A stretch of DNA of 64,000 nt from Petrimonas sp. IBARAKI (GTDB lineage: Bacteria; Bacteroidota; Bacteroidia; Bacteroidales; Dysgonomonadaceae), in contig AP018040.2 in assembly GCA_002356435.2 (NCBI GenBank), forward strand, positions 3,224,001 to 3,288,000, given 5' to 3'. Numbering within the stretch: the stretch's first letter is position 1; the number at the start of each line of letters is the position of its first letter. The notes under the pieces are model-generated. The model had not been told where the DNA came from. It made no database searches and was given only the letters and a program-made list of their open reading frames with translations. The translations under genes and the position numbers were made by a program. Below are positions 1-64,000 of this stretch, in pieces.

Positions 1-44
1 TCCACACTAACGTGACGATCGCCAAAGACAAAATTTACTCAACT

Positions 45-1916
45 ATGGCAAATCCATTATTGCAAATCGATACGCTAACCAAAAGCTTCGGCGATCGGAT
101 GCTTTTCCGCAACATCTCTTTCGGGGTTGCCGAAGGCGACAAAATCGGTCTGATTGCAGGAAACGGCGCGGGAAAGACCTCATTGCTGAACATCATCGCC
201 GGAAAGGAACCCAGCGATAATGGGAGAGTTGTTTTCCGAAACGATATCCGGTTTGCTTACCTGGAACAATCGCCGCAGTTTGATCCCGGACTCACGGTAC
301 TCGAAGCTTGTTTTCAAACCGAAAACGAAGCGGTGAAAGTAATTGCGCGATACGAAGAGATCATGGAATCCGGCAATCATCTGGAGCTGGATGAAATTTT
401 AGCAAAAATGGATTTGCTCAAAGCCTGGGACTACGAACAGCGCATCCGGCAGATTCTCAGCCAGCTGAAGATCTTTCAGCTCGATCAGAAAATCGGCGAA
501 CTTTCCGGCGGGCAAGTCAAGCGGGTAGCGCTGGCAAACACCCTTATCTCGGAGCCGGAACTGATCATGCTGGACGAACCGACCAACCACCTCGATCTGG
601 ATATGGTGGAATGGCTGGAGGAGTATCTTTCCCGCTCGAACATCAGTTTACTGATGGTTACCCACGACCGCTATTTTCTCGATAGGGTATGTACGCAAAT
701 CATCGAAATTGACGATCGTCAAATCTACTCCTACAAAGGCAATTATGCCTATTACCTGGAAAAGCGCGGTGAACGCATCGTCGTACAGAATGCCGAAGCT
801 GACAGCGCACAAAACATCTACCGCAAAGAGCTCGACTGGATGCGCCGGCAACCGCAGGCCCGTGCTACCAAAGCAAAATCGCGCATTGACGCGTTTTACG
901 AACTGGAAGAGCAGGTCAAACAACGCAACCAAGCCAACGACATAAAACTCTCGGCGAAAGGTTCGTATATCGGCAAAAAAATATTCGAAGCCAACCACAT
1001 TACCAAAAGTTTTGGCGACATTAAGATTACCGACGACTTCAACTATATTTTCACCCGGTACGAAAAAATGGGGATTATCGGTAACAACGGCACCGGCAAA
1101 TCGACGTTCATAAAAATGTTACTGGGGATCGAACAACCCGATTCAGGCAACTTCGATATCGGAGAAACGGTGAACTTCGGGTATTACAGTCAGGAAGGGC
1201 TGCAGTTTGATGAACAGACCAAGGTCATTGACGCCGTCCAGAAAATAGCCGAAGTCATAGATCTGGGCAATGGGAACAAACTCACGGCATCACAGTTCCT
1301 GCAGCATTTTCTCTTTGCTCCGGCCAAGCAACACGATTTCGTCTACAAGCTGAGCGGTGGTGAAAAACGCCGACTGCACCTCTGTACCGTGCTTATCAAA
1401 AACCCCAACTTCCTGATCCTTGACGAGCCTACAAATGATCTCGATATCATTACACTCAACATACTGGAAGAATACCTCATCGGATTTAAAGGCTGCCTGA
1501 TCGTTATTTCCCACGACCGCTATTTTATGGACAAGGTGGTGGATCACCTGCTCTGTTTTCACGGAGACGCCGAGATCCGGGATTTTCCGGGGAACTACAC
1601 ACAATACCGCGACTGGAAATCATTGGAAGACAAACGGGTTGCCGAAGAAACAAAACCACCAAAGCCGATAAAAACTTCAGAAAAACCTGTCCAACAAGAG
1701 AAGACCAAACTCACGTTCAGGGAAAAACAGGAATTTGAGGGGTTGGAGGCAGAAATCCAACGCCTTGAAACGGAAAAAGAACAATTGGCACAACAACTCT
1801 CATCGGGGAATCTCTCGTCAGAAGAGCTAATCAACGCATCAAACCGCATATCGCAAGTCGTCAGCCTGATTGACGAAAAGACCTATCGCTGGCTGGAGCT
1901 GAGCGAATTCGCCTGA
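45..1916 (+). CDS. ABC-F family ATP-binding protein
   Basis: Soluble protein with two ABC ATPase domains and no membrane segments, the layout of the ABC-F family, whose members act on ribosomes (translation factors or antibiotic protection). Domain 1 has Walker A GNGAGKTS and signature LSGGQVKRVALA with LDEPTNHLD. Domain 2 has GNNGTGKST, LSGGEKRRLHLC and LDEPTNDLD. A charged linker joins the domains, and the C-terminus (about residues 540-623) is a predicted coiled coil. I chose the ATG at 45, which gives MANPLLQIDTLTKSFG at the usual family N-terminus; an in-frame GTG at 12 would add 11 residues. The subfamily (Uup-like or other) cannot be settled by eye. Confidence 0.9.
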   Translation: MANPLLQIDTLTKSFGDRMLFRNISFGVAEGDKIGLIAGNGAGKTSLLNIIAGKEPSDNGRVVFRNDIRFAYLEQSPQFDPGLTVLEACFQTENEAVKVIARYEEIMESGNHLELDEILAKMDLLKAWDYEQRIRQILSQLKIFQLDQKIGELSGGQVKRVALANTLISEPELIMLDEPTNHLDLDMVEWLEEYLSRSNISLLMVTHDRYFLDRVCTQIIEIDDRQIYSYKGNYAYYLEKRGERIVVQNAEADSAQNIYRKELDWMRRQPQARATKAKSRIDAFYELEEQVKQRNQANDIKLSAKGSYIGKKIFEANHITKSFGDIKITDDFNYIFTRYEKMGIIGNNGTGKSTFIKMLLGIEQPDSGNFDIGETVNFGYYSQEGLQFDEQTKVIDAVQKIAEVIDLGNGNKLTASQFLQHFLFAPAKQHDFVYKLSGGEKRRLHLCTVLIKNPNFLILDEPTNDLDIITLNILEEYLIGFKGCLIVISHDRYFMDKVVDHLLCFHGDAEIRDFPGNYTQYRDWKSLEDKRVAEETKPPKPIKTSEKPVQQEKTKLTFREKQEFEGLEAEIQRLETEKEQLAQQLSSGNLSSEELINASNRISQVVSLIDEKTYRWLELSEFA

Positions 1917-1922
1917 CTTCTT

Positions 1923-2930
1923 ATGCCAGAGAAAAACTATACATCCTTCAGAAAAAAGAGGAACTTCTTCGGAGTAGAAATTCTCACAGCCGGTTATGTC
2001 GCAATTACCTCTGTCATTGTCATCGTTCTCTGGAACAGACTGGATAATCCGGGTTCCTTCTTGTTGGCTCGTATGCTAATTATCAGCGGAATGTTTCTTG
2101 CCTATTCCGCCACGTCTATGCTTAACTTTGCACCGGCAACGGCTTTCGTCCGTGTCCTCTTCTCCGTAGGACTTATCACTTACTGGTATCCTGAAACCTA
2201 CGAATTCAATAAAATATTTGGGAACCTGGACCACGTTTTTGCTTCCGCAGAGCAATCTATCTTTGGGTTTCAGCCGGCCCTGGCCTTTTCGAAGCATTTT
2301 TCCTCGGAGTGGATTAGCGAAGCATTCTACATGGGGTATTTCTTCTATTTTCCCATGATGATGTTCGTCATTTTGTACTGTTTCTTTTATCAACGGGAGA
2401 AGTTCGACAAATTAACTTTCATATTCTTGGGATCGTTTTTCCTTTATTATTTCTTGTTTATCTTTATTCCCGTCACCGGCCCGCAATTTTATTTTCCGGT
2501 TATAGGAACAGAGAATGCAGAAAACGGATTTTTTTTGAATGTTGGCAATTATTTTTATTACAACAGCGAACTGTTGCCCGTTTCCGGTTATGGGGATGGA
2601 TTATTCAACAGTTGTGTCAGGGTATTGCAGGCAATGGGAGAACGGCCCACTGCCGCATTTCCAAGTTCGCACGTGGGCATATCCACTATACTGATGATGT
2701 GGTTATATAGAAATAATAAAAGAATAATGTTCATTGTTTTCCCGTTATACGCTCTTCTCTGCGGAGCAACCGTATATATCAAAGCACATTACCTGATTGA
2801 TGTTTTTGCCGGTTTCATGAGTGCCTTCGCTTTTTATGGTTTGTTCGCGTTGTCTTTCGATAAGCTATATGGCCGCCGGGGTTCGGTTGAGACCGGAAGC
2901 CCAAATCCGACAAAACAGACAACTATTTAG
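1923..2930 (+). CDS. PAP2-family integral membrane phosphatase
   Basis: 335-residue membrane protein with several hydrophobic segments and a C-terminal PAP2 (phosphatidic acid phosphatase type 2) signature: FPSSHVG near residue 245 and KAHYLIDVFAG near residue 285, which carry the catalytic histidines and aspartate. The long N-terminal membrane region resembles the inositol-phosphotransferase-like branch (PAP2_3) rather than short UppP-like enzymes. It starts 6 bp after the ABC-F stop, so the two are probably co-transcribed. The substrate (lipid phosphate or head group) is not predictable from the sequence. Confidence 0.75.
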   Translation: MPEKNYTSFRKKRNFFGVEILTAGYVAITSVIVIVLWNRLDNPGSFLLARMLIISGMFLAYSATSMLNFAPATAFVRVLFSVGLITYWYPETYEFNKIFGNLDHVFASAEQSIFGFQPALAFSKHFSSEWISEAFYMGYFFYFPMMMFVILYCFFYQREKFDKLTFIFLGSFFLYYFLFIFIPVTGPQFYFPVIGTENAENGFFLNVGNYFYYNSELLPVSGYGDGLFNSCVRVLQAMGERPTAAFPSSHVGISTILMMWLYRNNKRIMFIVFPLYALLCGATVYIKAHYLIDVFAGFMSAFAFYGLFALSFDKLYGRRGSVETGSPNPTKQTTI

Positions 2931-2989
2931 ACATAATTTAAATTTTGACCTGCAGATAAGTTGAGCGCTAAAACGGTTATTTAATTTTG

Positions 2990-2997
2990 TATCTTTG
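2990..2997 (+). promoter_or_regulatory. Bacteroidota -7 promoter element for rubrerythrin
   Basis: TATCTTTG fits the Bacteroidota housekeeping -7 consensus TAnnTTTG, 56 bp before the rubrerythrin ATG. No clean TTTG lies at the ideal -33 distance (TTG at 2961 is slightly too far), so it may be weak or activator-dependent. Confidence 0.55.
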
Positions 2998-3053
2998 TGA
3001 GAGTCTTATTCTGCTACTCAATCAGAATCTAACATTTTATAAAACAACCAATT

Positions 3054-3632
3054 ATGAAAAGTGTAAAGGGAACCCAAACAGAGCAGAACCTGCTGAAATC
3101 TTTTGCAGGCGAATCTCAGGCAAGAATGCGCTACACATTCTTCGCAAAACAGGCCAAAACAGAAGGGTATGAGCAAATTTCGGCCATTTTCCTGGAAACC
3201 GCAGACCAGGAGATGGTGCACGCAAAACGTATGTTTAAATACCTGGAAGGCGGAATGCTTGAAATTACAGCAACTTATCCGGCAGGAATGATCGGCACAA
3301 CTGCGGAAAACCTAAAAGCCGCCGCTGAAGGCGAGAACGAAGAGTGGACCGATCTCTATCCTCATTTCGCCAAAGTGGCCGAAGAAGAAGGATTCAAGGA
3401 AATTGCCACCATGTACCGGATGATTGCCAAAGCGGAAGCAGTCCACGAGGAAAAATACCTGAAGCTACTGCAAAGGGTACAGGACGGGACCGTTTTTGTA
3501 CGCGAGGAAGAGATCGAATGGTATTGCCGCCACTGCGGTTATGTGTTTACAGGCAAGAAACCGCCGAAAAACTGTCCGACCTGCCTGCATCCGCAAGCCT
3601 ATTTCGAACCCAAAAACAGTGCGGATTATTGA
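3054..3632 (+). CDS. rbr: Rubrerythrin
   Basis: 192-residue non-haem diiron peroxidase of anaerobes that reduces hydrogen peroxide in the cytoplasm. The N-terminal four-helix ferritin-like domain has the metal-binding glutamate pattern (FAGESQARMRY, then ETADQEMVHAKRM, then a second pair around residues 95-130). The C-terminus is a rubredoxin-like Fe(Cys)4 domain, CRHCGYVF...CPTC. Length and domain order are normal for the family. It has its own upstream promoter element and ends shortly before a strong terminator, so it is probably a single-gene unit. Confidence 0.95.
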   Translation: MKSVKGTQTEQNLLKSFAGESQARMRYTFFAKQAKTEGYEQISAIFLETADQEMVHAKRMFKYLEGGMLEITATYPAGMIGTTAENLKAAAEGENEEWTDLYPHFAKVAEEEGFKEIATMYRMIAKAEAVHEEKYLKLLQRVQDGTVFVREEEIEWYCRHCGYVFTGKKPPKNCPTCLHPQAYFEPKNSADY

Positions 3633-3662
3633 TAGAGAATGTGATGCGAAAAATGGCAAAAT

Positions 3663-3693
3663 AAAAAAAGCGCTACGAAGAGCGCTTTTTTTT
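3663..3693. terminator. Bidirectional intrinsic terminator
   Basis: AGCGCT, a 6-nt loop, then AGCGCT, flanked by seven A on the left and eight T on the right. It serves rubrerythrin on the plus strand. The A-run gives a U-tract for the minus-strand tRNA-Arg transcript. Confidence 0.85.
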
Positions 3694-3694
3694 G

Positions 3695-3768
3695 TGACCC
3701 CGACAGGATTCAAACCTGTAACCTTCTGATCCGTAGTCAGATGCTCTATTCAGTTAAGCTACGGGGCC
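3695..3768 (-). tRNA. tRNA-Arg (anticodon ACG)
   Basis: Complete cloverleaf on the minus strand: acceptor GGCCCCG/CGGGGTC (one G-U), anticodon stem TCTGA/TCAGA with loop CTACGGA, T-arm ACAGG/CCTGT with loop TTTGAAT, discriminator A. Anticodon ACG would be read as ICG after deamination and decodes CGN arginine codons. No CCA is encoded, common in this phylum. The terminator at 3663-3693 lies directly downstream. Confidence 0.93.
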
Positions 3769-3836
3769 GTTGTTTTTGTAATTTTCGCCTGCAAAGTTAA
3801 ATCAATTTTTAAAACTACACAAATGTTTTTATGTTT

Positions 3837-3844
3837 TATATTTG
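3837..3844 (+). promoter_or_regulatory. -7 promoter element (TATATTTG)
   Basis: TATATTTG matches TAnnTTTG and lies 17 bp before the ATG at 3861. It overlaps an upstream in-frame ATG (3831), which argues that translation starts at 3861. Confidence 0.6.
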
Positions 3845-3860
3845 TAGGAAAAATGATTCT

Positions 3861-4319
3861 ATGAAGAAAGTATCCGTATTAACTGTCTTATTTTTAGTTG
3901 CATTTATTGGTGCAATCTTTTCACAACATAATTTTGCTTTAAACCTGGGTTACGATCACATGCAGGCACACACCGGATTTTTAGGGGTGGAATACCGGGT
4001 AGACCACAATTTACAGAGACACACCTCGCACGGTCCTTTTACTGTCGGCATAGGCACCTACTTATACGGAGAAAACGGAAAATTCTCCCCTGCGCCGGAA
4101 ATACACCTGAATAAAACCTGGAAACATTTCATAATCAACGAAATATCAGTATCAACCAAAAATATTAAACCCAGCGTGGGGATTACATTCTTTAACCTGA
4201 CCCGGTTACAGTTTGGTTATAGCTTTCCCATACAACAATCTGATTTAAGAGGATTTTCTGTCGGAATCCATGTTCTTATTGGGAGATCTCCCTTTTACGA
4301 CGAGATACGGGTATTCTAA
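3861..4319 (+). CDS. Small secreted or outer-membrane protein, function unknown
   Basis: 152 residues. The N-terminus (MKKVSVLTVLFLVAFIGAIF, then SQHNF) is a typical signal peptide. The mature part has alternating hydrophobic and polar residues with many Gly and aromatic positions (LNLGYDHMQ, FTVGIGTYLYGE, LQFGYSFPI, FSVGIHVLIG), compatible with a small beta-barrel or beta-sandwich envelope protein. I do not recognise a family. It stands alone between a tRNA and the ribosomal operon, with its own promoter. Confidence 0.6.
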   Translation: MKKVSVLTVLFLVAFIGAIFSQHNFALNLGYDHMQAHTGFLGVEYRVDHNLQRHTSHGPFTVGIGTYLYGENGKFSPAPEIHLNKTWKHFIINEISVSTKNIKPSVGITFFNLTRLQFGYSFPIQQSDLRGFSVGIHVLIGRSPFYDEIRVF

Positions 4320-4375
4320 TCATGCGCAGACTCAAAAAAATTAGAGTTATTATGCATATTTTCGTCTAAAAACGC

Positions 4376-4406
4376 TTTGTTAATTACCTGAATTATTGTA
4401 ACTTTG
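4376..4406 (+). promoter_or_regulatory. Promoter of the rplM-rpsI operon
   Basis: TTTG at 4376-4379, a 19-nt spacer, then TAACTTTG at 4399-4406. This is an exact match to the Bacteroidota consensus TTTG-N19-TAnnTTTG and the cleanest promoter in the window. It predicts a start near 4413 and a leader of roughly 130 nt before rplM. Confidence 0.85.
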
Positions 4407-4412
4407 CAGTCC

Positions 4413-4541
4413 GATTATTAAAATTTATTACTTAAAAGTTTGATTTATAGCTTTTTATTTGCCATTTAGTCCCTTAGCCAGACAAAACGGGGAGCGAAAA
4501 TCAGAACTTAATTTTATTAAACGATTTAAAAACAAAAAAAA
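4413..4541 (+). promoter_or_regulatory. 5' leader of rplM (candidate L13 autoregulatory leader)
   Basis: About 130 nt of untranslated leader between the inferred transcription start and the rplM start. A GC-rich patch (CCCTTAGCCAGAC, then ACGGGGAGCG) sits inside an otherwise AT-rich stretch. Ribosomal-protein leaders for L13 have been described in Bacteroidia. I could not confirm a consensus fold by eye, so only the leader itself is supported. Confidence 0.4.
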
Positions 4542-4997
4542 GTGAATACTTTAAGTTATAAAACCATTTCCGTAAACAAAGAAACGGCTCAGAAAGAATG
4601 GGTTTTGGTTGATGCGAGCGGCCAATCGTTAGGACGTATAAGTTCTAAGGTGGCAAAACTGTTGAGAGGCAAGTACAAACCAAGCTTTACTCCGCACGTG
4701 GATTGTGGTGATAACGTGATTATCGTGAATGCCGACAAAGTTGAACTCACGGGCAACAAATGGACAGACAGGGTTTACTACCGTCACTCGGGCTATCCCG
4801 GCGGTCAAAAGGTATCCACTCCTGCCGATCTTATGAAAAAAAGCCCCGACAGGCTTTTCCGAAAAGTGGTAAAAGGGATGTTGCCGAAGAATAAACTCGG
4901 CGATGCTATTCTGAACAATCTTTACGTGTATGCTGGAAACGAACATCCGCATCAAGCTCAAAAACCCAAACAAATAGATATTAATACACTCAAATAA
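4542..4997 (+). CDS. rplM: 50S ribosomal protein L13
   Basis: 151-residue large-subunit protein that binds 23S rRNA early in assembly. Family hallmarks are KEWVLVDASGQSLGRISSKVA, cut here at LLRGKYKPSFTPHVDCGD and VYAGNEHPHQAQ. Length is normal for Bacteroidales. The start is GTG at 4542 after a run of A residues. No in-frame ATG lies at the right place, and MNTLSYKTIS matches the usual N-terminus, so GTG is well supported. It is first in an operon with rpsI 4 bp downstream. Confidence 0.96.
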   Translation: MNTLSYKTISVNKETAQKEWVLVDASGQSLGRISSKVAKLLRGKYKPSFTPHVDCGDNVIIVNADKVELTGNKWTDRVYYRHSGYPGGQKVSTPADLMKKSPDRLFRKVVKGMLPKNKLGDAILNNLYVYAGNEHPHQAQKPKQIDINTLK

Positions 4998-5001
4998 TAA
5001 G

Positions 5002-5388
5002 ATGGACGTAATAAATTCAATTGGAAGACGCAAAGCCGCTGTAGCTCGTGTATTCATGAGTGAAGGTTCAGGCAAGATCGTTATCAACAAACGCGAACTT
5101 GAAAATTATTTTCCTTCATCCATTCTGCAGTTCATCGTGAAACAACCGTTGAATAAACTCAACGTGACTGAAAAATACGATATCAAGATCAACCTGCAGG
5201 GCGGTGGATACAAAGGACAATCGGAAGCAGCAAGACTAGCTATTGCACGTGCATTGGTGAAGTTAAACCCCGAAGATAAACCTGCGTTAAGAGCCGAAGG
5301 CTTTATGACCCGCGATCCCCGCGTTGTTGAACGTAAAAAACCAGGGCGTCCCGGAGCAAGGAAGAGATTCCAATTCTCAAAACGTTAA
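5002..5388 (+). CDS. rpsI: 30S ribosomal protein S9
   Basis: 128-residue small-subunit protein whose basic C-terminal tail reaches the P-site tRNA. The signature GRRKAAVARVFMSEGSGKI and the conserved tail GRPGARKRFQFSKR are intact. It starts 4 bp after rplM, the normal L13-S9 pairing. A structured gap of about 180 nt separates it from rpsB. Confidence 0.97.
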   Translation: MDVINSIGRRKAAVARVFMSEGSGKIVINKRELENYFPSSILQFIVKQPLNKLNVTEKYDIKINLQGGGYKGQSEAARLAIARALVKLNPEDKPALRAEGFMTRDPRVVERKKPGRPGARKRFQFSKR

Positions 5389-5403
5389 TTTTTGGATATA
5401 TTC

Positions 5404-5526
5404 ACCGGTTCTTTTGCCGGAAAGATATATAAGAACCGCACAAACCGGTTCCACTTAGTGACGTTTAGTATCTAAATCGTAAGGACATTACCGGGAATAA
5501 TCGCTTCGGTAATTTACCTTACGGTT
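5404..5526 (+). promoter_or_regulatory. Structured rpsB leader with two hairpins
   Basis: Hairpin 1: GGTTCTT (5407-5413) pairs with AAGAACC (5431-5437). The overlapping ACCGGTT (5404-5410) can instead pair with AACCGGT (5443-5449), so two folds are mutually exclusive. Hairpin 2: AATCGTAAGG (5475-5484) pairs with CCTTACGGTT (5517-5526), with inner stem ATTACCG/CGGTAAT (5487-5493/5507-5513). No T-tract follows hairpin 2, so it is not a simple terminator. The position directly before rpsB suggests S2 autoregulation; this is inference. Confidence 0.55.
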
Positions 5527-5571
5527 CGACTAAGAAAAAGAATGTAAACGAATAAAAAAACAACACAAACA

Positions 5572-6432
5572 ATGGCAAAATTAGAATTTGACCAACTACT
5601 TGAGGCAGGAGCACACTTCGGCCACTTGAAAAGGAAATGGAATCCTGCAATGTCTCCCTATATTTTTATGGAGCGCAACGGTATTCACATTATCGACCTT
5701 TACAAAACAATTGCAAAAACCGAAGAAGCCGCAGCGGCTTTAAAACAAATTGCCAAAGCCGGCAAAAAAATACTCTTCGTAGCGACTAAAAAACAGGCAA
5801 AACCGGTTATTGAAGAAAAGGCACAAAGCATCAATATGCCTTACGTTATAGAGCGTTGGCCTGGTGGTATGCTTACCAATTTTCCCACTATCCGCAAGGC
5901 AGTGAAGAAAATGAGTAACATTGATAAGATGATTAAGGACGGAACATTTGACACGTTGTCGAAACGCGAAAAACTGCAAATCACCCGTCAGCGTGCTAAA
6001 CTCGAAAAAATGCTCGGCTCGATTCAGGATCTTACCCGTCTACCATCCGCTCTTTTCGTTGTTGACGTAATGAAAGAACAGATTGCTGTGAAAGAAGCAA
6101 ACAAACTTGGCATTCCCGTATTCGGTATTGTTGACACCAACTCTGATCCGAACGACATTGATTTCGTAATTCCTGCAAACGATGATGCTGCAAAAGCCGT
6201 AGACATGATCCTCGGATATCTTTGTGAAGCAATAAAAGAAGGCCTGGATGAGCGTAAAATTGAAAAAGCCGATGCCAACGCAGCAGAAGACCAAGAAGAG
6301 GAAGGTGCAGTACCTCGCAGGGAAAGAAAATCAAAAGTAGCTAAGAGAGAGCGCGTTAAGAAAGAAGACAAAGATGCTATCAATGCATCTGTAGTAAGCA
6401 AATACGCTAAAGACGCAGACGTTGAAGAATAA
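5572..6432 (+). CDS. rpsB: 30S ribosomal protein S2
   Basis: 286 residues. Conserved S2 blocks are present: LLEAGAHFGHLKRKWNP, IIDLYKT, ERWPGGMLTNF, RLPSALFVVD and PVFGIVDTNSDP. The C-terminus beyond about residue 225 is a charged, low-complexity extension (Glu/Ala then Lys/Arg rich), frequent in Bacteroidota S2 proteins. It is followed by tsf, the nearly universal partner. Confidence 0.97.
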   Translation: MAKLEFDQLLEAGAHFGHLKRKWNPAMSPYIFMERNGIHIIDLYKTIAKTEEAAAALKQIAKAGKKILFVATKKQAKPVIEEKAQSINMPYVIERWPGGMLTNFPTIRKAVKKMSNIDKMIKDGTFDTLSKREKLQITRQRAKLEKMLGSIQDLTRLPSALFVVDVMKEQIAVKEANKLGIPVFGIVDTNSDPNDIDFVIPANDDAAKAVDMILGYLCEAIKEGLDERKIEKADANAAEDQEEEGAVPRRERKSKVAKRERVKKEDKDAINASVVSKYAKDADVEE

Positions 6433-6579
6433 TACGGACAACAACGGCCAGCTATCAGATGTCAAGATAACAGACACTTGGATGCTTCAATGTTCCAACG
6501 TCTGAAATCTACCAGCGAGGCGGTCTAAGGTCTCTTCTTTGAAATCTAAAAAGAAAACAACTTAAAAAAACATAGAAAT

Positions 6580-7401
6580 ATGGCAGTTACAATGGCAGAA
6601 ATCCAGCATTTACGTAAAATGACAGGAGCGGGAATGATGGATTGCAAAAATGCATTAAATGAAGCAAACGGCAACTTTGACAAAGCAGTAGAGATTATCC
6701 GCAAAAAAGGGCAGGCAGTTGCCGCCAAACGCGAAGATCGCGAAGCAAGTGAAGGGTGTGTGCTTGCAAAAGCTCAAGGAAACTATGCTGCAGTAGTAGC
6801 ATTGCAATGCGAAACCGACTTTGTTGCTAAAAATGAAGAATTCATCGCATTGACTCAACTGATACTGGATGCAGCTATCGATCATAAACCCGAGACGTTG
6901 GAGGATTTGCTGAATATCCAACTTCCCAACGGAACCGTTTCCCAGTTAATTATGGATAAGATCGGCGCTACCGGCGAAAAAATGGAACTGGGTTATTTTG
7001 AACACATTTCCGCACCATCGGTGGTTTCCTATATTCACATGGGAAACAAGTTGGCGACCCTTGTTGGATTCAACAAGGAAGAAGTGGCTGAAGACATAGC
7101 AAAAGACGTAGCAATGCAGGTAGCGGCAATGAATCCAATTTCGGTAACACCCGATACTATTCCGGCAGAAGTTAAAGAGAAGGAACTGGAAATTGCACGC
7201 GAAAAAGCACGCGAAGCCGGGAAACCGGAGAACCTGTTAGACAGAATTGCTGAAGGCGCTTTGCAGAAGTTCTACAAAGAATCAACACTACTGCAACAGG
7301 AATACGTCAAAGATAACAAACTGACCATTGATCAGTATCTCAAACAAAACAACAAAGACCTTACCGTAACCGTTTTCAAACGGGTATCGTTGAACGCATA
7401 A
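6580..7401 (+). CDS. tsf: Translation elongation factor Ts
   Basis: 273-residue guanine nucleotide exchange factor for EF-Tu. The N-terminal UBA-like domain holds LRKMTGAGMMDCKNAL, and the core motif CETDFVAKNEEF contacts EF-Tu. Length is usual. The 147-nt gap from rpsB shows no promoter of the usual type, so it is probably read from the rpsB transcript and stops at the terminator that follows. Confidence 0.97.
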   Translation: MAVTMAEIQHLRKMTGAGMMDCKNALNEANGNFDKAVEIIRKKGQAVAAKREDREASEGCVLAKAQGNYAAVVALQCETDFVAKNEEFIALTQLILDAAIDHKPETLEDLLNIQLPNGTVSQLIMDKIGATGEKMELGYFEHISAPSVVSYIHMGNKLATLVGFNKEEVAEDIAKDVAMQVAAMNPISVTPDTIPAEVKEKELEIAREKAREAGKPENLLDRIAEGALQKFYKESTLLQQEYVKDNKLTIDQYLKQNNKDLTVTVFKRVSLNA

Positions 7402-7419
7402 CGAAGAGAGATAAGGGCT

Positions 7420-7456
7420 AAGGGCGGGACTTTAAGTTCCGCCCTTACTTTTTTTG
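7420..7456 (+). terminator. Intrinsic terminator of the rpsB-tsf operon
   Basis: AAGGGCGG (7420-7427) pairs with CCGCCCTT (7439-7446), followed by ACTTTTTTTTTG. Transaldolase on the opposite strand ends at the base of this structure. Confidence 0.85.
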
Positions 7457-8413
7457 TTACAACAGCTTTTCCATCTGCTTCTCCAGTTTAATCAGATCTC
7501 TGGTGAAGTTGCGGATGCCTTCGGCCAATTTTTCGGTAGCCATTGCATCTTCGTTCATCATCCACCGGAAGGTTTTTTCGTCAACGGTAATTTTTTCGAT
7601 AGCCATTTCACGGGCCTGATCTGCATCCAGTTTTTTCGTCAGTATACCCTCTGTGGCTTCGAGCTCCCTGAGCAACGTCGGGGAAATAGTGAGCAGATCA
7701 CATCCAGCCAGCTCGCAGATCTCGTCAATATTACGGAAGCTCGCACCCATTACCTGGGTTGGATAACCAAACTTCTTGTAATAATTAAATATCCCAGTCA
7801 ACGAAATCACTCCGGGATCCTCCACAGCCGGTATGTCTGCTACACCGAGGTTTTTTTTATGCCAATCGAGAATCCTTCCCACGAACGGTGAAATTAATCG
7901 TACACCGGCTTCGGCACAAGCAACAGCTTGTACCTTGGAAAAGAGGAGGGTGAGGTTACAATGTATTCCTTCTTTTTCAACGATTTCCGCCGCCTTTATT
8001 CCTTCCCACGTAGAAGCAATCTTTATCAGTACCCGTTCACGGGAAGTTCCTGCAGATTCGTACAATCCGATAATTTCGCGGGCCTTGACTACTGTTGCAT
8101 CCGTATCGAAAGATAGACGCGCATCGACTTCCGTTGAAGCTCTCCCGGGAACTATCTTTAAAATTTCCAACCCAAAGTTCACGGCTAATTTATCCATGGC
8201 TTTAGGAAGTTGTACCTGCCTGTCGGACGATGATTTCCGGGCAAAATCGATAGCATCGTCAATCAGGTGTCTGTACCGGGTATCCTGTGAAGCAGTATAG
8301 ATTAACGAAGGGTTAGTGGTAGCGTCAACGGGTTTATAAATTTCAACCGATGAAAAATCACCCGTATCCGCAACAACCTGGGTATAGGTTTTTAGTTGCT
8401 CAAGCAGGTTCAT
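7457..8413 (-). CDS. tal: Transaldolase
   Basis: 318-residue enzyme of the non-oxidative pentose phosphate pathway that moves a dihydroxyacetone unit between sugar phosphates. Motifs include [10 protein letters not shown] near the N-terminus and the Schiff-base lysine in [12 protein letters not shown] (about residue 135), plus [12 protein letters not shown]. Length and motifs match the TalB (E. coli) class rather than the short TalC/FSA class. It is a monocistronic minus-strand gene converging on tsf. Confidence 0.95.
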
Positions 8414-8461
8414 AATGCTGAGAAATTAAATTTAACAATAAACAGTATGGTGCAATAGCGC

Positions 8462-10120
8462 TTATTCCGCTTCCATTGAAGCACCGGTTACAACTTCCGT
8501 TTCATCGGTTGTGCTTTCCTCGAGCTGCTGTTTCAGGTAATTGGAAATAATACCGGAACCATCCTTAGCCGAGGTAGTCGTTTCAGCAGTCTGTTGAACA
8601 GGTTGTGGTTCTTCAACGGTAACGGTTTTCTTATTTACAATCAGCTGTTTCCCTACCGAAAGCCGATCGGACCGTAATCCGTTCCACGATTTCAGCTGTG
8701 CCACCGTCACTCTATTTCTCTGAGCGATCTTGCCCAGATTATCGCCGTTGCGTACCCGATAGTATGCATTCACAGTCTTTGTTGCAGTTTCTGGATTTGT
8801 GGGTTGCTGTGCCATCGTGGCTGCATCCGTCTCCAGTACGGCAGGATCAACAGCTTTCTTCCTGACGATAAGATTTTTGCCTGCAGAAATCCGGGTAGAC
8901 CTTAAGTTATTCCATGAGCGGAGTTGTGAGACAGTAACTCCGTTCCTGGATGCGATCTTCGAAAGGTTGTCCCCTCTTCTTACCCTATAATAAACATTTT
9001 CTCCGTTTCCTGAGACGGATGATCCTGACGAAGCCAGATATCCATCGGTATTTTCGCGATGCGTAATATAGTCATCTCTCCGAAAATTCATTATTTCATC
9101 TTTCTTTTCGAGAAACGCATACATCTTATTGATAGGCAAAACAAGTGCATACCGTTGATAGTTACCCGGTACCCTGTCCTTTTTAAATTGGGGATTCCAC
9201 CGCCGGATATCACTTAGGGGAATATCCAGAACCTCGGCTATCTGGTTAAAGTGCACCTGATTCTCCACGTGTACAGTATCGAGGGCGATCATCTCCTGAA
9301 ATGACTCTATCGGACAGATATTGTGCTTATCGTAAAAATTCATGATATAGTTCGCTGCAATAAATGCAGGCACATAACCGCGGGTCTCCCGCGGCAAGTT
9401 GTAATAGATTTGCCAGTAATCGCGCTTGCCTCCGCTTCGGGCTATGGCTTTATTTACATTGCCCGGTCCGCAGTTGTAAGCAGCAATAACCAGGTTCCAG
9501 TCACCGTAGATTGCATAAAGATCCTTAAGGTATCGTGCGGCCGCCTCGGTCGATTTATGCGGATCACGGCGCTCATCAACAAGGCTGTTTATCTGAAGTC
9601 CGTAACCTTGTCCCGTCCTCAGCATAAACTGCCACAAGCCCGTTGCTCCCACCCTCGAAACAGCCACCGGATTAAGTGCCGACTCAATTACTGGTAGATA
9701 TTTTAATTCCAGAGGTAAGCCGTATTTATCCAGAGCTTCTTCAAACATTGGAAAATAGTATTTACCGATAGTTAGCATATATCCTACCATATCGCGTCGA
9801 CGGTTGGCGTACATATCGATGTACTGTCTGACCACCTGGTTATAGGATAATTCCATCTCCGTAGGCATATCATAAAGACATTGGGTGTAAACACTATCAT
9901 GAAAGACTACATTTGCGCCTTGCCTGCACATGTTATCCGATTTTGAAAAATCGATCTGCCACTCATGCAGTAACGTAGCCAGGTGTTCGTTCAGGCTTTC
10001 GGGTGCAACGATGGAGTTATCCTGAATATTATCTTTGTTTGGGTGCAAATTTTCTTGTGCAAAAACAATGGTTGTACTAATTATTCCACACGAAAACAGG
10101 ATCAAAAAAAACTTTTTCAT
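8462..10120 (-). CDS. Lytic transglycosylase with two LysM domains (MltD-like)
   Basis: 552 residues. A signal peptide (MKKFFLILFSCGIISTTIVFA) is followed by an SLT catalytic domain at about residues 105-260. The catalytic glutamate is in LPVIESALNPVAVSR, followed by GATGLWQFM and AAYNCGPGNV. Two LysM peptidoglycan-binding repeats follow (YYRVRRGDNLSKIASRNGVT and YYRVRNGDNLGKIAQRNRVT). It cleaves the glycan backbone between MurNAc and GlcNAc in the periplasm. It is the last gene of the parA-parB-DUF5683 cluster, an order seen often in Bacteroidales. Confidence 0.93.
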   Translation of the reverse strand: MKKFFLILFSCGIISTTIVFAQENLHPNKDNIQDNSIVAPESLNEHLATLLHEWQIDFSKSDNMCRQGANVVFHDSVYTQCLYDMPTEMELSYNQVVRQYIDMYANRRRDMVGYMLTIGKYYFPMFEEALDKYGLPLELKYLPVIESALNPVAVSRVGATGLWQFMLRTGQGYGLQINSLVDERRDPHKSTEAAARYLKDLYAIYGDWNLVIAAYNCGPGNVNKAIARSGGKRDYWQIYYNLPRETRGYVPAFIAANYIMNFYDKHNICPIESFQEMIALDTVHVENQVHFNQIAEVLDIPLSDIRRWNPQFKKDRVPGNYQRYALVLPINKMYAFLEKKDEIMNFRRDDYITHRENTDGYLASSGSSVSGNGENVYYRVRRGDNLSKIASRNGVTVSQLRSWNNLRSTRISAGKNLIVRKKAVDPAVLETDAATMAQQPTNPETATKTVNAYYRVRNGDNLGKIAQRNRVTVAQLKSWNGLRSDRLSVGKQLIVNKKTVTVEEPQPVQQTAETTTSAKDGSGIISNYLKQQLEESTTDETEVVTGASMEAE

Positions 10121-10165
10121 TCTCTCTTTTTCAGGGAAACCCGCAAAGAGCTTCCGGTTGTAATC

Positions 10166-10807
10166 TTAAAAACTAAAACTGCATCTAAATCCGTAAGAAT
10201 CCGCCAGGTAATTTGAATCTGCCTTTTTGAAAATTACCGGCTCCACACGCATCGAAAGATCGGGGCTCACATCAAATTCAAATAATTGTGCATCTACGTA
10301 GGCATCCACAATCCCAAGCCCATAAAGTGCCACGGTTAAAATTATACTGAAATCCCGGTAATACCTGAAGTAGTTTTTTCTGTCTTTCAACACTCCGGAA
10401 AACCAATTCTTGTCTGCTGTTTCCGGGTCCATTCCGTAGGGCAACATGTTCCCCCAAACATGATCATTGGTCGGATCATCGTCCAGCAAGGCCCTTTGTG
10501 CATCAAAATAATCCTGATAATGGCTGTTATTCCAGGATATAGCGTATGAAAGCCCTACAAACCCACCGTAAAGTATGGGCAATTTCCAGTACTTTCTGTT
10601 GTATATCTGCCCCAATCCCGGAAAAATGGCCGAATATATCACGGCTTTCTTTGGATCGGGTTTGAACGTTTTTTCCCCTATGATGGTGTCTGGGAGAGAA
10701 ACAACTTTAATGGAGTCAGGGTGCTGTGGAACCGTGTTTTGCTGCGCTGTTAACTGAAAGGCGGCACTGATGAATATTAAACAAACAATGTTCCGGTATT
10801 TCAGCAT
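10166..10807 (-). CDS. DUF5683 family envelope protein
   Basis: 213 residues with a signal peptide (MLKYRNIVCLIFISAAFQLTA), a Pro-rich start of the mature part, then KKAVIYSAIFPGLGQIYNRK, the characteristic DUF5683 block, and two or three membrane-like stretches. Function is unknown. It sits between parB (6 bp away) and the transglycosylase, so a link to cell-wall growth during division is possible but only inferred from position. Confidence 0.8.
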   Translation of the reverse strand: MLKYRNIVCLIFISAAFQLTAQQNTVPQHPDSIKVVSLPDTIIGEKTFKPDPKKAVIYSAIFPGLGQIYNRKYWKLPILYGGFVGLSYAISWNNSHYQDYFDAQRALLDDDPTNDHVWGNMLPYGMDPETADKNWFSGVLKDRKNYFRYYRDFSIILTVALYGLGIVDAYVDAQLFEFDVSPDLSMRVEPVIFKKADSNYLADSYGFRCSFSF

Positions 10808-10812
10808 AAACG

Positions 10813-11715
10813 TTACTTCTTCATTGTATCAAACATACCGATAATCCGTTCCAAATCTTTAGCAGAGGAAAAGGGGATCGTAATTTTTCCCTTGCCGTTT
10901 TTGTTGCAGTTGAATTGAACATCGGTTTTAAAATAGTTGGAAAGGTGTTGCTTCAACGCATCAAAATCATCGACAAAGGAACTTCCCGAACGATTCTCCC
11001 GGTTCTTACCATTCTTTTTGCCAGATTTTTCATTCAACGGTTTTCCTTCAGCATACTCACGGACAATTTTCTCCACGCTTCTGACCGATAATCCATCTTC
11101 CAGGATAAGGTTGTATAGGGAGAGCTGTGCCACCGGATCGTTCATAGTAACCAATGCTCGTGCATGGCCCATATCTATTTTTTTGTCCTTCACTCCCATT
11201 TGTACTTCGGCAGGGAGTTTCAGCAATCTCAGGTAGTTGGTAATGGTTGCCCGTTTTTTCCCCACTCGATCGCTCAATTGTTCCTGGGTAAGCGAAAGTG
11301 AATCAATAAGGTTTTGATAAGCCAGTGCTATTTCGATGGAGTTAAGGTCTTCGCGCTGAATATTTTCAACCAGTGCCATCTCCATCAACTCGTCATCATC
11401 CGCAGCTTTTATGTACGCAGGGATAGAAGTCAAGCCGGCCATCAACGAGGCTCTGTATCTGCGTTCCCCGGCAATGATCTGGTAAGAGTCATCACCCTCA
11501 TGCCGCAACGTTACCGGCTGAATGAGCCCTATTTTCCGAATGGATGTAGCCAGCTCTTCAAGAGACTCCTCATCGAAAACACGCCGGGGCTGGTCGGGAT
11601 TAGGAAACATTTTCGAAAGTTCTACCTCACTGATGGACGTAGAGCCTTGCGATTCAACTTCACTAAAAGTAATAAGTGCGTCTAAGCCTCTTCCTAGTGC
11701 GTTTTTTTTTGCCAT
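10813..11715 (-). CDS. parB: Chromosome partitioning protein ParB
   Basis: 300-residue DNA-binding CTPase that loads at parS and spreads. The N-terminal ParB/Srx domain has NPDQPRRVFDEESLEELATS and the CTP-binding patch IIAGERRYRAS. The central helix-turn-helix region is LSDRVGKKRATITNYLRLL. The C-terminal dimerisation segment is preceded by a Lys/Asn-rich linker. It lies downstream of parA across a 125-nt gap that contains two near-identical 15-bp repeats (AGATTGAAYGGAGAT at 11723 and 11761). Confidence 0.95.
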   Translation of the reverse strand: MAKKNALGRGLDALITFSEVESQGSTSISEVELSKMFPNPDQPRRVFDEESLEELATSIRKIGLIQPVTLRHEGDDSYQIIAGERRYRASLMAGLTSIPAYIKAADDDELMEMALVENIQREDLNSIEIALAYQNLIDSLSLTQEQLSDRVGKKRATITNYLRLLKLPAEVQMGVKDKKIDMGHARALVTMNDPVAQLSLYNLILEDGLSVRSVEKIVREYAEGKPLNEKSGKKNGKNRENRSGSSFVDDFDALKQHLSNYFKTDVQFNCNKNGKGKITIPFSSAKDLERIIGMFDTMKK

Positions 11716-11840
11716 AATCTATAGATTGAATGGAGATTGAAACTTCGTCGAGACTGAATGAGATTGAACGGAGATAAGCTGAGAGCAGTTAATCCGCATC
11801 AATCTATTTTCGATCTTTAATCAATCTTCTTATTACAAAG

Positions 11841-12605
11841 TTAAACATTTTTCTCGATTAATTCCTGTGCCAACTGCATATGGTTAATGGCTCCCCGTGA
11901 TCCGGCATCGTACATTAGCGCCGGTTTAGCATGGCTCTGCGATTCACTGAGCGTGATGTTTCGCTGAATAACCGTATTAAAGACAAGTTCCTTAAAGTGG
12001 CTCTTTACCTCTTCGTATATTTGATTATGTAAACGCAGGCGGGAATCGTACATGGTAAGCACAAAACCTTCAATCTCGAGGCTTGTATTCAGTTTCGATT
12101 TGATTATCTTGATGGTGTTCAGCAACTTACTCAACCCTTCCAGGGCAAAATATTCACATTGAACGGGGATAATAACGGAATCCGAAGCTGTCAAAGCATT
12201 CACAGTTATAATACCAAGCGACGGGGAGCAATCGATAAGGATATAATCGTAAGTGGCCCGCAGCGGATTCAGCAGATCGCGCAAACGCCTTTCACGATTT
12301 TCCATCTGGACCATCTCCAACTCTGCTCCTACCAGGTTAATGTGTGAGGGAAGAATGTCGATATTCTCAAAAGGTGTTTTCATCACTGCGTCAGCTGGCT
12401 TACATTTGCCGATAAGCCCCTCGTAAATCGTGTATTTCAACGTCCGAATATCAATACCCAATCCCGACGAAGCATTCGCCTGAGGATCGGCATCCACAAC
12501 AAGCACATTCTTTTCCAAAGCAGCCAACGATGCTGCTAGATTAATAGTAGTAGTGGTTTTTCCCACGCCACCTTTCTGATTTGCCAATGCAATAATTTTG
12601 CCCAT
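11841..12605 (-). CDS. parA: Chromosome partitioning ATPase ParA (Soj)
   Basis: 254-residue Walker-type ATPase that binds DNA when ATP-bound and moves or regulates ParB complexes. The deviant Walker A is QKGGVGKTTTTINLA at residues 10-24, with VDADPQANASSG and DYILIDCSPSLG. The absence of an N-terminal HTH and the length are typical of chromosomal Soj-type ParA rather than plasmid type Ia. It is first gene of the par cluster. Confidence 0.95.
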   Translation of the reverse strand: MGKIIALANQKGGVGKTTTTINLAASLAALEKNVLVVDADPQANASSGLGIDIRTLKYTIYEGLIGKCKPADAVMKTPFENIDILPSHINLVGAELEMVQMENRERRLRDLLNPLRATYDYILIDCSPSLGIITVNALTASDSVIIPVQCEYFALEGLSKLLNTIKIIKSKLNTSLEIEGFVLTMYDSRLRLHNQIYEEVKSHFKELVFNTVIQRNITLSESQSHAKPALMYDAGSRGAINHMQLAQELIEKNV

Positions 12606-12993
12606 TTAATAATCTCCCAATTGAAAAAGCAAAATAAGCAATAATTCCCATAATTCTATGTTAATTAAATAAAACGTTCTGTTTTTTGTTGAAAAAATGA
12701 GTACTCCGGGAATAATTCTCCTTGTTAGAAATCCATCTTCCTGATTATGGTCGACGCATGCTTTCCGAAATTACCCGGCCCCGGGAAATAGTTGCCATCG
12801 TAATACATGCTAAAGTTGATTGATCATCAAAAAAACAACAAGCACTGTTTTCGGAAAAAAAAATTCTCGTTGGGTATCATTCGGCTATTCTTATAGTATA
12901 TTTGCAAAGATATAATATAGAATCATTTTAAATAACTATACGGAAAGTAAATATCATTTACCTAAGACAAAACGACGGTAATAAAAAAGGAAA
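12606..12993. other. Intergenic region between divergent parA and araC-type gene
   Basis: 388 bp without a convincing gene. It contains TATATTTG at 12897-12904, a -7 element for the AraC-type gene. No clear terminator, tRNA or repeat was found. The parA promoter must also lie here but I could not identify it. Confidence 0.6.
12897..12904 (+). promoter_or_regulatory. -7 promoter element for the AraC-type gene
   Basis: TATATTTG, 90 bp upstream of the ATG at 12994. The -33 element is not clear. Confidence 0.5.
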
Positions 12994-13815
12994 ATGAAAA
13001 CATTCATACCGCATACGGCCTTACAAGAAGTTGTATTAAATATTTCCACGGTAGAAGCTCATCTGCCCATTGGAACCCGGAGTGCGGTATCGCCCTACCC
13101 TCCCACTCCCTACCAATCATTGATTTTTTATTGCAGAAATCCGATTTCAATGAATAAAAACAGAGAGGTTGAATTCACCCAACAACCTTTGAGTGTCTTG
13201 TTAGGCCCACAAGTTTCACGTGTAAATATCAAAGTGCACAACCGATTAAAAGCAATTCGCGTGGATTTTCTACCCGGTGCAATGTTCCGGATACTAAAAG
13301 TTCCGATGTATGAACTACTTGACGAAGGTTTTAATGCAGGGGATCTTTTCGGATCAAAAATGAAAATCTTAACTGAACAACTATCTGAAATTACTGACTT
13401 GGAGGTTGGGAAAAGGCTTGTGGAAAACTTTCTGTTGGAACGGTTGCACAGTATTAATAAACAGCAACCTTTCGATAAAGCCTTACGTGCGCTGTACATA
13501 AACGACGGTAATTTAAGCATCACAAAAACAGCGTCGCTATCTTGTCTGAGCATCAAACAATTCGAAAGAAAGTGTAAAGAAAGAATCGGAATGAATCCCA
13601 AGAGTTATGCACGGATCCTGAAATTTTCGAAGGCTTACAGGCTACACGAAGCATTTCCCGAAATGGATTGGATAAGTATCGCGTACAAATCGGGCTACTA
13701 CGATCAGATGCACCTGATAAAAGATTTCAAAATTTTTGCCGGGGCAAATCCGTCAGAAATTGAAAAACAACTCCGGAATACCGCTATTAAAATGCAAAAA
13801 GACCTGAACTTTTAA
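12994..13815 (+). CDS. AraC-family transcriptional regulator
   Basis: 273 residues. The C-terminal half has two helix-turn-helix motifs of the AraC type: LSITKTASLSCLSIKQFERK with CKERIGMNPKSYARI, then WISIAYKSGYYDQMHLIKDF and GANPSEIEK. The N-terminal half resembles the DUF6597 sensor domain found in many Bacteroidota AraC proteins; its ligand is unknown. It lies just upstream of the secreted HEXXH protein gene, which has its own promoter element, so a regulatory link is possible. Confidence 0.88.
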   Translation: MKTFIPHTALQEVVLNISTVEAHLPIGTRSAVSPYPPTPYQSLIFYCRNPISMNKNREVEFTQQPLSVLLGPQVSRVNIKVHNRLKAIRVDFLPGAMFRILKVPMYELLDEGFNAGDLFGSKMKILTEQLSEITDLEVGKRLVENFLLERLHSINKQQPFDKALRALYINDGNLSITKTASLSCLSIKQFERKCKERIGMNPKSYARILKFSKAYRLHEAFPEMDWISIAYKSGYYDQMHLIKDFKIFAGANPSEIEKQLRNTAIKMQKDLNF

Positions 13816-13855
13816 AGTGTCGATTTTTTACTATGCACACGGCTGGTGCAGCATC

Positions 13856-13863
13856 TATATTTG
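13856..13863 (+). promoter_or_regulatory. -7 promoter element for the HEXXH protein gene
   Basis: TATATTTG, 33 bp before the ATG at 13897, in the gap after the AraC-type gene. Confidence 0.5.
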
Positions 13864-13896
13864 TTGAAATTAACATCCCCTTTAAACTGTAATTAA

Positions 13897-14814
13897 ATGA
13901 AAATTTCAACTTATGTCGCATCCATACTGTGGTTAATTTGCAGTTTATCAACTGCTCAGGAAAACAAAAACCAGGGAAACAAGAACTTACCCCTGGAGCA
14001 ATTAACAGGCTATTCTCAAACATATTATTTCAGTCCCGGCTGTAAGGAAAGGGCAGACAAAATAGCCGCCTTTATAGAAAACGCTGTTTCTTATTTCAGG
14101 AAAGAGATCGCTTTCACGCCAAAGACAACACTTTTCATACTCGCCCCGCAACACTGGGAACAATACGCCAGATTTCCTGTTTATGGAATGCCACACAACT
14201 TGGATTATTACCGGTTGGCTGTGGCATCGGAAGATAATCCGTTCTGGAAAAGTTTCTTGCCATCATTGGAACAATTGCCTCCAGCATTGGTTGAGCGCAT
14301 CCAGAATGCCTATCGCCAAACCGATGGGAGCTACAGCATGCAACCTTTTTTCGACCTCTTGGCCTTACACGAGATGGGCCATTCCTATCACGCCCAAGCC
14401 GGGTTAAAAATGCATAGAAAATGGCTGAGTGAATTGTTTGTCAATATTATGCTACACTCTTTTGTCGCGGAAAAACAACCTGAGCTTCTGCCTGCTTTGG
14501 AAACTTTTCCGGAGATGGTTATCGGTGCGGGTTCATCGGAATACCGCTACACCTCCCTGGTCGACTTTGAAAACAATTACGATGACGCGGGGAAAGGCAT
14601 GACTAGCAAAAACTACGGATGGTATCAAAGTAATTTTCACCACGCTGCGAAGCAAATTTACAATGCCGGAGGCAGCAGAGTAGTTAAAGAACTTTGGATA
14701 GCGTTAAAAGAACATCAACAGGAGATGAAAGATAATGAATTGGTCGACATGTTAAGGAAAGAAGTGCATCCATCGGTGGCGGATGTTTATTTGAAGTGGA
14801 ACCAGAAGCAGTGA
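13897..14814 (+). CDS. Secreted HEXXH putative metalloprotease
   Basis: 305 residues. A signal peptide (residues 1-20, ending LSTA) is followed by a mature protein with HEMGH at residues 158-162 and a glutamate at 179 in WLSELFVN, spaced like a gluzincin third zinc ligand. This suggests a zinc metallopeptidase in the periplasm or outside. The rest is not a family I can name. The gene stands alone, downstream of a regulator and convergent with the KamA-family gene. Confidence 0.6.
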   Translation: MKISTYVASILWLICSLSTAQENKNQGNKNLPLEQLTGYSQTYYFSPGCKERADKIAAFIENAVSYFRKEIAFTPKTTLFILAPQHWEQYARFPVYGMPHNLDYYRLAVASEDNPFWKSFLPSLEQLPPALVERIQNAYRQTDGSYSMQPFFDLLALHEMGHSYHAQAGLKMHRKWLSELFVNIMLHSFVAEKQPELLPALETFPEMVIGAGSSEYRYTSLVDFENNYDDAGKGMTSKNYGWYQSNFHHAAKQIYNAGGSRVVKELWIALKEHQQEMKDNELVDMLRKEVHPSVADVYLKWNQKQ

Positions 14815-14822
14815 AAGCCTAA

Positions 14823-16148
14823 TCATTCCCACAAAAATGTACTGCCTCTGTCTCCTTTTCCCGGTAATTTTTCCTCCTCAAAGAAAAATTCTTTCTCACC
14901 GAAAGCCGGTTTAAGATCATCAAACCACGTAGCTGAAGCGCTGTATTTTGCAAAAAAAGGGACATCCACCAGGTGGGGATTGCGGCACTGTAGAAACCGG
15001 AGAACAAATACTTTCTCCCCTTTCACTTCAGTTACTCCCAGGACTTGGACCTTGCCGGGACCGCAACTCATGCTTGGGCCCCTAACCGTTCGGGCAATTC
15101 CGCTTACGTTCGTATAAGCCTTCCTGAAGATATTCCATGCCCTTGCCAGAGGAACTTCAAAAAACGCTTTCGAGCCGGTATCACGGGCAACAAACATATA
15201 ATACGGGACAAGCCCCAAACGGACCTGCTCTTTCCACATCTTCGACCAGGTTTCCGGATTATCATTGATGTTTCGTAACAACGGTGATTGAGTCCGGATC
15301 TGCGTTCCGGTATTCCGTATCCGCTCAATCGCCCGCCTAACAGCATCTGTCATTAATTCATCGGGATGATTGAAGTGTGCCTGAAATGCCAGGTGCTTGC
15401 CTGCTCTATTTACTTTTTCGAATAAAAAAAGAAGGTCGTCGGCATCTTTATCCGTCAAAAACCGGTAGGGCCAGTAAGCAAGTGATTTAGAACCAACCCG
15501 TATGTTTTGTATATGGCTAAACTCTTTCGATAAAAGCGGTTCTATGTAAGCCGATAAAATTCTTGCATTTGCCGTTAAAGGATCTCCCCCGGTAAACAGC
15601 ACATCAGAAACTTTAGGGTGTTTAAGCAGGTATTTGTGAAGCAGAGCGGCTTCCTTCATCGCAAATTTTAGTTCGCTCATTCCTGTAAATTGCGGCCAGC
15701 GAAAACAAAACGTGCAATAAGCGTGACAAGTTTGTCCCTGGCTAGGGAAAAACAACACTGTTTCCCGGTATTTATGCTGGATTCCGTGCAGCTTCTCCCC
15801 TTCAAACAGAGGAATGTTGCTCTCCTGTCCTGCCGGATTCGGATTTAACTTCAGTCTGATTTTGTTTATCTCATTTTTAACAACCCGCGGATCTGCTCCT
15901 GATTGCAATAAATTTGTCACTTTATCGTAATGTTGTTTCGACAACATCTCTTTTCTCGGGAAAGTAAGCGTAAAAATGGGATCGTCGGGTATATTGTTCC
16001 AATCGATCAGTTGCTCTACTACATAGTTGTTCGACTTGAAGGGAAGAACATTTCCTACCACCCGAATGGCTTCAATTTGTTCGGATGATAGGTTGGATAT
16101 CTGTGGTAACTCTGTAAAATTGTGTCGGGTATAACTCTTGTAATTCAT
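14823..16148 (-). CDS. KamA-family radical SAM protein (lysine 2,3-aminomutase-like)
   Basis: 441 residues from the ATG at 16148. In-frame ATG 16193 and GTG 16202 would add a non-conserved tail. The radical SAM cluster motif CxxxCxxC is CHAYCTFC, followed by FTGGDPL, the SAM-binding GGD motif of KamA proteins. A Gly-rich segment with lysine (MSCGPGKVQVLG) sits where the PLP lysine lies in lysine 2,3-aminomutase. The protein diverges from true KamA elsewhere, so the substrate (lysine, another amino acid, or a protein side chain) is uncertain. Confidence 0.75.
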   Translation of the reverse strand: MNYKSYTRHNFTELPQISNLSSEQIEAIRVVGNVLPFKSNNYVVEQLIDWNNIPDDPIFTLTFPRKEMLSKQHYDKVTNLLQSGADPRVVKNEINKIRLKLNPNPAGQESNIPLFEGEKLHGIQHKYRETVLFFPSQGQTCHAYCTFCFRWPQFTGMSELKFAMKEAALLHKYLLKHPKVSDVLFTGGDPLTANARILSAYIEPLLSKEFSHIQNIRVGSKSLAYWPYRFLTDKDADDLLFLFEKVNRAGKHLAFQAHFNHPDELMTDAVRRAIERIRNTGTQIRTQSPLLRNINDNPETWSKMWKEQVRLGLVPYYMFVARDTGSKAFFEVPLARAWNIFRKAYTNVSGIARTVRGPSMSCGPGKVQVLGVTEVKGEKVFVLRFLQCRNPHLVDVPFFAKYSASATWFDDLKPAFGEKEFFFEEEKLPGKGDRGSTFLWE

Positions 16149-16215
16149 TTTTGTTCTTGATTTTTCCGATGTGTAACTCACTGCAAATGACATAAAAATC
16201 ACTCACATCATTTTA

Positions 16216-16223
16216 CAAAAATA
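16216..16223 (-). promoter_or_regulatory. -7 promoter element for the KamA-family gene
   Basis: On the minus strand TATTTTTG fits TAnnTTTG. It predicts a start just upstream of the 16202 GTG, which favours the internal ATG at 16148. Confidence 0.45.
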
Positions 16224-16355
16224 GGGAAATCAAAAAACAACCCATCATTTGTAAACACTCTTTACGCTTTTTTTTAATAATTTGGCAAGAATTTCTATTT
16301 TATTTTTTTAGATGAAATTTCCTGTCGTTTTCTCGTTTTTATTAAATATAAGTGT

Positions 16356-16363
16356 TACTTTTG
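16356..16363 (+). promoter_or_regulatory. -7 promoter element for the arginine operon
   Basis: TACTTTTG in the divergent gap between the KamA-family gene and the GNAT gene. It implies a leader of about 190 nt before 16558. No arginine operator or leader peptide could be recognised in that leader. Confidence 0.5.
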
Positions 16364-16557
16364 CACATCCAATGAAAGTATTACTAACACATATCGTTCC
16401 CAGATACATCGTTATGGATTTAGTCCGACGATGCCACTAACCCTTCCGGTTTTTACGGATTTTAGGTTATAGCCGTAAAAATCAACCCTATTACGTTGCA
16501 ACCGTACAAGTAAATCCTTCTTTTATTTATCATTTATAAAAAATTTTATTACACAAA

Positions 16558-17172
16558 ATGGATGTGGAAATTTATATAGCTACTTCCGCTTACGCAAAAT
16601 ACGCACAGGAAGTGTGTGATTTAATATACGAATCGGCTCAGGCACGCGGTACAGGTATTGCCAAACGGAGCGCAGAGTACGTCGCGGAAAAAATAAATGC
16701 CGGCAAGGCGGTCATAGCGCTGGATGGGGATAAGCTAGTGGGATTCGCCTATATTGAGACGTTCAGCCACCAGCGGTTTGTTGCCAACTCGGGACTTGTT
16801 GTGCATCCCGATTATCGGAACATGGGGTTAGCCCGGAAAATAAAACGAAAAATTTTTGATCTTTCCAGGAAGCTATTTCCACACGCTAAAATATTCAGCA
16901 TTACTACCGGACTGGCAGTAATGAAGATGAACACTGAACTGGGCTTTAAGCCGGTAACCTTTTCCGAGCTTACCGACGATGAAGAATTCTGGAAAGGTTG
17001 TCAGGGTTGCCGGAATTTCGATATTCTTCAACGCAACAACTACAAAATGTGCCTTTGCACAGGGCTATTGTACGATCCGGCACAGAAAGAAGTTGCAGCC
17101 AGTTCGTTTGCAAAAAAAGTAGTGAAACCGATCATAAAGAAGAAAGCTCCGAATAAAATGTATAAAAAATAA
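16558..17172 (+). CDS. GNAT acyltransferase of the arginine operon (candidate acylglutamate synthase)
   Basis: 204 residues with one GNAT fold. The acyl-CoA binding loop is HPDYRNMGLARKIKRKIF near residue 85-100. The C-terminal part has clustered cysteines (GCQGCRNFDIL, then MCLCTGLLYDP). As first gene of a complete arginine operon that lacks argA and argJ, it is the natural candidate for acylating glutamate. The succinyl-type carbamoyltransferase downstream suggests succinyl-CoA as donor. That role is inferred from position; the family alone only says acyltransferase. Confidence 0.75.
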   Translation: MDVEIYIATSAYAKYAQEVCDLIYESAQARGTGIAKRSAEYVAEKINAGKAVIALDGDKLVGFAYIETFSHQRFVANSGLVVHPDYRNMGLARKIKRKIFDLSRKLFPHAKIFSITTGLAVMKMNTELGFKPVTFSELTDDEEFWKGCQGCRNFDILQRNNYKMCLCTGLLYDPAQKEVAASSFAKKVVKPIIKKKAPNKMYKK

Positions 17173-17255
17173 TAATCACGGTTATTTGCTGTTCGCCTCT
17201 CCGGTTCAATGCAGGGCCAATAGCCAACAACAGGTAACCAAAAAGCCTAAAATAT

Positions 17256-18440
17256 ATGAAACAAAAAGTAGTTTTGGCATTCAGCGGCGGTCTCGACACT
17301 TCATTTTGTGTGCCGTATCTTATCAACAAACGCAATTTGGAGGTACATACAGTAATTGTCAACACTGGCGGTTTTTCAGACCAAGAGCTGAAAGGCATTG
17401 AAGAGCGTTCCAAGATCCTGGGAGCGTTATCCCATACAACAATTGATGCCGTAAACGATTATTACGAAAAAGGCATCAGGTATCTGATTTTCGGCAATAT
17501 TCTTAAAAACAACACCTACCCTCTTTCTGTCAGTTCCGAACGTTTCTTCCAGGCCCTATCGGTGCTGGAACACGTAAAAAAAATCGGTGCCGAATATGTT
17601 GCCCACGGAAGTACCGGTGCCGGGAATGATCAGGTACGCTTCGACCTGGTTTTTGAAGTGTTGGCTCCCGATGTAAAGATTATCGCTCCTATCCGGGAGT
17701 TAGGGTTATCGCGTCAGGAAGAAATTGATTACCTGAAATCGAACGGATTTAATTTTTCTTGGGAAAAATCGAAATATTCCATCAACCAGGGGTTGTGGGG
17801 AACAAGTGTTGGTGGCGTTGAAACGTTGAAGTCATCAGGCATTCTTCCCGAAGAAGCCTACCCCTCACAAGTCTCTGATCACGGCGTGGAGCGAATAAAG
17901 ATTGGTTTTGAAAAAGGAGAACCGGTTTCCCTGAACGGTGAGAAAATGTCACCCGTAAACGTTATCCGCACACTGCACAAATGGGCATCCCGATTCGGTA
18001 TTGGCAGGGACGTTCATGTAGGCGACACCATTATCGGAACAAAGGGAAGGGTTGCCTTCGAAGCTCCGGCACCTCTGATTCTGGTAAAAGCACACCACTT
18101 GTTGGAAAAGCACGTGCTTACCAAGCAACAACTCTATTGGAAAGATCAGCTATCGAACTGGTACGGGCAGTTGATGCATGAAGCCCAGTACCTGGAACCC
18201 GTTATGCGCAATATTGAAACGTTTTTGGATGACACCCAGCAGTTTGTTACGGGTGAAGTGGATGTAGAGCTTCGTCCTTACCATTTCTCGGTATTGGCTT
18301 GCAGCACGGATTACGATTTGATGAATCCGGTTTTCGGAGAGTATGGTGAAGTGAACAAATCGTTTACCGGACAAGACGTCATTGGTTTTACCAAGGTAAT
18401 TTCGAATCCGTTGAAGATATATTATACAATTCATAAATAG
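17256..18440 (+). CDS. argG: Argininosuccinate synthase
   Basis: 394-residue ATP-dependent ligase joining citrulline and aspartate. The N-terminal PP-loop AFSGGLDTSFCVPYL is intact, and GSTGAGNDQVRFD (citrulline/ATP contact) is present. Length is normal. It is second gene of the operon, with argC starting 15 bp after its stop. Confidence 0.95.
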   Translation: MKQKVVLAFSGGLDTSFCVPYLINKRNLEVHTVIVNTGGFSDQELKGIEERSKILGALSHTTIDAVNDYYEKGIRYLIFGNILKNNTYPLSVSSERFFQALSVLEHVKKIGAEYVAHGSTGAGNDQVRFDLVFEVLAPDVKIIAPIRELGLSRQEEIDYLKSNGFNFSWEKSKYSINQGLWGTSVGGVETLKSSGILPEEAYPSQVSDHGVERIKIGFEKGEPVSLNGEKMSPVNVIRTLHKWASRFGIGRDVHVGDTIIGTKGRVAFEAPAPLILVKAHHLLEKHVLTKQQLYWKDQLSNWYGQLMHEAQYLEPVMRNIETFLDDTQQFVTGEVDVELRPYHFSVLACSTDYDLMNPVFGEYGEVNKSFTGQDVIGFTKVISNPLKIYYTIHK

Positions 18441-18454
18441 TCTTAATCGATAAA

Positions 18455-19429
18455 ATGATTAAAGTATCCATTGCCGGAGGGACCGGCTACACTGCCGGCG
18501 AACTGCTCCGTATCCTGCTGAATCATCCCGGGGTGACGTTAGAGTCGGTAATCAGTTCGAGCTCCGCCGGAATGCCGGTTGCCGGTATACACCGTGACTT
18601 ATTGGGCGAAACCGACATAACGTTTTCCGACAATACCGGACATCCGGATGTCATTTTTCTTTGCCTCGGCCACGGACTTTCACGTGCCTTTCTTAACGAG
18701 AATGATATCCCTGCGGCTTGCAAGGTAATTGACTTGGGAAATGATTTTCGCAACGATCCGGTGTTTGGTGAGCGGAATTTTGTTTTCGGGTTATGCGAAC
18801 TCAATCGGGAACAAATCCGCAAAGCAAACAGCGTGGCCAATCCGGGGTGTTTTTCCTCGTCAATCATGTTGGCTTTGCTGCCGCTGGCAGCGTTGAATAA
18901 GTTGACGGACGACATTCACGTACATGCCATCACCGGATCGACCGGTGCCGGAAAAAAGCCTGTGGGCACCACGCATTTCAGTTATCGGGACAACAATATC
19001 TCCGTTTACAAACCTTTTACCCACCAGCATTTAGCGGAAATTGAACGAACGTTAAAAGCTGCCGGAAACAAGGTGCTGCCACCCATACAGTGGATTCCCA
19101 TGCGCGGTGATTTTACCCGGGGGATTTTCGCCAGTGTGTACACCCGGTGGGATAACCTGATGTCCGAAACCGAAGTGATCAATTACTACAAGGAGTATTA
19201 CAAGACCTCGCCTTTTGTTTTCGTTTCGGATGAGCCAATCAGCCTGAAAGAAGTGGTAAACACCAATAAATGCCTGCTTCACATCGGATTTCACAACGGA
19301 TATATTCACATAACTTCTGTTCTTGACAACCTGTTGAAGGGAGCATCAGGACAAGCAGTACAGAATATGAACCTGATGTTCGGGCTGGATGAGACCATGG
19401 GATTAAGATTAAAAGGAAGCGTATTTTGA
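18455..19429 (+). CDS. argC: N-acyl-gamma-glutamyl-phosphate reductase
   Basis: 324-residue NADPH-dependent dehydrogenase. The N-terminal dinucleotide fold is SIAGGTGYTAGELLRILL. The active-site cysteine is in VANPGCFSSSIML near residue 133, and HFSYRDNNISVYKPFTHQH is the substrate region. It acts after ArgB and before ArgD; here the acyl group is probably succinyl. A 90-bp gap with only a weak inverted repeat (CCAGAC/GTCTGG) separates it from argD. Confidence 0.95.
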   Translation: MIKVSIAGGTGYTAGELLRILLNHPGVTLESVISSSSAGMPVAGIHRDLLGETDITFSDNTGHPDVIFLCLGHGLSRAFLNENDIPAACKVIDLGNDFRNDPVFGERNFVFGLCELNREQIRKANSVANPGCFSSSIMLALLPLAALNKLTDDIHVHAITGSTGAGKKPVGTTHFSYRDNNISVYKPFTHQHLAEIERTLKAAGNKVLPPIQWIPMRGDFTRGIFASVYTRWDNLMSETEVINYYKEYYKTSPFVFVSDEPISLKEVVNTNKCLLHIGFHNGYIHITSVLDNLLKGASGQAVQNMNLMFGLDETMGLRLKGSVF

Positions 19430-19519
19430 TTCGCTCTGCCGACTGAAGCCAGACTTTAAGATTTTTGTATGTCTGGTGTCTGAAGTCTGCTATCAAATAA
19501 TTAATAATTCACAATTAAA

Positions 19520-20647
19520 ATGAATCTGTTTGACGTATATTCTTTGTGGAATATTGAACCTGTCCGCGCAAAGGGTTGCCGCGTATGGGACAGGGACGGT
19601 GTGGAATACCTCGATTTTTACGGGGGGCACGCCGTGATTTCCATCGGCCATTCCCATCCTGTTTACGTAAAAGCCATTCAGGACCAGGCAGTAAAAATCG
19701 GGTTTTATTCCAACTCCGTTATCAACAGCCTGCAAACAGAGCTTGCCGAAAAGCTGGGGGAGCAAAGCGGTTATCCCGATTATTCGCTTTTTCTTTGCAA
19801 CAGTGGGGCCGAAGCCAATGAAAACGCATTAAAACTGGCCTCTTTCCACACGGGGAAAAAGCGAATAATCGCGTTCAGTGGATCGTTCCACGGACGCACA
19901 TCGGGTGCTGTTGCCATAACCGACAACCCGTCGATCCAATCGCCTTTCAACACCGGGCACGAAGTAACATTCGTCCCCCTGAACGATACCGACAAGATAC
20001 TGCGTGAACTGGAAAAAGGCGATGTCGCAGCCGTTATCGCGGAAGGAATTCAGGGCGTAGCCGGAATTTTCGTTCCCGAGAACGGATTTATGCAACAGCT
20101 TGAAAAGGCCTGCCATAAACATCGTGTGGTTCTTATTCTCGATGAAATTCAATCGGGATACGGCCGTACAGGACGTTTTTTTGCGCATCAGCATGCCGGT
20201 ATCCGACCCGACATCATCACCCTGGCGAAAGGAATGGGTAACGGCTTTCCGATCGGAGGCATGTTGATTTCACCTGAATTTAAAGCAAAAAAAGGAATGT
20301 TGGGAACCACCTTCGGAGGGAATCACCTGGCCTGTGCTGCGGCAATAGCCGTCCTGGATGTGATGAAAGGAGAGGCGTTGGTTGAAAATGCATCCCAGGC
20401 AGGTAACTATTTGCAAGACGAACTATCGAAATTAAACGGAATTAAAGAAATTCGCGGCCGTGGATTGATGCTGGGAATTGATCCAGCCCCCGAATACTCC
20501 GATATACGCGACAAGTTATTGTTTAAAAGTCATATCTTTACAGGCGGAGCGAAAAATAACGTAATGCGTTTACTACCCCCGCTTTCGGTAAAGAAAGAAG
20601 AAATCGATATTTTTTTGAAAGAAACAAAAAAGCTCTTGGAAGTTTAA
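19520..20647 (+). CDS. argD: N-acylornithine aminotransferase (class III)
   Basis: 375-residue PLP enzyme converting acyl-glutamate semialdehyde to acyl-ornithine. Motifs are FCNSGAEANENALKLA (as LCNSGAEANENALKLA), SFHGRTSGAVAIT, LILDEIQSGYGRTG and the PLP lysine in TLAKGMGNGFPIGG. It is at the short end of the family, as in other Bacteroidota. argF' starts 17 bp downstream. Confidence 0.95.
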   Translation: MNLFDVYSLWNIEPVRAKGCRVWDRDGVEYLDFYGGHAVISIGHSHPVYVKAIQDQAVKIGFYSNSVINSLQTELAEKLGEQSGYPDYSLFLCNSGAEANENALKLASFHTGKKRIIAFSGSFHGRTSGAVAITDNPSIQSPFNTGHEVTFVPLNDTDKILRELEKGDVAAVIAEGIQGVAGIFVPENGFMQQLEKACHKHRVVLILDEIQSGYGRTGRFFAHQHAGIRPDIITLAKGMGNGFPIGGMLISPEFKAKKGMLGTTFGGNHLACAAAIAVLDVMKGEALVENASQAGNYLQDELSKLNGIKEIRGRGLMLGIDPAPEYSDIRDKLLFKSHIFTGGAKNNVMRLLPPLSVKKEEIDIFLKETKKLLEV

Positions 20648-20664
20648 CGTTAAAAGTCTATGGT

Positions 20665-21618
20665 ATGAAACATTTCACCTGCGTTCAAGACATCGGCGAC
20701 CTATCGTCCGCCCTGCAAAAAGCCAAGTACACCAAGGAGAATCCGTTTTCCGACCAGCATCTCGGAAAAAACAAAACCCTGATGCTTATCTTTTTTAATT
20801 CGAGTTTACGCACCAGGTTAAGCACACAAAAAGCCGGGATAAACCTGGGTATGAACGTTATTGTGCTTGATATCAACCAGGGGGCATGGAAGCTCGAAAC
20901 AGAGCGTGGAGTAATAATGGATGGCGACAAGCCGGAACACATCCTCGAAGCTATTCCTGTGATGGGTGCGTACTGCGACATTATCGGTGTGCGTTCGTTT
21001 GCACAATTTGAAAACAAATCAGATGATTACAACGAATTGATTATCAATCAATTTATCCAATATTCCGGGAGGCCGGTTTTCAGTATGGAAGCTGCCACGC
21101 GACACCCGCTTCAAAGTTTTGCCGACCTTATCACCATTGAAGAATTCAAAAAAACGGCCCGACCGAAGGTTGTCCTCACCTGGGCACCGCATCCGAAGGC
21201 GCTGCCCCAGGCAGTCCCCAACTCGTTTGCCGAATGGATGAACGCAACGGATTACGAATTTGTAATCACTCATCCGGAAGGATATGAGCTGGACGATAAG
21301 TTTGTAGGCAAAGCCATCGTGGAATACGACAAGGAAAAGGCCTACCGGGATGCCGACTTCATTTATGCGAAAAACTGGGCGGCGTACCGAGACCCGAATT
21401 ACGGAAAAATCCTAAGTACGGACAGATCCTGGACGGTTGATACCCCCAAAATGGCCCTTACCAACAACGCTTATTTTATGCACTGCCTTCCCGTACGCCG
21501 CAACATGATCGTGACCGATGAGGTCATCGAAAGTCCGCAGTCGATTGTCATTCCCGAAGCTGCCAACCGTGTGGTTTCAGCACAAACGGTCTTGAAAGAA
21601 ATCTTGCTGGCACTATAA
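20665..21618 (+). CDS. argF': N-succinylornithine carbamoyltransferase
   Basis: 317 residues, near-identical in pattern to the characterised Bacteroides fragilis enzyme. The carbamoyl-phosphate loop is NSSLRTRLSTQKA, with HPLQSFADL and MHCLPVRRNM also present. Residue 90 is Pro (in DGDKPEHILEA), the position known to set succinyl (Pro) versus acetyl (Glu) specificity in this family. It transfers a carbamoyl group to N-succinylornithine, giving N-succinylcitrulline. This marks the operon as the N-succinyl arginine route. Confidence 0.93.
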   Translation: MKHFTCVQDIGDLSSALQKAKYTKENPFSDQHLGKNKTLMLIFFNSSLRTRLSTQKAGINLGMNVIVLDINQGAWKLETERGVIMDGDKPEHILEAIPVMGAYCDIIGVRSFAQFENKSDDYNELIINQFIQYSGRPVFSMEAATRHPLQSFADLITIEEFKKTARPKVVLTWAPHPKALPQAVPNSFAEWMNATDYEFVITHPEGYELDDKFVGKAIVEYDKEKAYRDADFIYAKNWAAYRDPNYGKILSTDRSWTVDTPKMALTNNAYFMHCLPVRRNMIVTDEVIESPQSIVIPEAANRVVSAQTVLKEILLAL

Positions 21619-21637
21619 CACTAAAAAAAATTACCGT

Positions 21638-22429
21638 ATGTCCATCCACCTTAACAACTCACTTTCTGTCGTAAAAATTGGCGGAAACATTGTCGATAAC
21701 CCTGAAGCTTTAACTGGTTTCCTAAATGACTTCCACCAGTTGAAAGGAAGGAAATTACTCGTTCACGGCGGCGGAGTAATGGCTTCAAAAATGGCCGAAC
21801 GACTGGGAATCAAGACTAAAATGGTTGAAGGCCGACGGGTTACGGATGCCGAGACATTGCAATTGGTAACGATGGTTTATGCCGGATGGATCAACAAAAG
21901 TATCGTCGCTGCCCTGCAAAAAATCGGATGCAACGCTATCGGACTTTCGGGAGTTGATGCCAACTGTATTCCATCGGAACGCCGGAACCCGGAACCCATC
22001 GACTTCGGATTCGTAGGCGACCCCATCACCTGGAAAATGGACGGGAAACTCCTCTCCACTTTCATTGAAAACGACGTTATCCCGGTTTTTTGCGCAATCA
22101 CCCATGACGGCAACGGTTCGCTGCTCAACACCAATGCCGACACAGTGGCCTCATCGCTTGCCGTAGCGTTGTCGAAGCACTATCGCACTACGTTGTATTA
22201 CTGTTTCGAAAAAGAAGGTGTTTTGCGGGACATCAATGACAAAAACAGCCTGATCCCATTGATAAACCGGGAAGCATTTATCCAGCTGAAAGGGCAAGGC
22301 GTGATTGCCGACGGGATGATCCCCAAGCTCGATAATTCATTTAACGCCATACAGGAAGGCGTATCCGAAGTTGTGATCCTACATGCGAGAAATTTACTGA
22401 AGAAAACAGGGACAAGGTTAATTGGATAA
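21638..22429 (+). CDS. argB: N-acylglutamate kinase
   Basis: 263-residue amino-acid kinase. VKIGGNIVDN and VHGGGVMASKMAERLG form the ATP/acylglutamate sites, and GQGVIADGMIPKLDN is conserved. It phosphorylates N-acyl (here probably N-succinyl) glutamate. The Lys-rich N-terminal extension that goes with arginine feedback control in hexameric enzymes is not evident. argE starts 8 bp downstream. Confidence 0.93.
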   Translation: MSIHLNNSLSVVKIGGNIVDNPEALTGFLNDFHQLKGRKLLVHGGGVMASKMAERLGIKTKMVEGRRVTDAETLQLVTMVYAGWINKSIVAALQKIGCNAIGLSGVDANCIPSERRNPEPIDFGFVGDPITWKMDGKLLSTFIENDVIPVFCAITHDGNGSLLNTNADTVASSLAVALSKHYRTTLYYCFEKEGVLRDINDKNSLIPLINREAFIQLKGQGVIADGMIPKLDNSFNAIQEGVSEVVILHARNLLKKTGTRLIG

Positions 22430-22437
22430 AAGTCAAG

Positions 22438-23511
22438 ATGCCCATGAACAAAGAATATATCCGTCGTTCGGCCAACCTGCTGAAAGAATTGGTTTCTCTG
22501 AAATCTTTTTCAGGCGAAGAAAAAGTGCGGAGTGATTTTTTGTGCAGCTATCTTTCCGAAAGAGGGGTAGAGACGGAACGGTCAGGCAACAACATTATTG
22601 CCCGTCAGCCACACCACAACATGGCGAAGCAAACACTAATGCTCAATTCGCATATCGATAGCGTAAGGCCTGCTGCAACCTATACTTTCGATCCGTTTAA
22701 TCCGCCTTTATCCGACACCCACATTTTCGGGCTAGGCAGCAACGATGCTGGGGCAAGCGTAGTTTGTCTGTTGCAGACGTTCTTGCATTTTTACGAATCT
22801 GAACTGCCTTTTAACCTTATGTTGGTTTTATCCTGCGAAGAAGAAAATTCGGGGCCAAACGGGATGACTCGTCTCGCAAAAGAACTTCCAGACATTGATT
22901 TTGCCCTTATAGGCGAACCGACTGGGATGCAGGCTGCTATTGCCGAGAGAGGGTTACTGGTTATCGATGGAATAGCTTCCGGTGTGAGCGGACATGCGGC
23001 GAGAGACGAGGGCGTGAATGCGCTGTATATCGCCCTGGAGGATATTCAGACGATGAGATCGATTAAGTTTGACAAGATATCACCGACAATGGGCGAAGTG
23101 AAACTTACCGTTACACAGATTTCCGCCGGTACGCAACATAACGTTGTTCCGGATAAATGTACTTTTGTAGTGGATATCCGTCCAACCGACCAATACACCA
23201 ATCCGGAAATCCTGCAACTTCTCCGGGTTAACGTAAAAAGCAAACTCTCCGCCCGAAACCTCACAAACAAAAGTTCGGCTACGCCATCCGATCACCTGTT
23301 GATAAAAGCAATCGGGCAATTAGGAGTGAAAACATATGTCTCCCCCACTACTTCGGACTGGATGCGTATTTCCTGTCCGGCCATCAAAATGGGTCCGGGC
23401 GAATCGGCCCGCTCCCATCAGGCCGATGAATTCGTGTTGGTCAGCGAACTGGAAAGCGGAATAGCCGGATACATCCGTTTTATCGAAGAAATGACAAAAA
23501 TCATCAAATAA
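22438..23511 (+). CDS. argE: M20-family deacylase of arginine synthesis
   Basis: 357 residues of the M20 peptidase/deacetylase fold. Metal and catalytic motifs are LNSHIDSVRPA, GSNDAGASVV, CEEENSGPNG (the general base glutamate) and IGEPTGMQAAIAERG. By position it should release succinate from N-succinylcitrulline (or acetate from an acetyl form), giving citrulline for ArgG. Start at 22438 (MPMNKEY) is preferred; the second Met two codons on is equally possible. Confidence 0.88.
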   Translation: MPMNKEYIRRSANLLKELVSLKSFSGEEKVRSDFLCSYLSERGVETERSGNNIIARQPHHNMAKQTLMLNSHIDSVRPAATYTFDPFNPPLSDTHIFGLGSNDAGASVVCLLQTFLHFYESELPFNLMLVLSCEEENSGPNGMTRLAKELPDIDFALIGEPTGMQAAIAERGLLVIDGIASGVSGHAARDEGVNALYIALEDIQTMRSIKFDKISPTMGEVKLTVTQISAGTQHNVVPDKCTFVVDIRPTDQYTNPEILQLLRVNVKSKLSARNLTNKSSATPSDHLLIKAIGQLGVKTYVSPTTSDWMRISCPAIKMGPGESARSHQADEFVLVSELESGIAGYIRFIEEMTKIIK

Positions 23512-23555
23512 AAAACTCTTCCGTCAATCAGCGGATAGATTTAGAAAGAGAAACT

Positions 23556-24851
23556 ATGGCAAAAATCTGGAACAAAGGCTTCGATGCCGATAAGTCAGTA
23601 GAAAACTTTACGGTGGGAAAGGACCGGGAATTCGATTTGCGGCTGGCAAAATACGACATCATGGGTTCGATGGCGCACATAAAGATGTTGGTAAAAATCG
23701 GATTACTAAAAAAAACCGAAGAAGAAACATTGCGCCTGGAATTGCAAAAGATCCTCGCTGAAGTGGAAAAAGGAAATTTCAACCTCAACACCGATGCTGA
23801 AGATATCCATTCGCAAATAGAGGCAATGCTCACCGAAACGCTGGGTGAAACAGGGAAGAAGATCCATTCTGGGCGCTCGCGAAACGATCAGGTATTGGTG
23901 GATCTGAAGCTTTTCTTCAAGGACGAAATCCGGAAAATAAAAGCAGATGCCTTGCAGCTTTTCGACTTATTGCAGTTGCTGAGTGAAAAACACCGATCGG
24001 TCCTGCTGCCCGGATATACCCACGGACAAATAGCAATGCCATCATCTTTCGGACTGTGGTTCGGAGCATACGCCGAAACGCTCGTGGACGATATGCATAC
24101 ACTGGTTTCCGCGTGGCGGGTTGCCAATCAGAATCCTCTCGGTTCTGCTGCCGGATACGGTAGTTCATTCCCACTCGATAGAGAGATGACCACACGTGAA
24201 CTCGATTTCGAAACCCTGAATTACAACGCGGTTGCAGCACAGATGGGAAGAGGAAAAACCGAAAGGATCCTCGCTTTCAGCGTAGCGTCGTTCGCATCAA
24301 CGCTTAATAAGCTGGCTGCCGACAACTGCATGTATCTATCTGGGAATTATGGATTTATCTCCTACCCTGACAACCTGACTACCGGATCGAGTATTATGCC
24401 GCACAAAAAGAACCCCGACGTCTGGGAGCTTATCCGCGCGCACAGCAATCGGTTACAAAGTCTTCCCAACGAAATCGCCCTGATGACCACCAACCTGCCC
24501 CACGGATACCATCGTGACTTCCAATTGCTGAAAGAAACTCTTTTTCCGGCACTTGAAGCGTTGCACACGCTCTTCGAAATGACTCATTTTATGCTTTCAC
24601 ACATTTCAGTAAACAAGAATATTTTGAAAGACGAAAAATACCGCTACCTCTTCACGGTGGAAAAAGTCAACGAACTTGTCCTGCAGGGTATTCCGTTTCG
24701 TGAAGCCTACAAACAAATCGGGCAGGAGGTGCAGGAAGGTACTTTTGCCTTTCAACCTGTTCTTAACCACACACACGCGGGAAGCATTGGAAATTTATGT
24801 ACGAATGAGATTCGAACAAAAATGGAAAACGCAATGAAAGGAATCTGCTAA
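23556..24851 (+). CDS. argH: Argininosuccinate lyase
   Basis: 431-residue fumarase/aspartase superfamily enzyme splitting argininosuccinate into arginine and fumarate. The motifs are EDIHSQIEAMLTE, GRSRNDQVLVDLKLF, LPGYTHGQIAMP and the signature GSSIMPHKKNPDVWE. It is the last gene of the operon. The prophage begins within about 15 bp of its stop codon, so its normal terminator has been displaced. Confidence 0.96.
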   Translation: MAKIWNKGFDADKSVENFTVGKDREFDLRLAKYDIMGSMAHIKMLVKIGLLKKTEEETLRLELQKILAEVEKGNFNLNTDAEDIHSQIEAMLTETLGETGKKIHSGRSRNDQVLVDLKLFFKDEIRKIKADALQLFDLLQLLSEKHRSVLLPGYTHGQIAMPSSFGLWFGAYAETLVDDMHTLVSAWRVANQNPLGSAAGYGSSFPLDREMTTRELDFETLNYNAVAAQMGRGKTERILAFSVASFASTLNKLAADNCMYLSGNYGFISYPDNLTTGSSIMPHKKNPDVWELIRAHSNRLQSLPNEIALMTTNLPHGYHRDFQLLKETLFPALEALHTLFEMTHFMLSHISVNKNILKDEKYRYLFTVEKVNELVLQGIPFREAYKQIGQEVQEGTFAFQPVLNHTHAGSIGNLCTNEIRTKMENAMKGIC

Positions 24852-24866
24852 TTTTCTTATGGGGCT

Positions 24867-25139
24867 AAAAACGAAAAGCGACAAAACTAATTAAATAAAT
24901 AATAACTGAAACCTAACACTGGAGCGGGAAAGAAGCGAACAAGTGCCCCCGAGCGGCGAAAAACGAAATGTAACATTGCATGACATTCGTGTTACATACG
25001 CGTTCGATTTGCAGCCTTTAAACAGCGTTTGATTTACATTTAAGCGCCGTTTGAAGGCTTTCCTTATATATTTACCGGAAAGTACACCGGAAAAGCGATA
25101 CGGCGCACCGGAACACATCGAAAAAACAAAGGTGATGAC
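24867..25139 (+). repeat. Left-end transposase-binding-like motifs L1, L2, L3
   Basis: L1 AAAAACGAAAAGCGAC (24867-24882), L2 AAAAACGAAATGTAAC (24959-24974) and a weaker L3 AAAAAACAAAGGTGAT (25121-25136). Reverse complements match the right-end motifs. Separation of about 92 and 162 bp, with L1 next to the end, resembles the spread L1-L2-L3 layout of phage Mu. Confidence 0.65.
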
Positions 25140-25198
25140 TTAAATTGAAATCGGAAGCTCTAAAACAGCACTAATTTATGAAAAGTGATTTTTTGGCC

Positions 25199-25268
25199 TT
25201 AGGCTCACCCTTAGGCTTACTATTAGACTTACCTTTTATAAGCACTAAAATTGGGAGTTTAGGCTTAC
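25199..25268 (+). repeat. Phased direct repeats of TTAGGCTTAC
   Basis: Four copies: TTAGGCTCAC (25199), TTAGGCTTAC (25211), TTAGACTTAC (25223), TTAGGCTTAC (25259). Starts are 12, 12 and 36 bp apart, all multiples of 12. The reverse strand has stop codons in the relevant frame, so the period is not a coding repeat. Confidence 0.75.
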
Positions 25269-25290
25269 TTTTTGGGTTAAAAATGTGTCT

Positions 25291-25359
25291 ATTGAGTGGC
25301 GGAAATATACAAAAATATGATGTTTATTGGTTAAAATATAGTTAATGAGTGGGGGAAAC
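25291..25359 (+). repeat. Pair of 16-bp direct repeats
   Basis: ATTGAGTGGCGGAAAT (25291-25306) and AATGAGTGGGGGAAAC (25344-25359) start 53 bp apart, between the phased array and the repressor gene. Probable protein-binding sites; the protein is unknown. Confidence 0.5.
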
Positions 25360-25531
25360 TGTGTTAATATTGAAATTGCCGGCAAAATAAACATAATTGT
25401 AATTTGCTTATAATTAGTCGCATATTGTATATTTACTGCATGAATAATCTGTAAAATGTGTGTGGGATGGGAAAAAAGCGAGAAAAAAACGGAAAAAATC
25501 TAATAATACGTGTGTTTTCTCCGTTTGCTAT

Positions 25532-26320
25532 TTATTGTAGCCTTTTAAGCTGGCGTTCTACTTCATCGAACCGATCTTCGAGAAGTTTAAGTCGATCGAA
25601 ATATGTGGCGTTTATGTTGGGGAAATGTGCCGATATCTTCAATTCGGCATAAAAGAAGTAGTGGAGTTCGCTTTCCTCAAGCGTAAAGTTGGGATAATTG
25701 TGCTTATCGAGGTTGTCGGAGGTTAGGACGATAAATCCCCGGCTTAATCGGTTTCTTATCCTTTTAACATAAGTCTTACCCTCGCTATCAACTACAACAT
25801 AGACATATTCATCTCTGATATCGGCCCACTCTGCCCGTTCGAGCTGGCGAATAATCAATACATCTTTGTCATAAATAGTGGGAAACATACTGTCGCCACG
25901 GCTGCGGATAGCGTAATAAGTGGCCGTTCTGCTGTGCAATGAATTCGCCGGAACTGTAATATGGCCGAGAGGCTCAATATAGTCACCGTTTAATTGGCCG
26001 GATCCGGCCGCCGCCTCGATGTCTATAATGGGGATATCTATTAAATCTTCACTTCTTGCTTGAATGTACGGCACCTCCTGCCCACTGATTATAGAGAGTT
26101 CGTGTCCTTTTCCTTTCAGCATTTTGCCTTTTCCAGTTAAAAGCCAAGTTGGATTAATATCCGGTATTATCGATAATATATTTTCGATAGCATTTGAGTT
26201 TAGGGGAGTTTCTTTTGCTTTTCCTCTAAAATTTGCAGAGGTCATACCAATATCCTTATAAAAACTTTCTTTCGGAATGTTTTTATATTCAAGTATTTGT
26301 ATAATTCTCTCTTTAATCAT
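25532..26320 (-). CDS. Phage repressor, S24 (LexA/CI-like) family
   Basis: 262 residues. The N-terminal helix-turn-helix (about 1-60, MIKERIIQILEYKNIPKESF onward) binds operators. The C-terminal S24 domain has the cleavage-site pattern AAAG (A105-G106), the nucleophile Ser144 in SRGDSMFP and the base Lys186 in TYVKRI. This architecture keeps a prophage silent and allows RecA-stimulated self-cleavage after DNA damage. Mu itself has a non-cleavable repressor, so an SOS-type switch would be a difference. It is divergent from the early genes. Confidence 0.9.
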   Translation of the reverse strand: MIKERIIQILEYKNIPKESFYKDIGMTSANFRGKAKETPLNSNAIENILSIIPDINPTWLLTGKGKMLKGKGHELSIISGQEVPYIQARSEDLIDIPIIDIEAAAGSGQLNGDYIEPLGHITVPANSLHSRTATYYAIRSRGDSMFPTIYDKDVLIIRQLERAEWADIRDEYVYVVVDSEGKTYVKRIRNRLSRGFIVLTSDNLDKHNYPNFTLEESELHYFFYAELKISAHFPNINATYFDRLKLLEDRFDEVERQLKRLQ

Positions 26321-26342
26321 CGTAAAAATATTTGCGATTTAT

Positions 26343-26403
26343 TTTGATAATCGAAAATATATTTTCTATATTTGCAAAACCTTTCAGTTGTGAAAGTTCA
26401 CAA
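26343..26403 (+). promoter_or_regulatory. Early promoter with two palindromic operators
   Basis: TTTG (26343-26346), a 20-nt spacer, then TATATTTG (26367-26374). The perfect palindrome GAAAATATATTTTC (26353-26366) fills the spacer. Downstream, TTGTGAA-AG-TTCACAA (26388-26403) is a second inverted repeat. The site lies between the repressor and the first rightward gene, as expected for a lysis-lysogeny operator. Confidence 0.75.
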
Positions 26404-26423
26404 AAGTAGAGAAATAATTCAAT

Positions 26424-26615
26424 ATGACACAAGAAAAGCAAAATAAAATTTTAGTACCGGACGGAGTAAGGACAAAATTAAGAGACTTGTTTAAAACGTC
26501 GTATCCCACTGTGCGAGGTGCATTGAACGGGGAAACAAATAGCGAACTGGCGCGAAAAATACGCCACACGGCCATTGAACGATTTGGAGGTGTGGTACTA
26601 ATACGAGAGTTGTGA
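26424..26615 (+). CDS. Small Cro/Ner-like DNA-binding protein
   Basis: 63 residues, rich in basic residues, with a likely helix-turn-helix (VRTKLRDLFKTSYPTVRGAL, then LARKIRHTAIER). It is the first rightward gene opposite the repressor, the place of cro in lambda and ner in Mu. Similar small proteins are common in Bacteroidales prophages. The Cro/Ner role is inferred from size and position. Confidence 0.6.
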   Translation: MTQEKQNKILVPDGVRTKLRDLFKTSYPTVRGALNGETNSELARKIRHTAIERFGGVVLIREL

Positions 26616-26637
26616 AAATTAAAAAAGTTGGTGTAGT

Positions 26638-26832
26638 ATGAAAGCGAAACTGATCCTGGTAAGCTTTATGGCATCCTGGATAGGATTGTCGGTTGACACG
26701 GAATATTCGCCGCTGTGGGCGAGCATTGCGGCTGTGACATGGTTCCTGATATCGGGCGTGTTGTTTTTACGCGCCTCCCGGAGGGGTTATTACAAGAAAA
26801 TTGAAAAACGATTTAAAATTGATGAATTATGA
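26638..26832 (+). CDS. Small membrane protein, unknown
   Basis: 64 residues with two hydrophobic stretches (ILVSFMASWIGLSV and WASIAAVTWFLISGVLFLRA) and a basic C-terminus, so probably a two-pass inner-membrane protein. Its stop overlaps the next ATG (ATGA), showing translational coupling. No family recognised. Confidence 0.5.
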   Translation: MKAKLILVSFMASWIGLSVDTEYSPLWASIAAVTWFLISGVLFLRASRRGYYKKIEKRFKIDEL

Positions 26833-27029
26833 ACAATGAAACTAAAAAACAAAGCGTGTTTATGCAGATGCACAATGGCACAAGAGCCGGAGAAGGCTCA
26901 TTCAATGTGGGACTGCAAAAATTATTCTATTTGGCGGATATGACAAATAGGCACAAACTTATTAGTGCTTTTCCAGAGTTCTTTGGGGAAGAGGTTCCAG
27001 AGTTTGGTATAGAAAAACCCACTAAATAG
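26829..27029 (+). CDS. Small hypothetical phage protein
   Basis: 66 residues, no membrane segment, no motif I recognise. It overlaps the preceding gene by 4 bp. It is followed by a 224-bp gap holding a tRNA-like element before the transposase. Confidence 0.45.
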   Translation: MNNETKKQSVFMQMHNGTRAGEGSFNVGLQKLFYLADMTNRHKLISAFPEFFGEEVPEFGIEKPTK

Positions 27030-27142
27030 ACCCGATGAAGGAAGAAGTAGCGAGGGTGACTCGGCTGGTGGGCAACCGGAAACCGGCCTGATGAAGATGA
27101 AGATTGATGATTGAGAGTTAAGGGTTGCCGTGAAACTTCCTA

Positions 27143-27239
27143 TCCCGCGAAAGCGGGAATTAAGCAATCAGAGACACTTTGGATAGACAGAGGGATTTCC
27201 CGGACGGCATACACACCTGGTTCGAGTCCAGGGCGGGAA
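27143..27239 (+). ncRNA. tRNA-like element upstream of the transposase
   Basis: A T-arm is clear: CCTGG (27216-27220), loop TTCGAGT, CCAGG (27228-27232). The adjoining GCGGGA (27233-27238) can pair with TCCCGC at 27143-27148, giving a 97-nt tRNA-like shape with an odd, poorly folding centre. Alternatively CGGGAA (27234-27239) pairs with TTCCCG at 27197-27202, giving a short acceptor/T minihelix. TCCCGC can also form a local hairpin with GCGGGA at 27153-27158 (GAAA loop). No convincing anticodon arm, so not called a functional tRNA. Confidence 0.5.
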
Positions 27240-27253
27240 CAAAAGATAGCTAA

Positions 27254-29302
27254 ATGGAATGGTATAACAAGATAATGTGTGTGACATTTTCCGAACTGAC
27301 GGAGAGTGAATCCGGGCCACAGGTAATGAGCGAAAGCAATTATGACAAACTCGTTAATACTCGAAAACTCAACGTTGTCCGCCCGGGTAAGGGGCTGGAT
27401 AATTACGCACTTATTGAATACGATACCATGCCGCAGCGATTCAAGGTAAGGTTTGACGAAAAATGGGGAAACCCATATGATAATTACAAGGAAAGCATGA
27501 TGTTATCTGAAATTGAAAAAGATTCAGACGCTCGAAGTTTCTTCGCGGAATATGAAACGGAGGACGGCGTTACCATACCGGACGAGCTGCAAGAGGAGTA
27601 TGCACAAAATGCAGATGTTTTGAACCTGCTGGTTATGATGGTAGAGGATAACAAGAAAATGCGTAAAAGGATGCAAGGTAGTGCGGCGGACGCATGGTCA
27701 AGCATTTACGGCACGGTTGAACGGCTTCGAAAAAATCCGGGGCACACGCTACCGAAGAGCCACCCCCGTCTACGCGACAAAATAAACCAGTACAAAAAGG
27801 AAGGTTATGACTGTCTTGTTTCAGGTAAACTCGGAAACAGGAACACTCAAAAGATAACAGAAGAGGCGGGCATGTTTCTCGTGATGAAAAAACGTTGCCG
27901 GGTGCCAGTGATGACCGACAAGCAGATATGGGCGGAATTTAACCGGGTGGCAGATAATTACGGATGGAAAAAATTAAAGAACGAGGCTTCCGTAACGAAC
28001 TACCTTAATGCCCCGGAAAACATACAACGCTGGTATGATGCCGTATATGGCGAATTAAAAGCGTTTCAGAAGTTCGGGTACAAACATCAAACCATGTTGC
28101 CGGAGAAACGCGACTCGCTGTGGTATGGTGACGGAACGAAACTCAATCTTTATTACAAGGCTTACGAAGACGGCAAACTGGTTGTGGCAACCACGCAGGT
28201 TTATGAAGTGCTGGACGCTTACAGCGAAATGTTTCTCGGTTATCACATTTCCGACTCGGAAAACTACGAGGCGCAATACAACGCCTACCGCATGGCGGTG
28301 GAACTGGCACAAAGCCGCCCGTTCGAAATTGTTACCGACAACCAGGGCGGGCACAAGAAACTGGATTCGTCAGGATTTCTGGGCAGAATTTGCCGTTTGA
28401 AGCGTCCAACCACTCCGTATCGTGCTACTGGAAAGTCGATAGAAGCCGTTTTTGGGCGCTTCCAGGCGGAAATATTACACAAGGATTGGCGTTTCACAGG
28501 GCAAAACATCACGGCCACATCGGAAAAAAGCCGCCAAAATTTGGAGTTTTTGCAAGCGAACAAGGAGAATTTATATACCCTCGACGAACTAAAAGAAGCC
28601 TACGCCATCGCCCGCGAGGAATGGAACTCTGGCAAACACCCCGCAACCGGAATTTCACGCCGTGAAATGTACCTGAACTCCACCAACGAAAAAGCCAAAC
28701 CGGTTGACAGGCTGGACATGATTGAAATGTTCTGGATGATGACGGCAAAAGCCTCCACGTTTACCGATTGCGGCATTACCATAACCATAGACAAGAAAAA
28801 ATACACGTACGACGTGTACGCCGGGGATTTGCCTGACTTCGATTTCCGGAAAAAGAACATAGGACGGAGGTTTTTCGTGCAGTACGACCCGCTCGACCTC
28901 ACGCAGGTGCGCCTGTATGTGAAAGACGCCACCGGTACCCGGTACGTCACCGACGCGCTCCCGTACGTAAAAGTTTTCCGCGCCACTCAGGACGCCACAC
29001 AGGAAAGCAGTTCTTTCATCCGACGGGTGGCCGACAAAGAACGGGAATTGCGGGTTGAGAATCATCAAAAGAATATGGAACTGGAACACGAATGGGGAGT
29101 CGCGCCAGAACAATTCGGGTTGAACAGGCCGGAACTGAAAGGGATAGGCAAGAAGGCCCAAGCTGCAAGCATGAAACAAAGGAAAACAAATGGATTTAAA
29201 GAAGTCAAGGCCAGGAAACGGGAAACCGTGGAAGTGGGAGAATGGGAAAAAAAGATCAGCAACCTCACGTATGACGAGGTTGCCCAGTACGATAAACTAT
29301 AA
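27254..29302 (+). CDS. MuA-type DDE transposase
   Basis: 682 residues. The catalytic core has the first aspartate D293 in WYGDGTKLN, D362 in VTDNQGG and E397 in SIEAVFGRF, a DD-35-E spacing. Conserved surroundings are ATTQVYEVLDAYSEM and RPTTPYRATGK. N-terminal DNA-binding domains and a C-terminal beta-barrel/MuB-contact region fit the MuA layout and its usual size (MuA is 663 residues). It should cut and join the phage ends for integration and replication. The MuB-like gene follows 12 bp downstream. Confidence 0.92.
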   Translation: MEWYNKIMCVTFSELTESESGPQVMSESNYDKLVNTRKLNVVRPGKGLDNYALIEYDTMPQRFKVRFDEKWGNPYDNYKESMMLSEIEKDSDARSFFAEYETEDGVTIPDELQEEYAQNADVLNLLVMMVEDNKKMRKRMQGSAADAWSSIYGTVERLRKNPGHTLPKSHPRLRDKINQYKKEGYDCLVSGKLGNRNTQKITEEAGMFLVMKKRCRVPVMTDKQIWAEFNRVADNYGWKKLKNEASVTNYLNAPENIQRWYDAVYGELKAFQKFGYKHQTMLPEKRDSLWYGDGTKLNLYYKAYEDGKLVVATTQVYEVLDAYSEMFLGYHISDSENYEAQYNAYRMAVELAQSRPFEIVTDNQGGHKKLDSSGFLGRICRLKRPTTPYRATGKSIEAVFGRFQAEILHKDWRFTGQNITATSEKSRQNLEFLQANKENLYTLDELKEAYAIAREEWNSGKHPATGISRREMYLNSTNEKAKPVDRLDMIEMFWMMTAKASTFTDCGITITIDKKKYTYDVYAGDLPDFDFRKKNIGRRFFVQYDPLDLTQVRLYVKDATGTRYVTDALPYVKVFRATQDATQESSSFIRRVADKERELRVENHQKNMELEHEWGVAPEQFGLNRPELKGIGKKAQAASMKQRKTNGFKEVKARKRETVEVGEWEKKISNLTYDEVAQYDKL

Positions 29303-29313
29303 AAAATCAAACT

Positions 29314-30195
29314 ATGATTAGCGAAGAGAAGAAACACGAGATAAGCGCCATGCTACTGGCGTATTGTGACAGGTACGGGAGCCGTAACAGCGCGGCCATG
29401 AGCCTTAAAAACGTAAGTCCGTCAACCGTGTCATCAATCCTTAACGGAAAATGGGAGTACATTTCCGACGACATGTGGAAGAGCATCCGGGCCCAGGTGT
29501 CTGATGCCGGAAACCTAACCGATTGGCAAGTGGTAGAAACGCCAACTTTTAAAGACGTGTATTTCTGTTTGCAGAACGCACAGGATGAAAAAGGTGTTAC
29601 CTGGCTGACGGCACCGGCGGGAAGTGGCAAAACAACCGCGGCGGAGCTTTACCGGAGTGAACGAAAAAATGTGATATACCTCCTTTGCGATGAAGACATG
29701 AAGAAATCCATTTTTGCAATCGAACTGGCCAGGGCGGCTGGAATTCGCATTAACACGCAAAAAAGTGCCCGCGAAAAAATAATGCTGGTGATTGAGAAGA
29801 TATCCGAAATGGATTCTCCCCTGCTCATCTTCGACGAGGGCGACAAATTGTCGGATAACCTTCTGTATTATTTCATTACTATTTACAATCACTTACACAG
29901 GAAAGCGGGGATTGTGTTCCTGTCAACCTCGTACATGCAGCGGCGTATGGAACAGGGCCTGAGGTACAATAAAAAAGGGTATCAGGAACTGGAAAGCAGG
30001 ATCGGACGGAAATTTTACGAAGCCGAGCCAACTTCGGCACACGATGTTTATGCCATTTGTCGCGCTAACGGGCTGACGGATGAAAAAATAATTTCCGGAA
30101 TCGTTAAAGATGCCTCATCGTGCGGATTCGACTTGCGGCGCGTGGATAAGAAAGTAAGGGCGGAAAGAAAAAAACAGCAATTAAAAGGTAATTAA
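29314..30195 (+). CDS. MuB-type AAA ATPase (target DNA selection)
   Basis: 293 residues. An N-terminal helix-turn-helix-like region (about 1-65) is followed by Walker A PAGSGKTT at 101-108 and Walker B LLIFDEGDKLS. In Mu this ATPase coats target DNA, directs transposition away from the phage and stimulates MuA. The order transposase then ATPase is exactly that of Mu. Confidence 0.9.
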   Translation: MISEEKKHEISAMLLAYCDRYGSRNSAAMSLKNVSPSTVSSILNGKWEYISDDMWKSIRAQVSDAGNLTDWQVVETPTFKDVYFCLQNAQDEKGVTWLTAPAGSGKTTAAELYRSERKNVIYLLCDEDMKKSIFAIELARAAGIRINTQKSAREKIMLVIEKISEMDSPLLIFDEGDKLSDNLLYYFITIYNHLHRKAGIVFLSTSYMQRRMEQGLRYNKKGYQELESRIGRKFYEAEPTSAHDVYAICRANGLTDEKIISGIVKDASSCGFDLRRVDKKVRAERKKQQLKGN

Positions 30196-30216
30196 ACTCC
30201 ATTTAAACGGTAAATA

Positions 30217-30852
30217 ATGGCACGGGCATATTCTATAAACGAAATTTTAAATAAAAAATACAAGCTGCTTGATTTTCGCGGAGCATGGTTTGATGCCTTC
30301 GGGAAGCCTGAAGCGCGGGGCGTTTGGTTTGTGTACGGAAATTCATCCAACGGCAAAGGTTCATTCCTGTATCAGCTATCGATGGAGCTGTCCCGCAATG
30401 GACGGGTAGCTATTAATGAAATGGAAGAAGGAAGCGCCAAAACAGTGCAGGATACACTAAGCCGTCACCGGATGGAAGATTACGCCGGAAAGATTCTCAT
30501 TATCGATAACGAACCGATGGAAGAACTGGCAAAGCGCTTGAGACGTCATAAAAGCCCCGAATTCATAATCATTAACAGCTTTCAATACACGCAGTTGAAT
30601 TATCGGCAATATATAGAGTTCAAAGAAGAGTTTAGAAGCAATAAACTGATTGTTTTCTCAAGTCACGCAGACGGCAAGCAGCCCGCTGGCCGCGCTGCGA
30701 AATCGGTTATGTATGATGCGGATATGAAAATATGGGTGGAAGGTTACCGGGCTATTTCCAAAGGGCGATACATCGGAGAGAAAGGATATTTTGACGTATG
30801 GCCGGAGAAGGCGCTGCGGTATTGGGGGGAGAGAGTTCCGGAGAATTACTAA
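30217..30852 (+). CDS. P-loop protein of the early region
   Basis: 211 residues with a Walker A variant GNSSNGKGS at 41-49 and a probable Walker B KILIIDNEP around residue 90. It looks like a small RecA/AAA-type ATPase. Mu has no second ATPase at this place; related genes are frequent in Bacteroidales Mu-like phages, role unknown. It could help replication or act as a second target-selection factor (inference). Confidence 0.5.
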   Translation: MARAYSINEILNKKYKLLDFRGAWFDAFGKPEARGVWFVYGNSSNGKGSFLYQLSMELSRNGRVAINEMEEGSAKTVQDTLSRHRMEDYAGKILIIDNEPMEELAKRLRRHKSPEFIIINSFQYTQLNYRQYIEFKEEFRSNKLIVFSSHADGKQPAGRAAKSVMYDADMKIWVEGYRAISKGRYIGEKGYFDVWPEKALRYWGERVPENY

Positions 30853-30875
30853 TTACTAATTGAAAACCAAGGAAT

Positions 30876-31331
30876 ATGAAAGCAGTGAAAAACTTTGCAG
30901 AGTTCTGGTCGCTCATTAACCGGATGCCCGGAGCACATGACGGATTAAAGGAGGAGCTTGTCTTGTCGTTTACCGACGGTCGGACGGACTCATTACGGGA
31001 AATGCGGGAAGACGAATACAAACGCATGTGTGCGTCTATGCGCGAAAGTGTGAACGGTGGCATGTCGGAGGAGCGCTTACAGATTGAACTTAAAAAACGA
31101 CGGTCTGCTGTATTGCATCGGATACAACAACTCGGAGTGGATACTACCAGTTGGGCAAACGTGGATAATTTTTGCATGCAGCCGCGCATCGCGGGAAAGA
31201 TATTTCGCCGTCTTACCATTGAAGAGTTAAGCGGACTTATTCCAAAACTGGAAAATATTCGCAGGAAACAGCAGATCAAAGCCCCACGTGTGCCTGAGGA
31301 GTTATTGGGGATTCTGATTTCGGTAAACTGA
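30876..31331 (+). CDS. GemA/gp16-like early protein (tentative)
   Basis: 151 residues. The C-terminal part (RRSAVLHRIQQLGVD, then WANVDNFCMQPRIAGK, then LTIEELSGLIPKLENIRRK) resembles the DUF1018/GemA pattern of Mu-like phages, which in Mu modulates host gene expression and DNA supercoiling. The match is by eye and partial. It lies in the early operon, 24 bp after the P-loop gene. Confidence 0.45.
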   Translation: MKAVKNFAEFWSLINRMPGAHDGLKEELVLSFTDGRTDSLREMREDEYKRMCASMRESVNGGMSEERLQIELKKRRSAVLHRIQQLGVDTTSWANVDNFCMQPRIAGKIFRRLTIEELSGLIPKLENIRRKQQIKAPRVPEELLGILISVN

Positions 31332-31345
31332 GGTTGGATAACTGA

Positions 31346-31624
31346 TTGAAAATGGAAGCAGGTGATATGATGAATGTAGTGAAATCGAAACGGATTACGG
31401 AGGCGCAAAGGGAGCGCGAGCGCATTCAGTTATCGAAAAGTGAGGTTGAAGGTCGGATTAAGAATATTTTATCCTGGTTGTCGCTGCATCCAGTGACCGA
31501 TCCAGAGTGGGATACTAAAGTGCGTGAAATGCACGTGTGGGAGATCAGGCTGGAAACCATCAGCACTCCGTTGAGACACGATGAAGTTGTGGGAGATGAT
31601 TTCAGAATAATTACTAATTACTGA
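31346..31624 (+). CDS. Hypothetical early phage protein
   Basis: 92 residues, highly charged, helical in appearance (RITEAQRERERIQLSKSEVE). The start may be the annotated GTG/ATG region or the ATG at 31352 (MEAGDMMNVV). No family recognised. It lies in the tightly packed early operon. Confidence 0.45.
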   Translation: MKMEAGDMMNVVKSKRITEAQRERERIQLSKSEVEGRIKNILSWLSLHPVTDPEWDTKVREMHVWEIRLETISTPLRHDEVVGDDFRIITNY

Positions 31625-31639
31625 TTATTATTACTTGTC

Positions 31640-31909
31640 ATGGGAGCACAAAAATTACTTTTTCCCGACCTGGATAAACACAAGTCCAGGAAAGACCGTA
31701 ACCGGGACCCGTGGGGACGTTACGACACCAGGGAGCGTTTTAAAGCTTATGAGCAAAAAATTGAACGGTTGCGCGCAACAATCAAATACCTGACGAGCGT
31801 AACGACGGCGAGTGCCGATGCAATCCGCAAGCGGGATATGGAAATTGAAAAATTAAAGAATATCATAAATAACCGCGATAATTCAGATTATCGCCTAAAA
31901 GAAAGATAA
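31640..31909 (+). CDS. Hypothetical early protein with coiled coil
   Basis: 89 residues. The N-terminal part is basic (FPDLDKHKSRKDRNRDPWGR). The C-terminal half is a predicted coiled coil (YEQKIERLRATIKYL to KRDMEIEKLKNIINN). It ends 2 bp before gam. Unknown function. Confidence 0.5.
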   Translation: MGAQKLLFPDLDKHKSRKDRNRDPWGRYDTRERFKAYEQKIERLRATIKYLTSVTTASADAIRKRDMEIEKLKNIINNRDNSDYRLKER

Positions 31910-31911
31910 TT

Positions 31912-32439
31912 ATGGCAAAAAGAGCAAAAAAAGTGATCCACAGCGGGATCACGTCGGAACAAATGGAAACGGCGATAGCCGAATATGCAGCTGCAGATGC
32001 CAAACTGGCAAAGATCAACGCCACAATGGACGAACAGTTTACCCGAATCAGGGAAAAATATCAGGATGATATCACGAAGCTGACTGATACCAAGGACAAA
32101 AATTTTTCGATTGTACAGGCTTTCGCAATGGAGAACCGGGATGACCTGTTTGCAAAGAAAAAATCGATGGACAGCGCACACGGAACATTCGGGTTTCGTA
32201 CAGGAACGCCAAAGCTGAAGACATTGCGCGGTTTTACCTGGGCATCCGCACTGAACCTGATCAAAGCGTTTCTGCCCGGGTACGTTCGTACCAGTGAAGA
32301 ACCGGCGAAAGACAAGCTCCTTGCCGACCGTGAGTTGCCGGAAGTGGCTGGAAACCTCGAAAAGTGCGGCATCGAAGTGGTTCAGGATGAAACGTTCTTT
32401 ATAGAACTGAAAAAAGAAGAATCAGCCATTGCCGTATGA
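31912..32439 (+). CDS. gam: Gam-family host-nuclease inhibitor
   Basis: 175 residues, the size of Mu Gam (174). A long N-terminal helix (EQMETAIAEYAAADAKLAKI) is followed by AHGTFGFRTGTPKLKTLRGF, a conserved Gam block. Gam is a Ku-like dimer that binds double-stranded DNA ends and blocks RecBCD-type nucleases, protecting phage DNA. It overlaps the next gene by 4 bp. Confidence 0.88.
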   Translation: MAKRAKKVIHSGITSEQMETAIAEYAAADAKLAKINATMDEQFTRIREKYQDDITKLTDTKDKNFSIVQAFAMENRDDLFAKKKSMDSAHGTFGFRTGTPKLKTLRGFTWASALNLIKAFLPGYVRTSEEPAKDKLLADRELPEVAGNLEKCGIEVVQDETFFIELKKEESAIAV

Positions 32440-32942
32440 TAAAACAACCGGAATATACTTACGAACGCGAATCGACGGTGTGGTGCGTAGTACACTGGAA
32501 AAAGTTGGATAACAACAGCTATTCCGGTGAAAAGATCGCCACGTACATACTGAGGGATGATGCGCGAAAAGAAGTATTCCGGTTAAACGGATGGACGGAT
32601 AACCGGATCGAGTTTTCAACCAACTGGAACGGAAAGCTTCACAATAACGCTTTTACTTCCATCCGGCTATGGAATGAAAAAAAGTACGTCATTGGCCGCG
32701 ATTACGATGTTTGGCTAAGCCACATAAGAAAAGGATTTGCCAAACTGGTTGCGGTTAAACGAATGAAGCTTCACCAAATTAACGAATACATTGCCCGGAT
32801 TGATACCGGATATTCAGCGGACGAATGTCAAAATATCATCCGAACGATGTATAAAAACAAACGCATCGACTGGAACACACAAGATTTGGCGCTATGCCTG
32901 TTTGTGTATGTCGATGAAAAAAAGAATTTATTTAATCAATAA
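32436..32942 (+). CDS. Hypothetical early phage protein
   Basis: 168 residues. The first half is beta-rich with aromatic residues (YERESTVWCVVHWKKL, WNGKLHNNAFTSIRLW). The second is helical. No motif recognised. Translationally coupled to gam by an ATGA overlap, so likely an early function. Confidence 0.5.
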   Translation: MIKQPEYTYERESTVWCVVHWKKLDNNSYSGEKIATYILRDDARKEVFRLNGWTDNRIEFSTNWNGKLHNNAFTSIRLWNEKKYVIGRDYDVWLSHIRKGFAKLVAVKRMKLHQINEYIARIDTGYSADECQNIIRTMYKNKRIDWNTQDLALCLFVYVDEKKNLFNQ

Positions 32943-32954
32943 AATTAGAAAATT

Positions 32955-33392
32955 ATGTACAACTGGTTTGAATGTAAAGTGCGTTACGACAAAACGCAGG
33001 AAAACGGAGTGATAAAAACCGTTACGGAGCCTTATTTGGTGGACGCCCTCTCCTTTACCGAGGCGGAGGAACGGATTGTAAAGGAAATGGAACCGTTTAT
33101 CGGCGGCGTGTTTTCAGTTTCCGATATCCGGCGCAAAAAGTTCGCTGAAACTATTTTAAATGAAAATGGCGACCGTTATTATAACGCCCGACTGGCATTC
33201 ATCACGCTTGACGAGAAAAGCGGATCGGAAAAGAAAACAGCCGTCAATATGCTCGTACAGGCTTCGTCCCTGAGGGAGGCCATGGACATTGTTGAAGGTG
33301 AAATGGCAAAGACGATGGTTGATTACGACTTTATCGGTATTACTGAAACCGCTATTGTAGATGTTTTTCCCTATTCTGAGCAACCGGAATAA
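32955..33392 (+). CDS. DUF4494 family phage protein
   Basis: 145 residues starting MYNWFECKVRYDKTQENG, with TEPYLVDALSFTEAEERI, features of the DUF4494 family found in Bacteroidales phages and mobile elements. Function unknown. A tRNA-like element begins 2 bp after its stop codon. Confidence 0.75.
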   Translation: MYNWFECKVRYDKTQENGVIKTVTEPYLVDALSFTEAEERIVKEMEPFIGGVFSVSDIRRKKFAETILNENGDRYYNARLAFITLDEKSGSEKKTAVNMLVQASSLREAMDIVEGEMAKTMVDYDFIGITETAIVDVFPYSEQPE

Positions 33393-33393
33393 T

Positions 33394-33434
33394 CCACGAC
33401 GGTTCTTGGGCGGGGTTCGATTCCCCGTCGTGGA
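33394..33434 (+). ncRNA. tRNA-like acceptor/T-arm minihelix
   Basis: CCACGA (33394-33399) pairs with TCGTGG (33428-33433). An 11-nt connector leads to a 5-bp T-stem CGGGG/CCCCG (33411-33415/33423-33427) with loop TTCGATT, the exact tRNA T-loop consensus. A discriminator-like A and GCA follow. The two stems stack without a gap, as in tRNA. D and anticodon arms are absent, and there is no room upstream because the DUF4494 gene ends at 33392. Confidence 0.55.
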
Positions 33435-33467
33435 GCAAAATTTATTAACACTAAAAATTAGACCCTT

Positions 33468-33578
33468 ATGAACGATTTAGCAAGTTTTGCACTCATGTTC
33501 GGATTGCTATCGGTAATAATATCTCTTTGTTTAGTTGTAGCCATTATAGAAGCGAAAAACTCAAAAAACCATGATTAG
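33468..33578 (+). CDS. 36-residue single-pass membrane peptide
   Basis: A short reading frame MNDLASFALMFGLLSVIISL, continuing CLVVAIIEAK, with one strong transmembrane helix and a polar C-terminus. It overlaps the start of the next gene by 8 bp, suggesting coupling. No family recognised; supported only by its membrane profile and operon position. Confidence 0.45.
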   Translation: MNDLASFALMFGLLSVIISLCLVVAIIEAKNSKNHD

Positions 33579-33834
33579 CGAATTTTCAAGTAAAGTAGGC
33601 ATTCCTGTAGAGGAAATTCTCGGCAGGAGCCGCGAGCGAATGGCTGTCGATGCAAGACATTTATACTGGCGGCTGCTCCGCGACAAGAAAAATTTTACGG
33701 TAACGGTCATAGCCAGGCTTAACGAAAGAACACACGCCACGGTTGTTCATGGACTTAAAAAAGCTGATGACCTGCTGGAGACCGGGGATGCGTATACGGT
33801 AAAAATGTGGGATAAGATTAAGGATATTCTGTAA
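33571..33834 (+). CDS. DnaA domain IV-like DNA-binding protein
   Basis: 87 residues resembling the C-terminal DNA-binding domain of DnaA on its own: VGIPVEEILGRSRERMAVDA, RHLYWRLL, then NERTHATVVHGLKKADDLLE, which follows the DnaA signature order. It could bind DnaA-box-like sites and affect replication or transcription. The ATPase domain is absent. Confidence 0.65.
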   Translation: MISEFSSKVGIPVEEILGRSRERMAVDARHLYWRLLRDKKNFTVTVIARLNERTHATVVHGLKKADDLLETGDAYTVKMWDKIKDIL

Positions 33835-33842
33835 GATAAGTT

Positions 33843-34727
33843 ATGAGCTACACACCTACAGCTAAAAGCTATTTTTCAGGAGGGGGACTAATGGACTTAG
33901 GGCTACTAAATGCCGGAATAGATATCATACAGTCGCTCGAAATAGACTTAACTTGTGTTGAGACTTTGAAAAGGAACTTTTCTCACAAGATAATACATAC
34001 GGATATTAAGGATCAAAAGGTTTTGGATCAACCTAAATCCGATATCATAGTAGGCACTTACCCTTGTAAGAGATATTCTACAATAGCGGATATACATGGA
34101 ACCCGAACAGGAGAAGAATTGTTTCTTCATTTTTTCAGACACATAGCACTTGAAAAGCCAGAAATGTATATATGCGAGAATGTGCCAGGGATGAAAAAAT
34201 TCCAGATAGTGATGGAAGCTATGACAAAGTTACCCGACTACTATGTGAATGTATTTTGCCCGGTTAATGCTTTAAACTGGCTCCCTCAAGACCGAAAACG
34301 TCTTATAATATTTGGAACAAAAAAAAGATTCTCCATAAACCCTCCTAAAAATCAAAAAAGAGTACTGCTGTCTGATATAATTGAAGAGTGTCCGGAAATG
34401 GAAATACCTGATCACGTACTTAACAGGATCCAAGGGAAATATAGAGACTATCCAATAGTATCTGACCCATACGATCCAAACAGCGTAGCCCCCACTTGTG
34501 TAGCCCATTATGCAAAGGATAGGAGCACAAGGCTTGTAAAAGATCGCTCACATCCATTGGGCGTCAGACCGTACTCAGTTAAAGAATATGCGAGACTACA
34601 AGGCGTTCCGGATTCTTTCTACTTCTCCGGCGGTGATAACGATGCTTATAGAATGATCGGTAACGGTGTGCCCGTAAATTTAGCTGAATGGATTGGCAAT
34701 GAAGCAATAAAATATTTTAACGTGTAA
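33843..34727 (+). CDS. DNA cytosine-C5 methyltransferase
   Basis: 294 residues. Motif I SYFSGGGLMDLGLLNAG binds SAM. Motif IV GTYPCKRYS carries the catalytic Pro-Cys, with Tyr-Pro in place of the more usual Pro-Pro. Motif VI is ENVPGM, motif VIII QDRKRLIIFG and motif X IGNGVPVNLAEWIG. No restriction enzyme is adjacent, so it looks like an orphan phage methylase, probably protecting phage DNA from host restriction. The target sequence is unknown. Confidence 0.88.
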   Translation: MSYTPTAKSYFSGGGLMDLGLLNAGIDIIQSLEIDLTCVETLKRNFSHKIIHTDIKDQKVLDQPKSDIIVGTYPCKRYSTIADIHGTRTGEELFLHFFRHIALEKPEMYICENVPGMKKFQIVMEAMTKLPDYYVNVFCPVNALNWLPQDRKRLIIFGTKKRFSINPPKNQKRVLLSDIIEECPEMEIPDHVLNRIQGKYRDYPIVSDPYDPNSVAPTCVAHYAKDRSTRLVKDRSHPLGVRPYSVKEYARLQGVPDSFYFSGGDNDAYRMIGNGVPVNLAEWIGNEAIKYFNV

Positions 34728-34737
34728 GTGAACAAAT

Positions 34738-35118
34738 ATGATCATAGCAGTAGATTTTGACGGAACGTTACATACTGGTCAATGGCCGAATATAGGAGCT
34801 GCGGCGCCATACGCTGCCGAAATAATGCGTAGGCTTAAAAATGATGGGCACACCTTGATTATCTGGACAAGTCGCGGGGGTGAACTGCTTATTGATGCTG
34901 TTAATTGGCTTTTGTCGCATGATATTCCATTTGACCGGGTAAACGATAACTGCCCGCTTAACACAGAAAAATACGGCTCCAACTCGCGCAAGGTTTATGC
35001 CCATTGCTACGTGGATGATAAACAGGTAGGTGGGTTGCCGACGTGGCCGGAAATTTATGAATGGGTTACGAAACTGGAACAACAATATAAGCGCTCTTCC
35101 TCGGGTACAAAATTTTGA
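34738..35118 (+). CDS. HAD-like hydrolase (BT0820-type)
   Basis: 126 residues. It begins MIIAVDFDGTLHTG, the HAD motif I DxDGT, followed by LIIWTSRGG (motif II Thr/Ser) and HCYVDDKQVGG (acidic motif). This small cap-less HAD type occurs in Bacteroides genomes and phages, probably a phosphatase of unknown substrate. It ends just before a terminator-like repeat. Confidence 0.75.
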   Translation: MIIAVDFDGTLHTGQWPNIGAAAPYAAEIMRRLKNDGHTLIIWTSRGGELLIDAVNWLLSHDIPFDRVNDNCPLNTEKYGSNSRKVYAHCYVDDKQVGGLPTWPEIYEWVTKLEQQYKRSSSGTKF

Positions 35119-35126
35119 TTTTCCTT

Positions 35127-35168
35127 AATCCACTCGGTTTGTGAAAATAGGGCGGTTTTTTATTCTAA
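35127..35168 (+). terminator. Terminator-like repeat, left copy
   Basis: CCACTC, loop, GGGCGG then TTTTTT: an imperfect stem with a T-tract after the HAD gene. About 38 nt of it (35131-35168) align with 37341-37380, which ends the gene pair on the other side. It closes the early operon. Confidence 0.6.
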
Positions 35169-35197
35169 CATATTGATACTATAAAGAATATTATATA

Positions 35198-35205
35198 TAT
35201 ATTTG
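35198..35205 (+). promoter_or_regulatory. Promoter element of the cargo gene pair
   Basis: TATATTTG in a very AT-rich stretch. ATTG lies 22 nt upstream as a weak -33. The predicted start is close to the ATG at 35217, so the second in-frame ATG at 35229 may be the true start. Confidence 0.55.
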
Positions 35206-35216
35206 CAATCGAAACT

Positions 35217-36086
35217 ATGAGACATACGATGGATGTAGAATTTGAAATTCGGGACTACTTCAGAAAAGATCAGGAAAAAATAATGATGGCATTCAGGCTT
35301 TCAGATTCCATTCGATCTCAATTGAAAGATATACGTTCTTCGGGGAATGAAGTTGAAATTGCTGTCAGGGATTTTTTTAAAACAAAATTATTCCCAAAGT
35401 ATCATGTTTCAGATGGGCATATAATAGATTCGAGAAAAAAAATTAGCCCACAGTTTGATATTATAATCTCAGAACAATCTCAAAATCCAGTATTTTACAC
35501 ACTCGAGGATAAGAGTGAGATTTTGTATTATGAGTCTATATATGCATTCGGAGAAGTAAAACGGTCTTATTATAGAGAGGATATTTTAACTAATTTCTCT
35601 AAAAATGTAGAAAAAATAAAAACAGAATTCTATAGAGAGCCTATCAATCCAAATGTTTTATTATCATCCGGAGCCAAAATTACACTTGGACAAAAAATAA
35701 CATCTTTCAAATTAAGAAATCCCATTTTTTCATTTTTGTTTATTGTTGACTCATGTGGTCTCGATATGAATAAACTAAAAGAAGACTTAAGAAATATAAA
35801 GTCAAATTCAGCACCAAACATTATCGTATTTAACGATTTAGGTATAATTGTGAATATTGATGCCGTAAAATTCCAAAATGGTAAACTTCAAATCAACTTG
35901 TATCCTGAATTTGTCGAGAATGGGGAATGGTATTTTTTAAAATGGGATCATCCGGAAGATATATTAGCATTTCAATACATGCTTATTATTCAACATCTGA
36001 ATGATTCATTGCTGGGCACTCCAAATCTCATTAAGTATGGAGCAGAAGTTTTTGATTTTTCATTACATAATTTTCAAAAAATATGA
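35217..36086 (+). CDS. DUF6602 protein, PD-(D/E)XK nuclease-like
   Basis: 289 residues. The N-terminal half follows the DUF6602 pattern: SSGNEVEIAVRDFFKTKLFP, VSDGHIIDSRKKISPQFDII, then YAFGEVKRSYYR. E46, D81 and E113-x-K115 are placed like the catalytic residues of a PD-(D/E)XK nuclease. Base composition is much more AT-rich than the flanking phage genes. It overlaps the next gene by 4 bp. Function is unknown; a defence nuclease is a reasonable guess from fold and setting, not demonstrated. M5 at 35229 could be the start. Confidence 0.6.
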   Translation: MRHTMDVEFEIRDYFRKDQEKIMMAFRLSDSIRSQLKDIRSSGNEVEIAVRDFFKTKLFPKYHVSDGHIIDSRKKISPQFDIIISEQSQNPVFYTLEDKSEILYYESIYAFGEVKRSYYREDILTNFSKNVEKIKTEFYREPINPNVLLSSGAKITLGQKITSFKLRNPIFSFLFIVDSCGLDMNKLKEDLRNIKSNSAPNIIVFNDLGIIVNIDAVKFQNGKLQINLYPEFVENGEWYFLKWDHPEDILAFQYMLIIQHLNDSLLGTPNLIKYGAEVFDFSLHNFQKI

Positions 36087-37129
36087 ATCTATCTATTGAT
36101 ACCATTAATCGTGTCATTGCTCACACAATTAATAAGAAAACACAAGAGTTTGAAGCATATGCAACAACAACAAATGAATTGTTACGGAATTCATTTGAAG
36201 ATCAAGTAGTATTGAAGAGCCGAATTGTTGATGCGATTAATAATTCAAGAAAAACATTCAAATTAGAATTTGAGGATACCTCAGAGGGTAGTGTAAAAAG
36301 AATGCTTGATGATTTTAATAATTGGGACGATTCCAATTTTATAAATAAATCTATTGTACTTGCTGAGAGGTTAGCAGAATCTCACTTTAGAACAAACATA
36401 CCAAGCGGTTATTGTATAATTGGAAGCGGGAAAGATAATCTACATAGAGATATATTTTTCATAATAAAAGCCGAACCACAGGAGGTTTTTAATATTCAAG
36501 AAAACACATTGCATTTAATTAAAAATGTTTTTCTTTCTCCAGCGAAAGATTTTTACAAAATAGGTTTGTTTATTAGAGAACGGGAGCGATTTATCCCCTA
36601 TATGTATGATGATTTATTCACATCTCAAAAAAGAGATTTAACAGAGTATTTTTACAGTAAATTTTTGGGATTAACTACTGATAGAAATGACGAAATAAAA
36701 ACAAAAAATTTTTATAATGATACAAAGAAATTTGTTGAAAGTAATATTTCTGAAGCAAAAGATCAGGATGGAATGCTAAGAGCCCTAAACGTATACATGA
36801 GAGAAGAAGATGGCAGTATTTCTGCAACAGATTTCAGCGAACGTTATTTCACAAATTTTCCAGCTGAGATTAAAAGGAAATTTGATAGAATTGTCGAAAG
36901 AGACTATCCATTGACATTTTCTAAAAATATGCGACTTTTAAACCAAAATAGTTTAAATCTTCAAAGAGTTAATATAAATAGCAAACTAACTATCTTAAGC
37001 AAAGGTTATGAGATAGATAACATATTCGAGAATCCAACTGTTGAGCAAATTGAGCCATTTTTAAACACTGGGATGAATGGAGTAGTTATTTGTCTTAAGA
37101 ACGCTGAAATTATTGGTGACAATGATTAA
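36083..37129 (+). CDS. Possible nucleoid-associated (NdpA/YejK-like) protein
   Basis: 348 residues, AT-rich, coupled to the DUF6602 gene by an ATGA overlap. Parts recall the 37-kDa nucleoid-associated protein family: a start with SIDTINRVIAHTINK, a central IGLFIRERERFIPYMYDD and YFYSKFLGLTTD, and a C-terminal LTILSKGYEI segment. The resemblance is by eye and distant. KwaB/DUF4868-type proteins are an alternative. It probably works with the upstream nuclease-like protein as a two-component unit. Confidence 0.4.
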   Translation: MNLSIDTINRVIAHTINKKTQEFEAYATTTNELLRNSFEDQVVLKSRIVDAINNSRKTFKLEFEDTSEGSVKRMLDDFNNWDDSNFINKSIVLAERLAESHFRTNIPSGYCIIGSGKDNLHRDIFFIIKAEPQEVFNIQENTLHLIKNVFLSPAKDFYKIGLFIRERERFIPYMYDDLFTSQKRDLTEYFYSKFLGLTTDRNDEIKTKNFYNDTKKFVESNISEAKDQDGMLRALNVYMREEDGSISATDFSERYFTNFPAEIKRKFDRIVERDYPLTFSKNMRLLNQNSLNLQRVNINSKLTILSKGYEIDNIFENPTVEQIEPFLNTGMNGVVICLKNAEIIGDND

Positions 37130-37194
37130 TTAATTATTAATTATCGTGCTGCCGATTGATCTTCAAACTCCGTCCTGAAATCAATGGTGTAAAT

Positions 37195-37225
37195 AAACAG
37201 CCCGTTGCGGCTGTTTTCTTTTTCC
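37195..37225 (+). terminator. Intrinsic terminator after the cargo pair
   Basis: AAACAGCC (37195-37202), loop CGTTGC, GGCTGTTT (37209-37216), followed by TCTTTTTCC. Confidence 0.75.
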
Positions 37226-37338
37226 TGCCGCGTTCTCGAGAGCGTGTCGAAGTGCGGAGTACCAAAACCTTGCAAGGCGGATTGAAATCGCAGTGCGAGT
37301 TTAAGTTTTGTTTTTTCATATTATAATTTAGTGATTTA

Positions 37339-37380
37339 GCCGCTCCGGTTTTTGAAAATTGGGGCGGTTTTTGTTCCTAA
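37339..37380 (+). terminator. Terminator-like repeat, right copy
   Basis: GCCGCTCC (37339-37346) pairs with GGGGCGGT (37361-37368), then TTTTTG. Positions 37341-37380 align with 35131-35168, with small indels. The two copies bracket the DUF6602 gene pair. Confidence 0.7.
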
Positions 37381-37417
37381 AGTATGTTATGTAACATGTT
37401 TTTCACTGTTAAATCCT

Positions 37418-37449
37418 TTTGTTTTTAGAATTGTTTGTTTGTAACTTTG
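37418..37449 (+). promoter_or_regulatory. Promoter of the Clp-fold protease gene
   Basis: TTTG (37418-37421), 20 nt, TAACTTTG (37442-37449): a consensus Bacteroidota promoter. It places transcription downstream of an in-frame upstream start (37419), so translation starts at the ATG 37482. Confidence 0.8.
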
Positions 37450-37481
37450 TCGAAAATATTATATATTCAAATTCGCTTGCT

Positions 37482-38651
37482 ATGGGGTACTTTTCAGAAT
37501 ATATAGATCGATTTGCGAATTCTACGTTTGAAGAAATAACAATAGAACGGAAAAAACAACTCAAGAATATCTCTGAAATTAGAAACCGAGAAATTTTAGT
37601 GTACGCAAGTGACCAAACTAAAAATGCACGGGTAGAAATATGGCCACCAGACTTATTGGTTTTTAAAGATCAGCTATCATACGTCAAATCCCGTGAAATT
37701 GATATTTTATTGGAAACCCCTGGGGGTATTGCGGAAACCGTGGAAGACATGGTGAACTTGGTTAGGGGCAAACACGATAAGGTTGGGATAATTATACCGG
37801 GTTGTGCCAAAAGCGCTGGGACCATTTTTGCCATGGCGGGAGATGAGATACTTATGAGTGAGTCATCTACACTTGGCCCGATTGACGCCCAAATAATGAT
37901 GCCAAACGGAAAGCGGTTTTCTGCTGATGCTTTCCTTGATGGCCTCGAAAAAATAAAAACCCAAGTTTTAAGAGATGGACTAAATCCGGCTTATATTCCC
38001 ATACTCCAAAATATTTCACCCGGGGAAATTCAGCACTTTGAAAATGCCCAAAACTTTTCGAGAACATTAGTTAGACAGTGGTTAAAAACATATAAGTTCA
38101 AATATTGGGAAACTCATAAAAGTACGGGGCTGCCTGTTACGGAGGAGGAGAAAGAGAGTCGCGCTGACGAAATTGCCAGTAATTTATGTAGGCATTCTGA
38201 TTGGCTAACGCACGGGAGGTCCATAAGAATAAATGACCTTGAGGCAATGCGCCTAAAGATAAGTAATTATACCGAACACCCCGAATTGGAGCAAGCGATA
38301 GAAAGATATTATAACTTATTGAGACTTACATTCGAAAAAACGGGCATTTATAAAATTTTTGAAACTACTGACTCACAAATATATCAATCAATTGCCCAGG
38401 TTATACCAGCGGCTCCATCTATCCCCTCAAATGGTACACCGGAACACGCCATAACGGATATCACGTGCCCGCAGTGCCAGTCTCATTATAAGGTACAGTT
38501 TAACTTGAAGGAGGGTGTACGGTTACAAGAGGGCTGTGAACCATATCCAAAAAATGGAGTCTTTTTATGCAAAACGTGTGCGGCTCATATAGATATTTCT
38601 TCTGTTCGTCTTCAATTTGAAGCGCAAACTGGTCTAAAGGTAATATTATAA
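37482..38651 (+). CDS. SDH-family Clp-fold serine protease with C-terminal zinc ribbon
   Basis: 389 residues from the ATG at 37482. The Clp/SppA-like core has LLETPGG (78-82 region), the likely nucleophile Ser111 in CAKSAGTIFAMAGDEI and STLGPIDAQIM, the pattern of the serine dehydrogenase proteinase family. A C-terminal zinc ribbon with CPQC and CKTC (about residues 325-370) is added. It has its own consensus promoter and stands between terminators, so it is probably expressed in the lysogen. Possible roles are host defence, signalling or exclusion; none is shown. Confidence 0.75.
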   Translation: MGYFSEYIDRFANSTFEEITIERKKQLKNISEIRNREILVYASDQTKNARVEIWPPDLLVFKDQLSYVKSREIDILLETPGGIAETVEDMVNLVRGKHDKVGIIIPGCAKSAGTIFAMAGDEILMSESSTLGPIDAQIMMPNGKRFSADAFLDGLEKIKTQVLRDGLNPAYIPILQNISPGEIQHFENAQNFSRTLVRQWLKTYKFKYWETHKSTGLPVTEEEKESRADEIASNLCRHSDWLTHGRSIRINDLEAMRLKISNYTEHPELEQAIERYYNLLRLTFEKTGIYKIFETTDSQIYQSIAQVIPAAPSIPSNGTPEHAITDITCPQCQSHYKVQFNLKEGVRLQEGCEPYPKNGVFLCKTCAAHIDISSVRLQFEAQTGLKVIL

Positions 38652-38669
38652 ACAATAGAAAGATAAAAA

Positions 38670-38867
38670 ATGGAAACTATAAAAAAATACGATTTTTCTA
38701 TCATATTCGATGAAATAGAAAAATATAAGAAAGAAAATACATGCGGTGGGGTAAATAATGAACTTAACATACAATTTGAGAAGAACGACGAAATCTATAA
38801 GTTTTCAAAAATGTGCTACGAGTTAAATGAAGAAAGCAAACAGGTAATTTACCACACTTTCTCATGA
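38670..38867 (+). CDS. Small acidic hypothetical protein
   Basis: 65 residues, charged, with no membrane segment (KKYDFSIIFDEIEKYKKENT). It starts 19 bp after the protease stop and may be its partner or regulator. No family recognised. Confidence 0.45.
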   Translation: METIKKYDFSIIFDEIEKYKKENTCGGVNNELNIQFEKNDEIYKFSKMCYELNEESKQVIYHTFS

Positions 38868-38923
38868 TACCCTAGATGTGCGGCATGGCCCAGTAATTTA
38901 AATTTCATAGTGGATAATTCATA

Positions 38924-38950
38924 AATAAAGCGGGAGTTTCCCGCTTTATT
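38924..38950. terminator. Strong perfect hairpin after the cargo island
   Basis: AATAAAGCGGGA (38924-38935), loop GTT, TCCCGCTTTATT (38939-38950): a perfect 12-bp stem with A/T-rich ends that can terminate in both directions. Confidence 0.75.
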
Positions 38951-38972
38951 GCTTAAATTCCCACGAATTTCT

Positions 38973-38980
38973 TATTTTTG
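38973..38980 (+). promoter_or_regulatory. -7 promoter element (TATTTTTG)
   Basis: TATTTTTG fits TAnnTTTG, 22 bp before the ATG at 39003. Confidence 0.5.
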
Positions 38981-39002
38981 CGAAAACAGGTTAAGCAATT
39001 TT

Positions 39003-39269
39003 ATGGCACGAAACAAGTCACTACTATCGAGACGGGACGAGAAATTGATACGTCGGTACCACTATTGGACAGAGGTGGAACGATTGCGTTTCGATGACGC
39101 GTTACGTATATTGAGTGAGGATGAGTTTTTTATCAGTGAATCGCTTATCATGCGAATTATCCGCAATAACTGCGATAAAATAAAAGACATATCGGTTAGC
39201 CCGGTACCGCGGGTGAGAGTGCCAAAATTGACAAAAAGACATTTGGAGAAATTGAAAATTGAAAATTGA
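39003..39269 (+). CDS. Small basic phage protein, possible late regulator
   Basis: 88 residues from the ATG at 39003; the longer in-frame start at 38949 lies upstream of the promoter element. The sequence is basic and helical (LSRRDEKLIRRYHYWTEVER, LRFDDALRILSEDEFFISES) and looks able to bind DNA. It sits between the early/cargo region and the structural genes, where Mu has its late activators Mor and C. That role is only a guess from position. Confidence 0.45.
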   Translation: MARNKSLLSRRDEKLIRRYHYWTEVERLRFDDALRILSEDEFFISESLIMRIIRNNCDKIKDISVSPVPRVRVPKLTKRHLEKLKIEN

Positions 39270-39279
39270 AATTTAAAAA

Positions 39280-39468
39280 ATGGGAGAACATTTATTTTCA
39301 GCGCGTGAAATATATGTCAAGCTATCCGGTGATCCGAACGCGAAGTATGTAAAAATTACAGAAATCAATGTTGTTAATGAAATTCCCGGGCCTCTGCTTT
39401 TAGAGGATTATACAAAAATAAAAGCCCTTGCCTATCAAAACGGGACTTTCCAGGAGATAGATTTATAA
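39280..39468 (+). CDS. Small hypothetical phage protein
   Basis: 62 residues, beta-rich, no motif. It starts 11 bp after the previous gene and ends just before the convergent leftward structural operon. Confidence 0.45.
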   Translation: MGEHLFSAREIYVKLSGDPNAKYVKITEINVVNEIPGPLLLEDYTKIKALAYQNGTFQEIDL

Positions 39469-39501
39469 GAGAAAGAGACGATGCGCACATCGTCTCTACT
39501 T

Positions 39502-40002
39502 TTATATAAGAATATCCATAACCGTGACGGTGTAGGATTGTTCGTACACTTTTATGCCGTGAGGCATGTTGTAAAATACGCTTGAGGAGCGTTTGAGCGG
39601 CATAAAGTATTTATCCAGCGTCTCACCACTTTCATCTAACAATATTTTTCCGGCAAAGTTCTGTAACAACAAATGTACTTTTTTTGCAAGCTGCATGCGC
39701 TTAACAGCCTTTGAGCTGAACAACGCCTTTGTATTCGCATCCATGCCAGGGATGTGATGCGTATCGTCGTAGCAATCGATTGCCAGTTTTATGTCTACCG
39801 TAACATCGCCTTTTTGCGACTTTCCAGCAAGGTTTTTCCAGTCTTGCGCTCCGCGGATGCCGATTAAAATGCAGGGAAACGTTACCGGATAAGTGTCCTC
39901 CTCTGAATTGAGGTTTAACTGGCCGTAATCTTCATCGATAAGCGCAATTTCCGGCATATTGTCGGCAAGCTGCTTTTGAAGGGATAAAAATAAAAGTTCC
40001 AT
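39502..40002 (-). CDS. Hypothetical structural protein at the end of the leftward head operon
   Basis: 166 residues from the ATG at 40002 (MELLFLSLQKQLADNMPEIA); a longer in-frame start would overlap the gpG-like gene. The size, position after gpG and mixed alpha/beta look (DVTVDIKLAIDCYDD, YEQSYTVTVMDILI) resemble head-tail joining or tail terminator proteins such as Mu gp37-type. The assignment is tentative. Confidence 0.45.
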   Translation of the reverse strand: MELLFLSLQKQLADNMPEIALIDEDYGQLNLNSEEDTYPVTFPCILIGIRGAQDWKNLAGKSQKGDVTVDIKLAIDCYDDTHHIPGMDANTKALFSSKAVKRMQLAKKVHLLLQNFAGKILLDESGETLDKYFMPLKRSSSVFYNMPHGIKVYEQSYTVTVMDILI

Positions 40003-40042
40003 TTTAGTTGTGAGTTTTTGGCGTTTACATGCCGTTTGAATA

Positions 40043-40627
40043 CTATTTAAACATGATTTTTTCAAGTTCTGAATCGAGTTTATCCCGTAATTTATCGTTC
40101 AGTTCCTTGCTTTCACCGATAAACTGGCGCTGAGGCATGTGAATGGTTAGCCGCTGTTTTTTTGTGAGTGCAAGGCCTTTCCAAAATTGAGCATCAGGCG
40201 CCTTCGGGTTATCCTTTCCCCCGTTGGCATAAAATTTAGCCCAGGCGAATTTTCGCATTTTTGGCGTAACGGTAGGATTAATGGTCCCACCCCAGTTATG
40301 GATGGACGCATATGGCAGGTTGTTTTCCACGACCACTTTGCCGTCCATGGGCGTGTAGCGGATGGATTGGAATAAATGATCGATACCGCTCAGCAGTGTT
40401 CCGTATTGCGATGCCGCCGATTTTCCTCCCGATAGTTCGCGCTTGCTTTTTCTCCATTTGTGCAAGCCATTGTTGATAAAGCCGCCTTTTCTGAAGTTTT
40501 CCTGAAAATGGTCTTTTGCGATGCGTCCGGCATGCACGGGCATTTTTGTTCTACGAAAATTATCAATTTCTTTTTTCTTTCTTTTGACTTCGGAAAGAAA
40601 TTGGCGTATGTTGGCCTCGTTGGACAT
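40043..40627 (-). CDS. Phage virion morphogenesis protein (Mu gpG-like)
   Basis: 194 residues from the ATG at 40627 (MSNEANIRQFLSEVKRKKKE). The family-like middle and end are VENNLPYASIHNWGGTI, RKFAWAKFYANGG and MPQRQFIGESKELNDKL. Members of this group (Mu gpG, P2 gpS) act in head-tail connection or tail completion. A longer in-frame start would overlap the gpF-like gene and is unlikely. Confidence 0.75.
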   Translation of the reverse strand: MSNEANIRQFLSEVKRKKKEIDNFRRTKMPVHAGRIAKDHFQENFRKGGFINNGLHKWRKSKRELSGGKSAASQYGTLLSGIDHLFQSIRYTPMDGKVVVENNLPYASIHNWGGTINPTVTPKMRKFAWAKFYANGGKDNPKAPDAQFWKGLALTKKQRLTIHMPQRQFIGESKELNDKLRDKLDSELEKIMFK

Positions 40628-40737
40628 GATGTTTGTTTTTTGCAGTTTCAAATTAATTACATACCTTTGTGTAAAGGTTCGCCGAAAGGGCGCGATAGCA
40701 TCAAGCTTGTGCAACCTTTTAATCGGGAGTGTATTTT

Positions 40738-41934
40738 TTACATTCCCGATTTTTTTAATTGTTCCACAATCCACGCCCTGTTATCGTAATTCTTTTTTGT
40801 TATCCTAAATGCTTTGCCATTATGAACAATATAGCACTCTTTGATGGTTCCACTCTCAAAGTCGCCGGATCGCCATCCGATTCGTCTTGCGACATCGATG
40901 CGGTTCACTTCTTTATCCAAAAGGTGTTTATCAAAGTCTATTATAACGATGCTGCACCCCTGCCCTTTTGCAGTCACAAATCCGGCAGTAATGCCTTTTG
41001 ACGACTCCACCCGCTTTGCGTCTGCCAACAGGCCGTTTATCTCATATTCTGGATTTTTTATGCCATCTTCGTTGCGAACATGCTCACGGACGCGTATTTT
41101 CATTTTCGGGAAGTTTTCCACCAGCGTGCGCCCCGCTCTTTTATTGTCTTCCAACTCTGAAATATCCGCCCGTTCATGGATGAGCAGTCTTTTGCCGGCT
41201 ACCTTGTCACGCTTAAACTCCTTTAGCTTCTTCCGTTCCTCAATTTGCTTTTGTACAAATTTTTTGACAATCGGCGACAGCTTCTTGTATGCCATATACC
41301 CCAGGGCAAAGTACGGATGGGAAAAAGAATAAAGCATCGCATCCTTACCTGGATTATTATCCAGGCCTGGCACAGGTTTATATTCGGGAAAATTTGCTTC
41401 CTCAGGCACCTGTGTAACCGGTTTGTCAGTACTTCGCAAGCCGCATTTACAACCCCAGCGATCACCGGGACGGTGTTTGTTCCATACCGGATCACCAACG
41501 GGTCGGATCATACCCCAAAATGGCACATGATCTTTACCAGGAGTGATGGCCGTCGTCTTTACCCATTCGAGGTTGGGCAATATATCCTTTTCACGCTCGA
41601 ATTGTCGCCAATCGGCCGCGATGTGCGCCCTTTTCACAGCCGTATTGTATTCTGTTCCCAGCCAATGCTTGACGTGGTGATCGCGTATGTCTTGCGTGTC
41701 ATCCTCCCATTGGGCGAATGATTTTAATTTTCCATCCTTGTCAAGTAACTGAGCCGCCATATCGTTTTGAAAACGGTGTGTTTTGAAAGCTGCGAAAACT
41801 CCGTTATTCCGTCTTAGTTCGTTGTAAAAATCGAAATCCGGATCGGTGTACTGCCGAGATTCAAAACCCTTGTCCGTGGCATCGTTATAGATATCCCAAA
41901 ACTCATTGAACAACCCTTCGTCTATTTCGGTCAT
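40738..41934 (-). CDS. Minor head protein (Mu gpF/SPP1 gp7-like) with toxin-like C-terminus
   Basis: 398 residues from the first ATG. The N-terminal MuF domain ends in PFWGMIRPVGDPVWNKHRPG and DRWGCKCGLRST, its usual signature. The last 130 or so residues (PEYEINGLLADAKRV, ITAGFVTAKGQGCSIVIIDF) resemble CdiA-type C-terminal tRNase or related PBECR nuclease domains fused to phage head proteins. The frame stays open upstream past 42087 with family-like sequence (NNDVIKAALKRLYEKKY) but no ATG, so the true start may be non-ATG and overlap the portal gene. Confidence 0.8.
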   Translation of the reverse strand: MTEIDEGLFNEFWDIYNDATDKGFESRQYTDPDFDFYNELRRNNGVFAAFKTHRFQNDMAAQLLDKDGKLKSFAQWEDDTQDIRDHHVKHWLGTEYNTAVKRAHIAADWRQFEREKDILPNLEWVKTTAITPGKDHVPFWGMIRPVGDPVWNKHRPGDRWGCKCGLRSTDKPVTQVPEEANFPEYKPVPGLDNNPGKDAMLYSFSHPYFALGYMAYKKLSPIVKKFVQKQIEERKKLKEFKRDKVAGKRLLIHERADISELEDNKRAGRTLVENFPKMKIRVREHVRNEDGIKNPEYEINGLLADAKRVESSKGITAGFVTAKGQGCSIVIIDFDKHLLDKEVNRIDVARRIGWRSGDFESGTIKECYIVHNGKAFRITKKNYDNRAWIVEQLKKSGM

Positions 41935-42077
41935 GGGGTTGTATTTTTTCTCGTATAGCCTTTTTAGCGCGGCTTTTATGACATCGTTGTTGTATGTAAA
42001 TGATGATGAGACATCTTTTTTGTTTGAAACGTGGCATGCCGCATCTCTACGGTAGTCCGGTTGATCGTACAGGTTGT

Positions 42078-43364
42078 TTAATCCCAGTTTGAAGCCGCCC
42101 CGGATTTTCGAGCCGGGGCTTTTACGAAAAAAGGCCGTTTCCCGATGTTTTTGAGTGAAGTGGTTTTTTCCTTGTCTTCAGACTTCTCTACGGCAGGGAT
42201 AAATTGAGCGGACGATTGTATTTGTTGTGCTTTTAACTCGTCGTAATTGACTGGTTTTTCGATGCCGTATGTTTCATAGAAATAGTCGTCACTAATGGGC
42301 AGCCCCATGGTTTTTAACTGTGTGTCGATTGTAACGCGTTGCGATAAGTCTTTGTCTTGCGGAACAACGAAAGCGAACTCGCCACCGGCGGTGTTGATTC
42401 CCAGCGACGCAAAGATGTCCGACATTTGATAATTGAGCAAATTGAGGATAAACTGTTTGTCGGTTTGCTCAATCCGTTCTTCCACCTTTTTATGGACGGT
42501 TCCGAGCGCCTGTGTGCCCTTATCCCCGGCCTCGGTGGTAAGTGTATTGCCGAGAAACAGTTTGCTTATCTCAGCGTTGCAAAACTCGCTGAACGACTTA
42601 TACAGGTCGGAACTTCCAGCCTTGGAGTTCAGATCATGAATTTGGAGTTTTGTTCCATCGGGGTGTACAAGTGCGGAGTTGGCCCCGCGATCAAAAAGAT
42701 CGGCAATGAGTTTTTGCCGGGCTTCGTCGTCTGTACTGTCGTACGTGCCCTCGAGTAGCGGCATGCCGTAAATTTCGGAAAATTGCGCCCAGTCGGCTAT
42801 GGAGTTGCGTTTGTAAATCACATACGGCGCGGCGGCCTGCATCAGTCCCAAATTGCGCGGTTCTCCGATAAATAATAGATCGGAAAATTCCTCAAACGGC
42901 GTACCTTTCGTATCTCCTTGATTTTTAAGAATAATCCGATTTACCGGATCGAAGTGTTTGCGAGGAATAAGGTCGTAGCCAATCCAGCCGTTTTCGATGT
43001 AGAACTGCACAAGCGTGTTGCCAAGGATGGGCGTGTCCAGCGCATCCTCGAGAAAAGAGTAAAACCACGGAGAGCGTAATTGTTCCGCTATTTTTTCATC
43101 CGTTTTCCCGTTCCGTTGAAATTCGATGGGAATGGACAAAACGGCGGACTTTCTTTTTTGAATAACGGCACGCAGATGCGCATCCGTAAGAAGCTCATCC
43201 ACGATGTCCAGCCATTTTACGCGGTTGGGGTGTTTTATGTTATCGGCCGCCTTGACTGCCGAGGTGTAGGACCCGATATCGATGCTTGTCCGGTTTGTTT
43301 GCGTGAGAACGATTATCTGTTTGCCAGTATCGGAGGGAACGATGCGTTTACTTTCCTTTTTCAT
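42078..43364 (-). CDS. Portal protein, DUF935 (Mu gp29-like)
   Basis: 428 residues. The DUF935 pattern is clear: DIVDELLTDAHLRAVIQKRK, WIGYDLIPRKHFDP, FSEIYGMPLLEGTYD and the C-terminal ISKLFLGNTLTTEAGDKGTQ. The portal forms the dodecameric DNA-entry channel of the head. It overlaps the DUF1320 gene by 4 bp in a leftward operon. Its last codons overlap the open frame upstream of the gpF-like gene. Confidence 0.92.
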   Translation of the reverse strand: MKKESKRIVPSDTGKQIIVLTQTNRTSIDIGSYTSAVKAADNIKHPNRVKWLDIVDELLTDAHLRAVIQKRKSAVLSIPIEFQRNGKTDEKIAEQLRSPWFYSFLEDALDTPILGNTLVQFYIENGWIGYDLIPRKHFDPVNRIILKNQGDTKGTPFEEFSDLLFIGEPRNLGLMQAAAPYVIYKRNSIADWAQFSEIYGMPLLEGTYDSTDDEARQKLIADLFDRGANSALVHPDGTKLQIHDLNSKAGSSDLYKSFSEFCNAEISKLFLGNTLTTEAGDKGTQALGTVHKKVEERIEQTDKQFILNLLNYQMSDIFASLGINTAGGEFAFVVPQDKDLSQRVTIDTQLKTMGLPISDDYFYETYGIEKPVNYDELKAQQIQSSAQFIPAVEKSEDKEKTTSLKNIGKRPFFVKAPARKSGAASNWD

Positions 43365-43783
43365 CTGTGGTTATTGCGTTTGGGATTCGACTTCATGAAA
43401 TAATTGCCCCTTACGGTTTCGGTATCATCGGTAACCGGTGCACCGGGTATTCCGGTTTTTCCCGCCCGCACGGCCTTGAGCCATTCTGTAGCGCGTTTGT
43501 ATCGTTCCACCCGAATTGCGCTAATCTTTTGTGGGTTGTGGATGCTGAACATGTGGTAAATGGCAATGTCCATGGCCATCATCATAACCAACTGGTTGCG
43601 ATCATCGTTACGGGCAGAAAAAAGTTGATCACAGTCGTAACGGCCGGAGAGCTCGCTCGTCATTTCAAGAATGGCGCGATCTTCGCATATTTCAATAAGG
43701 CTCTCATCGCTGCGGATTAAGGAATCCAAAATCTCGGCATGGATGGAGGCGTTGTAATCGGTTTTTTGTAGAAATTCGCTCAT
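43361..43783 (-). CDS. DUF1320 (Mu gp36-like) protein
   Basis: 140 residues. An early helical region (ILDSLIRSDESLIEICEDRA) and a central MMAMDIAIYHMF and ERYKRATEWLKAVRAGK fit DUF1320, a head-tail connector family of Mu-like phages. The gene is coupled to both neighbours by 4-bp overlaps. Confidence 0.8.
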   Translation of the reverse strand: MSEFLQKTDYNASIHAEILDSLIRSDESLIEICEDRAILEMTSELSGRYDCDQLFSARNDDRNQLVMMMAMDIAIYHMFSIHNPQKISAIRVERYKRATEWLKAVRAGKTGIPGAPVTDDTETVRGNYFMKSNPKRNNHR

Positions 43784-45309
43784 CGTCTATGTTTATTTCT
43801 GCGGGTAATGGATGTCATAGGCACCCGCGTCATTGTTAATTCGTCTAATTTTTGGAGTAATTTTTTATAAGCCCCCTGGATGCAGTCGGGGCCGTCGGCG
43901 TTGTAGGGTAAATGCAACTCGAACAATTTGAATTGGGTAATTAACTCGTCCATGTGCGGGTTATCCTTTTCGTCGATATTGAAAATGAGTTGTCCGTCGC
44001 GGTCGAGCGGTTCCAGATCAGACTCGATACGTGTCGCCTTATCCGTTTTCTTGTCCTCATCCGGATTAATTACCAGTTGTACGCCCAGCTCCTTTTTTCT
44101 TTTGTTTACCAGTGGCTTGAAAACTTGCTGAAAAAATGGGTCTTGGAGTTTGTTGTTCTCCATGAAGTTGTAAATGGTTGTTTTTTCGCCCACGTAATCG
44201 TTTAGCGTAAAATACCAGTCGATAAACACGGAGTTTAACTCTTTCGCCTGAAAGCCTTTTATAACATACAACTTCTCATCGAGCCAGCCGCAAACCCATA
44301 CGCCCTTAGTGGAGCTCTTTTTTGCTGTTTTGCTTTCACCCGGAGCAGGATCACCATAGATAACCACGTATTTGAATTTTTTGAGCGGCGGGATTTTACC
44401 GAATTTGAGGTTTTTAAATATTTTACCCTCTGAAACCGGGTTATTGAAGTACTCTTTTTGCGCGGCACGGGTTGAGATTTTCCCGAGTGTACGGTCGATA
44501 TCTTCCTCCTTGTTTTTCGCCTGCCAAGTACTTTTGCCGTCTTTATCGCGGATATTGACAATATCCCAATGGTCGGCCTTTGCTCCGGCACGGGTAATAC
44601 AGCAATCTTTGGCGATAATGTTGCCGCACCAAACTATTAAGGTCGGTTCGGAAATGGAACGTGTGGGATAAACCGCATCCTCGAAAAATTCCCAGTTCTT
44701 TTTTACGGTTTCGGGGTTATTAACCGCCTCGTCGGTATCGTAGTCATCGAATAGCTCAATGTCCGGACGTATTTCCTCGTTGCGGCTACCGCGTGGTGCG
44801 GAACCGATACCAATGCCCCGAAACGCCACGCCCTTGCGTGTTATAAATTCCGATTCCGTCCAGCTTCCGAGGTTCATTTGCTCTCCGTAATAGGCTTTGA
44901 TGCGACCGTTGCTTTCGAGGTTGGCTCGATATGGTGCGAGCAGACGTCTGGCCGCATCTACCGTGGCAGCGGTCAGCAGTACGTTGAACTTTTTGCCGGT
45001 GAGCGTCAAATACATTACCACAAACATTACCACGGTACTCTTCGCGAGCTCCCGTGCCCACGATAGTACTTCGTACCACTCCGGATTGTTAACCAGCCGG
45101 TTTATGGCCCGGATATGGAAAGGTGCGAATTCGTATTTGGCATATTTAGGGAAAAAGAACTTGATCCACTCCACCGGATTCGCCTCCAGCTGAATGCGGT
45201 GCTTCTCAATCTCCGCCCGTGTCATGTTTTTGTCTACCGGCGTAGAACGCATTATGTCCTCCTTGTACTCCTCCCAATTACGGAGGGCGCTTCTGTCCTC
45301 CTGTTTCAT
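43780..45309 (-). CDS. Terminase large subunit
   Basis: 509 residues. An N-terminal ATPase has a divergent Walker A-like WARELAKSTVVMF and an acidic Walker B IELFDDYDTDEA. The C-terminal RNaseH-like nuclease has YVVIYGDPAPGESK as its first acidic site. It translocates DNA into the procapsid and cuts at headful. The gene overlaps the small-subunit-like gene by 4 bp. Length is normal. Confidence 0.9.
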   Translation of the reverse strand: MKQEDRSALRNWEEYKEDIMRSTPVDKNMTRAEIEKHRIQLEANPVEWIKFFFPKYAKYEFAPFHIRAINRLVNNPEWYEVLSWARELAKSTVVMFVVMYLTLTGKKFNVLLTAATVDAARRLLAPYRANLESNGRIKAYYGEQMNLGSWTESEFITRKGVAFRGIGIGSAPRGSRNEEIRPDIELFDDYDTDEAVNNPETVKKNWEFFEDAVYPTRSISEPTLIVWCGNIIAKDCCITRAGAKADHWDIVNIRDKDGKSTWQAKNKEEDIDRTLGKISTRAAQKEYFNNPVSEGKIFKNLKFGKIPPLKKFKYVVIYGDPAPGESKTAKKSSTKGVWVCGWLDEKLYVIKGFQAKELNSVFIDWYFTLNDYVGEKTTIYNFMENNKLQDPFFQQVFKPLVNKRKKELGVQLVINPDEDKKTDKATRIESDLEPLDRDGQLIFNIDEKDNPHMDELITQFKLFELHLPYNADGPDCIQGAYKKLLQKLDELTMTRVPMTSITRRNKHRR

Positions 45310-45752
45310 CGTAAGCTGTCTTTAATAAAAGCGTCGTAAATGGCGGCAATGTCTTTTGCCTTGTCTAGATCCACGGGGCGGAGCCACTCGATGAACTTTG
45401 TGCCGACTTCACAAATGTCTTTAATGCCGACATCGCTTTCCATCTTGTTTATGGCTGATGCCAGTTTGCCGAGGATGTCCGCCTCCTTGCTACTGGCAAA
45501 TCGCTCGCCATCCGCACGCTCGGAAATAGACTTGTTTATTTCGGCCACTTGGCGGTAGAGCATGGCGATTTGCTCTTCGCGCGTGAGCGTAAGGCTTGTT
45601 TTCAGCGTTTCCCACTTCCCGTCCTTAATCCACCTGCTCACTGTCTGCCGTGTGGTACCCACACGGTCGGCAATCTCGATAATGGTTAAGTTTTCTTTCA
45701 GGAAAAGCGTTTTCGCCCATTCTTTTTTTTGTTTCGCTGTTAGTTCTGCCAT
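45306..45752 (-). CDS. Terminase small subunit-like HTH protein
   Basis: 148 residues from the ATG at 45752 (MAELTAKQKKEWAKTLFLKE); an ATG at 45761 would add three residues. An N-terminal helix-turn-helix (LTIIEIADRVGTTRQTVSRW) is followed by helical segments, as in small terminase subunits and the DUF1804 family of Mu-like phages. It is the first gene of the leftward packaging/head operon. Confidence 0.78.
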   Translation of the reverse strand: MAELTAKQKKEWAKTLFLKENLTIIEIADRVGTTRQTVSRWIKDGKWETLKTSLTLTREEQIAMLYRQVAEINKSISERADGERFASSKEADILGKLASAINKMESDVGIKDICEVGTKFIEWLRPVDLDKAKDIAAIYDAFIKDSLR

Positions 45753-45762
45753 TTTACACATG

Positions 45763-45916
45763 TATTTATATGCAAAAATGCACTAAAAAAAGAGGTGTGT
45801 CAAAACAGGAATTCATGGTGTATTTTTAAAACTCCATCATTACTCTTTAAATGGTAATGATGGATTTATGATTTTTTGAAGTGAAAAAATAGGCTCATTT
45901 TTGCAGTGCATAAATA
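45763..45916. promoter_or_regulatory. Divergent late promoter region
   Basis: Both outward sides share a motif. On the plus strand it is CATTTTTGCAGTGCATAAATA, split here as CATTTTTGCA (45896-45905) and ATAAATA (45910-45916). On the minus strand it is CATTTTTGCA then TATAAATA (45782 down to 45763). Neither has the TA of the host -7 box, suggesting an activator-dependent phage promoter. Between them is a perfect 11-bp inverted repeat, TCCATCATTAC (45833-45843) and GTAATGATGGA (45854-45864). Confidence 0.6.
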
Positions 45917-45938
45917 TTCATTTACACGCAAAAGCACG

Positions 45939-46976
45939 ATGAGTAAATTTTTCAACATCATAGCCGGAAAAGAAAGTTGTCTGATTCTCCTGTATGGAGC
46001 CATAGGCGAATTCGAGGAGTTAAAATCAGGCGATATCGCACGGGAAATATTTGAGGCGGAACAACTGTATAGTAAAATAGATGTGCGTATAAACAGCAAT
46101 GGAGGCGATGTTGATGGTGGTATAGCCATATTCAATGCGCTGCGGAACAGCAAAGCGGACATAACTATTTACATTGACGGCGTGGCGGCATCTATAGCCT
46201 CTGTAATTGCCAGTTGCGGCAAGCCGGTTTATATGAGCAAATACGCGCGCTGGATGATTCACGGCGTAACCGGCGGAGTGTGGGGAAACAAGGAGAAAAT
46301 AAAATCCACCCTCTCGGAAATCGAAACTATTGAAAATGATTTGTGCGATATCTACTCCAAGAAAACGGGCTTATCGGTTGACCAGGTGCGCGCCACCTAT
46401 TTCGACGGCACTGATCATTGGCTAAAGGCCGATGAGGCTTTGAAACTTGGATTCATAGACGGTATTTATGATGCAGACCCGCTTCCGGAAGAAAGCACTC
46501 CCGACCAGGTATATCAAATTTTCAACAATCGATATTTTAATTCTAAAACGACTTCAATCATGTACGAAAACTTAAAAAAAAGACAGCGTTTTGCCAACTG
46601 TTCCACGGACGCGGACTTCGAAAAAGTCATTGATGAACTGGAAACAGAAGCCGGAAAAGTGAAAGGGCTTGAAACCGAAAACGAAACACTGAAGAATGAG
46701 AACGACGCTTTTAAACAAAAAGAGGCCGATACTCACAAGCAGGAAATTGAAACGATACTGCAGAATGCCCGAAAAGAGGAGCGTTTTGGCGAAAATGAGG
46801 TGGAGAGTTACCGCACTTTCCTGAACAAAGATTTTGAAGCGGCCAAGGCTGCCATTGAAAAACGCATCCCCAAAAAGCGTGTTGTCCAAAACATTCTTGA
46901 CGATCACGATCCGGAACACAAAGAGAGCGCGTGGGAAGCGAGGATGAAAGAAATTAAACAAAACTTAAAAAAGTGA
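45939..46976 (+). CDS. Head maturation protease (ClpP-like) with scaffold region
   Basis: 345 residues from the ATG at 45939; an upstream in-frame GTG at 45906 overlaps the promoter motif. The N-terminal ClpP-like domain has INSNGGDVDGGIAIFNALRN, the likely Ser nucleophile in DGVAASIASVIASCG and the His in RWMIHGVTG. The C-terminal third is a charged coiled coil (ETENETLKNENDAFKQKEAD), likely the scaffold. A protease fused to scaffold is common in this type of phage and cleaves head proteins during maturation. Confidence 0.88.
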   Translation: MSKFFNIIAGKESCLILLYGAIGEFEELKSGDIAREIFEAEQLYSKIDVRINSNGGDVDGGIAIFNALRNSKADITIYIDGVAASIASVIASCGKPVYMSKYARWMIHGVTGGVWGNKEKIKSTLSEIETIENDLCDIYSKKTGLSVDQVRATYFDGTDHWLKADEALKLGFIDGIYDADPLPEESTPDQVYQIFNNRYFNSKTTSIMYENLKKRQRFANCSTDADFEKVIDELETEAGKVKGLETENETLKNENDAFKQKEADTHKQEIETILQNARKEERFGENEVESYRTFLNKDFEAAKAAIEKRIPKKRVVQNILDDHDPEHKESAWEARMKEIKQNLKK

Positions 46977-46985
46977 TTTGACCAT

Positions 46986-48302
46986 ATGAAACTAAAAGGA
47001 ATCATCATGTTAATTACCGCATTGTTGTTCAATGTGGTTGTGGGTAGCGCAATAGGATTTGCGGTTGGTATTAGCCCTGCACTGGTAGTAGCCGGGGGTG
47101 TGCTGTTGAGTTTAGCCGTTAAACCGTTATCCGGTGTGCTGCCAATGGCTATTGTTATTAACTCCGCGTATAACGGGGAGGTACTGGAGAAGTTGTTAAC
47201 CCGGGCGACAACGAAAAACGAGCTGGTCGAGCGCGGACTTATAAAACTGGTGCCGGAAATTTCAGATAAATATTACATTCCGAGAATGCGTACCGGAAAA
47301 ATGTTGCAAAAGCGCAAGGAACAACCTACTGACGAGGATGGCAAAGGCAATTTCAACATTGACGAGCGCTTATTAAAACCGCAGGAATTTATGGCATTCA
47401 CGACATTCAACCCCCGCTCGTTTGAAAAATTCTGGAGGCCGTGGCAGCCCAAGGGCGAGCTTGTTTTTGCGGAACTGCCGGTAGAGGCTCAAAACAAATT
47501 GCTGGAAGCAATGGCAAACGCCGTTGATTTCGAGTTGGGTGGACATTTCATAAACGGCATATTCGGAGACGATGACGATCACCTGTTTGACGGCATTCTC
47601 ACCCGGATGTTGTCCGACAAGGACGTGATCAACGTGCCCGTTGGAACCGCCGTGAAAATGGTGGACAAACTGACCGCCATCCGAAGGGCAATCCCCAAAA
47701 CGATGCGCAACAATCCCGGACTTCGTTTGCTTATGAGCATAGACGACGCGGACAAGTACGACGACGAACTTACCCGCCAAACCTCGAAGGGTAAGGATTT
47801 TACCGACAAAAACCCCGAACGCTTCAAAGGTATTGCCATTGAACCGCTGGCACAGTGGCCCGACGGCCTGATCGTGGCCACCATTACCGGTATGGACGAC
47901 GATACCAACCTTTGGGCAGGCTGCAATCTGGTGGACGATTACAACGTGATACAAATCGCGAAACTGACCAACGCGGGCGAACGCTATTTCTTTAAAATGC
48001 TGATGAAAGCCGATACCAATACGGCGTGGGGAGAAGAAGTAGTAATGATGGATGCGCGCGAGAAAACGACGGTATCCGTTGCCGGCGGAGCGGTGGTGTA
48101 CAGCGCATATGTAGCTGAACTCTCACACGAACCTGCATCCGATGGAGAGATTGTAAGTTTAACCGGCACTCCTGAATTGGGCGCGCGTCTGGTTGTAACC
48201 AACACCTCTGCAGCCAATAAAATGGTAGTCGCAGGCATTGACATTGAAAAATCAACAACCGCAATCCTTGCGTGGAGCGGGACAGCCTGGTTTAAAGCAT
48301 AA
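46986..48302 (+). CDS. Major capsid protein (Mu gpT-like) with hydrophobic N-terminus
   Basis: 438 residues. The central part (AFTTFNPRSFEKFWRPWQPK, RLLMSIDDADKYDDELTRQT, LWAGCNLVDDYNVIQIAKL) looks like an HK97-fold capsid protein, and the position after the protease/scaffold gene fits. The first 60 residues hold two strongly hydrophobic stretches (LITALLFNVVVGSAIGFAVG and SPALVVAGGVLLSLAV), unusual for a capsid protein. They may be removed by the protease. A beta-rich tail of about 80 residues follows the core. Confidence 0.8.
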   Translation: MKLKGIIMLITALLFNVVVGSAIGFAVGISPALVVAGGVLLSLAVKPLSGVLPMAIVINSAYNGEVLEKLLTRATTKNELVERGLIKLVPEISDKYYIPRMRTGKMLQKRKEQPTDEDGKGNFNIDERLLKPQEFMAFTTFNPRSFEKFWRPWQPKGELVFAELPVEAQNKLLEAMANAVDFELGGHFINGIFGDDDDHLFDGILTRMLSDKDVINVPVGTAVKMVDKLTAIRRAIPKTMRNNPGLRLLMSIDDADKYDDELTRQTSKGKDFTDKNPERFKGIAIEPLAQWPDGLIVATITGMDDDTNLWAGCNLVDDYNVIQIAKLTNAGERYFFKMLMKADTNTAWGEEVVMMDAREKTTVSVAGGAVVYSAYVAELSHEPASDGEIVSLTGTPELGARLVVTNTSAANKMVVAGIDIEKSTTAILAWSGTAWFKA

Positions 48303-48382
48303 TTTTTCTCTTTCGTAATTCTTTTTGATTTTCCCGGGGCGCGGCGCACCTGGCCGCACCCCGGTTTTTTAAGTACTCGGAT

Positions 48383-48895
48383 ATGAGAACAAGCAACAAG
48401 GGAATTGAATTGATAAAGAGTTTTGAATCGCTACATGACGGAGATTTACACCTTATAGGTTTACAGCCCAAAATGTGCCCTGCAGGATTATGGACAGAAG
48501 GCTGGGGACGGCTTGTCCTTGACCAGAACGGCAATCCGTTATCAGGAATTGAGAATAAGGGAAAAGCGTACAAATTCAGCAAGATAAAAACAGAGACCGA
48601 GGCTGAAGCTGCCTTGAAAGAAGACCTGGTTGTACGGGAAAACATGATAAACTCTCTTAAGCTGCAGCTTTCACAAGGTCAATTTGACGCTCTTGTTTCT
48701 TTTGCTTATAACGTTGGCTTTTCCAATTTGAAGAACAGCACGCTGTTACGTCATGTCCGCTCAAATGTATATGATAACCGGATACGTGATGAGTTTGCAA
48801 AGTGGAACAAAGCACGTGTAAATGGAGTGTTGAAGGTTTTGCCTGGGCTAACTCGCCGCCGTGCTGCGGAGGCGGAAATGTATTTTGAAAAATGA
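48383..48895 (+). CDS. GH24 phage-type lysozyme
   Basis: 170 residues. The catalytic Glu15 is in LIKSFESLHDG, and the second motif C32-x5-T38 is in CPAGLWTEGWGRL. FDALVSFAYNVGFSNLKNST is the conserved lower helix. It hydrolyses peptidoglycan at the end of infection. There is no N-terminal signal, so it needs a holin, not identified with certainty. It overlaps the next gene by 4 bp. Confidence 0.9.
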   Translation: MRTSNKGIELIKSFESLHDGDLHLIGLQPKMCPAGLWTEGWGRLVLDQNGNPLSGIENKGKAYKFSKIKTETEAEAALKEDLVVRENMINSLKLQLSQGQFDALVSFAYNVGFSNLKNSTLLRHVRSNVYDNRIRDEFAKWNKARVNGVLKVLPGLTRRRAAEAEMYFEK

Positions 48896-49215
48896 ATTTT
48901 GACGTGAACATAATCTTGGACCTTATCATGCCGGCCTTGACCGGGATAGTTGGGTGGATTGCCGGAACTAAAAAGCGGAATAACGACTTCCTGAGTGATT
49001 TGCAGGAGTCAATTAATCTTCTGTCCGAAAGGAACAAGGATTTGCTTCAGGAGGTTGTTACGCTCCGCGGTGAGAATGCCGATTTGCTGTCTAACCAAAA
49101 AATGATGCAGGGTGAAATTTCACAATTAAGGGCTGAAAACAAGCTGCTGCGAGATGAAGTTGAATTGTTGAACGAACGCCTGACAGGCATAAAAACCATT
49201 ACCCGGGCAAAATGA
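48892..49215 (+). CDS. Membrane-anchored coiled-coil lysis protein
   Basis: 107 residues. A single N-terminal membrane helix (ILDLIMPALTGIVGWIAG) is followed by a long coiled coil (ESINLLSERNKDLLQEVVTL, EISQLRAENKLLRDEVELLN). The topology is that of an Rz-like inner-membrane spanin or a pinholin-like protein. It lies between the lysozyme and the lipoprotein gene, overlapping both by 4 bp. Confidence 0.6.
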   Translation: MNFDVNIILDLIMPALTGIVGWIAGTKKRNNDFLSDLQESINLLSERNKDLLQEVVTLRGENADLLSNQKMMQGEISQLRAENKLLRDEVELLNERLTGIKTITRAK

Positions 49216-49682
49216 AAAAAATCGTGTTCATAGCCTTTTTGTTGCTGCTTATCGGTTGCAAAACAAAGCATCCGGTTATCCAGGTACCGGTAAAAACGGT
49301 GGAGCGGAAGGTATCAACCCTGGTGCCTATTTATATCCCCGGAGATTCAGCCTTGTTGCGGACAGTCTTTGAATGCGACTCGCTTAACAACGTTTTGCTG
49401 AAAGGCATTAGCGAGCAAAAAGGCGGCAATGTTGGTAGCACCATCAGATTTAAAGACGGCGTGATGGATTACAAGGCGGACTTTAAACCGGACACGGTTT
49501 GGCTCCCCAGTGATACAATCTACATTGAAAAAGACGTGCCCTTTCTTGTGAAAGTTCCCAAAGTGGAATACAGGCAAACGAAGTTTCAGGCCATTTTCTT
49601 TTATATAGGGCTTATTACGGCCGTTGCTCTTGGAGTATGGCTGGTTATCAAATTGAAATTTAATTTTTTAAAACTGAAATAA
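49212..49682 (+). CDS. u-spanin-like lipoprotein
   Basis: 156 residues. An N-terminal lipoprotein signal ends in LLLLIGC (lipid-modified Cys16), a periplasmic domain follows, and a C-terminal transmembrane helix (FQAIFFYIGLITAVALGVWL) ends in a basic tail. A lipid anchor at one end and an inner-membrane helix at the other is the topology of unimolecular spanins, which join and fuse inner and outer membranes for lysis. The assignment rests on topology and position. Confidence 0.65.
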   Translation: MKKIVFIAFLLLLIGCKTKHPVIQVPVKTVERKVSTLVPIYIPGDSALLRTVFECDSLNNVLLKGISEQKGGNVGSTIRFKDGVMDYKADFKPDTVWLPSDTIYIEKDVPFLVKVPKVEYRQTKFQAIFFYIGLITAVALGVWLVIKLKFNFLKLK

Positions 49683-49683
49683 T

Positions 49684-50166
49684 ATGGCAGAATTAGACGG
49701 AATTATTTTGCATTTGGCAAAACTGACAATCGCTACAAAAGAAATCGGTTTAATATCCGAAGAAGGAGTCGACTGGGGTGGTGATGAACCGCAATATACG
49801 GAGGTGGTGGCTGCACAAACCCGTTCTGTGGTGAAGAAAATCCTTAAAAAGGCCGGGACAAATGTAATGACCTTTAAGCTTATTGAACTAAAAGTACAAA
49901 ATCTCATCAATGTGATGGGTGGTGAAGCTGACGTCGCCACGCCGGAAAAATGGCTTGCACCGAATTCGCCCGTAACCATCGAGGGGCCTTTAAAATTGGA
50001 AACAGTAACCGGTCAGATTGTGGAGGCCACAAAAGTATCTTTATCGGGTAGCATACGCGGGACCATCGGAGGGGATGATCCATTGAGCGTGGATTGTGAG
50101 GTGACTATAATCAACGACGGGTTAACATCCCCATTCTCAATAACAAACACGGCTCCGGCTCCCTGA
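49684..50166 (+). CDS. Putative tail tube protein
   Basis: 160 residues, mostly beta-type (VTIEGPLKLETVTGQIVEAT, KVSLSGSIRGTIGGDDPLSV). Position directly before the frameshifted chaperone and tape measure is where the major tail tube gene sits in long-tailed phages. No sheath protein is recognisable before it, so the tail may be non-contractile. Family not recognised by sequence. Confidence 0.5.
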   Translation: MAELDGIILHLAKLTIATKEIGLISEEGVDWGGDEPQYTEVVAAQTRSVVKKILKKAGTNVMTFKLIELKVQNLINVMGGEADVATPEKWLAPNSPVTIEGPLKLETVTGQIVEATKVSLSGSIRGTIGGDDPLSVDCEVTIINDGLTSPFSITNTAPAP

Positions 50167-50169
50167 TAA

Positions 50170-50634
50170 ATGAACGAGGAACTTAAAGCCACCGACGGAC
50201 TGCTTGATATCGGGATATCCATTCCGTTACGCCCCGTCAGGTTTAGAAAATGGAGTATAGTTCCCCGGGTAACGATGAAGCGCCCGCCCTTGGGCGGGCT
50301 TCTTCGCATTTTAAGGGTATACCTGGAATTAAATGTCACACCGGATGAACTAAAAAAAATGAGCGAGGAAGAGTCAAGAACTTTTATGGCCAGACATGGG
50401 AAAGAGGTGGCCATACTGGTTTCCTTATCTGTTTGGAGTGGTTTTTTCTCGGGAAAATTTGCACGCCTGTTAGCGTGGTGGCTTTTGTGGCGATGCCACC
50501 CGAATGTATTGTTTCATGCCGCTATGGAATTTTCAGACCGGATCGATTCCCAGTCTTTTACGACTATTATCAGATCGTACGCAAGCCAAAATCTGATGCG
50601 TCCAAATCTGAGCCACGAAAAAAAGAGGAGTTAG
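50170..50634 (+). CDS. Tail assembly chaperone, short form (gpG-type)
   Basis: 154 residues ending at TAG 50632-50634. It lies between tail tube and tape measure genes, the usual place for tail chaperones. Sequence similarity is not evident, but a slippery site near its end and an overlapping -1 frame extending to the tape measure gene support the assignment. The short form is made by ribosomes that do not shift. Confidence 0.7.
   Translation: MNEELKATDGLLDIGISIPLRPVRFRKWSIVPRVTMKRPPLGGLLRILRVYLELNVTPDELKKMSEEESRTFMARHGKEVAILVSLSVWSGFFSGKFARLLAWWLLWRCHPNVLFHAAMEFSDRIDSQSFTTIIRSYASQNLMRPNLSHEKKRS
50619..50625 (+). promoter_or_regulatory. Programmed -1 frameshift site A_AAA_AAG
   Basis: In frame: GAA AAA AAG AGG AGT TAG. 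The heptamer A AAA AAG is a classic -1 slippery sequence. Shifting back one base reads GAG GAG TTA GGA and continues open to 50795. The stop of the zero frame follows within three codons. Confidence 0.8.
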
Positions 50635-50795
50635 GACATTACGATGGGTCTCATAGCCTCTACGGGATCATCTGGCAAATTGCTACCGAAACCGGTTGGA
50701 GTTACCGGTACATACTTTGGGAGATACCCTTTGAAACCCTGATGCGCATGGTGGCCGACGCGCCAAAATATATTGAAGCGAAAAAGAAGAAATGA
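50625..50795 (+). CDS. Frameshift extension of the tail chaperone (gpGT-type)
   Basis: 57 codons in the -1 frame (EELGHYDGSHSLYGIIWQIA, then TETGWSYRYILWEIP) with no credible start of their own. Fused to residues 1-152 of the short form they give a product of about 208 residues, the lambda gpG/gpGT and Mu gp41/gp42 arrangement. Its stop overlaps the tape measure ATG by 4 bp. Confidence 0.72.
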   Translation, partial: EELGHYDGSHSLYGIIWQIATETGWSYRYILWEIPFETLMRMVADAPKYIEAKKKK

Positions 50796-53700
50796 AACCG
50801 GTAAAACTGGAAATAATAACCGAAGCGAAAGGAGATGGATTTGATACCGTGTCCAATGAGGCGGAACAGGCCAAAAAGGACATATCCTCGCTTATTGCCA
50901 TTCAAAGACAATATATCGCAAATATCCGGCAGGATTTGACGGGACTTAAAAAGGACTTCGCAAACTCGTCGGATGCGGAAGCCATGAAGCCTTTGGCGTC
51001 GAGCATTTCTGAATTGGAATCAGAACTCAAAGATGCCGAATTTGCCCTTGCCCTGTTGGAGAAAACCATGGACGAAAGCGAGGGAAGTTCAAAGACGTTG
51101 CGCACACAAATCCGGCAGCTTGAAATGGAAATGGCAAATATGACCGAGGGTACGGACGAATACCGCGCTGCAATGGAACGGCTTGGCGTAATGCGCGATC
51201 GCATGGGGGACATTTCTCAACAGGGCCGTGTACTCGCAGATGACGAGAAAAACATACGTGCCACGGCCGATGCCATAGCGGGACTCTCCGGAGCCATGAG
51301 CGCCGGCGTGGGAATTGCCTCGATGTTTGGCGCATCACAGGAAAAAATAGCGCAAATACAAACACGATTACAAGCTGTGATGGCCACTACTATCGGGCTG
51401 CAGCAGGTGGCCCAAACGCTCAATAAAGATTCCTATTTCTCCATTGTTTTACTTTCCAAGGCAAAAAAAGGATGGGCCGCGGCACAGGCTTTGTTAAACA
51501 CGCAACTCGGTATCGGTGCGGGCTTGTCGAAGGCCTTGATGTTTTCGGGCGTGGGATTGCTTATTGCGGGGATCACATCGCTGGTTGTGCTTTACAATAG
51601 CTGGAAAAAGAAACAGGCTGAAGTTAACGCTCTGAAACAACAGTTTATCGATATTGAAACTGAAACGGCCAAGGCGATGGCGAAATCGAAAGTAGAAGCC
51701 GATCAGCTTCACCGTATCGCATCAGATCAGACGAAAGATTATGAAGTCCGGGAAAAAGCCATCAACCGGCTTAAATCTCTTATGCCGGAATACAACGGGC
51801 ACATAAATCGTGAGGGAGTGCTGGTTGATAATGCCAATACCGCTTTGAAAAACTACCTGGTGACATTATATAAAGTTGAAAAAGCAAAAAAACTTCTCGC
51901 AGGCATTGAGGAGGATCAGGGCAATTTGGATGCAATGAGGAAAAAGGGCTCGAATAATCTGTCATTCTGGGAAACAATGTGGATTGGGTTAAATCGTTCG
52001 TTCGACCCGAAAGCGGGTGACAAGGTAATGGATGATCTCATCACTAAAAAATCAAAACAATGGGTGTATGGGATGACAAAGCTTGAGGACTCCATTAAAG
52101 AAAAGAACAAATCACTGGAAGAATTGGTAAATGACAAAACTATCTTCGACGCCCTTTTCGGTGATGATAAAAAAAGTGATTCAGCCGCATCCACCCCGAC
52201 AGCGCCTGAGAACAAAGCAGCCGAACAACGCCTCGTCGCGCTTCGCAAAGTCCGTGAAATGGAAATTTCAATCATGGAAGAAGGGGAAGCGAAACGCAAA
52301 GCACAGGCGGAACTGGAGTTTAAAAATAAACTCGATGAAATTTCCCGCGAAAAAGTCGAGCGTGAAAAACACCTGAAAGAACTGGCAAAAGCGAAAATTC
52401 CCGTATCGCAGGAAGAAGTGGATGCGGTTGAAAAACAGGCTTGGGAACAAGTGTTGCTTGCTAAAAGACAATACGAAAACCAAATCCGAAAAATTGACGA
52501 GGAAACGGCCCGTAACTACAAGACTATCCAGGATGAAATACGCCTGAATTTTGAAACCCGCCTGAACCAGCAATTAGCCGACGCGGATAGCTATTACAAT
52601 GATTTAGCAAAAAAAGCAGCCGGCAACTCAACCCTTATTGCGCAGATAGAAAACGCACGGGTTACGGAAAAACAAAACATTCGTGCTTCGTATTCTCTGC
52701 AACAACTCGATTTGGAGGAGCAAATCGCTCTGAAGCGTGCAGCAATAATGCAAAAGCAACTCCGGTTACAAACACAGGCAGAGGAAGAATCGCTCCGGAT
52801 TCAGGTTGAGTCCGCGAAAAAAAGACTACAAAAATTACGGGACCTGCAGAATAGCGGTACCGACGCCGCAGATGATATCGCTTTGGTATCGGCGGAGGTG
52901 GACGACCTAAACGCCAAACTGGCGCAAATGCCGGTAAAAAAGTTCCAGGAACTGGCGGATTACGCTCAACAGGTTTTGAGCGGCCTTGGCGACTTTGCCG
53001 GTAACTTTGATGAAGACCTCGGAAAGCTGGGAGATATGCTCTCTGGAGCCGTAGGAGGAGCGGCCGAATTGGGTATGGGGATTGCGTCCGGAAACCCCCA
53101 GCAAATTATACAGGGCTCATTAAAACTTTTGGAAACAGCCGGAAAAATCATCCGTGCAAACAAGGAAGCCAACGAGGAAATTCGCAAATATAACCTTTCA
53201 CTCGCTCAGCAGGCCATTGATTACAGTATTGCCGTAATTCGTGCGATAAAGGACGTAAAAAGCGAAACGGACAGCCTGTTTACTGATAATTACACCAACA
53301 CGCTTACACAGGGCATGAACGGCTATAATGCTGCCCTGCAAAAGCAAGCGGAGTTAATGCGGCAACTCGGAGCCGCCACCGTGAAAACCGGAGTCGAGAA
53401 AAAGAAATTTCTCGGAATAACCTACGGAACCCGCGACGTTTACGACAACCTGTTAAAGCAGTATCCGGACTTAATAAAGGCAGACGGTCAACTCAACAAG
53501 GAGCTTGCCGAAACACTGTTGCAGTCGGGTAACCTGTCCGAAGAAACGAAAAATCTTGTTTCCAATATCATCAAAGCGGGTGAAGCGGCCAATGAAGCCA
53601 TGAGCGCCGTTGAGAACGAGCTGCAGAACCTTGTGGGGGGTATCGGATCGGAGTTGAGAAAAGTGCTGGATGACGCATTCGCCTCCGGCACCGACAGCGG

Positions 53701-54235
53701 AGTGGCCATGGCCGAAAAAATTGCCGAAAAATTGAAAGATATTTCGTCCGTGAAATTGTACAATGCCATATTTGGCGGCTTGTATGCTGATTTGGAAAAG
53801 CGGATGAAAGAAAGTTACGGTGCCGCCGGCGATCAAGATTTGACAGATGACCTGGACTGGTTTATGCAGAATTATCCGCAACTGGTTGACCAATACAACG
53901 AGGGGCTTTCAAAGTTACAGAAACGTATCAAAGAGGTTTACGGAACTGATCCGTTCGCAACCGAAAGCGGCCGGACTGCCACACAAAAAGGCATTGCCCA
54001 GGCCTCGCAGGATAGTATCGACGAGACTAACGGGAGGCTCACCAACATACAGGGCAGCTTGCTCATTATTTCGGAACGGACGGTGCATATAGCTGATTTG
54101 TTGTTCTCCATCTTCGCACCGCTCAACCGGATCGCCGAAAATACGGACAGGCTAGAGGGCATCGAAAAAGAAAGTAAAAAAACGCGTGAGACGCTCGAAA
54201 AAATGGAGCGGGACGGGATAAATTTAAAACGATGA
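50792..54235 (+). CDS. Tail tape measure protein
   Basis: 1147 residues. Long coiled coils fill the protein (for example LEMEMANMTEGTDEYRAAME and REKVEREKHLKELAKAKI). One hydrophobic hairpin lies near residues 240-270 (ALMFSGVGLLIAGITSLVVL). Its length should set tail length, and the membrane-like part probably enters the host envelope on DNA injection. It follows the frameshifted chaperone directly, as expected. Confidence 0.9.
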   Translation: MKPVKLEIITEAKGDGFDTVSNEAEQAKKDISSLIAIQRQYIANIRQDLTGLKKDFANSSDAEAMKPLASSISELESELKDAEFALALLEKTMDESEGSSKTLRTQIRQLEMEMANMTEGTDEYRAAMERLGVMRDRMGDISQQGRVLADDEKNIRATADAIAGLSGAMSAGVGIASMFGASQEKIAQIQTRLQAVMATTIGLQQVAQTLNKDSYFSIVLLSKAKKGWAAAQALLNTQLGIGAGLSKALMFSGVGLLIAGITSLVVLYNSWKKKQAEVNALKQQFIDIETETAKAMAKSKVEADQLHRIASDQTKDYEVREKAINRLKSLMPEYNGHINREGVLVDNANTALKNYLVTLYKVEKAKKLLAGIEEDQGNLDAMRKKGSNNLSFWETMWIGLNRSFDPKAGDKVMDDLITKKSKQWVYGMTKLEDSIKEKNKSLEELVNDKTIFDALFGDDKKSDSAASTPTAPENKAAEQRLVALRKVREMEISIMEEGEAKRKAQAELEFKNKLDEISREKVEREKHLKELAKAKIPVSQEEVDAVEKQAWEQVLLAKRQYENQIRKIDEETARNYKTIQDEIRLNFETRLNQQLADADSYYNDLAKKAAGNSTLIAQIENARVTEKQNIRASYSLQQLDLEEQIALKRAAIMQKQLRLQTQAEEESLRIQVESAKKRLQKLRDLQNSGTDAADDIALVSAEVDDLNAKLAQMPVKKFQELADYAQQVLSGLGDFAGNFDEDLGKLGDMLSGAVGGAAELGMGIASGNPQQIIQGSLKLLETAGKIIRANKEANEEIRKYNLSLAQQAIDYSIAVIRAIKDVKSETDSLFTDNYTNTLTQGMNGYNAALQKQAELMRQLGAATVKTGVEKKKFLGITYGTRDVYDNLLKQYPDLIKADGQLNKELAETLLQSGNLSEETKNLVSNIIKAGEAANEAMSAVENELQNLVGGIGSELRKVLDDAFASGTDSGVAMAEKIAEKLKDISSVKLYNAIFGGLYADLEKRMKESYGAAGDQDLTDDLDWFMQNYPQLVDQYNEGLSKLQKRIKEVYGTDPFATESGRTATQKGIAQASQDSIDETNGRLTNIQGSLLIISERTVHIADLLFSIFAPLNRIAENTDRLEGIEKESKKTRETLEKMERDGINLKR

Positions 54236-55047
54236 CGGGATTTTGCTACATGGACGGGGTGGATGTTTATACGGCTTATGGCGTGATTATCGCCGAAAAC
54301 GGGTACAATGATTTTTTGACGTTCCCGGCGCTGGTGGAACCGGATAAAAACGACTGGCCGGAAGAAAACGGAATCGAGGTGGATTTGTCTGAATTGACAT
54401 TTCAACCGCGCGAAATCACGGTACCATTCGCAGTTATCTCCGGGAACAACTGGAAAGGTTTTTATCAAACGCTTACGGCGGTTGGTTATCGCAGTGTAAA
54501 CATACCGGTGCTACAAAAAACATGGAACCTGCGCGTAAGCGAAGTGCCCGCTTTTGAAGAATTTCCGGCCGGAACCATTTTTGAGGTAAAATTCGTGGAG
54601 GACTATCCCGTAATTAACCGTAGTTATCCCATTCCCACCGGAACTGCACCGATAACGTGCGCTATATCCATGGACGGCATAAGGCTCGACAAATACGGCA
54701 TCATTATCGAGGACGGGCTAGATGACCTTCAACGTCCCGCACCGCTTAAAAAAGCACTTACGCGGAAATCGTCCGGAATTTCGGGGCAAATTTACGACAC
54801 GCAGCTTGTGCGATTTGCAGAAAAAGAAATAACGCTCAAATGCTATTTAAACGTTTCGCAAATGGCAGATTTTTGGAATTTGTACAACGCATTTTTCGGC
54901 GACCTCACAAAAGCGGGTGAACGCACATTCACCTATGCCGAGAGCACATTTTACGGCTATTACCGCAAGAGCGGAAATTTTGATTTGATCACCCATGCGA
55001 GAGAAGTGGTATTGAAGTTTGATGTTACAATTTGTATTGTAAAATGA
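54232..55047 (+). CDS. Distal tail-like protein with two related halves
   Basis: 271 residues. The N-terminal part (MDGVDVYTAYGVIIAENGYN) and the part from about residue 140 (SMDGIRLDKYGIIIEDGLDD) share a pattern, followed in each by REITVPFAVIS or KEITLKCYLNV and an aromatic FYQ/FWN helix, so the protein looks like a tandem duplication of one domain. Place between tape measure and tail tip fits a distal tail/hub protein. Confidence 0.6.
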   Translation: MTGFCYMDGVDVYTAYGVIIAENGYNDFLTFPALVEPDKNDWPEENGIEVDLSELTFQPREITVPFAVISGNNWKGFYQTLTAVGYRSVNIPVLQKTWNLRVSEVPAFEEFPAGTIFEVKFVEDYPVINRSYPIPTGTAPITCAISMDGIRLDKYGIIIEDGLDDLQRPAPLKKALTRKSSGISGQIYDTQLVRFAEKEITLKCYLNVSQMADFWNLYNAFFGDLTKAGERTFTYAESTFYGYYRKSGNFDLITHAREVVLKFDVTICIVK

Positions 55048-58000
55048 AAATATACGACAAGAACAACCTAGAAATATACGACATTTCCGTCGATGATTCC
55101 TCGGTACGCTATCGTGCGATTATGACGGATGACAGCTTGACACTCAATTTCGCGCATACGGCGGCGGTTACCATTCCGCGATTGTCTTATGTGAATTTTG
55201 AAGGACAACGTTACACGTTATGGCGGCCATCGGAATTCAAAAAACTTTCGACACGCAATTTCGAATACACCCTTGTTTTACACGGATGGCGCGAATATTT
55301 AAAGTTCGTGAAATACAAGGATATGAGTGCGAAGCCGTACCTGTTGAAATTCTCGCTTACAGGAAAACCGATCGTGTTCCTGCAAAATCTCGTGGCAACG
55401 CTCAATCATCACGACGCTGCAGGAGGTTGGGTGGCTGGCGATTGCATAGACGCACCGGAGAAAACGCTTTCATTTAACCACGAATTTTGCATCGACGCTC
55501 TCGGGCGATTTGCCCAGGAGTGGCAAACGGAATTCGAATTTGAATCGAAAAAGGTCCACCTGCGAAAAGTCGAAAAATTCAAGGCAGATCCACTCGCGCT
55601 TTCTTACGGAAAGGGTAACGGATTTTTACCGGGTGTTGGCCGATACAATGATGGCGATAAACAGCCGGTCGGCCGTTTATTTGTGCAGGGCGGCGAAAGA
55701 AACATCGACTTTTCAACGTATAACAGCAAATCGCTGCTTTTACCGAAATCAGTCACCTTGGTTGTGGACGGAAAAACATATCGCACGGACGCCGACGGGA
55801 TGTATATTACCCGCGACGGCGGAACCAACACCGCCGAGGACAGTTACGACGCTTCGGAAATATACCCCAAGCGCGTGGGAACCGTGAGCGAGGTAGTTGT
55901 GGTTGATGCAGCCAAAAACTTTTACGATATAAAAGACAGCTCTATCCCCGAAACGCTGAATTATCGAGATTGTCGTATTGCCGGAGAAAAAGCAATTATA
56001 AAATTTGAAAGCGGCGCACTGGCAGGCCGTGAGTTCGATATTGAGCAAACCGAAACCGATTTAACCGGTTATATTCATGCCGAAAGGCGTTTTAAAATCG
56101 TTCCGCAGGAACTGGACGGTCATATCATGCCTGGCGGTGTTTTCGTGCCCGCCATTGGCGATAAGTACGCCATTTTCAATATATCGATGCCCGCCTCGTA
56201 TATTTCCGACAATGCAACCAAGACGGGCGCATCGTGGGACATGTTCCGGGAGGCCGTTCGCTATTTTTCCGAAAACGAAAATGACCGGTTTCGGTTTACC
56301 GGGGAACTGGATGGGGTGTGGAGCAAAAGTAAATGGTTGGAGATTGGCGGGAAAATCACGCCGGGAGGGCACGTGCTTTTTTCGGACGAGCAGTTTCAGC
56401 CGGCGGGCGTGGTTATCCGCATTTTGGCGGTTAAGGATTACGTTAACAATCCACATAAACCGGAGATTACGCTTTCCAATGCCCCCGTTTCGGGCAGTTT
56501 TTCGAGCGGGCTGGCTAAACTGGAGGCCGACGAGGTTAAAATCGAAGAAACGAAAAAAGAAGTGCTTCGGTTCTCGAAACGCCAATGGCGCGATGCCCGC
56601 GAAACCATGGAAATGCTTAACGCATCGCTGCTGAATTATTCCGGAGCAATTAACCCGATTACGGTGCAAACGATGCAGTTGATATTGGGTGATGAGTCGC
56701 TCCAGTTTCGCTTTGTAAACAGTAAGACGATTCCAGTACGTGTAAATCACTCCATTACTTTTAATGCGGTAAACAAAACACTCTCGGCCGCTGCGGGAAT
56801 ACTGCAACACATGACCATCGGGATAACAACGCTAAAAAACAAACACGCGGCGTCAGAATATAAGTACTGGGACATGGCGGCATACACGTCTCCCGCTTTA
56901 GACGCCTCGAAGGCCTATTACCTGTATGCAAAATGCAGCAAAACAACAACTCCCGGAACGTTTTTGCTCTCGGAAACGGCAATTGCCATGGAGGGTGTTG
57001 CGGGTTTTTATCATTTCCTTGTAGGAATTCTAAACAGCGAGAACCTGGGTGAACGCTCTTTCGCTTCTTTATACGGATATACCGAGATTACACCGGGAAG
57101 GGTGGTGACAAATAGAATTGAGAGTGAGGACGGAGGAACATTTTTTGATCTGGTAAATGGGATTATCGGGGGCAAAATTCGTTTTATTGCTACGGATGGA
57201 ACCGAAACAAACCTGGCTGATTGGGCTGATTTAACTGCACAAAACATTCAGGACGCACAGTCCTCAGCCGAGGCGGCCCAAAATTCCGCAAATAATCTCA
57301 AAAACTTTTCAGACACGGCGTTCGCTGATGGCGTTATCAACCGGGCCGAGCGTGCAGCTATCGAGAAATATAAGAATAGTGTCAATGAAACGAAATTAGC
57401 CGTTGACTCGGGTTATACGCAGGTATACAATAACACTTATTTGGAGGGTACTCCCAAAACAAACCTCCTGAATGCGAAAACCGCATTGAATACGGCTTAT
57501 GACAATCTTATGAGCAGCATCAACACGGCTATTTCAGATAACATCGCCACCCCTGCCGAGAAAGCGGACGTGGACGCCAAGTTTGCGCTATTCAATACCG
57601 CCCTGGCAACTTATCAGGTGAGATTGGAAGAATCGAACAAAGCCATACAGACGAAGCTGGACAACCTTTCCACAAACAAGGTTAATGACATTCAGATCGG
57701 CGGGGTGAACCTGATAAATGGCGACACAAAGCTAATTGAACGTACAGGGATTGGCTGGACGCGTATTCCTTTATCCAAACAATTAGTTGCCGGTAATACA
57801 TACATTCTGGGCGGAGAGTTTAGAATTGATTCAGGAACAAGCGGTTTAATTGGATTGAACGATGGAAACTACGCTATTAACTTTATCAATATTCCAAAAA
57901 ACACGCCCTTCGTCGCAAGTGCGGCAATGTCAGCCTTGACACATTTTGCCTTGGCCAAACAAGTTGGAGCATCCGATTTGATCGTATCGGCCAAAGAGGT

Positions 58001-60719
58001 AAAACTGGAAGAGGGGAACAAAAAAAGCACATGGAGTCAATCGCCTGAATATGTTGATGCGAAAATTAATTATGCTAAACAGGAAGCACTTGACGCAGCT
58101 GGAAACGCCCAGACTTCGGCGAACACGGCTAACACGGCAGTTGGAAATCTGAATACATATGTTGACGGTGCATTTAAAGATGGAGTCATCGAAGCGTCTG
58201 AAGCAAAAGCAATAGAAAAGTATATAAATGTTGTCAACACGGAGAAATCAAATTTAGAAGCTACATACAATACATTATACACCAACACCTATTTAGAAGG
58301 AACGCCTAAAACAAACTTGCTCAATGCAAAAGTGACCTACTTCGGTGCTGTTGATACGCTTTTGAATAGCATTAATACAGCAATTTCAGACGGTAAGACA
58401 ACCGCAGCAGAAAAGCAAGCTGTTGATACGAATTATTCATCTTACAAGACAGCACTCGCTTCTCTCCAAACGGCTATTGAAAATGCAAACAAGGCAATTC
58501 AGGCAAAACTGGATGCGATCAGCAAAGGGTATGTTGACAACCTTCAGATCGGGGGGCGAAACCTTTTGGTCGGCTCGAGAAACTACACCCTTTCAAATCC
58601 TATATTTGCGGGCAGCACGGCGGGTGATGGCGGCATGGATGAAAATTTCTGGATATTGACATTAGGGACTGAGTACCTGAGGATTATAATCCCATCGGGC
58701 ATCCAAACGGGTGAGAAGTTCGTACTTTCATTCAAACACACGAGACGGGCGTTGAGTGCGCAGGTTTTTCAAGTCGGCTACGACGGGGTAAATTATATCT
58801 TCAATTCAACAAGCGGCGTGGTGAAATCAGCGTTCCCTCTCACGAAGGCGGCGGGGAACTATATCGATATTTCAAGAGAGGCAGGAGGATCGGGATGGTC
58901 GATCAGGATTGATGAAATTCAAATTGAACTGGGTGACAAACCCACCGACTGGTCTCCCGCACCCGAGGACGTGCAGGCGGGGATAGATGCGGCAAAACTC
59001 ACCGCAGAACAAGCCCAACTTGCCGCAGACGGTTATATGAGAGCCAGGTACGTGCGTGATTGGCTGAAAGGAAATACAGACCATAACAACAATAACTGGA
59101 GCGAAATAAAAGTCGTAAATAAAGCAGGTGTTAACTTAGCATTAGGATTACCTGCAAACAATATAAGTTCTAACGGAACATGGCATGCAAGCTATCCTAA
59201 AACTAATGTTATAGATGGTAACACAAGTACTCAGGGTTATATTCAACAAACTACTCAAACTGAAAACTATGTTCAAATAGACCTGGGGCAAATTTATTAC
59301 GACATTGACTATGTCGGTGTTTGGCATGCTGGATGGCCTACGCGATTGTACTACGGCACAAAAACAGAGATAAGTGTTGACGGGGTTAACTGGACGACCG
59401 TTTTCGACAGCGCGAAATCAGGTACTTACAAGGAAACGGCTGTGGGAAATATCATCTCATTCCGTCCTAACGAAGTGCTGGCAAAAGTGTTGAAGGGGGC
59501 TGCGGTTACCGATACATTCAACACGACCATTAACGGAGGGTTGATCAGTACGGTAATGATGCTTCTTAGAGAATTAAACTCCATCATCGAAACTGCTGGT
59601 ATTTCAGGGATTCAGGGTGCGTTGAAAAATTATCCGTCGATGTGGTCTGGAGGAACATACGCACAGGCGATGGCAGTCGTTGGATTCCTTTCTAAAATGT
59701 CTGCAGGTACAACACCCTCCAGCGGAGAATATGACAATTTAGCAAAAATAACATTTCTTCATAACGGGGCGGCAAAGATAGGCGACTTCATCATAGAACC
59801 TTCCGGCAGGATTATAATGGTTGACCCTGTAACCGGAAAAGCCCGTCTTGTGTTCGGTGTAAGTAATATCCCAACAATTGCATCGTTGAGGGCTGGAACA
59901 AACTATTCAGGTTCTACTGCAATAGGAGCGGGTAGCACAAGTACGACTACTACATTAACCGGAAGCACGAACGTAGATAAGGCGGGAGCGACAGCAACAT
60001 TCGGCGGAACGACACTCACCATATATGGCTACGGTTCAAAAGACTTTAGAGGAAACGACGGTTATGCTAACGCATACCTATACGCATACAAGGACGGTGC
60101 TCCAGCCTTGTTGCTTGGAAGTGTAGGTGTAATATTCAACGCACCGTTTGGGGAAGATACATACGTTACAGCAACAAACACTATTGCACCCTATTCGACT
60201 ATTCTTCCGACAACTGGAAATTACACATTTAAACTTGTGATTGAAAAAGAGGGGGCAATTTCTTCCATAACCGCCACAAGCAGTGCTTCAACCTTTGCGT
60301 GGTCGTTTGCTTTGTCTGGGGTAAAACAGCAACAATACGGACTTGACGGAATGGTGTTTTACTATACCGACAATCATTTTCACTATACGGAAACTGGTGG
60401 ATTGGACGTTCGGGGGGCGACGAATATGCCGGGAGTATTATTTGGTGCTACAATAGGTTCAAATGGCGCTATGGGTAGCTGGTGGGGGGCGAAGAAGCAT
60501 GCATTAAAAACATCAGAAAAAGTTTCAGGCCTAACTGGGACATACGATATATTCCACAGTATAGGGCATTCAAATTATCAGATTACAGGCAATGCTTATG
60601 GCAATAGAACATTGTCAATAATCAGCAAGTCTAATGATAGTTGCAGGGTGTCTATATATAACGGAACAACACTTATCGATAATCAGTTTGATATTGTGTT
60701 TATCGGAAATAACTATTAA
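55044..60719 (+). CDS. Large tail tip/receptor-binding protein
   Basis: About 1891 residues from the ATG at 55044 (MKIYDKNNLEIYDISVDD), which overlaps the upstream stop as ATGA. The N-terminal third looks like a phage tail hub. From 57.3 to 58.55 kb two similar repeat units occur (DGVINRAERAAIEKY and DGVIEASEAKAIEKY, each with TYLEGTPKTNLLNAK). A region near 59.1-59.5 kb resembles an F5/8-type C (discoidin) carbohydrate-binding domain (NLALGLPANNISSNGTWHAS, VQIDLGQ). The C-terminus is Gly/Thr-rich and beta-like. Likely determines host range. Confidence 0.75.
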   Translation: MKIYDKNNLEIYDISVDDSSVRYRAIMTDDSLTLNFAHTAAVTIPRLSYVNFEGQRYTLWRPSEFKKLSTRNFEYTLVLHGWREYLKFVKYKDMSAKPYLLKFSLTGKPIVFLQNLVATLNHHDAAGGWVAGDCIDAPEKTLSFNHEFCIDALGRFAQEWQTEFEFESKKVHLRKVEKFKADPLALSYGKGNGFLPGVGRYNDGDKQPVGRLFVQGGERNIDFSTYNSKSLLLPKSVTLVVDGKTYRTDADGMYITRDGGTNTAEDSYDASEIYPKRVGTVSEVVVVDAAKNFYDIKDSSIPETLNYRDCRIAGEKAIIKFESGALAGREFDIEQTETDLTGYIHAERRFKIVPQELDGHIMPGGVFVPAIGDKYAIFNISMPASYISDNATKTGASWDMFREAVRYFSENENDRFRFTGELDGVWSKSKWLEIGGKITPGGHVLFSDEQFQPAGVVIRILAVKDYVNNPHKPEITLSNAPVSGSFSSGLAKLEADEVKIEETKKEVLRFSKRQWRDARETMEMLNASLLNYSGAINPITVQTMQLILGDESLQFRFVNSKTIPVRVNHSITFNAVNKTLSAAAGILQHMTIGITTLKNKHAASEYKYWDMAAYTSPALDASKAYYLYAKCSKTTTPGTFLLSETAIAMEGVAGFYHFLVGILNSENLGERSFASLYGYTEITPGRVVTNRIESEDGGTFFDLVNGIIGGKIRFIATDGTETNLADWADLTAQNIQDAQSSAEAAQNSANNLKNFSDTAFADGVINRAERAAIEKYKNSVNETKLAVDSGYTQVYNNTYLEGTPKTNLLNAKTALNTAYDNLMSSINTAISDNIATPAEKADVDAKFALFNTALATYQVRLEESNKAIQTKLDNLSTNKVNDIQIGGVNLINGDTKLIERTGIGWTRIPLSKQLVAGNTYILGGEFRIDSGTSGLIGLNDGNYAINFINIPKNTPFVASAAMSALTHFALAKQVGASDLIVSAKEVKLEEGNKKSTWSQSPEYVDAKINYAKQEALDAAGNAQTSANTANTAVGNLNTYVDGAFKDGVIEASEAKAIEKYINVVNTEKSNLEATYNTLYTNTYLEGTPKTNLLNAKVTYFGAVDTLLNSINTAISDGKTTAAEKQAVDTNYSSYKTALASLQTAIENANKAIQAKLDAISKGYVDNLQIGGRNLLVGSRNYTLSNPIFAGSTAGDGGMDENFWILTLGTEYLRIIIPSGIQTGEKFVLSFKHTRRALSAQVFQVGYDGVNYIFNSTSGVVKSAFPLTKAAGNYIDISREAGGSGWSIRIDEIQIELGDKPTDWSPAPEDVQAGIDAAKLTAEQAQLAADGYMRARYVRDWLKGNTDHNNNNWSEIKVVNKAGVNLALGLPANNISSNGTWHASYPKTNVIDGNTSTQGYIQQTTQTENYVQIDLGQIYYDIDYVGVWHAGWPTRLYYGTKTEISVDGVNWTTVFDSAKSGTYKETAVGNIISFRPNEVLAKVLKGAAVTDTFNTTINGGLISTVMMLLRELNSIIETAGISGIQGALKNYPSMWSGGTYAQAMAVVGFLSKMSAGTTPSSGEYDNLAKITFLHNGAAKIGDFIIEPSGRIIMVDPVTGKARLVFGVSNIPTIASLRAGTNYSGSTAIGAGSTSTTTTLTGSTNVDKAGATATFGGTTLTIYGYGSKDFRGNDGYANAYLYAYKDGAPALLLGSVGVIFNAPFGEDTYVTATNTIAPYSTILPTTGNYTFKLVIEKEGAISSITATSSASTFAWSFALSGVKQQQYGLDGMVFYYTDNHFHYTETGGLDVRGATNMPGVLFGATIGSNGAMGSWWGAKKHALKTSEKVSGLTGTYDIFHSIGHSNYQITGNAYGNRTLSIISKSNDSCRVSIYNGTTLIDNQFDIVFIGNNY

Positions 60720-60723
60720 TAAA

Positions 60724-60745
60724 AAAGCCCCAAGAGAGGGGCTTT
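60724..60745. terminator. Intrinsic terminator between convergent genes
   Basis: AAAGCCCC, loop AAGAGA, GGGGCTTT between the tail tip gene and the convergent lipoprotein gene. A-rich and T-containing flanks could serve both strands. Confidence 0.75.
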
Positions 60746-60765
60746 AAAGAGTTCTTTGAAATTTT

Positions 60766-61287
60766 CTATTCTATTGGAAGAAAGGTAAAGGCTTCGTTAA
60801 AGATGCGATAAACCTCGTTAAAATCCTGATTTTGGTAAGCATTTTCAATAAGCGTTCTTGCGTTATTAATTACAGCATCTGGTACAAAAGCTATAGTATC
60901 ATTATTGCCGTCGGTTATAACCACATTGAAAGCATGGGTTAAATCCTTATAATATTCACCCTCGGATGTAATTACGTCTATACCAAGCATTTTTAATGCG
61001 GGGATTTGATAATCCTTATATCCTTCTCCAAAAGTTCTTGCAAGTAGCTTTGCATCATCAAAAAAAACATTGCCAAAGTAATGTGATTGGAATTTGATGT
61101 TTACCGCATTTTGAACAACTTCGAGAGCCGTTAATCCTGTGATAGTTGAGCGAAGCTGGACGCCCTTTGCGGGTTTTAGAATTATCATTGCATTAGGGTC
61201 AAGCTGACCTTTTGGCTCAGGCGTATCTTTCGGGTCGCAATTAACAAAAAAAGCAACGGCCAATAATAAGAATAGAAATTTTTTCAT
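60766..61287 (-). CDS. Putative lipoprotein (lysogenic cargo)
   Basis: 173 residues. The signal MKKFLFLLLAVAFFVNC ends in a lipobox-like Cys17, and DPKDTPEPKG follows as a flexible linker typical of Bacteroidota surface lipoproteins. The rest is a small mixed domain with no known family. Being opposite to the tail genes at the right end of the prophage, it is probably expressed in the lysogen; surface change or superinfection exclusion is possible. Confidence 0.55.
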   Translation of the reverse strand: MKKFLFLLLAVAFFVNCDPKDTPEPKGQLDPNAMIILKPAKGVQLRSTITGLTALEVVQNAVNIKFQSHYFGNVFFDDAKLLARTFGEGYKDYQIPALKMLGIDVITSEGEYYKDLTHAFNVVITDGNNDTIAFVPDAVINNARTLIENAYQNQDFNEVYRIFNEAFTFLPIE

Positions 61288-61360
61288 CGTGCTAAATTTT
61301 TAATAATGAGATAAAAATATAAAATAAATTTCAAATATACAAGGTGGAGGTTTATAAAAA

Positions 61361-61490
61361 AAGGCCTCCGTCCTCTCCTCAACCGAGTTCTCACGCTGCG
61401 GGTTGAATTGACAAAGGTGCATACACACCACGACAGAGGCCAATTAGGCCAAATCGGTGTGTATGCACCTATTTTGTCGCAACGTGAGAG
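61361..61490 (+). ncRNA. Long structured element upstream of the Dam gene
   Basis: Nested pairings: TCTCACG (61389-61395) with CGTGAGA (61483-61489), GACAAA (61410-61415) with TTTGTC (61473-61478), and GGTGCATACACACC (61416-61429) with GGTGTGTATGCACC (61456-61469). The apical 26-nt loop holds GGCC-AATTA-GGCC. Upstream GGCCTC (61363-61368) is complementary to GAGGCC (61436-61441) in that loop, a possible pseudoknot. The region is noncoding, between two divergent genes. It could be a small RNA, an mRNA leader or a DNA site. Confidence 0.6.
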
Positions 61491-61541
61491 AGAGCAAAAT
61501 TAAGAAATAAATAATTAATAACAACAAATAGTTGAAATAAA

Positions 61542-62333
61542 ATGAAAACACCAATAACGTACTGGGGAGGTAAACAACAACTTACAAAGAAAATATTGTC
61601 TCTTATGCCGGATCATAAGCAATATGACGAACCGTTTTTCGGGGGTGGGGCTATATTTTTTGCGAAAAGGCCATCCGACATTGAATTCATCAACGATGTC
61701 AACGGAGAGATGGTTAATTTTTATCGTACACTCAAGCGAAAATTTAACGAGTTAAAAGAGGAGGTTGATTGCACCCTACACAGCGAATTTCAGCACATAC
61801 AGGCTCGAGAAATATATGCTAACCCACTTTCGCACGATGATGTGCTGCGTTCCTGGGCAGTATGGATGTTGAGCAAACAATCTATTTATTCCATATTCGG
61901 AAATAGCTGGGCCGTTAGTATTGATCGAAATATGGCCAAACAAATTCAGTGGTCGAAAGAAATGTTTACAGTTATGTATGCCCGTAGACTTGAACGGACA
62001 AGCATTTTTTGTCGTGATGCTGTTAATGTTATCACCTCAACCGATAGCAAAACGACTTTCCACTATTGTGATCCGCCATATTTTAACTCCGATCTTGGCC
62101 ATTATGATGGGTATAGTGAAGATGATTATAAAAGATTACTTGAAGCCTTGTCATCGTGTAAAGGGAAGTTTATGCTTAGTAGTTACCCGAGTGATGTTCT
62201 GACGGAGTATATATCTCAAAACGGCTGGAATAGCATCGAGGTAGACATGAATAAGTCATCTGGCAATGGGAGAAAAACGGAAGTAATAACGATGAACTAT
62301 TCGGCAGGAATTAAGCAGGGAGTATTGTTTTGA
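61542..62333 (+). CDS. Dam-type DNA N6-adenine methyltransferase
   Basis: 263 residues of the D12 class. Motif I YWGGKQQLTKKIL near the start, EPFFGGGAIFF, and the catalytic DPPY (HYCDPPYFNSDLGHYDGYSE). Length and order fit phage-encoded Dam enzymes, which methylate adenine, often in GATC. No restriction partner is present, so it is an orphan, perhaps protecting phage DNA or tuning expression like Mu mom control by Dam. Last gene of the prophage. Confidence 0.9.
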   Translation: MKTPITYWGGKQQLTKKILSLMPDHKQYDEPFFGGGAIFFAKRPSDIEFINDVNGEMVNFYRTLKRKFNELKEEVDCTLHSEFQHIQAREIYANPLSHDDVLRSWAVWMLSKQSIYSIFGNSWAVSIDRNMAKQIQWSKEMFTVMYARRLERTSIFCRDAVNVITSTDSKTTFHYCDPPYFNSDLGHYDGYSEDDYKRLLEALSSCKGKFMLSSYPSDVLTEYISQNGWNSIEVDMNKSSGNGRKTEVITMNYSAGIKQGVLF

Positions 62334-62391
62334 TGTTATACAAGTAGTGTTTAAGTAACCTGCAAATATTGTTGCGTGTGCGGAATAAAAA

Positions 62392-62473
62392 TCACATTTC
62401 GTTTTTATTATTCCTCGTTAAAGAATGTAATAATCTCGCATTTGGTTTTTATTTCTTGTCGCATTTGGTTTTT
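62392..62473 (-). repeat. Right-end transposase-binding-like motifs R3, R2, R1
   Basis: R3 TCACATTTCGTTTTT (62392-62406), R2 CTCGCATTTGGTTTTT (62435-62450), R1 GTCGCATTTGGTTTTT (62458-62473). They are inverted relative to the left-end motifs, and R1 and R2 are separated by 23 bp, close to the compact Mu right end. Confidence 0.65.
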
Positions 62474-62522
62474 GCGATTATATTCTCCTAACCATTTGCA
62501 AGCCTCATATCGCTTTTTTTAT

Positions 62523-62530
62523 TACTTTTG
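62523..62530 (+). promoter_or_regulatory. -7 promoter element for pta
   Basis: TACTTTTG about 95 bp before the pta ATG, just outside the prophage right end. TTTG upstream at 62495 is slightly too far for an ideal -33, or its spacing may have been altered by the insertion. Confidence 0.5.
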
Positions 62531-62625
62531 CAGAAGATTAATTTCAAATTGAAACGGGCGGTAGATCGAACAGGATTTACCTCCCGGATATCTTATTCCA
62601 AAAACTCAATCGTCATACAAAATCT

Positions 62626-63639
62626 ATGAACTTAATTAACGAAATTATCGAGCGTGCAAAAGCCGATAAACAACGAATCGTTCTCCCTGAAGGGACGGAA
62701 ACTCGAACTCTTCAGGCTGCGGACCAGCTTGTCCGGGATGGGGTGGCAGAAATAATTCTTCTCGGAAATCCGCAAGAAATTAACTTGCTGGCTAATCAGC
62801 TTGAATTGAAAAATATCGGGAAAACCCTCGTAATCGATCCTAAGAACCACGACAAAAAACAAACCTACATTGACCTGTTGGTGAAACTCCGGCAGGCCAA
62901 AGGAATGACACCCGAGAAAGCGGCCGTTTTGGTGGAAGACCCGCTCTATCTAGCATGCCTGATGATTAAAAACGGTGATGCGGACGGCGAAATTGCCGGC
63001 GCACAAAATACTACTGGCGATGTGCTCCGCCCGGCTTTGCAGATCATCAAAACATCACCGGGAGTAAGCGTAGTATCCGGAGCATTTATCATGTTTACGA
63101 AAACAACGCAATACGGGAAAGACGGCATCCTTATTTTTGCCGATTGTGCCGTCATGCCCAATCCTACTGCACAGGAGCTGGCATCCATTGCCATAGCATC
63201 GGCACAAACCGCACGCGGTATTGTTGGGGTTGAACCGCGCGTGGCTATGTTAAGTTTTTCGACCAAAGGAAGTGCCCAGCACGAAATGATTGATAAGGTG
63301 GCGGAAGCTACCCGCATTGCCAAAGAGATCGCTCCCGATCTGCTCATTGACGGTGAGCTCCAGGCCGATGCTGCGCTGGTTCCATCTGTTGGTGCAAGCA
63401 AAGCTCCCGGAAGTGCGATTGCAGGGCAGGCCAACGTATTGGTTTTTCCCACGTTGGAAGCCGGGAATATCGGATACAAACTTGTCCAGCGGTTAGGCAA
63501 TGCCGAAGCGGTTGGCCCCATTTTACAAGGGATGGCAGCTCCGGTAAACGATTTATCCCGCGGATGTTCGGTTGATGACATTTACAAAATGGTTGCCATA
63601 GCAGCTAATCAGTCCATTGCTGCAAAATCAAAAAAATAG
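62626..63639 (+). CDS. pta: Phosphate acetyltransferase
   Basis: 337 residues. It interconverts acetyl-CoA and acetyl phosphate, the first step of acetate formation with AckA. Family blocks are IVLPEGTETRTLQAADQL, DGEIAGAQNTTGDVLRPALQ and SFSTKGSAQHEMIDKV, with GELQADAALVPSVGASKAPG near the end. It is the short, single-domain form without the N-terminal regulatory part of E. coli Pta. The gene starts about 150 bp after the prophage. Confidence 0.95.
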   Translation: MNLINEIIERAKADKQRIVLPEGTETRTLQAADQLVRDGVAEIILLGNPQEINLLANQLELKNIGKTLVIDPKNHDKKQTYIDLLVKLRQAKGMTPEKAAVLVEDPLYLACLMIKNGDADGEIAGAQNTTGDVLRPALQIIKTSPGVSVVSGAFIMFTKTTQYGKDGILIFADCAVMPNPTAQELASIAIASAQTARGIVGVEPRVAMLSFSTKGSAQHEMIDKVAEATRIAKEIAPDLLIDGELQADAALVPSVGASKAPGSAIAGQANVLVFPTLEAGNIGYKLVQRLGNAEAVGPILQGMAAPVNDLSRGCSVDDIYKMVAIAANQSIAAKSKK

Positions 63640-63657
63640 AATTCAAAAAAATAGAAT
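63628..63657 (+). repeat. Perfect 15-bp tandem duplication at the pta stop
   Basis: TCAAAAAAATAGAAT occurs twice, exactly adjacent (63628-63642 and 63643-63657). The first copy carries the pta stop TAG. Confidence 0.85.
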
Positions 63658-63658
63658 A

Positions 63659-64000
63659 ATGAGTGAATTAATCATTGAACCTATCGAGAAGTACGGACTC
63701 AACATAAGCCATGAGAAGAAAGCGCTCTTCTCTAGAATAGGTGTTGTAGGGGCCGGAAAAGAAGGGCGAACCATAATCAGCCTGACAGCTTCGGCAGGGA
63801 TGGATGTGGTTTTTATGGATGAATCTCAAGAACGTATCGACATCGTTTTTGAAGAACTGAACCGGGTAATGGATCAGAAAATCAGCAAATGGGGATTGAC
63901 GCAGTCGGAGAAAAAGGTTATCATGAACCGGATCACTCCCACACTGAGCTACGATGATTTTACCGGATGCGACCTGGTCATTGAGTGTACCCGATATTCA
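63659..64000 (+). CDS. 3-hydroxyacyl-CoA dehydrogenase, N-terminal part (runs off the window)
   Basis: 114 codons from the ATG at 63659, open to the end. The NAD-binding fold begins with SRIGVVGAGKEGRTIISLTA, a Rossmann GxGxxG variant (GAGKEG), then VVFMDESQERID and LVIECT, typical of 3-hydroxybutyryl-CoA dehydrogenases of the butyrate/beta-oxidation pathways. About 40 residues precede the Rossmann motif start less 27, so the N-terminus is slightly longer than usual. The C-terminal domain is outside the window. Confidence 0.8.
   Translation, partial: MSELIIEPIEKYGLNISHEKKALFSRIGVVGAGKEGRTIISLTASAGMDVVFMDESQERIDIVFEELNRVMDQKISKWGLTQSEKKVIMNRITPTLSYDDFTGCDLVIECTRYS

Follow-up and report, generated by a model that had tools for sequence, protein, structure and literature searches.

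A predicted NucC-like nuclease and a YejK-fold protein are encoded as a conserved gene pair on a Mu-like prophage of Petrimonas sp. IBARAKI

A Mu-like prophage in the genome of Petrimonas sp. IBARAKI carries two coupled genes, here called A and B, which encode a predicted nuclease of the NucC superfamily and a protein of predicted YejK/NA37 fold. The nuclease-NA37 pair is real and conserved, it is undescribed as far as our searches show, and it belongs to types already known, those of the NucC-type effector and the NA37 module. Among the papers listed by searches of an open library, to which most subscription papers do not belong, none describes a nuclease-NA37 pair or an NA37-RelA/SpoT pair, and DUF6602, the Pfam family of gene A, is mentioned in no paper there. 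A defence role of the pair is our best guess. With middling confidence we regard A and B as an abortive-infection or toxin-antitoxin-like module travelling as cargo of the prophage, in which the NA37 protein would be the regulator and the nuclease the effector. More tentatively, YejK-fold proteins might be the constant sensor of an undescribed mobile two-gene immune family with swappable effectors, here a NucC-type DNase that would be switched by a protein partner and not by a cyclic nucleotide.

The window, i.e. the whole stretch of 64,000 nt analysed here, covers positions 3224001-3288000 of a 3.69-Mb single-contig genome. The prophage lies in its middle; its transposase gene is located at 27254 and its MuB-like gene at 29314, the product of the latter being 50% identical to the MuB-like protein of Bacteroides phages annotated as transposing. 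Genes A and B sit among early-region genes in a variable slot, flanked by a HAD-like gene (34738-35118; weak Pfam match) and a gene for an SDH-type ClpP-fold protease (37482-38651). As claimed by a sequence-only reading of this DNA, the stop of A and the start of B overlap by 4 bp, and the base composition is unlike that of the phage core (GC 0.302 for A and 0.300 for B vs 0.444 for the prophage, 27254-60719). Six same-family loci in which the HAD-like gene has a relative contain no ORF that matches either A or B. The same is true of Bacteroides phage jmh72_hp over its first 19.2 kb, where the HAD-like gene is missing too. Gene B was not found in the 60 other genomes of the 61 searched from the same family, one of them of the same species. 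The pair is accessory cargo of the prophage.

The location among early-region genes would also suit a pair that serves the phage in its lytic cycle, with the host chromosome or competing DNA as the target of nuclease and nucleoid protein. We consider this unlikely, given the differing base composition, the bordering repeats described below and a slot that is empty of the pair in the six related loci. Moreover, of the five pair loci four did not turn up as phage, and a profile of the pair-type gene A gave no match in viral contigs.

The protease gene next to B has its best match in phrog_11747 (2.2e-56; of unknown function), a possible zinc ribbon (weak) and a possible -7 box of its own (37442-37449). 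A C5 cytosine methylase gene (33843-34727; Pfam 7.6e-40) also belongs to this variable stretch of the prophage and precedes the pair by two genes. A restriction-modification unit including this methylase was considered and rejected, as no methylase was recognised in those flanking genes of other pair loci that were scanned.

The features of the locus are summarised in Table 1.

Table 1. Features of the gene A/gene B locus (positions within the window).
Feature	Position	Strand	Basis
Upstream near-copy of the terminator-containing bordering repeat	35135..35168	+	Aligned to 37346-37380
Possible Bacteroidetes-type -7 box of the pair, TATATTTG	35198..35205	+	Pattern match to the consensus; motif common by chance
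Gene A: DUF6602, predicted NucC-superfamily nuclease, 289 aa (E47, D81, E113, K115)	35217..36086	+	Pfam, PADLOC, match of profile to NucC structures, kept catalytic residues
Gene B: protein of predicted NA37/YejK fold, 348 aa	36083..37129	+	Pfam NA37, AF2 model, Foldseek, VIA
Terminator-like hairpin 3' of gene B	37195..37216	+	Terminator scan
Second terminator-like hairpin and downstream repeat copy (37346-37380)	37338..37380	+	Terminator scan (hairpin 37338-37369), alignment

The pair had been credited with its own promoter and terminators. Two terminator-like hairpins were called downstream of B; four terminator-like hairpins were called in the region vs a mean of 1.5 in shuffles, and none upstream of A. 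The candidate -7 box, 11 bases 5' of the ATG of gene A, fits TAnnTTTG, which we take to be the Bacteroidetes consensus. It is weak evidence for a promoter because matches to the motif are frequent throughout the window (79 occurrences vs a mean of 58.5 in 100 shuffles). The two copies of the bordering repeat align with a score of 37, the best of 500 base shuffles reaching 27, and the core pattern of the repeat occurs at these two places only within the window when up to 3 mismatches are allowed.

Gene A matches Pfam DUF6602 at 3e-18. Compared alone to the PADLOC models it hits PD_DExK (2.3e-20) and NucC (7.6e-8), and a profile of four pair-type proteins leads to NucC structures at 2e-10, the match spanning profile positions 32-138. 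When 17 DUF6602 proteins make up the profile, E-values against crystal structures of NucC fall as low as 1.9e-71, a value driven by members closely related to NucC. D81, E113 and K115 align with D73, E104 and K106 of NucC (numbering counted on the alignment), and together with E47 they are kept in all five pair members. The sequence-only reading had named these three residues as nuclease-like and added E46, whereas the invariant acidic residue of the N-terminal part is E47. Among 43 DUF6602 rows (duplicate window copy left out) the D and the K are present in all and the E in 40. An AlphaFold2 model of gene A calculated from four pair-type sequences has a mean pLDDT of 35.9, so the fold is assigned from sequence profiles only. 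Judged by these, gene A is a predicted nuclease of the NucC superfamily with a PD-(D/E)XK-type core and intact catalytic residues, and the PD-(D/E)XK likeness proposed earlier is thereby placed within a superfamily.

NucC is well known as a second-messenger effector. It is a dsDNA-degrading defence effector, present on a prophage as well (PMC8682760). NucC of CBASS and type III CRISPR (PDB 6uxf, 7zgv, 6q1h, 6p7o) and gene A share the profile of the nuclease core with the catalytic equivalents; in contrast, the C-terminal half is left unmatched by the pair-type profile. In the DUF6602 tree, computed without L166, the pair type forms its own clade (100/100) apart from a NucC-like group (12 rows; own branch 65/92), where the counts leave out the window copy L033 and the near-copies L129, L130, L132 and L135. 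Typical NucC-like genes of the family (L170, L171, L173) adjoin CBASS E1-E2/JAB-type genes, whereas the partner of gene A is an NA37 gene.

Gene A as an off-shoot of the CBASS or type III CRISPR effectors might still respond to a signalling nucleotide that the cell produces elsewhere, with B as an accessory. The superfamily membership argues for this, as does the pairing of sister NA37 proteins with a RelA/SpoT-type synthetase. The pocket residues speak to both sides. We take R53, Y81 and T226 to be the contacts of NucC to cA3; the corresponding residues are K, Q and L in the window, K, K and V in L084, and K, R and V in L085 and L086, so that the pocket residues are missing in four of five pair members, while L166 has R, Y and I and retains two of the three. 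The T is found in none, at a position that is uncertain since the C-terminal alignment is unsure. Hence the loss does not extend to every pair-type member, and some of the family may still be under nucleotide control. The immediate neighbours of A and B are by Pfam the HAD-like gene and the SDH-type protease gene, not nucleotide cyclases or a CD-NTase as in CBASS. CD-NTase is also absent among the matches listed for the prophage (25 of 68 PADLOC families; 29 proteins scanned), and a RelA/SpoT gene was not found in the flanks fetched for the pair loci, the next gene in the window being the protease gene. In view of this we judge a nucleotide-controlled gene A quite unlikely. Less surely than the module itself, we propose that control by gene B may have replaced cyclic-nucleotide control.

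Gene B matches Pfam NA37 at 3.8e-10 (40.1 bits; cut-off 24.6). Its AlphaFold2 model, based on 41 sequences, has a pLDDT of 86.0 and finds E. coli YejK (9be2) by Foldseek at 1.8e-8 and 14% identity, far above all other matches. VIA aligns 292 residues to the same structure (Z 16.3, rmsd 11.1). Of the structure prediction suggested for both proteins, the part on gene B stands, vs the low pLDDT of the gene A model. The whole predicted fold is that of YejK/NdpA, from which gene B differs in its low identity and in its prophage location next to a coupled nuclease gene. YejK and StaR, both NA37 proteins, are nucleoid-associated and affect topoisomerases (PMC10053502). We conclude that gene B is a protein of predicted YejK/NA37 fold, which like YejK and StaR may bind DNA.

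The sequence-only reading had compared gene B to NdpA/YejK or else to KwaB/DUF4868. For the latter the likeness is weak. The KwaB dimer of Kiwa (9nyu) ranks fourth against the model with Z 5.3, unrelated chains standing just above and below, and the resemblance is partial (model residues 1-198, 147 aligned, rmsd 4.8). Pfam and PADLOC profiles give no DUF4868 or KwaB match for gene B, and its neighbours by Pfam are DUF6602 and the SDH-type protease, not a KwaA-like gene. Membership in Kiwa was rejected on account of the weak KwaB match.

DUF6602 and NA37 as families rarely pair. In 395 Bacteroidota genomes DUF6602 occurs at 44 places in 42 genomes and NA37 at 63 places in 61 genomes; the pair of the window is the only case of neighbours among them (coordinates compared by eye). 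Using profiles, no NA37 gene was seen near any other DUF6602 locus (0/29 in Bacteroidota, 0/1 on a plasmid, 0/8 viral) in the DNA scanned, mostly at least 1.5 kb per side and less at contig ends. Direct coupling to NA37 was found in none of 46 other DUF6602 loci examined. No close relatives were found for A or B singly in viral contigs, for B in genome contigs, or for A or B in phage records, and plasmid records gave distant relatives only.

The pair type behaves differently. A scan of a species-genome collection with the NA37 alignment returned 41 loci. Those nearest to gene B, with 47, 37 and 37% identity over the best segment, belong to Reichenbachiella versicolor (L084) and two Flavobacterium MAGs (L085, L086), and all three have a pair-type DUF6602 gene directly upstream of NA37. 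An independent test, blind to gene B, used the DUF6602 profile alone at a cut-off of 1e-10 in 249 genomes from the genus group to which one Flavobacterium locus belongs and in 241 from the order group of the Reichenbachiella locus. Beyond the three known loci it yielded one strong match, L166 (2.5e-51), with NA37 directly downstream in a 4-bp overlap; eight weak DUF6602 places (9e-11 to 1.6e-12) had no NA37 within ~1.5 kb. Strong pair-type DUF6602 genes are thus followed directly by NA37 in 5/5 cases (window, L084-L086, L166), with overlaps of 4, 4, 11, 0 and 4 bp. For four of the loci, L166 not being in the trees, genes A and B give the same topology, ((window, Reichenbachiella),(Flavobacterium, Flavobacterium)). 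As far as can be told from these comparisons, the nuclease-NA37 pair is a conserved unit that is inherited together. Rare adjacency elsewhere, named beforehand as an outcome speaking against the pair, is thus the case for the two families at large and not for the pair type.

Genes A and B could in principle be unrelated cargo that became neighbours by chance and are possibly decaying, in keeping with their low GC and with their absence from all other of the 61 same-family genomes. Yet both frames are open, the catalytic residues are kept at 26-45% identity, and the coupling in all five loci and the shared topology already contradict this by co-inheritance. We regard such unrelated cargo as highly improbable, and rejected chance neighbourhood on the independent test that found L166.

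Absent from the sequence-only reading is the usual partner of the NA37 branch to which gene B belongs, a RelA/SpoT-domain gene. In viral contigs with NA37 relatives it lies directly downstream in 13/13 cases, and in 12 of these the ORFs overlap when taken from their first start codon; L051 and L052, which encode identical NA37 proteins, are both counted here, and L127, which repeats the contig of L042, is not. For the 41 genome loci the partner of NA37 is RelA/SpoT in 28, DUF6602 in 3 and neither in 10. The order NA37 -> RelA/SpoT also occurs on Ochrobactrum and Klebsiella plasmids and in a Neisseria record that has an ORF for a Mu-like transposase close by. In this record (L040:6038-7047) the RelA/SpoT-domain gene is split in two ORFs and probably broken. 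Two partners that were scanned match Pfam RelA_SpoT (1e-17, 6.8e-14); their matches to PDC-S33, a model for a candidate defence system, are weak (2.4e-10, 2.1e-9). Across 45 RelA/SpoT partners about 40 positions are kept in at least 42, including an R-x-K-x3-S-x3-K stretch, D77, G80, R82, Y125, S127, H129, E152, Q154 and R156.

The NA37-RelA/SpoT unit is widespread, with cases in viral contigs (L041-L053) and genomes (part of L087-L124), and its carriers, which include phages, plasmids and genomes, span several phyla. Some of these units have a third gene directly upstream, for example a DUF4231/2TM-like gene (L050:2895-3356; weak match) or an Mrr-type nuclease gene with zinc ribbon (L045:250-1311). 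The NA37-RelA/SpoT pairs belong to the same NA37 branch as gene B and are coupled equally tightly. They carry their partner downstream, whereas in the nuclease-NA37 pair a DUF6602 nuclease precedes NA37 and the flanks show no RelA/SpoT gene.

The NA37 tree, built from 87 proteins, groups those paired with DUF6602 into a single clade (100/100) within a set of 26 rows (100/98); L057 (the window's own copy), the short L102 and the later-found L166 are left out of the counts. This set comprises 13 solitary, 9 RelA/SpoT-paired and 4 DUF6602-paired proteins and lies inside the RelA/SpoT-paired part of the tree. The nesting of the pair type among RelA/SpoT-paired proteins implies a swap of partners. 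Its direction is deduced, as the root was set at the midpoint. The simplest history would be that an NA37-RelA/SpoT lineage lost the synthetase and gained a NucC-like nuclease upstream, with solitary NA37 genes originating in this part of the tree as well.

A constant component combined with varied, potentially damaging enzymes is a pattern of abortive-infection and toxin-antitoxin systems. Since NA37 proteins are nucleoid-associated and affect topoisomerases, we propose that gene B monitors the state of the DNA and controls A. Gene B would be the constant, DNA-facing regulator that keeps its partner inactive. On sensing an infection-induced change in the nucleoid or the DNA it would release or activate the partner. 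Effectors would be open to exchange: most lineages would use a RelA/SpoT-type synthetase, the present one a NucC-like DNase. Active gene A would degrade dsDNA such that the infection is stopped and the cell sacrificed. Interaction of A and B, gating by B, the trigger and the role in defence are all inferred.

Two tightly coupled genes on a mobile element, one of them for a probable DNase, would likewise be expected of a toxin-antitoxin addiction module that does nothing but stabilise the prophage, B neutralising the nuclease and loss of the prophage setting it free. The case of A. sulfurivorans RW2 points the same way: a mobile element of this strain is reported to carry an ndpA gene not far from a gene of an addiction module (PMC10561277). 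This is our locus L106, and a RelA/SpoT gene follows its NA37 gene. Against mere addiction, no recognised mobile-element genes are present in the flanks read of three other pair loci, and gene B is large and from a DNA-associated family, which would be unusual for a simple antitoxin. We therefore consider pure addiction rather improbable and keep to a module in which B gates A upon infection. An NdpA/YejK gene was also reported in two temperate Pseudomonas phages, its authors thinking it acquired (PMC10305613).

If the proposal is true, NA37, known only as nucleoid-associated, would gain an immune branch. A NucC relative that works with a nucleoid-type protein partner would show rewiring of immune effectors. 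From the partner swap one would further predict that, in the many NA37-RelA/SpoT pairs on phages, plasmids and genomes, NA37 detects infection and keeps a toxic enzyme under its control.

The genomic surroundings give a mixed picture. It had been suggested to look for homologues of both genes in other prophages or defence islands. They do co-occur, coupled in all five pair-type loci, but the pairs of L084-L086 lie amid mostly unrecognised genes in no clear defence island or prophage. The flanks of RelA/SpoT-type loci hold some defence genes and many ordinary ones and offer no clean contrast with the control. At 1e-10, PADLOC families number 45 in 120 flanking ORFs (22/28 RelA/SpoT-type loci) vs 6 in 63 ORFs (9/10 solitary loci); these are tallies and not counts per locus, one protein may match many models, and the ORF lists include spurious ORFs. 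In favour of the proposed module, the L166 pair adjoins a ShosA-like gene just upstream (L166:396-1397; PADLOC 1.5e-44). At the 3' side of the Reichenbachiella pair a DUF4145 protein is encoded (L084:6193-6801; 4e-16), which weakly resembles PD-T7-4 (2.6e-6).
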